This document shows, one piece after another, positions 1 to 64,000 of a DNA stretch of 64,000 bases; the first letter of the stretch is position 1, and each line of letters starts with the position of its first letter. The notes beneath the pieces were generated by a model. That model did no database searches, was not told the DNA's origin, and saw only the letters and a list, made by a program, of their open reading frames with translations. The DNA is taken from NCBI GenBank assembly GCA_964035545.1, contig OZ037765.1:22266495-22330494 (forward strand). Reading direction: 5' to 3'. This DNA is from Bugula neritina (lineage: Eukaryota; Bryozoa; Gymnolaemata; Cheilostomatida; Bugulidae). A program made the translations under genes and the position numbers.

Positions 1-24
1 AAATATCAATAAAGATTTATGTAC

Positions 25-1859
25 CTTCGATTTTGAAACCAGGTTTTTATTTGTGTTTCTGTCAAGTTTAATGATTTAGATAGTTCAGACCGCTTGTTGA
101 CACTCAGATACTTGTCACTCTAAAAAATATTGAACATTTTAAAATATTAGGCTAAAAAAAACAAGAATCAGTCTAGCCCTCATTATAAGCATAATTTCCT
201 TCATTCAAAAGTTTTATCCATAGATCAAAACGATAATTGTTTTATTACGGGGACTTCACATGTCTCTGTCTTCTTTTAAGTATGTGTTGAACAATTATAT
301 GATACCTTGAACTCAGCTTCCAAGTGATCTAGCTGCTTTGTCGAGTACGCTTGCCGTGGTTTACGATCTATTCCCGGCTTTCTTATCCTTCGGCCTACTG
401 GCCTAGGAGCTGCAAATTAAAATTCATCTGTAAAGGTTATGCAATACGTGTTTCTCATCAGCTACAAATTGGCAATAAAAGTTTATTAGCTGTAAAGAAA
501 CTTTAATTACAAATTTGTGAAACACACTATTGCACTAAGTCTCATCGTAACAAGTTTGGTATTTATAAGTTTTACTTTACTCTGTTTATATTGTATGACA
601 ATATGTAATATTTTAATAAAGTCTTGCTTTTTATTTATAGTTAATGTTCTTGCCAACTGGCAACTATTTTTATTAAAATTAAAAGCTGAGCTGGTGTATG
701 AGTCATGAAAATTTCTTACCTTGTAATCCAAACAACAAACTAGGCGTAATGTGACTTGAAGTATTGTAACACCAAGGGCTAGTAGCAGCAGAAAAAGCAG
801 CCTGTCTCTGTATTCTGAGGACAGCCTGCATGAGGTCATCATCTTCTTGATAGTTGTCTTCACTCAGACTATTGGTAGCTCTTTGCCTTGATGCTGACGG
901 TGATATTCTTTGAGCTGGATGGTCTGATGTGGAAGAAATCACCTCTTCCACTTTTTCAGTTGCTTGTAAATTAAGGTTCTCGCAAATTTTGGGTGTTTCT
1001 TGTGTGTTTCCCATCTATAAGAAATTATAAGGCCTGAAGATTTCTAAATTTTTGAAATCAAATGCTTTGTTAGTATGTAAGATGCAAAAATTTAAATCTC
1101 GCACGTAGCAAGTATAGCCTACATTTTTCATGCTTATTTTTTAGTGAACATCCTAGTTATAAAAATAAGATAGCTGAATTGATGAAGACTTCACAAAGAA
1201 TTGATGTTGTAGCTATAATATTTCAAATTAGCCTTAGGCTAGACCATGCAGCCTTCTAATCTCATACTATGAAAAAATCAAACCAATTGCATGATAGTAA
1301 TTTAATATAAAAATTAAAAAAGGTAGTAACAATATTATTTTGCTATTCAATTTAAAAATAATTTATTCTGCTAATAAGTGGTAATTCAAGAATCAACTTC
1401 TTTAAACTATAGACCAATAAATAAATAGTACTCTGCTAACTGCAGCACAATATTTCTATCATAGCAAACACATTATTTTATACAAATATTATTTCTGAAA
1501 AAGATGGAGAAAGTACGCTTTCTATGCTGTAGCAGGTCGATGCATTGTTATGTAGAAAATATTTTTAAAAAATATCACACCAATTATATATGACATACAT
1601 AAATACCATACATAAATACGGTAACTTGTATATAAAATAATAACATAAAATACTTTTTTTAGCATATTTGCCACTTATTATTATTTCAGATCACAACCTG
1701 TCTCATAGTTTGATGAATACTTACAGATTCTTCACTGTTCGGCTGAGCGTCTTCTTCCGTATCAGATACTATTTTTTTGTGTTGTTGTAAAATATCATTT
1801 ATTGTAAATTTGCTAATACCCTTAGCGTGTGATGTGTTGGCTGACAACTGGGTCTCCAT
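25..1859 (-). CDS. NK-like (possibly Nedx/lms-type) homeobox transcription factor, 5' part
   Basis: Four coding exons on the minus strand, in phase: 1859-1725, 1014-720, 409-306 and 119-25, with GT/AG borders. The gene continues off the left edge. The ATG at 1859 is the first one after an in-frame stop. Residues 18-24 (FTINDIL) fit an eh1 (Groucho-binding) motif, usual near the N-terminus of NK-class homeodomain proteins. The middle is acidic and serine-rich. The homeodomain starts near residue 158 with [20 protein letters not shown], continues [19 protein letters not shown] and reaches KTWFQNR, so Gln is at homeodomain position 50 and Asn at 51. Introns cut it after positions 21 and 52. Expected role: nuclear sequence-specific DNA binding in development. 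The RKPRQAYS start reminds me of the Nedx/lms family, but I cannot run a tree. The C-terminus is not visible. Confidence 0.82.
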
Positions 1860-1886
1860 TGCTGTCTTGTCTATGACTGTAACCAC

Positions 1887-4800
1887 TCAAATGGTGTCCT
1901 TACAAATAAATCACTGCCTTTATATTTTATTCATCATATTTGTACATACAATTACAGTCTTGGATTTGCTAGTGTAGAGAAAAGACTTGCTATAATAAAA
2001 AATGTAAACACTCTCTTGGTTGTATGACCCTTGAGGTGATTAGCGTGTGCCATCATTGTGTGCATTGCCATATTTATTTTCAATATCTCTGTAATGTAAC
2101 GGAAGATGAATATCAATTAAGAGAGATGGCTGTGATGGATTTTTTAGAAGCGTGTCATAAATTTAATAAAGCTAATTTTATTCTAACAATGATACAATTA
2201 GAATATTGATGTATCATAATATAAGATAGAAGTGACTGGTCAGAGTGCCATTAGAATAAGATAATAACAAATGTTGAAAGCTCTTTATGCCAACACTAAG
2301 CGTGCCAGTGCAGTGCCATATCAGTGCAGGTGCATCGATAAAAACTGCTGGAGAGAAATATAAGTTACATTTATAGCTAGCTTCTTTGCTTGAACAATAA
2401 AATTAAAATAGAGGTCAATGCAAAAATTTACCTTCAATAGGCATTATGAAGTTGTTATATTTTATTTTTGTCTAATAAATAATGCTAAATTTATAAGATA
2501 TTCTTATAATCCATTTCTGCATTGGCTGAAACAGTTCTTAGTAATATACAGCCGTTTGGTATCACATGACATAATATTATTTTATTTTGCAGTAATTTAA
2601 TTTTTATTACCCAAGTCTAACAGTAGCTAGTTTATTTCATTAATCTAATATTATAACCATGTTGCATTCCCACTCTACTTTTTATTTGGTATATTTTGGC
2701 AGATTGCAGTAAATCAGCGAATATACAAAACACTTGCGATTATTGAGCTGTTTTATAAATAATGTATAAGTCTTGAGGTATAATTGTGCTTGGCTGGAAT
2801 CAAATACTCAACAAATAACGATGAACTTCAATTATAAACGCATTATCGCTGATAACAGACCTAATGAAAGCTCCATTATGCAAATAAAATGATTAATAAT
2901 TATGATATTTTATTCATATTTCTTTGGTGGCTAAGTGAATATTATTGATTAAGTTTCTATCTTATACTGACTTTCATCATTTGGTTTGCAATTAGAAAAA
3001 AAAAACAAATGGGAAGTAGAAAAACTTGGAGCCACGACAGTAAATAGGGATGACAGAATGACCTGGCCATAAGCTGGTTTGTAAACACATGTTTATAGAT
3101 AATGCCTCTCCTAAACTTGAGTGGAAAATTGATCATAGGGCAGACTTACACCACACACCACGAGTATGAGTTCTTTACACAAAAGCACAAGAAAGTAATG
3201 TTCTTAAATATTTAATTACTTGATATTCAATATTAAGTGGGCATAAGATGTTCCACCTGCCATTAATACTGTGAGTTCAAAGATATGTTCTTGTTCATTA
3301 TCACTCATTGTATATAGTTTACAGGTGATGTTTGACATTGTTAAACAACAGCTTTAGTCATTTATCCTAAACTTAATGCACCAATTCAACAAAAATTTAT
3401 AAGTTTACGAGATAAAAATAGACTGAATTTCAGCTATACTTTTAGCTACTTTCTAAACTTTTTTTATTGCAAAATGAGATAATATTTTTGTTTGCTGAAT
3501 TTAGATAGCTAATTAAAAAATAGTTATTACTAACTAATTGCATTCATAAAAAGTATTTGCATTTTTTATCCATTCTCTCAGAACAATAATTAAGACTTGA
3601 GAAAAAATTACATAAGGAGAGAGAGCAGAGTTCAGAGTTCAGAGCATTACTGGTTGCCTTTTCTATTATGCTGCTCAAGGTTTAATTTACTGTATAATAA
3701 TTGAACTTCAAAAATAGCAATTTCAAAGTTATGTGTTTTAATTTGAACTTTCGGTAAATAGCTCTCAGATGTTCTTAAATATTCTGAACTGTATAGAACT
3801 TAGACTTGGGGCTTACAATTCCATTTGGAACCAAGTCTTATTGATAAGAGTACAAAGATTTCAGTATAGTGTGGAGACTATTCTTATCATGTAACTCCAT
3901 TCGTACTATAATCATGAAACTGTTATATTGTATTGTTAGATGTCCTCTTTTCTTCATAAAGATAATATAAAAAATGAAATTGCTCCAGATTTTACTGTCT
4001 GGAATTAAAGATCTTTACCATTCAGTAGAATTTAATTCATATAATATTTAGTTACTTCTAGTTACCCCCCCCCTCCTAAATTAAAAATATTTACAAAATG
4101 TATGAACAATAATAAATAATATGTTCTATGGCAACATAGTATATATAATAAGGTTGCCTTTGTATATGTTGAAGTAAGCATGCCTTGTAGCTGATGGATC
4201 TATAAAAGTAAAGTCGAATTCTATTCTATAAGCTGAGATCTGTCCTGTGAGTAGTGTCTGCTCCTAACTACAAACATGATGTCATGATTCGCCAACACTA
4301 TGACTTCCTGTTGCCAACAGCTAAGAAAATGTTGCAATAATCAAGTAATATGAAACATTGAATTATGTGTATGACGGAAATACTGATTTGTAGCAAGCTC
4401 AGTTAAACATTTTTCATATTCAAACTAAATCAAAATAAACCAGGAAATCCTTAGTAAAATATAAAATCAAGCCATGAAGTTATAAATGGTAAAATTAGGT
4501 TTTATAAGTTAACCTTAAAATACTGTCAATGAAAGATGATATACTTAAATACTCGCAAAAGTATTTAAAAATTGTTGGGATAAAATAGTATTTTAAAGCC
4601 ATTTTATAAGCATTATATAGTACTTGTTTATTAATTTTACAGGAAACTTTACTTTTGAGGTTATAAAACTCTAGCTAAAGACATATTTTATAATTTGAGC
4701 AAAAGAAGGTTGTTTTTTTCTGCACCAGTAATCTAAAATGACATTTATTTTTTATTCTCTTGTAAAAGCTAGTTGAAAGTTTACCTAAGGTTAGGCTGTT

Positions 4801-7380
4801 TAATTATGTGTATACACACAGATCTACTTCTAATTTAGACTTAAATTTTGGTTTAGTTTTTATGTTTTTTAATTTGCTATATGCACAGATAACTTTTCAC
4901 ATTACAGACATAAATACTGTAGTCTTGTGTTTTCTTTTTATGTTTGAAACTTTATTAACACGTAAGCATGTACCACAAAAACAGATTGAGTAAAACAAAC
5001 GTCATAAACTTGAGAAACGTATCAGTGGCTGTGTAATACAGTATAAAAATACACTGTTAAAATTGAAATCCACTACAAAACACATTGAGGTATATATGCG
5101 TGCGTGCTCGAGTGTGTGCGTTATCACAATTTTAGCATATATCTAGCAGATGACTGTTTGGTATATAAACAACTCAACTCAACAAATTAATATTTTTAGT
5201 GACCTAAAATTACCCTTATTATATAATAAATATGCATTGCATTGTTTACATAATTTTGTGTCGATATGCTAGAATGGTTGTATTTTGGATTGGATTGTGA
5301 AATTTGGTTGACAATAGCTGTGGAGTGAAATGAGTTGTCTCCTCATGTTTTCATTTCTCCTAATTGAAACTTATAGCATATAATATGCAGCTGTTTAGTT
5401 ACTTATACTAAAATTTTCATTTGCAAAAGTATGGTTTCTATAACATAACATGCAGCCTTCATTTTAAGCTGTTATTCCGTTTTATTGCTATACGATTATT
5501 TGTGTATTAAAACAAAGGCCTAAAGCACAAGTATATGCATTCTAACAAACACCTAGTGTTGTTTGGTCCAGGGGATAAGTTATTTGACACTTTTAGTAAT
5601 GATACACAATTAGACATAAACAGAATAATTCATTATCACTAAATAGAGGTAAACGTATTAATAACGCTGATCAACATCACTGGAAAGAAAAATTTTTATT
5701 CAAATGTAACGGAGTTGTTGCTACTATATAAAAAAACGGAAGTTGTAAGGCGGAGCTTATTTTGTCAACAAACATTAGAAACTGGCAATGCTGAATTATC
5801 AGAATCGGTTAATCAGCAATCAGTAACTTTTGGTTTTCCCACATTTTATAGAATTGCATCAGCATGTTCTTTGTCAGTTTATGAAAACACTAACTTAGTG
5901 ATAAGATAACAAGTATCAGTTTAGACTGACGTGTCATTACACTTAATCTTCTTGCAAAAGAGTAGCATTTGCTCTAACTCTGACTCTCACACTCAGTAAT
6001 CGTGAGACTCAAACTGAGTGTCAACTCGCACGGTGACTGTCATTTTGACTGTGACTGTGAGTGTCACTAACTTTGTCGGTGCCTGAAAGTGAATTGGAGT
6101 CATTTGTTGACGGTTTGCTTCATCACTAATACTATAAGTAAAGTCTTATAGTTATTGCCTATTGCCATTGGACTTGGAAATTGTTTTTTTAATTATTATT
6201 CCAATTTAAAATGACTTTCTGCTCTAGAAAAAAGTTGTGAAGCACATTAAAATTGAAATTCATTATTATAGTTGTATTTATTGTAAATATAATTAATCTA
6301 TTATATATTAATATAAAATTTCAATTTATTTTGTTTTACTATTTATATATGATTATTATATAATGCATTTTTAATTTTATTATTTATAATTAAATTTAGT
6401 GCCAAGTCAAATACCATAGTACTAGTACTGATAGTCCATGGTAATGACGGACACTAAAAATGTAAGCCTGAATAATAGTAAATGTTTCTGAAGTTCAAGT
6501 TGAAGTAATAGTGCTCACTTCCGCTGGTGTCACTTACTGTCATTCAAAGGTAGATGCAGCCTAACCACACATTCAATTTTAGGTCTTTCTTCATTTATGC
6601 TTTAATCTTAACTATTATAGCCATTTAAACCTAAGTTACTTAGTTGGGGTGCTATCGTAACTAACTCTTTAATTAGATTATGAAATAATTTTGATCTATC
6701 ATATGCAATTTAATAATTGATAATTTAGTTAAAGTTATCAATCTCATAATAAGCATTAGGTTGAACTTTTATAGTTTTATGCAAAATATGTTGTTTTTTT
6801 AATTAAAGTAGCTACACATAATAGTCATGGCCAGTTTTTACTTTCTAACAATAGAATAATGTTCTCTATCTTTTCTGCTAAGCTACTCAAGTCATAAAGT
6901 CTATATAGTTTATTTTACTTTTTTTAATATGGGACAATCTTGTTTCTTTTTAAGGTATATATTTTTGATAGACATTGAATTTGTCTGCAATGCAAACTCA
7001 TAGGTTTTTTTTATAATAGTAGCATGCTCTGATATTCTAGATTAGGTCACTTCATTTTTAATTTAGGCTTCATTCCAGGGTCACAATAAAGGTGTGAAGC
7101 TTTGTTAGCACTGTATTCGACTAGTTATCTAACCAATGATGGTTTTTTAGTTACTATTTATTTATTTTCCAATTAATTAATTGAAATTTATTTACTTATC
7201 AATGAAATTGTAACCTACATGTGGTTTAGTTTGAAAAACTTTAGTTTAAAAACCAGAGTGACTAATGCAACTATTGCTGCCTTTTTAGTTGGTGTAAAAG
7301 AATAAAAATAGTCAGCTGCATGGTTATAAAATATTACCATAAGATAAACACACTAGTATTTTGTGTATCTCTAACTGCAG
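1887..7380. other. Intergenic spacer between divergent homeobox and CCPG1-like genes
   Basis: About 5.5 kb of AT-rich DNA between two divergently transcribed genes, so it should hold both promoters. I found no exon with a convincing family match. The short open frames here (for example 2024-2209, 2418-2600, 4808-4993 and 5715-5909) have unremarkable composition and no recognisable domain. A low-complexity stretch of GACTGTGA/GAGTCTCA-type words lies at about 5970-6070. The second gene has a splice acceptor just upstream of its ATG, so an unplaced 5' noncoding exon and its promoter should also lie in this spacer. Confidence 0.5.
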
Positions 7381-7388
7381 AAATCAGT

Positions 7389-10300
7389 ATGTCCTCGCCA
7401 GATGGCTCGGTGGTTGATGGACCATCTCCAGAGGGTGCGGCTAATGATCTATCACAGTCTACCAGTGGAGTCAGTGAATCGTCTCTGCAGAGTAGTGTGG
7501 ATCAAACAAATCTGCAGAGTGACCTTATCAGTAGCCAGACATCAAGTTGTGGAAATCTAACTGACAGTTGGAATGAGGTCAGCCTGTCTCAGGTTGGCAG
7601 CATAGAAGCAGGGACAGATACTCCCATGACTGGCTCCAGTTGCGAGTTTGTCCAAGTATTATCTGCATCTCTGGACTCTGATTTGGAAGGTTGTATTATT
7701 ACTATGTACATAATGCTGTCTAATATTCGTTTTTTTTCACTAAATTCATTGACTCACTGGAAAGTTCATCTATATAATCATGTCATTTAAAAGCATCAAC
7801 TCTTCAAAAGATATGCCTCTGTCATATTTGATAGTTGTTTTCGCATAAAATCGTTGTGCATGCGTGTGTGTTGTTAAATTGCTAATACTTATAAAGAAAT
7901 TTGTAAAGTTATCTACTAACAGTTCTTGCAACCGTGTCTGTCCATCTATTTTGTGTAAATGATACAGGTACTAATTATTCTTTTTAAGATCAAATTGCTT
8001 ATAGTGTCAACATAATTATTGGCTTATTGAAATACGTTGTACTTTTTAAAATTTTAAATATGATACATGAATTTAATGTCTTATTGTGTGTCAGTAAGTA
8101 TTTAATTCAATTTCTTGGCAACTATTAAAAAAATGTTATTAGAAAAATAGTTACATAATAAAAGATTTTAATATATAGAATTTTTGCTTGAATTGAACAT
8201 TTGGCTACTGATTAGGACATTTGTTTGTGTCTTATTATTAAACAACTATAAATTTTCTTATAGAGTCCGGCCCTTTGAAAAAGTTAGCTATAGATTCGGA
8301 CACAAGTGACGATGAAACAACTATCAATCTAAATGGCAGTGCAGTCGAAAGTATTAGTAAAGATGAGGATAAAGATGAGGAACTAAGAAATTTGATGGAG
8401 AAACTGTAAGCTGATAAGAAAGACTTTTTTCTCTACCTGGTCTTTTTGCTTTCAAATTCTATGTGTAGCTTCTGAGTTTGTTTGCATTGCAGTTGACAAT
8501 TCTACTCTTTGTAGAATAGTAAACTGGCAGCCTCATAACATTTTACTTTTAAATATAATACTTAGAAACTGAATAGACTTGAAATATTGAGAATATTGTT
8601 TCAATATTTTAAAATTCTGATTATTGTCAACTTTATTCAACATACCCATGAACAGAAAATTCAGTTTTAGTATAAAATGTTTTAAACAAAATTTTACTGT
8701 CTTTATTTGTATCTGCTTTTGTATCAGTACAGGTAATGAAATAATTCACAATATAATAATATAATTTACAATATAATAATATAATAATAATGTTTATTTT
8801 GTTTTTTTTAGACAAGAGAGGGTAAAATCAGGATCTCCTAGCCATAGTGGTAAGTTGAATATAGAGTATGCTAACTGCAAACTATCACCTACCATGTTGA
8901 CTATGTTGAGAGTTTTCCTATCTATTCTGTAACATCACAATATTCTACACTGTAGCCAATAACTGTTGATAAGCAAACTGTATGTTTAGGTGGATTTGCA
9001 GGTAAAAACATTCATATGTTGCTTTGCTTAGCTTCCTCTCACTACACTTGCATCTAGAGTTAGTATTACAGATGGCCACACACAGAGTGGGGAAATTAAA
9101 CATGTTGAAGTTATACATTTTTATTTCAATTGATCAAACTATTGCAGCTGCTATATGTAGTGTGGTGTTGTGATTACTAGTTCTACCTTTCGCTACTGGA
9201 TTATTTGCATATCAAGATATTAACATATCTAAAATATGGATAACAACAAAGTTGCATTATGATCTGATAACCTGATGTACTGTAAACAAAAAGTAAAATA
9301 GATAATTAGATATTTACGGGCTTTCCATGTATTGATCTCAGATCGATCTCGCTGAGATCGATCTGAGAGATTGATCGTTTTTCCATGAAAGCGTCAGATC
9401 GATCTTGTGTAGTTGCCTCCTCTTAAGTGAATACAGTTTTTAAGGATAATTTTTCACCCACTTGGGCGATTAAAGCTACTTTGATTAAAAAAACAAGATC
9501 GTTGCAGTCTAAAAATTAATGCCAGCTATAAACTATGTGTGGCAAATCTTTTAGCGTGAAGTAATTTGACCAATTTATGATAATCAATTTTAATTTTTTA
9601 GCTTGACAGCTTATATAAAATTAATAGCTGTCTTGCAGATTATTCACAAACTTACAGGATTGTTAGGCTTGAAATTACGCAGCAAATAGCTAATGAAAGT
9701 AAGTTTTACTAGCCATTTAAATTCAATTTAAATGCTCCTATTTTTGTACCTTCTACCGTCTATAATTTTATATAATTGAGTTTTTTTTTTAATCATAGTA
9801 CTGAAAGTCAAAGTTTTAGCATCTGAAAATGTGGCTATGGTAATTATTAAGTAATTTGCTTAGTAATTAACAATGAGTTATCATTTTTATTAGCTGACGG
9901 CATTTTAGCGAACAGTCTTTTTCTACTTATCAGATCGATGTTTCATTTTTCCATGGTCTTATTACCTTGAGATCGATCTGAGTTCGAGCTCTACAGACGA
10001 CCAGCTCAGATCGATCTTTGGCGTCTTTCCATGGATCGATTTAAAGCATTATTATAAGGTTATTATAAGAATTCTGGTTTTAAAACTACCAGTCTGTAGT
10101 TAATGCTATTAGCTCTAGTATTCTTTATTTTTATATGATTTCTAATGTAAGCAGCAGGTCATATAGTATATTACATATTACTAGAACCCAAGCCTTTTAA
10201 AAAGTTATCTAATTTTGTACCTGCTAGTGCGTGTAACAAGCCGTGTAAAAGTCAAATTATTGCCAGTAATGTGATAGATCGATGTTCATGGAAGGGTTTA

Positions 10301-13300
10301 GCATGCAGACTACTGAGGTTAATGAAGACTACATTAGTTGTGTTATGAGATCTTAGTGAATAATAATGAATACAAAGCATTCACAACTCAACTTTCTAGT
10401 GATTGTATCCTTATTGTGTCCCAATCATCTGGAATGCTTGCAGATAATGAGGGTTTGTTGTGTCACTTTGTCAACAGTTTCCATTTTTTTCTTTTTGTGA
10501 AAAAGCAGATCATGAGATGAGCACATTGGAAAGTGGCCTGCCTTGTAGCTATCTGCTTGCATTGCGCCTAATCGATATACAAACATCCACAGTAAATATT
10601 TTATGTTGTATTCTGCAGCTTTTGCCTGTCCAGCCAAGACCTATTCTTTATCTTGTTTTGCTAGGTATTGTGTTGGGTAGGTGTAAGCACCTGCTAAAAC
10701 CTGCTAGAAATACTGCTTCTGCTACTTTAGTGGGGGGATCTTGTGAAAGTGTATTGCTAGTACACAAATAAATGTATACTGGTTATTAGGCAATAGTATA
10801 ATGGAAAACTGTAGAATATTTGTAAATTTTACACACACATAATGTATTATAAACAAAGTATGAAATGAAAAACATAACCATGTTACTAATTATGCTATTT
10901 ACTTACTAATTTACCATTAGTGATGATGTGTGTTAATATCATAGGTTGTACCTGCTTATTCACGATAAATAATCAACTTGCAGCAGTACATGTAACATAA
11001 TGTTTTTACTGCCTTTAATTAGCTGGCTTAGATTTTCATTCATCCAATAATATTGTTTAGTCTATTCTCAGTGCAAAGTTATATACTCCTGTAGGGTGCA
11101 ATAAAACAAATTTTATTTTGGTTACATTCCAAAATATTTTCAACTCAACATAATTTTTAATTATAGAAAATTACAATTTAAAGTTTAAACCATGAAATAC
11201 TGGCATGTTAGCTCATTGTATTTAGGTACCTCACTGCATAGTTGGGAGTTATTTTCTCTCCAAGTAAAGGCCCTTTTTCTTAATGTAAAATGTTGTTTCA
11301 TTTTATCATCAGTGCTTTTCATTGATATCTTCAGAATCAGACTTCATTTGTTTGCCAACTCCAGAGAGGGAAGAGGATGACCTTGACACCTCTACTCACA
11401 GCTCTACCAGATTCAATATAATCGTCAATCCACATCCCCAGTATGATAGTGACGAAGGTATCACATGGCTAATAGAACTATATTCATAGTCCTTCTCTTC
11501 TTATATTATAATTTTATTTTTGCAATTTAATAGTATTTCATATTATAAACTTGATATTATAATTTATTATTTTGTTATATATAATAATTTAATATAATTT
11601 ATTGTTACTCAGCTGGCAAGCATAGTGAAGTAGACTCAAGAGTTAACATTTTGAGTTGATTGTCAGACTGCAAACATGTTGTGTTATGTATGAGTATTAA
11701 ATGTGCTTTTAAAGGAGTAACAGCCTATTTAGGTTGAAAAACCCTTACCTAATAGCGGCATATTGCTAAGAATAGAGTGACTTCCTTTATTATGTTTGGA
11801 GCTGAGAGATTTCTTGTAAGTCTGTTTGTAACTATGGCGTGTGTATCTGGTAGATGACAGAAACGAGGAAGATGAGGGGACACCAGATGCCGATGACAGA
11901 GTAGAGTCGGACATAGTTGTCAACAGGCCTGATCCCGCTGCCGATACTGATGACGAAAATGACGTGGTGCGCCCTGTCCGTCACTACCGCCACTCCCCCA
12001 ACAGCTCTATGAACAGCTTGCTCACTGGGTTGTTGCTCGCAGCTGTAACCTTTGGCATAGGCATTGCTATCGGCCATTCTAAAGGTATGTTGTTAGTACT
12101 ATGTTAGTTTGATTATTTCACTCAATACTTATGTAAGAATTAGAGTTGTCTGATCATTTACTTATGTCAGAAGATACTGACAATGATGTCATAGTCAACA
12201 GACAACAAGCAAAATTGATAGTAAATGCAAAATGGTCCACACGGGCAGCATAGATTTACTTCTAAAATTTCAGCAGCATAGTTTCAAATAGATAAATATA
12301 AAGAAGATAATGAGTATAAATATGATAAGATAAAAAACTGTGAGAGATAGAATGATGCATACAGTATTGCATTTGTATATCTGTATATAGTAATTCTTAG
12401 GAGTACCTAAAATATAAAGTAGGTACTCATTGAGTTTCTGACTATTGAAGATATGCAAAACACGTCTTGTTTTAAATTTAACTCGGGATGAGGGCATGAA
12501 AATGTATAATCTTATAAATCCTGACTAATAAAATAATTTCCGTTCTTAATGCAATGACTGTCAGTTGAATTTCTACGGTAATGATAGTTCAAGCGTTATA
12601 ATTAAGATGTTTTGTAGGAGTTGTCTTTTCCTACCTAATTTAAGTGAAAACCTATTAAAATATCTTCTAGGTGCAAATGTTTAGGACATAAATATAAATA
12701 TCATTCTTTAACTTAACATATCACTATCTTATCCAAAGGTCTCCCACCATTTAAATTGACTGATTTTCTTGCATTTTGAAGAGCAAAATACTGCTTTATG
12801 TAAAAATAATAAAATAGCTAAAGTTGAACTAAATGAATATGTTTAGTAACATGGCAAAAGTAAACTGCAAACTTTTTTGCAGAAACAATCTTTTAAAATT
12901 ATTTAAAATGGAATTTTTTTCTGATGATTTCTAACAACTACTATATACATTCAGGATCTGCAAGAGAGGCTCAGCTACAGCAAGAAATACAACAAGGGCA
13001 GAAATTGAGGCTAAAAGCAATTCAAGATGACTTGCTGATGTGTTTAAGAAAACAAGAAGATATTGATCAAACCATCACAAAGTTGAATGAGGTTGGTACA
13101 TCACTTTTGTGATAAGATGATGACTTTGGTCACATCCTTTTAATTTGAAATCTATGGCCAAATTTTATTTAAGAAGCTGTAGGTGGTTTTAAATAAGATC
13201 ATTTTATAATTTATACAATGATATACAATTTTTGCAACTAACTTGCAAGGGTGTCTCAGATCTGTAGTCAGGAGTTTAGTTAGTGAATCTGTACCTATAG

Positions 13301-16300
13301 AAGATTAGTGTTGTATTGTCAACACGTTTACATAACCCTATACTCTGATGTTTTAGGGCTGCGCCAATTCGGTTTCCTATAAACCTTCACCGGTAATTAA
13401 TATACAACTTTTCACATGTCTTAGAGATTTGTTCCCCCCTGTTAGGGTTATTGTCCGTATCTAATGTTTCCCTTGTTGACTGAATCTTAAAGTGTTCAGA
13501 ACTGAGATTGTTTCAATTAAGTGTTTTTATTCCCTTAGTTTTGTTTTCCCTTCTGGGATGTGATTTTAATGAGTGACAGTTTTCTGCTTGAAAATTCCCG
13601 AATTTAAAACATTTTGTGGCAAGTTTGACAGTTTTGTTAACACCTGTCTGATTCGTTTGGGTGACCCTTGTATGGCAGCATGGAGTCTACTAGTTGTCTG
13701 AATTTATCACACCAATCTCTCATAGCATAGAAATTTGTATTTTTTTAAAAATAATACTGTCTTGTTAACAAAATCCTATAATAAAAACTCACAAATGGTT
13801 GTTAGATTAGTTCTAATATGTGTAACAAAATAAAAAACTTATGATTTAGTCTCTAAAATTTATAGCTATATAGGTTGATTGACTTTTAAATTTGATTTTT
13901 GCATAATTTTAATTTTCCTAACTAATTATTACATTGTGTATGGCAATAAAACTTTATCATTGCTCTTGATTTATGTGAATTTATAGGTTTTATCTAGTGA
14001 GGTATTGGATTATAGCTGCAAACAATATCACAAAGTGATAGACTAATTAGGTTAAGAAGTAAACTGATCTTATAAATGGCAGTTGTGTTCTAAGAATCTA
14101 TACAAAAGTTTTTGTTGATGTTTTTCATTGTGAAACAACAGTGTGCAGAAATTGCGGGATTAAAATCTGTGTCCACATTGATATTTCCTAGAAAAGTATG
14201 GCAGTTTTTACTCAGGGCTGTTTTTAGCTAAACAGATACATTTTGCACACACATTATTGTTAATGTGAGTAATGTATTATTATACAAATTTGCCACTCGA
14301 TTCCTATTGGTTACACAATTTTGTTCAACCATTGAAGTCTAGACGAACCTTTATTTTATTATTGCTGTTTTTTAGTTTATTAATTTATTTTTTGTAAATA
14401 ATTTCATGATACTGAGGCCTCAACAGGTAGTCTTTTCAGTCTCATAAAGTTTTTTTAAAAAGATGAATACATAAATTAAATGCCTAAGTATAATACTTAT
14501 TTTTAGTCTCACATGAAAACAGCAGAGTCATAACAAAGTATGACATTAATAAGGCAAATTTATATGAATCTAAGATAATAATTCTTCTGGTTGTTAATTA
14601 AACATGTAAATCAAACCATACTATTTTCTAATATTTAGCTGATATATGTAAAATAAGTCTGCTACAGTTTAGTGAGATAGTTGTGGAAAATATATGTTTG
14701 AGATGTTGTTCTCAATGTATTAGAAGATTTAAAGGTTTATTAGTATAATTTATGTGCTCAGATAGAGACTATCCTGGTGGATGCTGAACATTGGAGAAAT
14801 GAATACGAAGAGCTGCTCAATATCAAACTTCAAGTATGGTCTTTATTTATTAGGATATTTTTTAACAATCATATTTTCTCAACTTTATTTGAAGTTTCAA
14901 TCTAACATGCTTGTCATTCTATCTATTAAATTGCTGTGTAGGATTTGAGTAAATATGTGTGGAGTAATTCTTTAGTGCAAGCAATAGAACATGATGTGAT
15001 GCTGTAGTACAACTACAATAGACTACAATATTTTTTGTGATAAGAGATATTGTTATGTCTAATATATCAACGTTTTCTAAAACAAGATTCTTGTGAAATG
15101 GTATTAAAATACGAAGAGAATGTTGCCGCACTGTTTGTTTAATTTCCCGAGTAATATTTCTTGTCAGATCCTGCTAGTTATATCTCACATTTACTAGAAT
15201 GAAGAGAAATGGAGACAGGAAAGAATGGATCTGAAGTCAACTCTGATAGAAGTAGAGAAGTCATACGATAGGCTGGTGCAGAGCAGATCCTGTGCCCATG
15301 ACAGCGAGTTTCTGTCTCGTCAGGAAAACACGCTTCAAGCTGTTCATGAGAAACTGGAGGCCAGTCTATCTGGCAAGGATAAGCATATAGAGAGATTGCA
15401 AACAGAGGTACCTGTAGTATATCGAGTGGCTGTTGGCAAAGGTGTTTATACGTGGAAGGGTGGAGGCGTAATGTTCACCGGCTATTGACTGTTGTAGATT
15501 TCAGATGTAAAGATAAAGTTAAGCACAGCGGAGAAAATGGTAGATGGGTACAAAAAGTCTAATGAAAACAAAAATTTGCTTATCCTAAACCTTAGGGAAC
15601 AGGTTTTAGAGTTGGAAAGAAAAGTGAGGTTTTATGTTTGTTTGTTATTAATGTTTTACTTTTTCAAGTTTCTTCCAAACCACTATCATCTATCAACAAA
15701 CAATAAATGAATTTGTATTGAAATTGTAGGTTTTCGATATGAAGATAAATTCATCTGCAGTTGATTCTAGTTCTAGTGAAGATTTGGAGTCGTCTGCAAC
15801 CAGTAGTGGAGATAGTGAGCAGGTGAATAATATGTTTATTGACTGACTGAGGGACTCAAGAGCTGTGCTCATTTACATTCCTAATACTTTAATAAATCTT
15901 TATGTTTCTGAACCGCACACACGAGCAAACACGGCTGTGTATATATTGCTATTTTACAGCCTGCTGCCGAGGTCAAGGGGTCATTAAAAGAGCCAATGAA
16001 AGGTCACAGTGAGCACGCAGATCTTACAGCTCAACTTAGTCAATGCCAGGCTCAGCTCACAAGTTTACAGGCTGTTCTGGTGGGTAGCCATTGGCAGGTC
16101 ATACTAAGAGAAGTTCAACTCACTTTGTGATGGCATTACTCGTACTGTTGTGCTTTCATGTTTTTTACATATTCAGTAATTGAAACTTTTTAGATAATCT
16201 TTGCATAACTATGTATAGTAGAAATTCGCAATTTTTAGGCTCAATATTTTAATTTAAGATAGTTGTCTTCTCGTTTAATGATGTGCTTTGTGAGTTTGTA

Positions 16301-19300
16301 AATACATCCCCGCAACTGAAAGTAAGAAATTTTCCATTTTCTCTAAGCCTGTTTCAAATTAATCATTTGCTAACCTTGTCTCGTTATTTGGATTTCTAGG
16401 AGAGTGAGGTAGTTGCAAGTGCTGAAGAGGACACAATTCCTAAACTGAATACGTTTACAGAAACCCAACATGAACAACGCATAGAGAAATTAAAGAAAGA
16501 AGTTTGTAATTTCAAGCTTTTTAATGTTTCCAGTAGAAAAAAAGAATTTGCTCATTTTATATGAATACTTGATGGTTAATAATTTTTTCTTCTAGATCCA
16601 CCAGTTGAAACAGGGAGCAAATAATGGATCTACAAGCAACATTACTGCTATACCTTGCATAACTTTTAACCTCTGTGATGAACTTCATGTGAATATAACA
16701 AGTGATCAGATTCTAAAACTATACGCAGCTGCTCAAGGCCAATATGCCAGTCTTCAAGAATTTCTTTCAGCTGAATGGAGCAAGATATTTGAGAGGTTAA
16801 CCAGCCATGAGTCACCTTCAGACGAGAGTTCTGAGTCGAAAACTAGCAAACGCAAGTGGCAGGATTATGTAGATAAAACTAAATCTACTGTACGAAGTTT
16901 CTGGATGGTTATGAATGAGACTTTGCGAGATGTCTCAGAAAATGTTGCGCCTCAGTTCAAAATGCGAGCCGACAAGTTACATAATAAATTGAATAAAAAG
17001 ATGCAGCATTTAAGTTCATATCTTGGTAACCGCTTAGATTCAATAAAGAAAAAGGTTTTTGGGAAACATCAAAACCCCTCAGAGAAGCATTCTAAAAAGG
17101 CAGAGGGCAGTGGTGGCCAGGCAGACACTACTGATCACCTTGGATCTGATGAGCAGAGAGAAGAACCTTTCAGCTTTGAAAAGAGGTTGGAGACTTTGAA
17201 AGAGAAGCTTCGTAATCTTGACAGTTGGAGGGTTGAGAAAATGAAAAGGTATTTATCAAAATTCAATTTAACAATTATATCTCGCTTTTATAAATAAAAC
17301 TCAGCTGTTACAGTCTGCTAATTTGTGTGTAGTCGAACATATTCATATATTTAAGTTCTCTATAATGAAGTTCACAGTCTTACCGAACCTACTAGTTTAG
17401 CTGTGGTGAAGCCGTTTGATGTTGCCAAGTTGTAGGTGCGATAAGGACAAAAGCCTTACGTAAAAAAAGTTACGAGTTGATATAACTTTTCAATTTAAAA
17501 GACCTTTAGTTAAATAATAATAACTTTGTAGAAGTTTTTCACTTTTGTCTAGCTTTTTTATTATAAAACACTCGATTGGTATTCTAGCTAGTAGATTTTA
17601 AAGTTTATGTTGATTGTTATTTTTGATACAGATATGAGCAAAAAGAAATCTATGAACACTTTGACGACTTTAGTGAAGATTACTCTTACATGTTCAGTAA
17701 CCCTGACCTGAATGCTCTGAGACAGTGGGTAGAGTGTCAGGAACTCTGGTGGAAGCAGAAGGCTAGGGGAGGTTTAGTTGGTAAGTAGTTTTAGTTTTTT
17801 GTTATTTTGTACAAATTTTTCAGCTTAGAATTTAAACACCAGGATCTGGGTAACTTCTGCAACTGGTTTTGTTAAAGGATATAATGACTTGTTAAGTTTT
17901 CTGCTCTGTGACTATTGCTATTAAATTAGACTTTAATATGTGTTTTCATCAGCAGTGATTCCTAATAATTTTCATTCATGAGGCATTCATTCAAATATAC
18001 AAAAAATGTAAGTTATTAAGTTACTTCCTCTGGAAAGTTTTATGCCTTTCACTTTTCCTCTCCCATCTCCAGTTTGCTCCCCCCCTCGTCTAAAGTTACC
18101 ATTTATTATGGAAGATGACAATGTATGATACTCGTGTGTTTTCTTATGCTCATAAAGTTTATCTAGTCTAAGCTATACACAGGAAATTCAAATAGTTGTA
18201 TACATAACAAGTACCAAGTCATTGGCGGCAATATACACCCGCACAGAGGTGTTTGGTTTTTAGTGCTTATAGTGCTTTCAACATGTGATTTTAAAATCAT
18301 CACTGGTTGCAGATCTAACGATGAATAGCAATGCATATTACAAATAAATACTGTTAGAATACTGAGAATTTTTTAAAATCCTTTGATTTATATCGATTAT
18401 AGGCGTAACATAAGTTTTGTTTTTTTTAGAGAGCTCATATTGGCAATATTCTTACCAGCTGAGTAGTAGTCCTATTAGGAAATTCACTGCTTAGCAGCCG
18501 TCATATGTTCTAGCATCTACACAGTGTATTGATCTTGCCTTGAAAGTCACGTTGTCCTATCTTACTGCTTACTTTAACACTTTGCGGGTGAACTACCTCA
18601 AGGATGTTAATTACATCACCATTTATTAATGTTTTTGTCTTATGCAAGGTTTGGTTATATCATAGCGGTTGGGGTAAATATTTTAGAAAAAGGCTTTCAG
18701 TTAATTGATTTTTCATGTAGCCAATCTGCCCGCTAAGTGTGACGAAGAGCTGTACTTGTGGCAGAAGAACCCCGCCAAGCTACCTGAAGACACTAAGCCA
18801 CCTGAAGACGATAAGCTACCTGAAGACACTAAGCCACCTGGAGACGCTATACCAGAGGAAGTCCCTGAAGACTCTGTACTAGCGGATAGTGGAAAAGAAG
18901 ATTATATACACGAGGATGGTTCATTAGATACTACATTAGATGATGGGGTAACATTTTCTTGGTTGGAGCTTTGTTACAGAAGTTGATAATTGAAACTAAT
19001 CACTATTACACCAATACTGAATCATAAATTTTTTGGATATGTATTTAAGGAAAAATGCTCTACTCAGTGCATTGACTTTTAGGATCATTTTATTTTTTTA
19101 AATATTTTTAAAATTATTTTCATACATGCTTTTTCGATTCACTGACCCAGCTCTCCTCAGGTTATGACGATTCAGAATGTCAGCTATAAGTAGCATGTAA
19201 TAGAATGAAGCAGTTATTCATATTATAGGTGGATGGAACATGGCAATATGGCCGAGCTTCAATGCGTGAATATTACAGAGATGAGCCAGATGATTGGTTC

Positions 19301-19357
19301 TGGCGTAGATCACATGATTACGAGAATGAAGGTGCAGAATACAAAGACGAACTGTAA
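7389..19357 (+). CDS. ccpg1: CCPG1/PBXIP1-like ER-phagy receptor ending in KDEL
   Basis: Sixteen coding exons, all in phase, giving 950 aa: 7389-7689, 8264-8405, 8812-8849, 11335-11457, 11854-12084, 12955-13091, 14762-14833, 15198-15407, 15498-15623, 15730-15822, 15960-16079, 16400-16501, 16596-17248, 17632-17780, 18721-18947, 19229-19357. The ATG at 7389 lies 8 nt after an acceptor (ctgcag), so there is a 5' noncoding exon. Residues 1-255 are acidic and disordered. They carry a possible LC3-interacting motif, SWNEV (W61), a second candidate, CEFVQV (F87), and two motifs like the FIP200-binding FIR of CCPG1: SDFICL (near 163) and ESDIVVN (near 221). One transmembrane helix lies at about 257-275. 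Residues 280-560 are coiled-coil-like. The lumenal end is rich in W, D and E, has a PEDTKPPED repeat, and finishes WFWRRSHDY...YKDEL. Vertebrate CCPG1 is a type II ER membrane protein that recruits the autophagy machinery. The invertebrate gene may predate the CCPG1/PBXIP1 split. Confidence 0.8.
9316..10301. repeat. Candidate MITE rich in AGATCGATCT palindromes, in intron 3 of the CCPG1-like gene
   Basis: The left end reads GGGCTTTCCATGTATTGATC and the right end, on the other strand, reads CCCTTCCATGAACATCGATC, so the ends are similar inverted repeats. TTTA stands beside each end and may be a target duplication. AGATCGATCT and close variants cluster at about 9345-9405 and 9930-10040, often next to TTTCCATG. 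No coding capacity is recognised. Boundaries are approximate; it could be two elements side by side. Confidence 0.45.
18770..18850 (+). repeat. Short tandem repeat coding PEDTKPPEDDKL units
   Basis: Within the fifteenth coding exon of the CCPG1-like gene. The units KLPEDTKPPED and KLPEDTKPPGD repeat with small changes at protein and DNA level, in a Pro/Glu/Asp-rich lumenal segment. Confidence 0.6.
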
Positions 19358-21880
19358 ATCATTTGTCCTTGAACACTTGACTTTGGGTGTGTTGAACCCG
19401 TTAGTGGGAGGGGGGGGGTCAACTTCTCACTACACTTGAGTGAAAGGAGCTAACTTTCTTTAACTGGAGCTATTTTTTGTCACATAAGAATTGTGCTTTC
19501 ATTGGTTCCCTCAATATTCTTATCACTCTTGCATCATTTCATTTACTGGTAGCAACTTCTTGCTTGCTTTATGTTGTCAAAGTGTAGTGTTTATTGAGTG
19601 TGTCTTCATTTTGGATGCCTCTAACTTTATATTCCTCTGTTGTTAGACTTTGATTGCTCTTACAGTTGTCTAGTCTCTGTGACAGATTTACAGATATTTA
19701 CCTCAATATTTGTGCAGGTATAAATACTAGTGCATATTGTGTCCATCTGAAAGCAACAGCGACATAATATTCTGTGTTTATTTCATGTGTCTGATTTTTT
19801 CTATGTTAGAAGTCATTCTAAGTGAACTTTACATTGTAAGGCTTGCAACTTGGGCTGGTGTAGATAACGACATTGCTGTTATGCACAACTATTGGCACAT
19901 AGTTGCTGTAGAAACTGTGATTGAGCTTAACGCTAGTTTTCTTGTTCCTTTCAGATGCTCATATGTATGTACTAGTAGACGTTAAATACGATACACTCAA
20001 CAATATATTATTTTTATCTCTGAATAAGTTTCTAATTTTCAAGAAGAACATTAAAAGTAATAATTAGGTTCAGCTGCTAAAAGGTTTACAAATACGTAAA
20101 CCTAACATGAATAATTTTAACAGCTCTTGACTAATAAAATATAAATATATTTTCTCACTCCTTCCATGGACCTAAATTATTACATTAACTTAATAAGGTG
20201 TATAAGTATTGTGTTTAGAATGTTACTTTGGCTGTAAAACAGTTATTCAGTTTGGTTAACTGATAATAAAAGTTTTTACATTTAGTTTTTATAATCTGTA
20301 TTATCTTATCTGGGTGTTGAAAACCAAAATGTATTATTTTATACATAATCACTGTATATTTTCTTTTGTGTAACAATAAAACATGTTTGACCTGTAAAAT
20401 AAGGATTGGTGTTACAGTATGCTTCTCTCTAAAATGACAAAAAGTATCTGTTCTTATAAAAGCAGATAAATCTTTGTGAACTGTAGGTGTTGTTTGCATA
20501 GTAATTGCATCTTTTCAGTAAGATATTTTCTCTAGAGAAATGCTGCCGCTATATTTCAACATAGCAGCAATTTTCATACTCTGCAACATCTCTGGAGAAC
20601 ACATGAACAAATAAAGGTTATAGCCTTTTCTTATAAAGTGACAATGGTGTTTCACTATCAGTCGTAGCAATAGCCTTTGATGTTAAACAAAGACCCAAAG
20701 GTAAACAGGCTGTCCCCAATGAAATTTTGACTAAATCAGATTACATTGAACTGCAAGCAGATAATGTTGATACTCCGTTTACTAACGGGAGTATCTATTT
20801 ACTTTTTAAGTCTTGGCTGTTAAGAAGTGTGTAAAGCGATGGCCTTCTTTGCTTTATTCATCTCATTTATCCTTTAGAGGATGCTTTTATCTGTTTATCT
20901 TTTGTATAGAATTATCTAATTCAATCATGTGTTCTAGTTTCTACTCTAAATAGCAGATAATAACAAGACTTTGTTTGAAATGTGGACAGCTAATTATTGC
21001 AGAATGGAAGACAATTGGCCAATCAAAACTGTGATCTGAAAGTGATGATTAAATATTTTTTAAAAATATTGCTTTTCAACTTTTACATACACCATGTATA
21101 TAGCATCTATATAATTGCAATATTTAAAAAAAGCATAAACCTTGTAAAAAAGTGAATTATTATAGAACCCTTCGTTCCACAGGCATTTAAATGTTTATAA
21201 ATATTCTATTCAAAAATAGTTGTAGTTAGTATACAAACAACAAATCAAAATTACTTTAAAATGGATCTGTTCAATTTCATATGCTATTGCAAAATATTGT
21301 TATAATCCAAATAAATTCAAACTTGACTGATTCAATGATAAAATCAATCGAATTTATAGAGCAATTTTAGCAGATAAATAAGTTGCAAGTAATTCAGAAA
21401 CAAGTTGGAGGAAAAAAGACCGATGGTGTATTACTGAGTCTTTGTCAAAAGAGTCAAAGGCTTAGAGCTACTAATTTTGCTGTAATGTACTAATAAGATA
21501 AGACCATGTTCTTTTCAAATCCAGATGCATATAAATGTTGCATAGTATTAGCAATATATGGAAATACATTTTTAACATCCCTTTACAATACATTGCACTG
21601 TTATTAAGTTTATAGAGGTCAAAGCCAGTAATATTTGTATGTTTTGTTAGCAAAAGTTAACAGCTTTTTGTTTCTTAATCAAAACCAGCTGGTAATAACA
21701 AGGAGAAGGTGAGTACAGCGCGTTGAGTTCGACTTGGACGCATGCCCGCCCTGTAGCACTTACCAGCTACTCTTCTGCTAAAAACCTTTGTGCGTTACTT
21801 CAAACCGATAATTGCTCTCTGATTGGCTAATACTTATATAGCAACCTCTCACCAATATATATGAAATACAACCAACTTTT
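19358..21880. other. 3' UTR of the CCPG1-like gene and spacer before fezf
   Basis: No further coding exon recognised. AATAAA occurs at 20133-20138, about 780 nt past the stop, and is a candidate poly(A) signal. The rest is AT-rich spacer. The open frames at 19737-19985 and 20215-20499 show no domain. Confidence 0.45.
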
Positions 21881-21889
21881 TATATAAAA
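21881..21889 (+). promoter_or_regulatory. TATA box of fezf
   Basis: TATATAAAA lies about 520 bp upstream of the fezf ATG. A good splice donor (GTAAGT) follows at 21980 and an acceptor (ctttctag) sits just before the ATG at 22397-22398. This fits a promoter with a short 5' noncoding exon of roughly 21911-21979; the exact start site is inferred. Confidence 0.45.
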
Positions 21890-22282
21890 AGGATTGCTCC
21901 TTGCCAGATGCAGCAAAACCCTTATTGCAGCGGCAGCGAATTATTGGTGAAGCAACCGCATAAATAAAGCTGATTATTTGTAAGTTTGTAAAATATTAGT
22001 TATCATAATTAAAATAAACTATCAAATGCTGCTACATGGCTACTTTTACTTTAGCTTTTAGCTTAACAAAAATGTCTTATGTATGCTTGATTTTTCCAAT
22101 ATAAAGATATTTTAACGCTGTATATTACGCTGTTGAAAAAAGCTGTTTTTATTCATTTTATCAATAAGTTTAACTAGAAAGCAGATGATATAAGGTGTCA
22201 CCTAAAACCAAGTGATGATTCGACCCATTATTGCACTAATAGCAAAGCTAGTGGAGATGCAGAAGAAATTTTTTTATTTTAG

Positions 22283-24214
<1,932 letters not shown>

Positions 24215-26703
24215 CTTATATTATATTTTAGTAAATGGGTAGCTCAGATAACATTTGGTGTTTTTAACTTTTGTAATTATTTTTTAAATGCAAATTCTCA
24301 TTTAATAAATAGGTTTAATATTTTTTGCAGGTGATTTATAATTTGGAAATTGTTAAATAGTTCATTTTAATTAATTAGGCAAGTATAAAGTAGTTGTTTG
24401 GGGAAGAAATAGGTTTTCACTGTATATATGTGCACTGTATGTGTAACTGACAGTTTCTCATTAGTTTCTACTTTATTATTGAAGACAGAGGATAAACAAT
24501 ACCCTGACTGCTACATCAGAATAGCAGACCTCGTGTCTCAATCCTGTATTCTAACACTTAGTTTATCTTCACATTTAAACAAGGGAACAAAGGTTGCTCA
24601 TTTCTAATTTGACAATAGCAACTGATTTAGAAAACATTATTTGTTAAGAATGCTATTGTTATGGTACATTGAAATAGATGACTTATAATATATAACTACT
24701 TCTGTTTACACAACTTTCTATAGTTTTGTTAGATATAAATTAGCTGCATATTAAAACAAAAGCCTTATTAAATGATCAAAATCTGTGGCATTGTGTTAGA
24801 TGAATCTCAGTATCACAATGGAAATGTGTGTCAATCCTTATTATTACAATTATCATCCTACATTCTTGCAGATCAAGTTACAACTTTTTTTCTTATAAAT
24901 AAATACATTTAGAATGCAAGACTTTGAAGGGCAAAAAATTGCATACGACAATGTGAATGCAGCTCACGATTCTAAACCAGGTTATGCAAGCAATTTATGG
25001 AAGAGTGATTATTAATTCAAGCTTTGCTTTCATATTTTCAGTTGCATTGTACAATAAATCATTTTATTAAAAAGTTCATAGCCCTTTTAAAATAACATTT
25101 GCAGTTTGCAGTGAAGCTTAATTAATTCACAGCTCTCACTTATTAGCTAAGTATAGACAGTTGTGTATGTAGTGAGAAAATTTATTCCAAAAAGATTTTA
25201 GAATGTTAAACTTCAATTTCAACTCTTGCTTATTGTCATTATCACCAATACCAAACTTGCATATTATATATGATATATTGCAATTATTATTAAAGTATGG
25301 AAAGTAGAACAGTCACGTAAGCACTTCTAATGAACACACTTGGCAAGCTGCAACAAAAATAAGTTTAAATATAAAATGCACTACTTTTAACAAGTAATAT
25401 ATATCTCTTCCGCAATGAAACCAGCAGCACAAAAACTGAACAACTTACATGTTGGTGACTGGGATTACTATAATGTTGACTAAAATAATGGTCCAACATT
25501 TATATTCCCCTTAATAGGCTACTAGTTACCTGCCAAACTATTTAACAAATATTATAGTGCTTGTTTTAACTAATAGGTGGAGTTTATATAACACCATAGC
25601 TATTTCAACATACAGGGCAAAAAGATACTGCATTCAACATTTACAAAGCAATTTTTTTATAAAATAAGCTATTCACTAATTATGTAACATGAAAATTTTG
25701 TAATTTTGCAGATAAAAAACATCTTAGTTTAAATCTGTATTTTTTTAACAACACTTTGTCCAATTTCCGATGTGTACGTGAGGATTTGTAAACTATTTGT
25801 AAACTAATGATTAAACGAAAATGATTAAAATAAAGAAAAACTATGTTATTTTCAGCATGACGCAAGCAAATCTCAGTCAAACACCGTGGTGACATTTTAT
25901 TTCATACAATGTATGAAAGTCTGCACATACATAGTGTACAAAGAAACGTATCAATTATAGAGAGAATGCGAAGGCAAAATATTATTATTCTCTAATATCT
26001 TCCTTAAATACCATTCGCAGTGTGAATAATTACAGACATTATACCAAGGAGAATGATAGTGACTGCGCACAGGCGGTAATCAAGTGCAGCTGAATCAATT
26101 TCAGGTATTTGTGAGTCAAAACTAGTAGCAGCAGTAAAGTGATTATTAGCAAGGTGTTCATATTTGTTTACTAAAGATGTCGTGACTGTAAAGATGATTT
26201 ACAAGCATTTCCGTCTTAGCATGCATACCATCATTGTGCTCTTTGTTATTATGTAAAGATGCATTTCAACCAACCACCTATTATTAAGTAAAGAGATATC
26301 AAAAGAGTTCAAATATATTTACTCAACTGGAAAATTATTGTAAATTTGTCACATCAACAAATAATATTTTATTCATAAAATGTGCAAAATGTTAGAATTC
26401 ATCATTTTAGAATTTAGATTAACGGGCTTACATAGACTATTTACCATTTATGGAATTGCTGGAGTTTTTCAAATTATATATTGTATGTTTAGTTTCGTAG
26501 TTACCGTTTCAATACTAAAGACACCAAGGAAGAAAATACACTACTAAATGCCTACCAAACATAACCCAGAGACTCAAATTTAAAACACTTATCTATAATT
26601 ATTTTAGTAAAACATTTTATTAAGATATAATAACTTATTTACAGAAGATACATTTTTATATGAAAAAATAATGAATGTCATAAGTTGAGGAGTCTTCAAA
26701 CAG
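24215..26703. other. Spacer between convergent fezf and smndc1
   Basis: Holds both 3' ends: AATAAA at 24304-24309 for fezf on the plus strand, and TTTATT at 26616-26621 (AATAAA on minus) for smndc1, about 85 nt past its stop. I see no coding exon in the remaining 2.3 kb. Confidence 0.5.
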
Positions 26704-29700
26704 TTACATTCCCTTATGATATTTGGGAACAGAATGCTGACTGGTCATTGGTTTACCACTTATTCCACAAGTTCCAACTCCAACTTTGCCTTTCACATGC
26801 TCTGAAGTTGCAAATATACTCTTTTTCATTGGACGGCCCTTGGAGGTCTTAGAGAATAACTAAAAGTAAAACAAATGTTTGATGACTCATACAAACAATA
26901 AAATTTGATTGGCAGGAAAAATGGCAAGTAAGCTATTATTCAGCAGATAGGAAACCATTTATAAAAATACACTTTTAATGAATTAAAAATACAACACAGT
27001 CAGTCAATACCTTTGTATTAAAATTTTGCCATTTATTTTTCTCCTTTTCACGCTGTTCTTCTAATTCTTTTAGTCTTTGCTTCTTTTTCAAATTTTTAGC
27101 CTTTTTATATTCCCTTTCGGCTGCTGCCTTATCTCGTCTGCAAACATTTAAACAACCACTTACTTTCAACCCTTCAGTACATCAATCACATGGAATCAGT
27201 CAGGAGGCAATTGAGATTTAAACGGAAAGCAAGGATTTGCTGATAGAATACTATGATTAGAAGCAATTATAATAGATGATATGATGACAAGACTAAGAGG
27301 TAAGACTGGAGACTGAAGAACTGGTGGGAGGACTAAGAATGTCTGACAGAGCTCACTCTGATTCAAGGAGTGGCTGCCTCACCTGCGTCTATCATGTACA
27401 TTGGCTCACACCTCAGTCGGCAGTAAATGAAACAACGTTTCATTGCCATCGTTGTAAAGTGGACAATACAGTCTAAAATATTCACTAAACACATTTCACC
27501 ATATTCCTTATGTAGTGTTAAAAAAATGCTGATGTTGACTCCGGATGTAAAAATTTAGTCTGACACTCCATGGTTAACCAAAGAGTCAAATATTTACTAG
27601 AACTTACCAACGACAGCTAAACATATGCTGTCATTGCCAAGACTAGAGCTTCTAACGATGATTAGCAGGCATTATGAAGATTCATTTTATCTTAATACCA
27701 ATTTTGTTTATTTTCAATCATATTTTTAATATTTGTATTATTATTTCTGTCAGCAATTGAGTAAGATTTGTTGGTTATATATTAGTTGGAGGTGCTTTAT
27801 AGAGTTCAACATCAGCAGTTTAAAAAGTAAAAATCTTGGTATTAGAAATATAATAAACAGACACTAACTTGTTTCTGGTTTCTTTAGCACGGGCTGGATC
27901 ATATGGCTGTAAGCTGCTAACCTAAAAGAGGTAAGCAATTTCAAATGTTATATAACCTTATCAACACATTCATACATATATACATTAAAGGATTGCTCTA
28001 TCTTGTCTAATAAATGGCCATTTAGGTCAAACACATATAATATTGTGTTTTTCTAAGCATGCATTGACAAAAAGCATTTGACCAAAGGTAGAAAAAGTTA
28101 GTTGAAGTTGAGGGTGTAGATTGGTAACAGCCAAAACGCCGATTTTGAAATGAGCTGGGAAGTGTGACGTAACAGCGCCAGCATTTCTGCTGGTCACGTG
28201 ACTATACAAATGAATAACTATAGAAATATGACTGTGAGATGTAATTTTTTAGCTTGCAATTTGTATATTTATAGAAGTGCAAATGTGAATTATTTCAATC
28301 TATAGTTTTTTGACATTTTAAATAACATGTATGTGAAAACATTAGGCTATATTTTGCTTGTAAACATTAGAAAAAAGCCTTGCAAAAGCATGCATTCTTT
28401 AGGATGAATGCTTGCGATCGATCTAAACTAAGTCAGATCGTGCAATATTACGGGCACACCAAAGCTGACCTATATAGCGCACTGTAACTGCTTGAGCGTA
28501 ATTGGTTGATGTTGTGCCCAGCAACCTTGAATACTAGCGTTATAGTTAGCACGTGCAGCATAGTTACTGGCGTTCACACGTCACGTATTAGGCTATTCTT
28601 TTTCATGGCTGAAAATTTTACCTCCCTCAAAATTGGAATTTTGAAAAGCTGTTTTCTAGGCATATATCCCTTTGCAAAGTCACAATTGTTTGCATACACA
28701 TTAGATTATAGTTTATAATTATAATGTGATTGTAATAAACTAAGATAGAGCAATCCTTTAAAGACATTAATTAGCAAGTGGAGATTGGCCAACTAAAATT
28801 AAAAGTTAAACTTGAACCGGCATGAACAACATTAAAAGAGAGCAAGTACACGAATCTGATGCTTCTAACGAACCTGTGTTACTTCTGATTGATTGTAACC
28901 TTCAAAGTTGACACTGCAAGTACCGTCTTCAAGAATTTCATCCACCGTGCACGGGTAATACCTTGAAACAAGAAACTCTACGATCATGACTTGAAACTCA
29001 GTATTTAAGAACTATTAATATGTAGACAGAGAGAGAGAGAGAGAGAGCTAACAGAACATAATATTCACAATATTGAGTTGAAACTACAAGAAAAAAAATG
29101 CATAATCAACTCACTGCCCATCATTAGACCAAATAGCCATACACTTGTCTCCAGAAGACCATTTCCTTTCAGTCTGTGCACCACTTGCAGCAGAACTCCC
29201 TGCAGTAGCTGCCTGCTGTGTTTCAGTGGCAGGTGCGTTCTGTCTGATGAGCTCCTCCGTCAGCTCAATAACTTCCTACCACACATTACACTCTACGCTA
29301 GGTAAGCTAAATATACACTTAGGGAACAAAAGCAATTTGATGCACACTTTGTAATTAATCTGCTGTGCTTTGTGAAAACAGTTTACATTTAGACGCCAAC
29401 TAAAACACTTGCACTTCTATATTATATTATTTGTAGCTTTTTACCAGAAATAAGTGAAACCTATGGTAGCGTATAGACAGCTATAATATGGGTAATAAAA
29501 GTGTAAAGAGTGCGAAAGAGGTAAAACACCTTGCATTCGCCACAAGGCTCACCCCAGAGTTTAGAGGAAATCATTACAGTAAACAGCTGTAGAAAAACTT
29601 ACTGCTAAATCTGTTTTTAACTTAGTGAGTTCTTCATTTTCTGGATCAACAGTTAGCGCAGCATCAACCTATAACAGATATAACAAATGTTAGTTACTAA

Positions 29701-31743
29701 CGTATTACGCAGAGAATGCATTTATGAATTTATAAATGCAAGGAAAATATCTAAGAGAAATCTTATATATAATATTCTTTAAAGATTGCGTTGAGAACTC
29801 ATTTCTGATTTGATAAACTAAGACAAGTAATTTAGGCTTGGAACCAGCTGCTAATTTCATTATTATGGGGCTGCCACACTACAGTCGAAACGCCATCTTG
29901 AACGCGTTTTCGAGGCTAAGCGTTGACCTCTGTGACGTCACAACTGAACGCAACTGTCAGTTTTTCGCGATGCGATGAAAGTTCGACATGTCGAACTGTC
30001 ATCGCTGAAGTTGAGCGATCAGCCAATCACTGACTGGCCAGGTAAACCCTGATTGGTTAAGTGCTTTTACTTTTTCCACGTGCTACTAGCGAGCATTATT
30101 ATTTGATTTGGTTCTTCGAAAATTATATTTTTTTACTTTTAAAATAATTATGATGAAGCTATGTATGAAAGTTTCAATAAATCATGAAAATAAGTATTTA
30201 TTAAATAAATTTTGCTGAATTTTATCTGCATATTTAGTTTTTCTAATTTGGTTGAATTTTATTAGCGTACTATTTAGTTCTTTAGGCTAGTGAATGAGCT
30301 TGAATAAAGCTAAGTAATCTCATTAAATAAAGCTAGTAATTTTGAATAATTGAAGCTAGTAAATTAGAATAAAAATAACTAGAAAATCTTATTAAATTAT
30401 GCTAGTAAATCTCAAAAAATTGCGCTAAGATTAATTGTTGGTTACTGTGGATACTGCAGAAACTGGTTTATGGCATTCCTATTGGTTTAAAAGTTTACTG
30501 CTAGACTAGAGACAGTTAGCTTTCATCGTTCGTAGTGAACTGTAGTGTGACCAGCAAAAAGTAGGACGTGACGTTGAAGGTATGCGCGAGCAGCTCCAAA
30601 ATGGCCGCCACAGTCGCGTTTCGACGGTAGTGTGTTATGGGCATTACACTTGGCAAACTATCACGATTGCATTGCGAAGACAACCCTACATTCATATTTT
30701 TAATGAATAAGAGCAGTGATAAATCTGACCTGGAAAACATGAATTTCAAGTAATGTCCGCAATATATTTTCATAATGCCCATGACACACTACAGTCGAAA
30801 CTCGACTGTGGCGGCCATGTTGAAGCTGCTCGCGCATACCTTCAACGTCACGTCCTACTTTTTGCTGGTCACACTACAGTTCACTACGAACGATGAAAGC
30901 TAACTGTCTCTAGTCTAGCAGTAAACTTTTAAACCAATAGGAATGCCATAAACCAGTTTCTGCAGTATCCACAGTAACCAACAATTAATCTTAGCGCAAT
31001 TTTTTGAGATTTACTAGCATAATTTAATAAGATTTTCTAGTTATTTTTATTCTAATTTACTAGCTTCAATTATTCAAAATTACTAGCTTTATTTAATGAG
31101 ATTACTTAGCTTTATTCAAGCTGATTCACTAGCCTAAAGAACTAAATAGTACGCTAATAAAATTCAACCAAATTAGAAAAACTAAATATGCAGATAAAAT
31201 TCAGCAAAATTTATTTAATAAATACTTATTTTCATGATTTATTGAAACTTTCATACATAGCTTCATCATAATTATTTTAAAAGTAAAAAAATATAATTTT
31301 CGAAGAACCAAATCAAATAATAATGCTCGCTAGTAGCACGTGGAAAAAGTAAAAGCATTTAACCAATCAGGGTTTACCTGGCCAGTCAGTGATTGGCTGA
31401 TCGCTCAACTTCAGCGATGACAGTTCGACATGTCGAACTTTCATCGCATCGCGAAAAACTGACAGTTGCGTTCAGAAATGACGTCACAGAGGTCATCGCT
31501 TAGCCTCGAAAACGCGTTCAAGATGGCCGTTTCGACTGTAGTGTGGCAGCCCCATAATTCTTAAAACTGCACCTTATCTTTAAAAGTGATTGATATATGC
31601 AACATAAAATTTCGTTCCGCTCCAATAAATGGTTAAGATAAATTATTGTTGCCAATACAGCTAACTCATATATGACTCACCTGACTCAACTGCTCTACGT
31701 AGGTGGCAAGGTTTACTTTGAACTGCTCTATGGTGGTGGCCAT
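26704..31743 (-). CDS. smndc1: Survival of motor neuron-related splicing factor 30 (SMNDC1/SPF30)
   Basis: Seven coding exons in phase: 31743-31681, 29668-29603, 29275-29115, 28961-28874, 27921-27869, 27137-27011 and 26859-26704; 237 aa, against 238 aa for the human protein. The N-terminal helical part is followed by an Ala/Ser linker. A Tudor domain lies at about 82-126 (WSSGDKCMAIWSNDGQYY..., ending VNFEGYNQSEV); in this family it binds dimethyl-arginine on Sm proteins. Next is a highly basic helix (YKKAKNLKKKQRLKELEEQ). The C-terminal block KKSIFATSEHVKGKVGVGTC matches the SMNDC1 tail closely. Role: nuclear spliceosome assembly factor. An acceptor (ctttttag) at 31758-31759, just before the ATG, implies a 5' noncoding exon. 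Introns 1 and 4 hold mobile elements, but all splice sites are intact. Confidence 0.96.
27985..28761. mobile_element. TTAA-flanked MITE in smndc1 intron 4
   Basis: Inverted termini AGGATTGCTCTATCTT (left) and AAGATAGAGCAATCCT (right) match perfectly over 16 bp, and each is bordered by TTAA (27985-27988 and 28758-28761). The interior is about 770 bp and shows no recognisable protein. TTAA duplications are typical of piggyBac and Kolobok DNA transposons, so this is a non-autonomous member of such a group. Confidence 0.8.
29026..29047. repeat. (GA)n microsatellite
   Basis: About eleven GA units in smndc1 intron 3, close to the end of the fourth coding exon as read on plus. Confidence 0.8.
29867..31553. 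mobile_element. Giant foldback: two inverted 777-bp element copies in smndc1 intron 1
   Basis: Arm A (29867-30643) and arm B (30777-31553) are near-identical inverted copies of equal length around a 133-bp spacer. The outer ends read GGGGCTGCCACACTACAGTC. Each arm also ends on its inner side with a related inverted sequence (CACACTAC, A or C, GTCGAAAC), so each arm looks like a complete small element with its own terminal inverted repeats, inserted head to head. A TA stands at each outer edge if the end is read as TGGGGCTG. Only scattered base changes separate the arms, for example CACAACTG versus CATTTCTG near the outer ends. No protein is recognised. It fills most of the 2-kb intron. Confidence 0.85.
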
Positions 31744-31989
31744 AATGCACAACTGGACTAAAAAGAACAATATTAAAATTGTATATCCCCACAAGTAGGC
31801 CAAGATACATTATAGCCAAATTACATTATTGATTTAACAATATACTAGTATAAAACAATTTAAGGACAATAATAATACAACTAAGTATTACCATAAACTC
31901 ATCAATAAGTTCGAGGAACAATACAAAATCAGATTCTCAGACAAGTTTTAAATAAATTATACTTTACATTTGGTGATTTACTAAGTATC

Positions 31990-32180
31990 TAGCATCAACT
32001 GATACTAGTATTAGTACTACTATTACTACTAGTACTACTAGTAGAGTACTAGTACTATTAGCACTAGTAGTAGTACTCAACTATGTAGGTTGATAAATAG
32101 ATTACTACTACTAGTACTATGTATCAACCTACTATTAGTAGTAGTACTAACTGTAACACTAATACTAATAGTAATAGATT
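31990..32180. repeat. ACT/AGT-rich low-complexity tract
   Basis: Long runs of ACTAGT, AGTACT and TACTACTAG words, which are self-complementary and can form many small hairpins. Similar words recur at 57370-57420 and 60585-60610. Confidence 0.75.
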
Positions 32181-32625
32181 TCAGTGCGAGTACGAGTCAT
32201 CACTGAGTTACTCACAGTCACTGTTACTGTGAGACTTGCTCTTAGTTAGTCTTAGTGTTACTTAGTCGTAGAGTCAGTCCGAGTCTTACAGTAATAGTAA
32301 TACTAATAGTTACTGTTAGATTTGGTCACTAACTTAGAATTACTGTTAGTGCTTTTACTTTCAGCTTTAACTTTATGTTTAACTTGAATCAACTTTATCA
32401 GTTCATGAGATTGAGTTCAAGTTGAAGTTCAACTTCGAGTTTAAAATTCTAATTTCATTTGGTTCAAATATATAACATGAAGCTTTGCTTAACTTACTTT
32501 TAATCCAAATTGTTTAAAGAAAGCCTCTTGCTTCAAACTTAAGGAATTGAGATAGGTATATAACAGTAGTATTATAAACAATCGATAAATTAAAATCGTT
32601 AACTTTTTCAGATATTCAACAACCA

Positions 32626-32760
32626 CAATATGGCGGACAGAGTTACAAATGCCGGAAACGAGCGCATAACTTCGCGCAACACTTACGCGTCCACAATATT
32701 ATTTTACGAAGTTTTTGTGGTAAACCCAGAGCTGTTTTGTTATATTACATGAAAAGTTTC
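32626..32760 (-). promoter_or_regulatory. Probable smndc1 promoter and 5' noncoding exon
   Basis: A CpG-containing island in otherwise AT-rich DNA. On minus it shows a donor (GTAAGT, plus 32681-32686), then an ETS-like TTTCCGG and a YY1-like CCGCCATATTG (plus 32626-32636). The donor pairs in principle with the acceptor at 31758-31759 just before the smndc1 ATG. The start site itself is not seen; the assignment is inference. Confidence 0.35.
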
Positions 32761-33510
32761 TAGCATAGGCCTACCTAATAAAATATTAGTAGTTTGCATA
32801 ATTATAAATTATTGGTGCTCAGTGATAGGGTTTTAATCTTAATTTATCATTTTGCTTTTAGTTTTATGCTATAGACTTGCTACATTCTTTTAATGCCCAA
32901 AGACTCCAAAATAATACTAGCAACAGAAGTTACAGATGTTATAATGACTTGAACTGAAAATAATATTTTGGTAGATTTCTCAATAAATATTTCTGATTAA
33001 TAATTTCATAAATAATGCTCCGTAATATTGCATTTTACTGTCCCTGTCAAATGTCAATAAGATAGAGGGCTGGCTGAAGTAAAAGAGCAGGTAACTGGTT
33101 TATTAGCTGACTCAATTAATGTCTTCAAAACTGTGCAAATTGAGAACAACTGTTTCAATTTCTGGTGAATGCTACTGTAAAGACACACTCAGTTGACCTG
33201 TTTTATGTGTTGTACTTTACATAATATTAAAGGAAAAGTGATATCAGCCAATTTCGAATTGCGAAAGCATAATTTATTATTGCTTATTATGAATTTTTTG
33301 GTGATTCATGACACTATAAATTATTGTGATGTACTACATATGATGTAAGATATCAAGTGCAGTATTATTAAACTTATTAAGTAATTATGCAGCAGTTAAA
33401 TAAACATACATTAAACTCTGATCGAAACAGTTTATCTGTATTTGAATCTTGCACAATAGTTGCTAATAAAATAAACTACAACACAAATATATAATTGAAA
33501 AAACAACTTT

Positions 33511-33511
<1 letters not shown>

Positions 33512-33566
<55 letters not shown>
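33512..33566. repeat. (AT)n microsatellite
   Basis: An uninterrupted run of about 27 AT units immediately upstream of a SINE copy. Confidence 0.95.
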
Positions 33567-33569
<3 letters not shown>

Positions 33570-33583
33570 TAATTTATTAAAAG

Positions 33584-33768
33584 TTCAGACAGCCATGAGG
33601 TAGTGGTTAGAGGGCTGGCCCAGTAAACAAAAGGTCAGTGGTTGTGTCTAAACACCAGCTGTGATGTTAGGAAGAGCATCCAGTCATAATTGCTCCTGTG
33701 CCACATTACAGATCCCTATAAAAAAATTTCTTCCATCAAAGATTTTCACAGGGATAGACTCATATGAG
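33584..33768 (+). mobile_element. tRNA-derived SINE, copy 1
   Basis: The head resembles a tRNA A box (GAGGTAGTGGTTAGAGGGCT); its B-box region (GTGGTTGTGTCTAAAC) is degraded. Then comes a conserved body, AGGAAGAGCATCCAGTCATA, followed by TTGCTCCTGTGCCAC and TTCACAGGGATAGACTCATA. The same body occurs at 38433. The AGGAAG-GCATCC core resembles the central core of cephalopod-type and other CORE-like SINEs, from memory. Confidence 0.75.
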
Positions 33769-35062
33769 TTTTAAAATATTTTATTTATATGTGAGATAGG
33801 TTCTCATGTGCAAATCTTAAGGTGCTAATAACTAAATCATAATTATTAGCTGTTTTATTGAAAACTTTTGTAAGCATAATATTCTGTTGAAATGAACCGA
33901 ATGTGAATCTTCTAAAGTTAACTTTGCATTTAGTCAACTATCAACACCAATTATACTATAGTAGTATCTTTTACAACATATTTTTTATACTTTTGATGTT
34001 TTGCTCAAAATTTTAAATTTCTTTTATTCTACAGTAAAATTTTCTCTTTTATATAACAACTTAAAATTTTACCAGAGTGAACTCTGGGCCAATTGTTAGA
34101 CATGAATATTTTTATATAATTTTTTACATATCAAAGAAAATTTTTATAATTGCACTGTGTGGCTGCCAATTCTAAGAGCATCCAATTTTAAGCTTCAGTT
34201 TTATTTTCTTTACTTCTATAAAAACTATGATGGCCACTAATCTTAGTCATTTGCATACTGTTGAGTCTTTTTGTGTCTAACTCTATCAACTCATAAAATG
34301 TTCAACCCGATGCATCCAGGGTAATGATAACATGTCATTGTTGAACTGTTGTAAGTTATATATGGGCACAATTATAAAGAATGTAACAAAAGAAATGACT
34401 AACCGTATTAAAATAGTTATATCTTTATTTATTGCAGATTAGAGTCATTTGACAAAACAAATCAGATTGTTATAGAGGGCTACAGATAATACTTACAATT
34501 GTGTTATGTATATCAGTTTCTATATATACTAGTTTCTATAAAATCAGTTTCATTAGTGAGCACAACTCCTAATGCAAATTTAGCGTATGGAAAAATATCA
34601 GCAGTCAGTGATAGACAATTTGAAAAGTTTCAATAACAAAGTCTTGTGCAAATAGTAAAAACTTGTTAGATTGAATTCACAATTTTTGATTTACAAATCC
34701 AATAGAAAAGCCAGAACGTTATAAGAGTATAACATTTGAATCCGGCCACAGTAAGTGTTCATACAGATTTCTTATAATTTATAAAGATAGTAAAATATAA
34801 GCATGCAAATAAATGAATTTAAAAAAAGAATATTGGAATGATAAGTTAACTTAATATATACAGCATACACTCACAATACTCGAAACAAATTACAATTCTA
34901 TGCTGGCACTTTACCTGCTATGCATTACTACCGAGCTAAAATGTGTCATCTTCATAAACAGGAAAGACAACTGCTAGTACGCAAAATATAGTTTTTTAGT
35001 TGTTTATGATATGAATAAGAAAATGAAGAATTGCAAGCGCTACGTGACTTATAACTGCCTAC

Positions 35063-38000
35063 TTATGTATTTGTTAGGTTTACAGTCGTCCTTCTTGATA
35101 ACTTGGAATAAAAATATGTAAATACGGCAATGGTAGTTGCAGTGAAATAGCTAGCACCAATATAGTAAAACACTGTGATCCAACTTTCAAACGTTGTGTG
35201 CAGGTGATCTACAAAATAAAAAAACCTGAATTAGAAGTTGCAAAGATTTAGCGTGCGAAAAAAATCTTTAGCAAAAATTTGCAACAGATTTTTTTCAGCC
35301 TAGAGAAATAGCTAGTCATAATGCCATACAACGTTAGGAATGTTATTACTGAAATCAAATTCTAAATATAGCAAACTGGAGGTAATTTGAAACTGAAACT
35401 CTCTAGGGTTTCTAATGAAGTGCCAAATAATTTCCTATAACAATGTACTTTAACTCTTGTATAACACTCACTGTTGGAAATACTTGACACAGTGCATGTT
35501 ATGAAACAGACAGCTTTGCTGTTAAATATTTACAGCAAAACTGACAATTGCGATTTAATGTTAGCAAGTGACTAGCAAGTGACGTCTAAGCCAAGTAATG
35601 ACCTAAATATTAGTTTTACAAGTGTCACCACCAAGGCAATTCACAAAGAAGCTATATTTATCAGATACAGATAGTGCATTGAATAACTTTTTGTAGCAAT
35701 ACATGTAAGGGTTGCCTTGCATGTATAAACCTACATGATAATATAGAGAGCCTACTTTTGTCCCATTTGAGTTTAATATGGCTTCTTTGGTTAGCATCAA
35801 CATTTGTCTTTACTTACTTGCGACAAGTGTGCTGACGATGAAGGCAGCAGCCTGGTATACATAACAAATTCCAAGGACGGTTTCTAGAGAGGCTGCGCCA
35901 ACTTGCTCTATGATTACAATAGGCAGTAGAGAGAAGATTGTAGTTCCACACAAAGACATGACTCCATACATAATGGCAATACCTGTAATAAATAAGGATA
36001 TTCTAGTATTCTAGTGAAGTGAATAGATCAGTAGTCGAAGCAAAGAAATTGAGTTTAACTCTATTAGAAGATTTATATATATTATATGACAAGGTCAGAT
36101 TTCCTATGATGAATACTGTATTTTGTATTGGGAATGTGGAATAGGCAGTGCACAACTGCACTACTAGGCTATCTAGCCAGAACAATGGCTCAAAGCCAAC
36201 ATAGGATTGTTATTTTTTTCTACCAGCTGTACTCTAATGTCCAGTTTCAATAAACATCTTCCCACATAGAATGACCAGAGGGTGTCTTATAATAAGGACA
36301 GTATTCGACACTGAAACTGTGAGACAGGTAACAGCTGAGCTGGCTTGATTGAAAACACGGCAGCCTGGTGGTTGATATCAAGTCCAATGTTAGAAGAGGA
36401 ATCTCATTTATGTAATTCTATATCCTTAATCAGTAGTGTGTCTGTTACCTGCGGATCTTCTGAGCTAGGTTTACGAGTCATTTATATCATAGATATGGAC
36501 ATGAGGGATCTGTTGTATATCAAAAAATTCCAGCTGTTTTACAAAAGGAATCTTGATTTAACAAGTTTTTGATGTGTTATAAGATCAAAAGCTCACTTTT
36601 TGACAGGGTTCAGCATATGATAGCAAGACTGGATGACCATGGTTTCATGGCCACTATTATTGAAGAAAGGTATTTGCTAAAGTGTTGAAATGCAGGCAGC
36701 ATAGAAAATGTATAAAGATAGAACAAGTACCAGCATTGCTATGAAATATCTGCAAGTTTATGCTAGATAGAAATGCCGTTTTCATCATACCCTAATAACA
36801 GAGGTTGCCAAGATGCCAAGAACAGAATAGGGAAGTGCATAAGTTCTGTTAAGTAATGCATATATTATATACTTGACGTAACGGCACACATGTTTATAGC
36901 GGATTTCTAACACAGCTCACCTGTGAGACTGTGGAGCAGTGAACATAGAATTGACCCCGCAGTGCACGCTAGGGTAATGGCACATATCTGTGTCACTGCC
37001 GAGCAAACCCGTCTATCAGCAAACCAGCCGTGGAACACACGGAAAACTATTTCTGCGCTTCCAGCTATTGTCATGATTGTAGCTACGGTGTCTACATCTA
37101 CACCATACTCCACGGCCAGGGAAGGCGTCGTTTGGAACACAAGGTTGACGGAACTGACAGCAAAGAGCACTACTAGGCCAATAAGTATTACCTGTAGTAA
37201 AATATTAGTAAAATATTATGCGATATGGCATTTTTGACAGTTTACGAGAATCTGAAAAGCATATAAAATATAATATAAAGTCCAACTTCATGTTTATTTA
37301 AAAGCCGCGGCAATATTTAATTTTTTTGTTGCAGCAGCACTTTAATTATTTCAACTAAAATTCAGGTTTGCTGTAACTCGAAGTACCTAGTAACTATATT
37401 GAAATTATATTTAATTCAACATAGTGATTCATTTAACGAAGCCACTGTGATTCACTATGAAACATCATTAAAATTATCATAATGCAAACTAATTTTTGGT
37501 CTGATTACCATTATATACTCTATTGTAAGCCTCTGAGTTCCATCAGGTAACCCAACGTACACAAACAAAACCTTGCCAGTTTTCAGTCTTTGCTGCGTGA
37601 CACTGAAGATGTTAACAATTCAATGGGGTTCCAAGAATTGTAGCAGAATTATTACTGTATAGTCTGCAAAAATATAAACAATGGAAAATTTAACTAACCT
37701 GCTTTTCATACCAAAGCTTCCAATTATATCTGGCAGTTTTAGAGGTTGGTTGAGGTGAGGAAACTCTTGCGGTAAGACTGATTGTTGTTGTGGTTGGCTG
37801 TTTGTTGGTATTATCAGCAGAGTGTACGGAGAGGGTTGATGCAAATGGAGCTGAGAATAACGAATAGCTGCTTCCATACATCTTAACAAACTCTTCTACT
37901 GGTGGCTCCAGCAATAGTTTATTGTTATTCTCATTTTGAATACTAAGTCGATCTGCTTGGTGTTCTGATTCAGCAGAAAGCAATTTGTTGCTCTTTTCAA

Positions 38001-41000
38001 TACTGGAAAGTGATTGAGACTTCACTCGTATATCTGGTGTAAGAGTTTCATGCTTTATTAATTTGTTTTCTTCCTGATCGCCCTCTTCAGCCGGCGAAGT
38101 TGTGTTACTCGTAGTCATACTTTCGTTGACAGAAGTCGTGCTCTCCTGTTTCTTGTAATAAGATGATGGTCGTAGCAGGGCTGCTAGGACAATTGTTTGC
38201 AGAAATACTCCGGCTAAAAATAAAAATTTAATGCATTCAAAAGCTAATATTATCTCTAATAAAATCAAACTACATAAATTTAATATACTTGGCAAGAGGC
38301 ATGGTGATTTATTTATCACCTATTATGATGTGTTGCCAGTGTCTATATTGTGCAGCTTTTTTAGTTTATGCAACATGAAGATAAATAACTTGAAGTAGCT
38401 TAGCTGTGTGATTAGATGCTAACTAATATGATAGAGCAGGTGGCCTGGTGGTCAGAGCACTGGTTTAACAAACCCAAGGTCAGTAGTTCAAATCCCAGTA
38501 AAGGCCATTAGTGATTTTAGGAAGAGCATTCAGTCATAATTGTTCCTTCACCACAATAGAAAACAAGCCCTTAGCCCACTTAAAAAACCCTTTCCATCAA
38601 AAGTTCTCACAGGGATGGTGACTATAAACCCACATGAGTTAATATGAAAGAAATACAGTCTGGTTCCAGCTTTCAATGAGGTGCTAAATATATCAATGAT
38701 GATGAAATAATTAACCTTAATAGTATTATTCAGTACTTGCATGAAAAATGACCAGGGCAATAAAATAGTGATGTCATATTATTCCAGCAATAAAATTCTA
38801 TTTGCTTTTCTATTTATAGGTTTGTGCACTTATAATTATTTGGCTACTTTATGCCAAAGCTGCCTTGTGGTCACCATTTTTTGGTAATCTTCTTTCAGAC
38901 AGCCAATTGTAATATTTTTATGTAAATTTTTTGTCATTTTTTGTAATCTTTGTTGTTTGTAAAAATAATTAGCAAATAAATTCGCAAAAACTTTCTAATT
39001 TTTGTAGCTCACAATTTTTTACATGAAACTCAGGGAAAAGTTTGAAACATATAGACAAATGTTATACAGCAAGTTAATTAGGAGAACTTCCAGTAATATA
39101 AAAACCACATGGGTAGGTGAACAGATAAAATAAAAAGGACTTGTTGGCTCTTTTGTCTATAAAAAGAAAAATAGGTATTTAAACAACTTATTAGCTTTAG
39201 ACTATTTAAATTTTGGCTATTAAGTTAATATGGTAAAAATACTTTTAATAGTAAATTTTATAAGCAAGCACATCATTTTAGAGTGTTTCTCTCTTAATTA
39301 AAGAAGTTTGCAAGAAAGAATGTTTATGTAAATAAATGTTGAGTTGATGTACATTTACAGATTGTTCACAAACATAACTTTGACCTCACTATAATTTTAA
39401 ATAAACAAGTGGAAAGCAGTAGAAGCATTAATTCCTTGATAAAGTCAGTGTCACTGATTCACAAAGAGTTTCAACTTTATTTAGTTAGTCTATCCTTGAC
39501 CTATTACCAGTTCGGCAATGATCCTGCTGCCATGAAAACATGACTTCAGAGTTGCAAAAAGGAATACACATGCATGCCATGAAAGTACATCTAGTTGTTT
39601 TAAAAGCATCTATCGCTGCCAAATTTGTGCTAAAGTGGGAGTCTTAAATCTCAAGATATGAAGATTTGTGGTTAGAAACTCAAATCGCAGCAAGAGAGTT
39701 GATGTCCGAAAATATTTTTGTCAACTTTATGCTAGGTAAGGTCATTGATGATGTCAGCAATGTCACCTGGTCATAACTGCTCCTGTGCCACGGGCAAAAG
39801 CCCTAAAACCATGTCACCAGCATGGTAGGGGGGGGCCCAGCACTTAGCTGCCAAAAACCCCTACTATAGGGGTCCTCGCAGTGATCAACACCTTAGACAA
39901 AGATGGGTTAATTTAATATTAGTTTATAGTAATTTAAACAGGCTATATTATTAACATTTTAGAAAAACATATTAACCAACTTTATCAACACTGCAAGAAA
40001 GTTATATATGTATTTCTATATATAAACATATCTTATATTTCTATTGATATGTACCATTATATATATATAAACATACTGCATAAAAGGTATACCCTTGTAA
40101 TTCAAAATATGGAACAAAAATCGTTGGCTCTTATTTCAAAGGATATTAAAGTAGCTGACATAACATGGTAGTTAACGGAATAACATTCGTACCGTAGCAA
40201 ATCAGAGCCTCTCTAAACTCGTATGTTTCAAACAAGTAGCGGAGTAACTTAGGAATAACGAGTCCACCCAAACCAGATCCAGATGCCATCAACCCAACAG
40301 CCAGGCCTCTGTGCTTCGAAAAATAATCCGAGAAAGCCGAAAACACCACCACCATTACACCACCAGTTCCAAGAGCTGTAATAATAGCAAATAATTGTCA
40401 ACGAGTCTAATACAGATTTTTTAAGTTTCTTGCTGGCTAAGGAAGATGTATTCTTTCAATCACAAGCATAGTGATAGCTCACAAAAATTGAGTTCAGTTT
40501 TTGTGAGTACTGATGTATTGTGCAATGAGAGGGGATTAATACAAAGTATTTCATCATGTTGTACAAGGAATGTAAATCCAGGTGGTGCAGTTTTGTGCCT
40601 CCAAACAACAGAGCATGCTCCAATAAGAAAAGACAGGCCCATCATGTTATGATAACTACTGCATGGAGAGACATGTGAGAGAGGACAGACATGTGAGAGA
40701 GGAAAGACACGTGATAGAGATCCTTGGGGTGAAGGTCACATGCGTATAGGCAACTGCACACATCAACTGGCACATTGTTGGCACATTCAGGTATGAATCA
40801 AACGTATAAGAAGCTGTAATGTAGTTGTAGGACTATTGAGTAGTAACTAAAAAATATTGATTTAATGTTTCTGTAAAGGGGTTGTTTTAAAGATACAAAC
40901 AATGAGAAAAATGTGGGTAATCTTTTAAAGTTTAAAGAAAAATAACAGCTGAATTAGTTTACAGAAAATTAACAGTGATATGAGAACTATCTCATTCGTC

Positions 41001-44000
41001 GTGAAAAACAAATCAGACATTTTTTGCAAGGACTCGCACGTGTCACTGCAAATCCTTATTATTCCAATTAAGAATGTTTAGACTCTGACTGCATAATGAT
41101 CTGGTGTTTTATAATCACCAAAATACTGTCTTTCAACTAGCTGTCACTGCAGCAGGTATATTAAGTTACATCACAATAATCAGCTGCAGGTAAAAAGTGC
41201 TGGCGTACTGTTTAGCCGCTAATGCAATAAAGCAAATCCTAATCTGTTTTGACAAGTTGTTATCCAATCATCTTTCCTGGTAAACAATTCTTCTAACAAA
41301 GGGTAGAAGGGTGAAGCGTACTGCATTGTGTATAATGTAAACAATACATTTTCTTTCCAATGAAATATAGCATTGCTGCTTGAATTTTTAACCTAAACAG
41401 TGTCAAATATCTTCATCTATGACCTTTATTTGCAAATTTAAAGTGCTGCTACAAAACTGCCAGGCTTAAACAAACTTTCAAAGAGCTTTTACCTTGCCTC
41501 TATTCTCTATGGCAATTTAGTAGAGCTATGTACTACATAAAATCTTGTATTACTGTATTGTCTATGTATGGAGGTATAATATTCCTATTTGAAACTATTT
41601 AAGATAGTGAACATTTTAATTTTTTTTTAATGACTTCATCTCTGCTTGTAATAAAAAATAGCACAGAGTAAAAAATCAATTAAAAAATGAAACATGATAA
41701 ATTCACATTATTTATTTGATTTTCTTTTAATTTATGCTAACCACTATTCTCATTTACTTTCAAAATGCTGCATCATGACAAAAAGAAGTAAAAATTTGAA
41801 ATAAATGGTACAAAAACAGAAGTGATGATAGCAATTTCAACATTTCGCTCACGTTTTTTACAATTCCAGTTAGAATAGCACAATAATATGATTATGACAT
41901 GGTGCGGCTGGTGATTTTTTATGTACTACTACTGTATGTAAATGAGTATAGGTTTAGGTCTAGGTTTAGTGGATTCACAATTGGCATTAATAAAATATTA
42001 TGACATTATTGCAACTATAGCTCACAAAACTTGATTCTTTCTCAACTCAAACAACAAAAGTAAGATATAAAAAATGTTAAAAAAGAAAGATTATTTAAAT
42101 ACAATTTTGACACAAGGAAGTAAAAAGTATTTCAACGGCCACAGAAATATAAGTGGAAGAACTACTCTTTTTGCAAATAATTATAGAATAAATTTTGCAG
42201 TATTTAGAAATGAACTTGGGCAATTAATAAACTGTAGAAACGCAATTAGAAACTTGTACACTATAATGTAATTTATGTTGCTGTTTTGTATGTGAACCGT
42301 GCTTTATAAATACATTTAAGATTTCTAAGAAAGCTTGTTTGCAGTGGGCGGACAGCTAGTTGCGTGGGATTGCCTACCTCCGTCTATTTTAGCTAGTTGC
42401 AGGTATCGCTCACTTTTTGTAAATGAAAATTTAACTAACGCGATTTTCTGTTTGTCTATAAACAAGATAATTTGAAAACTAGGTTTAAAGTAAAAATTTT
42501 ACTTTAAGATCCCATAATATTTAATATTATGGGATCTTAAATCAGCTAAAGCAAAATGCAAAATAAAAATTAACTGTGGAAATTGACAGCTCTGTGTAAA
42601 TGGATTGTGTTGAAATAATAAAAGTAACAAAGACTATGCTTACAATAAACTATGGAGTAGCTGAAGAAGAAAAAGTAGCAGTTTGGAGATATAGCTGTAA
42701 GAAGCAAACCAATGCTGCAAATGAATCCACCCACCATTCCCACAACTCTGTGTGACGTCCTGATGACCAGCCAACCAAATGGAGGGCCTAAAAATAGACT
42801 GTGTATAAGTAGAGAGTTTATAGCATATGGGTTACCGGCATTCAAAGATACTGCAAAGACGTTTGACAGTTAATTCACCAGATATCTAGTTTTGTCAGAA
42901 AATTTAAAGCCATAAAAATTAAAATACCTCAAAATGCAATATTTTTCTTCTTTATTTTCAAATTACTTTTTTTGTGAATCAATGAATTTACCAGTGGTAA
43001 TTCTAAATGACTCATTTTTCTATTAACTACTTCAAATACACTTATTTTCATAAATATTATTTTCATCAATCCTGATCAAAAATTTATTCAAAATTGTAAC
43101 TCAAAAACTCAAACATAATGCCTTTGATGCATTAATTATTAGCTTAGGCTAGCAAACATAGGGGGATGGGGAGACTGCAAAAAATAATTAGCTTTAACAA
43201 TAGTAAACTCTATGAGTTTTTTATTAACAAAATGTTTCTATTAAAAAACTATTTATAACATGTTTTTATTCAACATAATATTTCCTCATATACAAACTCA
43301 AGATAAATTTTGAAAAAATTAAATTGGACTTAATAATTGGGCCAAAAGAATGAATGAATACGCTAATATACATTCTAACAAATTAAAGCCATACAAACCA
43401 GCTAAGAGGCTGACAATAGAACTAGCCGAGAGAACCCATAAGGTAGTCTTTTCATTGCAATCTTTGAAGTTGTTTTCTATTTCTAGCTTGATTATACCAG
43501 TGCACTTGAACGTTCCAGCAATGAGACAGAATAGGCCTGCTGAAGCTGTAAATATAGGAAAGGGTAAAGTAACAATTCTCTCAATTAAAATATGGTAATA
43601 TGAGGCTGTAATGATTCAACTATACAGGAGTCTAACTTATTAGGCTCAGGAATTTTGTAGCCAATTTCCATAGACTGAATGAAGCCAGTCTGAGGAAGGT
43701 TTCCGGTCATAACCCCGTTTAAGTCATCAGTTCCCAAGAGTCATCAATGTCATTGTTAGTTACTTGGGTAGTGATTGACCTTCGGTCTTGACCATTACTA
43801 GGGCATGGGCTTATGAATAGCATTACAAAACATGTCCAAGTGTTGTTTAATACTGCATGTTATACTATTAGCCCTTCCTGGACAGATAACTGGGGAAAGC
43901 AGCAGTCTGGGATAAGTCAGCCATGTTGAAGTAAGTAGGCCTACTATTTGCAAGCACAGAAAATTGCAACAGTTTTTTTGTATGCATATGCAAGTCTCTC

Positions 44001-46197
44001 GAGTCTAACATTCATTCATAGTTTCAAGAATGTTCAGCCCAGCCCTGTACTAAGATAGAAATAATAAATAAATAAAACGCAGCCATAGTGACACAGATAT
44101 GCACCTTTCAAGTTTAGTGTATGTCATTAAAATCTACTTTTTATGGCAAGTCAATGTAGTAATCAATTTCATTTTTTGTGAAACAGAAGCTTATCCGAAG
44201 CATATTTTAATAATCAGTAAGGAGCAGTGAGGTATAAGACAATCTTAATTACCATGGTGTCTGCAAAGAGCCACATTCCACACAATTCTGTGATTAGTGA
44301 CAGGGGAATGCATACATTGTATAGAATTTAGAATTAAATTATTAATATAAACATAAAATTGCCAAAAATTATTAAAGCAGAAGCTGCTGTCTAACTAGGT
44401 GCTTCACAACTAGGAAGCTTTGGTATATAACTGTAAACTATTATCATAATAAACTGCTTTGTATTACATCATTACTGTGAAATATTACTGCTGCTGCAGT
44501 CATCAGAGATATAATCGATTGGTGAACTTTTGAACCATTCATAATAGTACATCCAGTATTATTGCAAATCAGTATTGCGTGCAGTAAAACCTGCTGGGTA
44601 TACCTATAAGCGATTTCCTTCGACATTTTACAAGGCCAAGTAAGCCTCAGGGTTGTGTTGTTGTAAATAAAATGCTTGGGCAGGTCTTAACATCCCTACA
44701 GTCTACCCGATGCAACATACTATTATTCAAGCTATAAGTGAAGCCCTTGTTATTCACCAACATAACACTTAACATTCCTAGTAGTCATTTATATGTGGGC
44801 AAAGAGGTGCTGTAGAGTTGCACTGTAAGATGAAATGAATAATTGCTATAGCCTTGCCTATAAGCATTGATTAGTGGGCTAACAGCAACTTGAGTAGGTA
44901 ATTGTAAAGTGAAGACATAACTTGGTCAAGGTCAAGTTTGACAGACAGCCTATTAGTAAGGTCGATATGTTGTTACACATAAATGACGCCTGTAAATAAT
45001 ACATGCAGCAAAATGCATTAAGACCATTATCAAACATGATCTAGCAGTATACTAACCTAATAAAAGGTCATTCAATATAACTGGTTGAGTAGGCATCTTT
45101 CATTCCTAACTAAATTGCCTCTAGAACATGAGCACCCATGTTTTCCAATGACTCATTGTAGCTCCTCCCCCCCCCCCCTCCTTTAAATCATTTGCCATTA
45201 ACTAACACCTTTTACTCTTGTGCATAGGAACATCAATTTGTTTTTCTATAGCTGTGCCTTTTATACATGTGTACTTTTCATAATTTAAAGTTCCAGTGCA
45301 TACATAATTATTATGCTCTAATGCACTATTAGGATTTAGATAATTTCCTAAACAAAATCTCTAAGTTTGGAAATAATATGAAACAAAGTGAGTTGTAAAA
45401 TGAAATGCACATCAGTGGAAAAGAGATAAGGTGATAATTAATCACAGCATTTCATAATCGCTATGAAAAGAAATTGAAATCACTATGAAAGAGATTAGAA
45501 AGAATGTTCATACTTCAACTATAACTTCAAATATACTTGGAGATGTACAACAGTTCCCAGTAAACTCACATTGATATTAGATGCAATAAACCAAGTATGT
45601 AGGCTTCACTTATCTCTTTAAAAAATCATTTCATCAACAGGGACCAATGAGGTGATTGATAGCATCATATTTTAACTCGGCCTCCCTTTTATCATTATAT
45701 TTTTTGAAAACTACTAAATGCAGTCTCATCAACAAGTAACAGCAAGGGCTAAAATTCTGTGTGCTCTTTCAACATTAATTTAAAACAATTGACGTTGCCA
45801 AATGACTTTTGTCTAGAAAGCATATTGGAAAATTATTCATTTTGAGACCCTTGAACAAATGTATTGGAAATGCAAATTAAAATTTTTGTCTATTTTTAGA
45901 TACATAAAAATACTGTCAAGTATGATAAGTTGCCAAGTAAGCCCATATTTCAATCACTTATCAAATACACATTTATTCAAATACACTTTAAGTTTTACAA
46001 AAAATTAAACCTACAAGTCAATATAAAAGTGGTTAGCAAGGAAAATAAATGTTTGAAGGTAATTATATACAACAATGAATAAGGAGTGAGGAATTCTACT
46101 AACCAGCAACGATAACCCACGCCCAGCCACTGTCCTTAGGAATTCCATCACTCTTTGCAGCTTTGTTCACAGTTTTAGAATTTCGTAGGCAAGGCAT
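35063..46197 (-). CDS. slc16a: Monocarboxylate transporter-like protein (SLC16, major facilitator superfamily)
   Basis: Eight coding exons in phase give 554 aa: 46197-46104, 43545-43399, 42787-42644, 40375-40193, 38213-37699, 37191-36921, 35982-35818, 35208-35063. The N-terminus carries the SLC16 signature before TM1 (KDSGWAWVIVA, residues 21-31). The TM4-TM5 signature reads YFSKHRGLAVGLMASGSGLG. TM6 begins at about residue 190 (AGVFLQTIVLAALL). A long, hydrophilic Ser/Thr-rich central loop of about 150 residues follows, then the second six-helix half and a short basic tail (YSKLSRRTTVN). The family moves monocarboxylates or related small molecules across the plasma membrane, often with protons; the substrate cannot be told from sequence. 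An acceptor (cttcag) at 46203-46204 just before the ATG implies a 5' noncoding exon. The second exon is divergent and was placed by phase and hydrophobicity. Confidence 0.88.
38433..38641 (+). mobile_element. tRNA-derived SINE, copy 2, in an SLC16 intron
   Basis: Clear Pol III boxes: A box in GGCCTGGTGGTCAGAGCACT and B box AGTTCAAATCCC. The body, AGGAAGAGCATTCAGTCATA, then TTCTCACAGGGATGG and CACATGAGTT, matches the copy at 33584. It lies in the intron between coding exons 4 and 5, antisense to the gene. Confidence 0.85.
39738..39900 (+). mobile_element. Fragment related to the SINE tail
   Basis: Shares CTGGTCATAACTGCTCCTGT and the GCCAC that follows with the SINE bodies at 33584 and 38433, then diverges into a GC-richer segment containing a G run. 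Truncated; its head is not seen. Confidence 0.45.
42503..42541. repeat. Perfect 19-bp inverted repeat with a 1-nt spacer
   Basis: TTTAAGATCCCATAATATT, one T, then its exact reverse complement. It lies in the SLC16 intron just downstream (on minus) of the third coding exon. It could be a tiny element remnant; no terminator role is expected in animal DNA. Confidence 0.85.
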
Positions 46198-46204
46198 GCT
46201 GACT

Positions 46205-49200
46205 GAAGAAAAGATAATAGGACTATAACTTCTGCTCTATTAACTATGCAATGGTGGACATCTAGTAATCGGAGTGGTTGGCCCATAAAATAAACTATTC
46301 ATAATGTGAGTACTAATAGAGCATGAAATGAGAAGCTAGATAACTATTACATTACTATTGTAATAAAACTTTACACTAGTATAACAGATGTGATTACCAC
46401 AGTACTAGACTAAAAGAGTAAGAGTATAGTATAAATACAAGTACTTGCTCAAACAAAACAAAAGTAATACAAATATATTATCAACATAATATATTCCTAA
46501 TATTACAAATATACAATGTAATGTAGTACACAAGTAATGTTCTACTTTTTCTGTGCTTCACACCACACTCTTCGAATACCACTTCACTAGCAAGCACAAA
46601 GCTATAGTACTGTATGTTACACAACTTTAACCCTTCACCTTGCACTAGCTACACTACTGTATATTGCACAACTTATCTCCCCCTGTTGTACTCTACACTA
46701 CTGTACAATTGCACATTACACAACTTAATTCATCCTACATTGCACTAGCCACTCAGGTCTATACCACAATGCACTAAGCAGCCCTTCACTTCTATTTCAG
46801 CCTGCTGCCTTCCATAAAACCTACCTCAGGTGTTGTTTGTTGACTGCTGTCTCTAGTATGTAAGTCAGCACAACATAGAGTTCATAGTTCAACTAATGCT
46901 GCTAATGGATGTGCCAAAGATTAATTGTCCACTCAGGCAATGTTGTCCACTCTACTAACAGTATATAAATAGCTTAAATAATATTGTTATACACAACACA
47001 GCACTCATCTACACAAAGCATAATCTTTTCGAGTAGACTAAATAAAGCATATTGACCATACCATATGTCTATAACTCTATCAGAATGAAAGATTACCAGC
47101 TTGCTAGATTTAGTTAATCTATGTCGATCATATTTTTCATTTGGAGTTGTAAAGTTCAATTCATTTAAATTGCAGATGCCGTATGAAGAGCATTTGCAGT
47201 TTTGATATAATAATTAAATTAATGAATATAATAATAAATAATAATGATAGATAATAAAAATCAAAGCCTTGGTGGAATGTTAAAATGGTTGCTTGATTAT
47301 GAGCGTTAATGTGAACCCTGCTTTGATGATTGCAAGGTGATTATCCGCAAGGAGAAAGACATCAATACTATTGGATGGAAGAATGCTAATGGCCAACTAT
47401 GTTAGTCAGGTGTTGTTGCAGCACGTGTTGAGTGCATCTTCTGCATATAAGTTATGCAAAAACAGTATTGTGCAAATTGGAATACTGCTGTTACATAACT
47501 GCAACATAAAAAATTAACTTCCTAATTGCGGCAAAATGATTTATGTCTCAATTGGGAAAATTGTTATATAATTATTATATGAAATGCAAATCTTGTTAAG
47601 GATACTGTGTTTAATCTATATATTATTTCTAAAATTTTGCAGAAAAAATGTCTGGAAATAAATGTAATTAGCATCGGAGTTTTACCAAACATTATAAATG
47701 TGTGATGTTGACATAATCAATAGATATCAAACAATATTTTAGGCAATGAATTAACAGGTTGCATGTTAGATGTGTCACAAAGACCTCTAAAAGAATGTGT
47801 GGAGCCAGTACAAAAGCCAAATAAACAATGTTTGCCATTGGCAGTAACTTGGGCAATTTTCAAGTGTATGCTGTTTAGACAACTCTTTAGCTTGACCTCT
47901 AACAAATATGACCTTGACTAGTCACCAAAACAAAGCAAAGATTTTGATAGATCAACGATTTAGTTTTAAGTTTATGCCTGTTTCACATGTAGCCGATTGA
48001 AGTGAGTTTCTATGCTATCTTCCGACAGCAGTGGTGTGCTGCAACACTTAACCAGTTCAAACTCGCCTGCTTACCACTAAATAATCACAACTTAGCTGTA
48101 AAGGAGTTGCTGGACGCTGGTCACTCAATTATTATCTGACCCTCGAGGGGCTAATCTTTAGACAGTATGCCACAGCATGACGCTTAAAATTGATTACATT
48201 ATACTAAGGACTGACTATAACTTGAAATCTTTCATAGAAACTACACTTACATGACTTTTTTTATTCTCCTGGCAGTAATTGTTAAATACTAATAACCTTG
48301 TTTAGAAAAAAACCGGTGATGCTATAGCATGCTGGAATTATATCTGTTGGCATTGATATATAATATTTTTGTCAAATTTTGATAAAATACAAAATTTAAA
48401 TAGTGAGCATTGGTAAGCATAATTTTCAAATTTACATTAAATGATTAGGATTAAAGTCATCGAAAATCAAATAGACATAAATTTAATACACATTAATATA
48501 TTATGTTCATATTTGTACTGAGAAAGATATTCTGTACTCTCAAAGTAAACAGCTACCATGTTTATATTACCTTATAGTAACTTTTCCAGCCAGTCACTTT
48601 AATAACTCTAAGATCAATAATACATTTATTTGGTGTCATTAATTCTCTTACCTACATATTGAATAATGCAGGCCTATGAATTGCATATAACTAATGATAA
48701 TATAATATTTACTTACAACAATGTAGTACTGAACTGCATGCAGTAGATACAGGTATGCAGGCTGCTACTCTCAGATGCCAATACAGTATGAGGTATACGA
48801 TAGCTCCTTGTCTTATATATAATGTTGTCCTTCATTGCAATGTAAGGTAGGCGGATCTTGCTAATAATACTTGTAGCTTTGAGTAGTGATAGCATCAGCC
48901 ATACAGCACGCTCTAGTTCAACAATAGAAGATCTTGAATACTGTTTACAGTCAGTCTAAGGTGACTCTTGATGCATACAGTAACATACCCACAAGTAACA
49001 TACACATTAATCAGCTAATCGGCTAGATTATAACCAGTCCTTTTAGCAAGGTTAATAAAGGTTGATTAGTTTTACTTTTAAGCTCATTTAGTTGAAAAAA
49101 ACATTTATAAGCAGCTCTGAGTTGGAGGTGACTGAGCGTGGTAGTTTGGGGTTCACAAGTTTTGAGTTGGGGATTCAAAATTCCAACCTAAATCCCCAAC

Positions 49201-51772
49201 TCCAAACTTGAGAATTCCAAACTACGGCTCTCAACTTGGAGCTGCTTATAGAAAGATTCCATCCACCTCAGTAAACATAGCCTAAAGTCTAACCTAATAA
49301 TGGCCGGAGTTGTAGTGCAATTAACCAAAGACTAAGCTTATGCAACTTAAACCCAGTCGGAGTTACATGTTGGCTCATAGAGACATACAACATGCTTCTA
49401 TACCTCGCATGCCAGGGCACCTACTCATATTTCAGGGATGACTGGAAGTCCTGGCATTGTGCATAATCAGATAACTGGTTTAAACTCTCTTATTTCTCGA
49501 CTTAGTTTCACTCAAATTTGTGCAATCCTATGGTCTTATAACTTTTATATGCTCATAAAACTAACAGTCATATTAATTATTTGGTACTTGAGTTCAGCAT
49601 AAGATATAATTGTTCACATTCAATCTAAATTGATGAAAGAGGTTGATCAGGAGTTAAATGCAACACTTCTATGTGAACATATTATTTTATATTTTTATAA
49701 CTCAAGCAGTCAATATAAATTATCTGCGGTAGTTGTCAAATTGATAGCTTACTTATACTTATTTTTTGCATAAAATTTCCTAAACTAGCACACAAAAATA
49801 ATTCCAAGAAACCTTTCAAGTGTATAGTTAGTAGACAAAGTTAATTGGAGTGCAAATTATTCTTCAATCATGATTGCAGGCACCAACTAAATTAAAATTC
49901 AGAATTTTTCAGCTGAAATTAAGCACCACCTGTAAGAAATGTTATTTTTTGTTGGATGGATTTATGTATGCCTAATTATTGTGAAATTATTTAGAAATCC
50001 TTAAAGTACCGCAAGAAAGAGATCTAAATAAATGCATGATTGAGTACTTTTTATGGTAATCATGGCACACAAATGATTGACATGATTGAAGGGGCAAGAG
50101 ATAGGATCAATTTTTTGACAGCTGTTCCAGCCCCCTGCTTGGCTATATTAGGTAACTCTACCTTTTGTAACTTTGCTCTGGTGCTTGTCAAAACAACAAG
50201 GAGTAAATTATTGTTCACTATGAAAAGCTTGCCAATCAACTGCTTAGTTTTTGTACCCGATACTCGATAGGTCAAGTCTGACCAATGTGCAGCTGTTTAT
50301 TACTATTGCCAATTGGTAAATAGTCAAAACGTTTTTATATATCATATATTGTAGTCACGCATTACTCTTTTACTCCCCACAAATTTTATAAATTGTTAAC
50401 TTTTGGTATATTTCAATTGATAGCGACACACAGTGACTTTGGGGCCCTGATGTATGCAATTATTATTTTCGGCCCCAGTGATAGCATATATTAGTGTATT
50501 TATTGCAAACAAGGTAGTCCTACTTTTTAAAAAGGCTTATTGGCAAATACATCAACAATTAAATGTTACAAAAAATGTCGAAAGAGGAACTAATTATTTT
50601 GTTGGCACAAAAACATCGCATCACAGATTGCTGTCTGCATAGTTAAGACAACTCCTTATGAAGCAGGTGCTTTATTTTACTTTTTGAAAAGTAGTGCAGC
50701 AGAGTATTAGCAAATTCATTCCCATTGCTTCGAATGGATTCAAACAGATTTGATTTGATCTGTTCTCCAACATGAAATAAAAAATCCATTAATGTGAAGC
50801 AATGGGACCACAGCGTATATGCTAATAAAATAGCCTACTATAAAGCATTTAGCAACAACCAGTAATAAGCACAGTATAATACAACAGTAATAAACTTTGC
50901 CCTGATTGGCCAGTGTAAAACAGCCATTTACATTTAAATGGGTTATTATAGTTGGTTTCGGTTTTTTTTCAAACATTACAATCTGCAAGCCAGCTTACTT
51001 GAGTTGGCAGCATAAACCCATTATATAGTTTTGGAGAATGTGACCGAATTTGCAAGTCACTGCTGTTACAAAACTGAAACTTTTAAAAAATAATAGGAGT
51101 GCTGGGGAAATATGGTGAGCTGTATGTTAATTGTGGCAATTGGCCAACATTTGTTTAATGTCAAAAGTGGGCCAAATGCACTGTAAAGCTTCTCTAACTA
51201 AATACATTAAGGTGACTCAACAGGTATAACTAAATTTGCACACAGCTTTGTAGATAGTATCAGGATATATTCAATTCAACATAGTCCAAGTGCTACAGCA
51301 AATGCTAAATTATATTTGGGTGATATATATGTACCTGCTACAGCGAAAAGGAAAAATTCAAACTGCAAGTGTAGTTGACGTTCTGAAAGCCACCTGCGAA
51401 TAAGCTGACCGAATTACAAACTGATTTAGGTAAAATTATGCATGTAATGTTAGCAAGAAATGTCCCATATCGTACAGTGTTGCAATTAGTTGTTCTAATT
51501 ATGCACCTCAGTACCTTTGTATTTTATATATCCTCAAGAACTGTGAGATAATGAATGAGCATGCCACTGCAGTTTAAACCCCAAGAGCAAGTTTCACACA
51601 TTTACGGAGGCAGAAAATGACAAAGCCTTTTATTTCATTTTTACAAAAAACATTTGAATTTTTTTATATTTTACACCCAGTCAAAAAGACAGCAATGAAC
51701 AATTATATAAATTACTAGATAAAAATCATATAAACAGTTAGACTAACAAAAATATAAAAGCCCAGAATTACA
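46205..51772. other. Spacer between the SLC16 gene (5' side) and MIC60 (3' side)
   Basis: No coding exon recognised in 5.5 kb. It should contain the SLC16 promoter and 5' noncoding exon. About 46560-46760 shows degenerate repeats of CTACACTACTGTA and TTGCACAACTT. An imperfect hairpin lies at 49106-49250. The overlapping open frames at 50040-50275 on both strands have no domain I can name. TTTATT at 51628-51633 is AATAAA on minus, about 140 nt past the MIC60 stop. Confidence 0.45.
49106..49250. repeat. Imperfect hairpin repeat, about 145 bp
   Basis: Ends TATAAGCAGCTC and GAGCTGCTTATA are exact inverted copies. Between them GAGTTGG, TTTGGGG, AATCCCCAACTCC and similar words pair imperfectly across the centre. 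It looks like a small MITE or hairpin element. Confidence 0.6.
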
Positions 51773-54700
51773 TCAAAGAATCTGCCCCATGGCTAGTGCC
51801 ATTGCATATGCATATATAGCTTGACAAGTTTGCTCTACTTCCAAATATTGACGAGCCTCACTGATCCAATCTTGAGCTAAGGTTCTGGGCACACCTTTCA
51901 ACTGTAACATACATCTTACAGCCTCAATCATAGAGTGCCTATCAATGAAATACCGAGCTTGTATTAGCAGGTCTTTGGTGCTCATTCCCTCAGTGCCAGA
52001 TTGGTAAAATTCAGATGAGGTTGTGTACTTTGGTTTCTCACCAAAGTGGGTCATTGAACCATAAGCTCTGGAAAGCCACGCAGAAAATATATTAGAGGAG
52101 TCGGGTAAAAATGCGCTTTTTCTGCATTCATTGAAAACTATTTCAAATCTTTTTTCAAGAGAAGAATGGGTGTAGAGTCCAAATGAGAGAACTCTTTCTG
52201 GTATTGAATCAAGCAACGCTTGAACGAAAGTGTCAGTCGGACAAGCTTGTCTGCACATATCTACAGCCTCTTTGATATCCACTGTATGAAATGGAGTCGA
52301 CGCCACTGGGTCTACAAACACACCAGCCAATTGAAACTTAGATTATCTATCCGAATAGAGTGGCACGGTAAACAAATTCAATTCATCATCAAAATATCTA
52401 TAAAATAATTTAATATACAATCCTAAATGTTTATACATACATATAATTTATAATAAACATTTGCCAAGCAACTGTATTCTACCACATGACAGTGCCTGCA
52501 TTAAAAGAGGCAAAGCATGTCCGCTAACTAGATTTCTAAAACTAATATTTATAGTAAAAAATTCAAGAATGTTCTGAAAAACTTCGCTTTACACCGCAGT
52601 ACACCGATAATTGTTTTCAACTTCTAACCACCAATATAAGTATTACCAACATGCTCTAAACACATCATGATGACTTACAAAAACACTTTACATAACAGTT
52701 TTGAACTGGTCAAAACCTGTTTGTTATTTAGAGGAAGTTTATCCATTTTCAAACGTTTCAACCTATTAACTAATTATCCTATACTAAATGTTATGTTCCA
52801 TAGACAAACACAATGATTCATCATACAGTCTTTACTCCTTTCAACTAAGAAAATCTAAAAAATGTACAACTACTTAAACCAGGAATATCTTAATAGTTCA
52901 CCTCGACCATCTATTGAACAAGGTAGTGTTAGAAAATTTATCAACAACTGAACGGAAAAGATCTCTTTACAGATTGCAATGAAATATTTTTGCTATCAAG
53001 AGAAAGTAACTTTAACTGTATAAAATGAAATTATGTTGAAACAACCTCTACTTTTTATAGGATGTGAAATGTTGACTTTTGTTTGCAAACATTCGTATTC
53101 AAATAGGTAAGGTCACGTTGGGCACCATTAGACCTTTTGCAATATTCCTTTCACCCTGCACCTGTCACAGTGGAGTTGACAGAGAGCCTAGCTATTACTA
53201 GCAGAGCTTCAGTACAAAGTACCATAACTTTTGGATTGAACCTATAATTTTCGAAATTTACTTCAAATTCTCAACGTTTGATTCACAGTAACCATTAGAA
53301 AAGTTGGCAATGGATATTATTTAACTAGAAACTCAAGTTTAATATAAAACAGCAAATAACATTGTCAATTTTTCCCTCCTCTCTGTCAAATATCATATAA
53401 AGTTCGATGTCGCGGTGCAATTTTACACTTGACAGAGCCGTGATTGATTAGTAGAAAGAAAAGCAAAGTGCTGCGCTATTTTCAAGGACAATATATGTCC
53501 CATTAGCCTGACTATTTTTATACCGAAAGCGTTTAAATGATAAAAATACTGCAAATGACAGAGGTATCACAAATAAACCATGTCAAGTGGTTACGCCCTA
53601 AAATACCCATTTCAATTAGTTACTGAGCTTGCACTTGGCGTCATTACTTTGTATCATATTATTAGAGTGTCTGACGTTCTCTTAACATCATAGGGTCTTA
53701 GATACACTTTTTGGCTGCCCAAACTCACTGTAACATTGAAAGGGCCAAATAACTCTGCCAAATTTTGGCTCACGAGAGCATAACAACTTGGCCAAAAGAA
53801 AATATTTTTAGTGTTAGTTTTAATTAGTACCAATGTTGCAAAGATCATTTCCAGCTCAATAATTGCACAATAAGGTAAATTTGAATGTAAATTGAAAAAT
53901 CTGGATTGCGCCTAAACACACCATAATGAAAGACGTAATTACAATCTCGTTCCAGTTTCGAATAATAAACTTGAAATGTTATTTCTCAACACACCAGAAA
54001 TGAAACACTCAGACCACCAAGCAGCTACCGCCAATACCAACATCCGCACTCTCAACTAACATCCGTACACCTCGCAGAAGCATGACTCGCTACCTCCCAT
54101 AAAACAACAAAGTTATCACATGTGAGAATACATATCAAGAAATTATTCCACTTTTAATTACAACTTCAAAAATAAACAAGCCGAAATGTTTTGTTACCTT
54201 TTGAAAAATCAATGCGATCAACAAAGATATTGTCCATGCAAATTAAAAGCTTTTCCAAAGTTCCGGTGTTACTAATATTTGGGGGAAATTTATGGCTGCG
54301 TTACGACGAACTTATAGAATTTAAAAGTTCTGCAATGAGAAAAACAGCAACTGATAAAAAATGGAGAATGTTTGCAGACGAGCCTTAGAGACGAGACGCA
54401 GGAAAACACGAGGGAAGAGATGAGAAAGTAGGGAGGTATTTTCGTGCCAACGAGTTTTGTTTTGCTAAACTATGTGCAGAAGTTCAGCTGCCAACAGGGC
54501 TGAAGTGGATCCCATGAACTTACATCCAGGTTCGGAAAGTCAGCACGCAGATTGTCCAGGAAACTGCTCCACAAACATTACAAAACTTGTTTGCTTGTAA
54601 TTAAATGTTATTCATTACATTCGAAAAAACAATGTTGACTCGTTGAGAGATTCAAATGCAGCTGGTGACACTGCAATTTGGTTAGTTACTTTCTAAAAAG

Positions 54701-57700
54701 AAGCTCGCTGTGTTCTTACTGCAAAACATCTAGAAAACAATATTCTCATAGATTGCAATTATTTTGGTAAAGCTGAAAGAAGCTGACAATTTTATTTGCA
54801 AGGATGAATACTCTATATATATTAGGTTAGAATAAAATGGCGAACATCAGAAATGCCTGTAAATGAGTAGAGCAACTGATATATAATTAAACACACAATA
54901 TACTGACCATCATTAGCTAGAATATACTTGAGTCTGTGTGCACTTTGTGTCAGCTGCTGTAGGCGCTCAAAGATAACATCTGCATCACCTTTATCTACAG
55001 TAGCAATCGAACATTAGAAATGGAAAATTTCTATGAATATGAAATTTTCAATCAAAGCTACAAATAACAAATATTTCCAAACAAAAAATATTATGCAACC
55101 ATGGATAAATAATGCTACTCTTGAAAACCATTTTCTAATAGAAAAGAAAGCAAAATTTTTATTTCAAAATATTACTATATATAATTTAAAGGAAGCTTTT
55201 TTAACACTAATTACTCAAAAAGGGTAAAAATATTAATTCACGGTGACAATCTCAAACCCAATTTTTATGATTCAACATATTATTGAACCAAAGTTTTGTG
55301 CCCATAAGGTCCTTATTCAGACAAAGTACACCACTATGAAGCTGTATAACAATTTAGAAAGTGTCATTGTACCAACAACATGGGCTAGAAGTTGATCTAC
55401 TCTGGAGAGAGAGTGGGCCACAGACTCTTTGTACTCCGACATCTCCTTCTCAATTATTCTTCTGGCGGAACTCTCATGCTCATCGGCCATTTGCTTTTCT
55501 TGCAACCTCAACATGTCAATCTCGTGTTTCTTATGAGCCAGGCGAGTTTTAGTCATTTCTGATTCCATTTCTTTATTCAATTCTACAGCCTTTGACTTTA
55601 GCTAGACAAATTCATAGATAATATCACTTAAACTGCAATGATAAGATGTAGTAAATTGCTACAACTTTCTAGAACATAAAAGTTTTGAGATTAAAATGAT
55701 ACATAGAACCATAGAAGCATTTCCATAAAACTTTTTGGTGGTGCTCAATAGCAATTTCAAACTAATGCAAAAAAGTGGGCTGACCTAAAAATTTGCCGAA
55801 CAAACATAAAATGTACCCTGAATTTTAGAGCTGGATAGATAACACATACTTCCGCTTGATATATAAACAGTAGTGGGTGGGTAGTACATGGGTATTTAAC
55901 TAAACCTACAATTTGTTTTGCAGAGTTGCCAAGACTATATGGGATCATAAAGTTGAGAAGCTTAGTTCTAAGGGCAGTGCCAACTAGTTCCAAGTAATTA
56001 GATGTTACCGGCTTTTAAAACTTGCCAATCTTATGAAATTTAGTTGACCCTTTTTACAAGGTCGTAAGAAATTCAGGATGTGACTTGTGACTTTAATCAT
56101 GCCTCTCTTGTTTTGACAAATTGAATCACAGTGGTTTTGCAAGATTTAAATGCCAATTTAAAAGTTTATTTGTGCAATTTAATTAATATGGCATAGAGTG
56201 GCAGCCCCTTATGATTTGAAGATTACCAAATCTATACATGACGTTGCTAATGGCTATAAATGATAAGGAGCATACAGAAAATTTTTTTCATTTACAAAAA
56301 GTCTATAATTATTACAAACATAATATCCAAATTACTTCAGTAGCTAATTTTACTAAACAAAAAAGACTAAAAATAGAAGGAAAATAAACATATTAGAAAA
56401 GTATAAAGCATAAAAATATATTACCATGAAAGATATTCTTAAGATTTTCTGCCACCTTGCACTTTTTGCACCATCAAAAATTTAGACATACGAAGTTAAA
56501 CTAATAAAATTATTTTTTGTGCTGCAAAAGTATATTTTACAGTATAGAAATGCAAAAACACACCAAAGTTGTATCACTACTTCTGCCAGTTTATATGACG
56601 AATTTTATCATTATGCGAGATAGGTGCAGCTAATCCCAAGCTTTCCAATGATGTAAAAACTGTTAAAGAATTCCTGACACACTTTACTTATATAGCATGA
56701 AAATATTCATCTATGTCTTAGCTATCATTTTAACACTCTTTTAGGGTTTCAGGTCTAAACAATTTTGTTTTATAACAGTTTTAGTGCATGCATGTCCAAA
56801 AAACTTCGAGAATTTTTTTCGCCCTTCTGTGACGTATTACACCGCAGTTGCGAGAAATAGATGGAAACGCCGCCTGTAAGACATTCGGAAATTAAGTATT
56901 GGCTATATTTTCCGTTGCATGTAACCTTAGTTTTAGCATTTTTAATTTATCGGACGTCTGTCTAGCCCCCAATTAGTATTTTTTTGTGGAATTTAGGTTT
57001 TATTTCATAAACAAATTTCGCGGCAATAAATACATAGCTACCAACTTACCGTGTCCGAGTCTGTGCAGTGTAATTGTGATAAAGATAAACCTAATACAGA
57101 AATAACATAAATACGATATCAATATGAACATATCTGGCTCTGACGAAGAATACTTAGAGCACAGTGAGAATCGCAATGAGTATGACTATGACAATCACAC
57201 TCACGCTGTCACTGAGATTTCTGAAGTAATGGGCTATCAGTTTGAGCCGTTTACGTATCAAGATGAAAATGGAGATGATAGTCATGACAAGGATTTTACT
57301 GTTACTGATGAGCAACAGGTGATAATATTTATAATTTTACAGTATCAGTACGATTTAATTTTATAAACTATAGTGTTACTAATACCGTAATACTAATAGT
57401 AATACTAATACTAATAGTAATACTTTAACTTTAAGTTATAAGTATAAGCTAGTATAAGTTATAAATTATTATAATTATAATATTTCATTTTCATTTTGTA
57501 ATCGAAATTCCAATGCTCAATGCCAATGCTCGTATTGATCCTGGCTTAATTAGTTAATATAGCTGAGTTTTGTGCTACTAAAGCTTTAGAGCAAGCATGA
57601 TATCAAATTACAAGCTAAATATTTGATGATTGCTACCGGTTTATATAATAATAATATTATTAATAATAAAGTGATAATCATTAAATTTAATGATTACAAA

Positions 57701-60700
57701 TTCCAGTCAAGTAATTAAATATTTGATCAATACTAATTTTGTTATTACTACTACCAATACAGGTATTAGTATTAATTATTTGTAGTTAGATTTACCTGAT
57801 AATTTAAGTCAAGGGAAAGACCGTATTTTTATAAATGCATAATAATGATAATTATTATTCACTTTTATTGTAATTGTGGTTATACCGATCCTTAACAAAA
57901 TAAGTTAATCACATACATAATCATGTGAAACTTGCATTCACGATGATAGCATTTAGTATTTTATTTCTAAGCCCCCTATTTCTCTGAATTTCTGCTTTTA
58001 TAGTATAACATATAGTACTAACAACAATAAAATATTTTAAAATTTCTGAAAATTAGTTTATTTCATAGCAAAAATTATGAGTTTGTTTTGATATAAAAAA
58101 TCTAATTAATTTTCAACTATAAATATAAAAATAGTTTGAACAGTAATGCAAACTTGGAATATTTTAAAACCCATGATTTTAAAGTATTTTCAAACTTCAG
58201 CCTCATTGGACTCAATTTTCAATACAAAGAAACATACAGGAAACAAATTTAGACACAGTAATCAATGGACTTAATGTGGATGATACTGGTAATAACGTTT
58301 TTAGAAAAGCTTGTTTGTTTTGTAGAAAAATATAAGGCCAGCCACGGAGTGGTGCACTTGCCACCGCTGCCAAAATCAGCCTACAGTGGAACAGTCTGTT
58401 TGTTGCCGTGATCATGCTGCAAACCTTCGATTAGATAGCAGCATGGAATGTATAACACTGCACCCGGGAGTACAGCAATTGACGCAACCAGCTGTATTAG
58501 AAGTTGCATACAGCAGCTACCTGAGATATCATGGTTAGTCAATTGCTACTGTAGATCAGTAACTGTCATTGTTAGTTTTTCTAGATAGTCTTACTTGATT
58601 ATTTAGCCAATCATTTATTTTGGTAGATGATTTGTTTGATGAGAAGGCCCATTCTCTCAACACTAAAAAAAGGTTCTGCAGCTACCGGTTTTTGGTGTTC
58701 TGGCTGTTTCCAGATATTAAAAAGGGTGAGAGACGCCCTTTACCAGCTTGCTTATACGATTGGGTGCAAGCTACATTCCCCCCAACTGAAGATGAGGAAG
58801 AATTTGCTGAATGGATGTTCAGCAAATTCGTGTACAATGAAGATTTATGAACATTAACACTCTGGTGATTTTTAGTAGCAGTCAGTTGCTACTGCCTCTT
58901 GTAGTGTGTACAGCTTACTATGAGAATAAACCTCATTATTTGCAATCTCCCTGACCTTTGAAATTAATTTACCGTTGAGTTTGAGTTGCAATAATGGTGA
59001 ATATACTTCAATATGGTGACTATTTTTGCGCTGAACTTTTCAAGTGACTCTAAGATCATATTCTACAATATCTACATTTCAATGGAAACTGAGACTACAA
59101 GTAGATATATTGTCCAAATTTATTTTTGACACACCTTGAGGTGGAAAATTAAAAATATTATTTCCATTACACAAAAATATTTGGTTTTTTGTTGCATTAG
59201 AACATGCATTTTAAATAAAAATAAATATGTAGAAAAGCTATGAATTCAGTTTTTGAGCTAAGTGAACAATACTATTTCGCCATATTTCTATATACCAGCA
59301 TTGAACAGCTTTGCTTCTAATCTTTTTCTGCATCCTTTTAGGTGTTTGCACATATTTGTTGTGTCCTATTCCTTTCTGTAGGCCCTTCTTTTCTGGCTTA
59401 CGATGGAGAGCTGGTTTTTTTGTTTGACTTGGCAAAGCTCTAAAATATTATTATATATGAAGGTAACTGGAAAAGTATTATTGAAACAGCTTCAGAAAAT
59501 CTCAATTGCTGTCTATATCATATTTCAATTTTATTGCTCAAGATCGCATTTTCAATATTATAATCCTTACAGAAAACCAGGGTCTGTTCTTTTTAACCAG
59601 CGAGCTTCTTTAGGTGTGATAGTGGCCGCCTGCTGACTTTGTTTCCGAGGAGTTAATGGAGTGCATCCAGTTGCACCCTCAGTTTCCACTAAATGAATAG
59701 TTGGGACTGCTGTTTTCTCTAAATGCAATCTAAAGAGTAAATCAAAGACAATGAATTTTTATTCTTTCAATAAGTGAACAATATTTACCATTAATTTTTA
59801 CTGGTATTGATGATGGGCACCATTACCAGTATCATACTCATAGCATGAGTATCAGTGCGTATGAATCATAATATTAATGGTATGTATCCAAGTGACTATG
59901 ACACATTCTGATAATCATAAGTCTTTCATATTATCGCCATTATAAATGAATTTCCTTACAATAATGGTTATCGTGTAAATCATAAATGCAAACTTGTACT
60001 TGCAAGTTTATGTCATAGTCACATGAAATTGAATCAACACGGTCATGACAATCCTATTGACTTATACCAACTTGTAGTAATACTTGATACTAGTTGATAG
60101 TTATAGTTATACTTATTGTTGAAAATCAACATTAAAAAAACTATCATTAGCCTATCGTCTAATTATATCACAATCACTAAGTCATTAGTCAGTATCACTA
60201 TGACTATGAGTTTGAGTGAGTTATTCACTTACATGTTAATGAGTTTTGTTTTATACATGCCCATGTTTGTAAATTGTTCATCACCAAAATGCTGAAAACA
60301 CAAACGAGAGTTGTTATCAGGCAGAAAGTTTTTTCTTTTCGTATTGACAAACTTGGTCCATTTTTCACCACACGCAGTATCAGCAGGCCGTTTAAACATG
60401 TGTTTTTCCTTGTACGAACACATTGCAGCTTCACACACTCTTCTTTTGCATTTGCCTTTAGAACTTGAAGCCATTCGTGTAGTCATGTCGACAGTAAGTG
60501 TAACTAGTAATATAGGTAATAAGTTTGTTCATTAGAGTCCAATGGCAATATGAATATGAAATCTAATTTATATAGATAGCGAGCGACTACTACTAGTAGT
60601 AGTACTACTAGGCACAGGTTATATTGGTAATATCCGGTTACGGTAATGATAATCTATTTGGAAGCGTAATAAGTTACATAATTGAATATGCAATTATTTG

Positions 60701-62161
60701 TAATGTTTTATAGAAAAGTTTACCACTCGTTGGATTTAGCTAATTTCTTTCAACAATATCGTGTTATCCCCGTACTTAGCCACCCGTTCTAATTACATCG
60801 TGAGGGTGAGGCTATTTCATTTTTCCGATGCTCAAAATTTCTAACGGAAGTAACTTTAGCTCTTAATATCAATAATAAAATGGTATCATTTGTTTTTTTC
60901 ATTGAGCCTTAGTTGTACTCTGTGTTTTAAAATTTATGTCAGTTTAGTGATTTATCTGTGTGTTGCAGTGGCTAAAAATAAAATGCTGTGAAAGTATGCA
61001 ATTATTACTATTAGTTATATAGTAACTAGGACTCGAAGCAGACCGGAAACCGGCGTAATACGTGTGCACTGAGAGCTTAGAAATCCGAAAGTTTTCTGGA
61101 CATGCATGCACTAATCTTGTTATAAAACAAAATAGTCTAGCCATCCACCCTCAAAGGGGTGGTCTAGTGATAGCTAAGATATAGATGAATATTTTCGTGC
61201 TATATAAGTAAAGTGTGTCAGGGATTCTTTAAGCAGTAGTAGATCTTCAATCCAACCACATGTAGACAAAATTCTGCCAGAAAATTACTAACAAAGAAGC
61301 ACTTTAACATAAAAGTACACTGAAATTTATCATCCTATGTTTTCAAAATGGAAGATTGTTAATACCTAATTTATGATCAAATGTTGCCAAAACTGCAGAT
61401 TTTATATTTTTTGAAGCAGATAATTAGTTTTACTGACGGCTTGATGTACAGGATACAGCCGCTAAGTCTACAGTGTCCTTTGCACATCACTTTGCTATCA
61501 GCTTATAGTCTAACTAAATATTATTTTATTGAAGCTATGATGCCAACACTGAAAAGTTATTCCTTTATTAATCACGGCGTCAAGAGCTTTCAAGTGGTAC
61601 TATTTTAAAACTCTTGGCAGAAATATCAAAAGGATAAACGGTACCAACCAGATAAAGCATGCAACTCAACCCTGCAGTACATTTAGTAGGAAGATCTTAA
61701 CTAGAAGAAAGTACATTCTCAAACCAAGAATGTTACAAAATTGAAACCTATTTTGACAAAACTATTAAAAATAAATTGTTTTTGTCTTCAGCTGCACCTA
61801 TCTTCGACGCATTTGAGTTTGCAACTTATACGACTCCACAACTTTATCTTATAACCACCGTCATTTTTTTGTTGACTTCCACCCTACCAAAATAACCCTA
61901 TGAATTCTAATTTTGAGTATACATGAAGCTTCCGAAAATTTTTCCAAGCAATATACTAATAAACAAAAATGTTTTGCAATGTTTTGTATTTGCGTTAGAC
62001 TAAGATTCATAAAGATACTGAGAAAACCCAAGCTAAGCGAGTTTCTAGAATACCTGATCATCTCTCGCCACTTTGCACTGCTCTGCCTGCTGACTCAGGT
62101 TTTCTTCTAGTCTTTTCCTAAACTCTGAGTCATCAGCCATTCTCTGTTCACCTAAACTCTC
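51773..62161 (-). CDS. immt: MICOS complex subunit MIC60 (mitofilin), 3' part
   Basis: Four coding exons in phase: 62161-62054, 55601-55373, 54994-54908 and 52311-51773, the last ending in a stop. They encode the C-terminal 320 aa; the 5' exons lie beyond the right edge. The first two are charged coiled coil (EQRMADDSEFRKRLEENLSQ, and SARRIIEKEMSEYKESVAHS ending DQLLAHVV). The last exon is the mitofilin signature domain: ALLDSIPERVLSFGLYTHSS, LEKRFEIVFNECRK and, near the end, LQLKGVPRTLAQDWISEARQ before the YAYAMAL helix. MIC60 is anchored in the inner mitochondrial membrane and organises crista junctions and contacts with the outer membrane. The intron at 55602-62053 hosts a 4.56-kb mobile element; the splice sites around it are intact. 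Confidence 0.93.
52312..54907 (-). other. MIC60 intron, no further feature seen
   Basis: AT-rich intron between the last two coding exons. The open frames here (53654-53848 and 54191-54388) have no recognisable domain. No repeat structure was identified by eye. Confidence 0.4.
56667..56853 (+). repeat. Left terminal inverted repeat of the ballast/THAP element
   Basis: Matches the right-end repeat in reverse orientation, near-perfect over the first 70 bp or so, then with gaps and substitutions. It ends near GTGACGTATTACACC, shortly before the ballast gene. Confidence 0.85.
57124..58850 (+). CDS. Stand-alone P2X7-ballast-domain-like protein encoded in the transposon
   Basis: Three exons in phase, 57124-57318, 58326-58533 and 58627-58850, give 208 aa. 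The acidic N-terminus holds YQFEPFTYQDE; as I recall, FEP-type motifs are frequent ahead of this domain. Exon 2 begins the domain: WCTCHRCQ (74-81), a CCRDH pair (91-95), ECITLHPGVQQL (106-117) and VLEVAYSSYLRYH. Exon 3 continues with SYRFLVFWLF, ERRPLPACLYDWVQATFP and EFAEWMF. Order and spacing follow the cysteine-rich, zinc-binding cytoplasmic ballast of vertebrate P2X7, including the CITxHP, AYRxFxxW and RxxxPxCxxxxxRxxFP patterns. There are no transmembrane helices and no P2X ectodomain, so this is not a receptor. Its function is unknown. AATAAA at 58925 lies about 75 nt past the stop. A further small exon in the 1-kb first intron cannot be excluded. Confidence 0.8.
58925..58930 (+). terminator. 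Poly(A) signal of the ballast gene
   Basis: Canonical AATAAA, about 75 nt after the stop at 58850 and before the start of the convergent THAP 3' region. Confidence 0.55.
59119..59124 (-). terminator. Poly(A) signal of the THAP gene
   Basis: TTTATT on plus, AATAAA on minus, about 115 nt after the THAP stop at 59238. Confidence 0.45.
59238..60486 (-). CDS. THAP-domain protein encoded in the transposon
   Basis: Three exons in phase, 60486-60233, 59729-59571 and 59439-59238, give 204 aa. The N-terminal domain fits the THAP zinc-finger spacing: C18, C23, C63 and H66 (C-x4-C-x39-C-x2-H), with the conserved Trp at 43 (GEKWTKFV) and CFQHF at the CxxHF position. THAP domains bind DNA and are shared by P-element and Kolobok transposases and many host regulators. 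The rest is short and basic (KKPALHRKPEKKGLQKG, TPKRMQKKIRSKA) and shows no DDE/RNase H-like catalytic core. It could bind the element's own termini or regulate it. It is convergent with the ballast gene 0.4 kb away. Confidence 0.8.
61040..61228 (-). repeat. Right terminal inverted repeat of the ballast/THAP element
   Basis: Reverse-complement partner of 56667-56853. It contains GGACATGCATGCACTAA, TTGTTATAAAACAAAAT and TAAAGTGTGTCAGGGATTCT at the very end, next to TTAA. The segment AGACCACCCCTTTGAGGGTG (on minus) differs from the left copy. Confidence 0.85.
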
Positions 62162-64000
62162 CTAGAAATATTATAGTGATAAACGATTACACATGAACAT
62201 CCTTTCTAAGAATTAAAACCTTGAAACACTCTTTCGATATTATTCAATAAAAGATATCAAGGCTGGGTCCCCTCTAACAGGGATTAGATTATTTAGACAG
62301 TGTGTAAAGCTGCAAAACTTTAGACTTCAATATTGCTAGTATGAATAATTTCAATCTGACTAATTTTCCCCAAAAAAATCGAGCCATGAAATAGTCAATC
62401 GTGGGCCACAGGAATAGTATGCTCAGGTTTGTCTACTTGCTGCAAGTTAAAAATGACTAGCAACTTCATCATAAGACTCACTATAAATGAACAGAACACG
62501 TAATATCTAGTCCGTGTGCACTCTATTTCGGCTATAACATAAAATGCAACACTCAGTTCAGTTTGACAACTCACAAATATGCTGCTCTGACCTTACTAGA
62601 AATTTTCACCTTAGAAAACGTTTCACAAGTTAAGTCTGTTTGGATAAAACTCTCAGATGCCAACAGTAAACTGCAGTTCAATATAAAATTTACAGCCTTG
62701 GCAGGTCATTTCTAAAAGAAACCGCCTTGAAAACAAAATCTGTTAGTCACCAGGAATGATGTAATCCTTGACACAACCACAATGTGATAATTTCCAAGAT
62801 ATTTAGTTTTTTACTTGTTGAAAGCCTTTTCATTTATTGATAAACTAATTAATTGTCTGCCATTGAAGTTCTCAGAAAAAAATAATGCCAACAAAAATCA
62901 AAAACACCCAAAACCTAGCCTCTATCATAACAGAAATAGCTCTGATAAAATGCATTTATTATGATTTAAAACATTTCAGAAAAAGTATTTGTTATTATTT
63001 TGTCAAGAGTTAAAATTCTCACAAACAGGATGTGTGCACTATGTACTGTCTTACACTGCAAGTCACAAGGTAGTGGTGAAAGTAGTTGGATGTTAGAAGT
63101 CTGTGTTAGTTCAGTGATGTGGTATTATTCCACTACCTTACTCGAGTAAATTTAAGAGAAACTATGTATACTGCACAACAAAACTTTAGTTGATGAACTA
63201 CAATGTTAATTATGGGTCATTTTACTTTATTTAGTACACATCAGCAAGTTAGGACTAAAACTTAGTTTCCTCAAAATTTATGAAAATTTACTATATGAGG
63301 TAATTTCATGTCCTGGAACATATTAGCGCAAACTTCATTGTTATATGAGCTAAATAGATATTATATGCGGACTGTGATTGTTTTTCATCACGATTTGAAA
63401 ATCTCAATTCACTAAATATTTACAAAAAAAGCATAGGAAATTAAGCAAAATTAAAAAGAACCTTGATTGTTTAGTTGTGTTTGTTTATATTTTATTATTT
63501 TAAGGCAAAAACCCATATACATTAGCAGCTAAATTGTGAAAAATGGCTAAAAATTAGAGATATCGAGTGTAAACTGAATTAAGTAAAATGACCCTTTAAA
63601 TATATTAAATTTTTAACGTCGCTACTTCAGTAAAAATTTTCTATTGAAAACTCTACAGCGTTTCAAAATAATTAAATGAAATTTATGATTTTAGCACATG
63701 CATGTAAGTGCAAGTACAAGCAGAACTTGCTTATAACTTTTCTAAACAAATTTATCAACTTTTCATCAACTAATTTTAAAGCATTAAAGGAGAGATACAG
63801 AACCATAAATTTGCCATAAAAATTGGAAGTTGATTGGCTGAAACAGGCATTTCATGGCCACATAAAAATGGCTTCTAAATAAAAGTTTGCTGTAATAACC
63901 GGTCCTGATCACTAAGTGACTTGCATAAACATCATTATAATCTGTATACTGCAGTTATATTTGAACCAAAATATTTCAATCCAACATCTAATCACTTAGC
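62162..64000 (-). other. Right edge: MIC60 intron, no exon recognised
   Basis: The MIC60 coding exon starting at 62161 has a clear acceptor (tatttctag), so an upstream exon must exist. I found none with a coiled-coil reading and a proper donor before the window ends, so this looks like intron. Confidence 0.5.

Follow-up and report, generated by a model that had tools for sequence, protein, structure and literature searches.

The window, the whole 64-kb stretch of DNA analysed here, carries a 4.56-kb element (56663-61232, TTAA included) that very probably derives by internal deletion from a Kolobok DNA transposon family of the Kol0 lineage and is non-autonomous. It is no new type of element but a passenger that others mobilise. 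Its ballast-domain protein is KolX, which Kol0 Kolobok elements encode as an accessory protein (PMC9587614), and its THAP gene is not a separate gene: it is the front end of a transposase whose catalytic middle is deleted in the window copy. This removes a candidate new transposon class, and a single genome now displays every part that underlies the published view of the ballast domain as a transposon protein. The family is caught decaying, with at least five independent internal deletions and a copy whose gap contains flanking DNA, and it has spread recently even though the assembly yielded no complete copy.

Element boundaries and copies in the genome

The element is flanked by TTAA target-site duplications at 56663-56666 and 61229-61232. 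The left terminal inverted repeat (56667-56844, plus strand) starts AGAATTCCTGACACAC and the right one (61051-61228, minus strand) terminates in GTGTGTCAGGGATTCT; ungapped comparison gives inverted ends of 144 bp that are 85% complementary, and a gapped alignment with the TTAA counted in gives about 182 bp. An earlier note on this DNA had described TTAA at both sides and long inverted ends for 56667-61228, which the end comparison bears out; those coordinates are exactly the element minus its TTAA. The termini read AG...CT (5'-RR, YY-3') in all 22 copies examined (21 loci and the window copy). TTAA flanks both ends of the same 22, a count biased by the fact that the queries, built from the ends, already contained TTAA. 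Rfam and tRNA scans of the 64-kb window returned no matches.

These termini recur: the left end is one of at least 27 full-length left ends in the genome, and the count of right ends, a lower bound, is similar. As the earlier note had supposed, this is a TTAA transposon of the Kolobok sort to which both genes belong: of the 20 loci fetched (L009-L028), 19 have KolX as well as THAP inside these same ends. Among 20 aligned copies, 7 keep both genes open, KolX is broken in 8 and THAP in 9, and short copies lacking both genes exist (L024, of 1160 bp, and another of 408 bp).

The family is mobile and has moved recently. Two copies, L015 and L016, are identical across 4548 bp, and L009 and the window copy agree at all but 2 of 4568 positions; in flank-to-flank comparison among the copies, no flank matched that of any other. 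When the two flanks of L013 are joined, they align along their full 300 bases with 14 unoccupied sites, at 95-100% identity; in that comparison the occupied site splits at the shared TTAA, and the empty sites hold a single TTAA. The sister copies L022 and L028 carry the same frame-breaking insertion in the first THAP exon; the simplest account is that they moved once the gene was already broken.

At the window locus, a Mitofilin (MIC60) domain was detected at 51773-52342 (minus strand, E=1.7e-27). A coiled-coil-like ORF at 55317-55601 (minus strand) had no Pfam match, and the insertion of the element inside MIC60 is therefore likely, short of shown. The one flank of the window element that was searched is unique, with no paralogous empty site.

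The two genes

Two convergent genes of three exons each, with GT..AG introns, were predicted from the DNA alone, in agreement with the earlier description of two spliced genes inside the element. The KolX gene (plus strand) comprises exons at 57124-57318, at 58326-58533, which holds the WCxCxxC and CC cysteines, and at 58627-58850, with its stop at 58848-58850. The predicted protein of 208 aa matches Pfam P2RX7_C (PF20478) with E=1.2e-13 and P2X7 chains of the PDB with E=7.7e-5 and 5.6e-4. It has eight cysteines, and those at the WCxCxxC, CIT, CxYR and C-terminal positions align with P2X7. A second protein with a ballast domain and conserved cysteines is thus encoded, as in Kol0 elements, whose published second protein, KolX, is equivalent to the P2X7 ballast (PMC9587614). 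The reading of the ballast protein as chance cargo is not supported. P2X7 and the nanor proteins share the cysteine-rich ballast domain with KolX (PMC7016195; PDB 6u9v); unlike KolX they are host genes, and PMC9587614 traces their origin to KolX.

The THAP gene (minus strand) begins with an exon at 60233-60486, the Kolobok transposase N-terminus, followed by one at 59571-59729 with an AVPTI box and, in a putative splice model, one at 59238-59439 with a basic region, running to the stop of the truncated protein. The predicted product is 204 aa long, with Pfam THAP covered from 1 to 87 of 87 (E=2.2e-7). A THAP domain is usual in Kolobok transposases (PMC6004289). The strand and order of the gene match those of the DDE exons in L017 and L032, described below; the earlier treatment of THAP as a gene of its own fails here, since the missing middle is partly kept in L017.

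Remains of the transposase

Where is the catalytic part? In L017, TTDRH...FDTWH and NTSELESFH are encoded on the THAP strand between the KolX and THAP genes. We take the former to be the second D with the C/DxxH motif and the latter to be the E region, guided by the brief motif definition that PMC9587614 gives. The surviving parts of L017 are thus the second D, DTWH and the E region; the first D is missing, and no Pfam model reached cut-off with the piece. A second Kol0 family in the same genome, L032, has KolX convergent with THAP together with GDGRCDSPGHS, TTDRH...FDTWH and NTSELEAFH, and so, as read from its sequence, presents the whole set of transposase parts; its ends were sought and not found. 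By the L017 parts and their similarity to L032, a copy with the same ends encodes parts of a DDD/E transposase with C/DxxH. The first-D exon of the window element's family was absent from every copy seen, and its complete transposase is therefore deduced from L017 and L032. Between the same ends, a Kolobok transposase is represented by the second-D, DxxH and E parts in L017; genome-wide transposase searches of the assembly found no intact one for this family.

Longer copies were considered as transposase carriers and rejected: L030 (fetched whole) and the 12-kb copies L029 and L031 (fetched in part, 7.1 and 8.0 kb) have LTR-retrotransposon frames, tentatively read as Gypsy-type, and no visible transposase. 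Genome-wide searches placed no transposase in these three, except for a 393-bp remnant of the deleted stretch.

Internal deletions

The window copy lost its transposase core at 59067-59069, a 3-nt overlap relative to L017 positions 2427/5274. It encodes no DDD/E transposase and is for that reason classed only as a non-autonomous derivative. Besides this type there are five mutually incompatible internal deletions, with overlaps of 3-7 nt; the window-type and L026 deletions were set apart from the five because they could be secondary. All five spare THAP exons 1-3 and KolX, L027 lacking the last KolX codons. On the left, breakpoints lie between 37 bp upstream and 410 bp downstream of the KolX stop; on the right, they end short of THAP exon 3, and breakpoints are about equidistant from both ends (2.2-2.8 kb). 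Left and right breakpoints keep a perfect rank order in the five primary deletions; across all seven, rho is 0.64 (p 0.12), and a correlation is therefore not claimed. In L017 the place of the missing first-D stretch is taken by 101 bp that repeat this copy's left flank exactly, the kind of trace expected of abortive gap repair.

A complete element would carry two convergent genes, KolX and a THAP-DDE transposase. After excision of a copy, the break would be repaired by copying from the sister; were repair to stop early, the middle with the catalytic exons would be lost at short microhomologies, and both ends, KolX and the THAP exons would survive. Such copies could not cut themselves out and, their ends being intact, would be moved in trans by transposase made elsewhere. 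Abortive gap repair probably caused the deletions other than that of L017 too, and the transposase presumably came from a complete copy now missing from the assembly, although cross-mobilisation by the L032 family is conceivable. The short THAP protein is probably made and, by analogy with KP of P elements, may sit on the ends and so reduce transposition; a role for KolX is conjectural.

Comparison with known systems and alternative explanations

The Kol0 lineage (Kolobok-1_XT type; Kojima & Bao 2022, PMC9587614) shares the TTAA duplication, the 5'-RR / YY-3' ends and the pairing of KolX with a DDE transposase, which here bears the THAP domain; the window copy differs in lacking the catalytic exons. 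Listed Kol0 hosts are vertebrates, annelids, cnidarians and sponges (PMC9587614). KP and other internally deleted Drosophila P elements resemble the window element in that the catalytic part is deleted and what is left encodes a DNA-binding THAP protein some 200 aa long (PMC7776569, PMC12393704); deleted copies can displace complete ones, as PMC12393704 reports for one experimental population. P elements nevertheless belong to another superfamily and have no KolX. Their duplications are 8 bp long.

The earlier note had posed a choice between a new type of element and a derivative mobilised in trans, and the derivative stands. That the ballast and THAP proteins are themselves the mobility machinery, with no DDE enzyme, might be argued from the recurrence of the two genes together and from the copies in which both are open. 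L017 and L032, in which THAP and the DDE exons line up on one strand, rule this out as the simplest reading; the deletion junctions show how these exons were lost, and Kol0, KolX included, was already published (PMC9587614), which makes a new type very improbable. Even less credible is a piggyBac element. Such elements duplicate TTAA too, and a few piggyBac families have a KolX-like protein, but the AG...CT ends are those of Kolobok, the KolX cysteines align with P2X7, what survives of the transposase is of the THAP and DxxH type, and piggyBac-type ends and transposase were not found. Two unrelated host genes lying by chance between repeats are already refuted by the joint recurrence in 19 loci; we found no point in favour of this reading and regard it as practically impossible.

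Were the deletions that spare THAP and KolX favoured since truncated products repress or steer transposition, as with KP? The five independent deletions would fit, as would the size of the truncated protein (204 aa, against 207 aa for the KP repressor in PMC7776569) and a low nonsynonymous share on tip branches of THAP exons 1-2 (10 to 10, dN/dS about 0.3). KolX, however, gives no sign of purifying selection (nonsynonymous to synonymous 16 to 2 on inner branches and 28 to 7 on tips, both small counts), nor do the inner branches of THAP (7 to 2, again small). Both genes are often broken, copies with neither occur, which may or may not have moved since losing them, and breakpoints about equally far from both ends are what limited repair synthesis alone predicts. 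By the branch substitution counts, selection as the cause of keeping both genes is unsupported for KolX and mixed for THAP, and a regulatory derivative, an argument by analogy, seems rather unlikely beside a derivative left by failed repair.

Six-base duplications

Near-tandem 6-bp duplications are concentrated in two zones, at the KolX 5' end (57042-57650) and the THAP gene 5' end (59917-60695), both approximate, their limits set once the data had been inspected. Elsewhere in the window, near-tandem pairs are more frequent than in shuffled sequence for all periods tried, from 5 to 10, so an excess at 6 carries little weight by itself. Besides the element's zones, bins 6001, 32001 and, weakly, 22001 are conspicuous; these three did not look alike when read, and 32003-32077 is partly simple repeat. 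A genome-wide 6-bp signature was rejected on these grounds. Tentatively, and with more doubt than belief, we suggest that in both Kol0 5' zones in this host break-and-repair repeatedly inserts 6-bp near-copies of neighbouring sequence, the junction base often turning into its complement. An unknown cut-and-paste element that forms hairpins and homes to active promoters could have left them as footprints, or the Kol0 machinery itself could have done the damage. If true, a mutational process tied to no named element would have written new codons into both genes. The zones are an unexplained side result that can be tested in other Kolobok families.

A non-autonomous Kol0 element and its copies

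In the window (C1:22266495-22330494 of a 215.8-Mb genome), the element at 56663-61232 is bounded by TTAA, has inverted ends of about 180 bp and is filled by two genes with GT..AG introns, their splice models inferred from DNA only. The plus-strand gene encodes a 208-aa ballast-domain protein (PF20478, E=1.2e-13) that also matches P2X7 chains in the PDB (E=7.7e-5), and the minus-strand gene one of 204 aa whose THAP domain is complete, AVPTI box included. These features confirm the TTAA element with inverted ends and two spliced genes described in the earlier note. Is it also a new element type, one possibility raised in that note? According to Kojima and Bao (PMC9587614), Kolobok elements of the Kol0 lineage encode, besides their transposase, the protein KolX, which has the ballast fold and from which the P2X7 tail is derived; a THAP domain is usual in Kolobok transposases (PMC6004289). 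The family agrees with Kol0 in every anatomical point tested, except that the window copy lacks the catalytic core. The window element derives from a Kol0 Kolobok family and is non-autonomous, and novelty of type is not borne out, given this anatomy and the transposase parts in the copy L017.

The termini recur, as they should in a mobile family: the left end has at least 27 full-length occurrences in the genome, the window copy counted, and the right end is similar, both counts being lower bounds because scoring covered the 40 best among some 300 candidates. We retrieved 20 more copies in which both ends are present, plus another that an LTR element interrupts. Like the window copy, all 21 are flanked by TTAA on each side and have AG...CT termini, a count biased by the presence of TTAA in the end queries. 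Two observations independent of the query support the TTAA reading: no flank matches that of another copy, and an empty site exists. L013 is a copy lying inside an LTR-type element. Over their full 300 bases its joined flanks align at 95-100% identity with 14 unoccupied sites, of which five reach the top score (best 40 of 302 candidates), and the occupied site appears as two half-matches, 1-150 and 147-300, with TTAA common to both. Movement has been recent, since the copies L015 and L016, one on contig C9 and the other on C1, are identical across 4548 bp, and 2 of 4568 positions separate the window copy from L009. LTR retrotransposons that we read as Gypsy-type interrupt three copies (L029, L030, L031), and the left flank of L018 also matches an LTR element of this kind.

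Transposase parts and loss of the core

L017 (C8:9090067-9098293) has an extra 2.8 kb at the position of the window copy's junction. The THAP strand of this extra stretch codes for SLTTDRHVQIQAYMRTKWPNVQHFFDTWHICKG and, further on, KENTSELESFHALLN, in which we provisionally recognise a Kolobok transposase's second D, its C/DxxH motif (DTWH) and the E region at its end. The naming leans on the C/DxxH definition in PMC9587614. No Pfam model reached the cut-off for the stretch, the best being Mutator-like transposase (E=0.0069). In a second family, L032 on contig C6 has KolX convergent with THAP and carries, on one strand throughout, THAP, AVPSI, a CxxC exon, GDGRCDSPGHS, TTDRH...FDTWH and NTSELEAFH; L033 on C5 has the same KolX and DDE exons, with no THAP match within the 7 kb retrieved. 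From the THAP and DDE parts of L017 and L032 we conclude that the THAP gene forms the beginning of the transposase gene. The suggestion that a Kolobok transposase might lie between the same ends holds in part: L017 supplies the second-D, DTWH and E parts, and the first-D stretch, judged against L032, is missing. It is replaced by a 101-bp segment (L017 3848-3948) that is a 100% identical copy of 7831-7931, DNA adjoining L017's own left end. Such a filler is what an excision gap would contain if its repair stopped early and the break was rejoined with flanking DNA, a mechanism from P-element work.

Outside these loci, six ballast-domain exons, 47-51% identical to KolX, stand in tandem about 1 kb apart at C6:12940873-12946177, perhaps an older or host-gene cluster. 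Across the genome, dozens of dispersed pieces among the matches listed share about 54% identity with KolX residues 146-184; most of them contain one TGA, and they look like one repeat family carrying an old ballast fragment.

Internal deletions were mapped by alignment to L017, in whose positions breakpoints (left/right) are given. Those of L013 (2298/4881), L014, L019, L021, L022, L023 and L028 (2478/5034; L025 nearly identical), L018 (2269/4691, with additional loss), L020 (2618/5118) and L027 (2171/4625) are not derivable from one another by additional deletion because each retains bases that others lost, an independence that exchange between copies could blur. The junctions of these five overlap by 3-7 nt. 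The window type (2427/5274), shared by the window copy, L009, L010, L011, L012, L015 and L016, and that of L026 (2232/5092, overlap 1 nt) could be secondary.

Are the retained genes under selection? The left breakpoints all fall near the KolX end and the right ones just before THAP exon 3, a pattern that could arise if both products were favoured, in analogy with KP, the P-element repressor (PMC7776569, PMC12393704). We consider this unlikely. The retained arms are also of nearly equal length (2.2-2.8 kb), an outcome that limited repair synthesis would produce. Among 20 aligned copies (L024 and L030 excluded), KolX is open in 12, THAP in 11 and both in seven, the THAP exon-3 frames hinging on the inferred splice model; L013 aligns with AT in place of GT at one KolX donor. 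Substitutions placed on the tree of copies, small in number, do not point to purifying selection for KolX (nonsynonymous/synonymous 16/2 on inner branches, 28/7 on tips). THAP exons 1-2 are mixed (7/2 inner, 10/10 tips, the latter a dN/dS of about 0.3), and exon 3 gave 3/2 and 7/3. Coding sequence changes more slowly per site (KolX 53 in 627, THAP 44 in 612, other 419 in 3328), but KolX silent sites are equally slow (9 in 141), so this is no argument for selection on the KolX protein.

Where, then, does the transposase come from? Genome-wide searches with the L017 second-D-to-E region, the L032 first-D region and the DNA of the deleted stretch, all candidates scored, found no complete transposase copy of the window family: matches were confined to L017, a diverged fragment (C5:7800422-7801105, 84%) and short remnants. 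The window family therefore relies on transposase from elsewhere. A complete copy absent from the assembly may be the source, or possibly the second family; ends of the latter were sought at L032 and not found. A frame-breaking THAP exon-1 insertion is present in both of the sister copies, L022 and L028, which on the simplest reading means that movement continued past gene breakage.

Six-base-pair duplications

Compared with their majority sequence, 20 copies together carry 30 different 6-bp insertions, told apart by position and sequence, so that a few neighbours may be single events, and five 6-bp deletions; insertions of 4, 5, 7 and 8 bp number 6, 6, 5 and 4. Twenty-eight of the 30 fall in two zones at the 5' ends of KolX (window about 57042-57650) and the THAP gene (about 59917-60695), together 29% of the length and drawn after the data were seen. 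Twelve are exact copies of the next six bases, ten differ at the junction base only, two at one other base and three at two bases; three are not copies. In eight of these ten, the altered junction base is complementary to the next base (p=0.003, expectation one third). Polymorphic columns are no denser in the zones (89/1383 versus 215/2919 outside; 19 copies, L027 and the junction region excluded), so neither poor alignment nor general mutability accounts for the signal. The texture recurs in L032, close to the 5' end of each gene (1-1000, 6501-7500). The duplications resemble hairpin-forming excision footprints or break fill-in duplications. To our knowledge no element in this place has a 6-bp duplication that would match, and a literature search at the level of listings returned no description of such insertions.

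Elsewhere in the window, 22283-24214 (+) holds open frames with C2H2 zinc fingers, presumably a Fezf-type gene. A similar degenerate hexamer texture, e.g. GTTCAA GTTGAA GTTCAA, lies outside the element at 5950-6530 and 32000-32440, the latter partly simple repeat.
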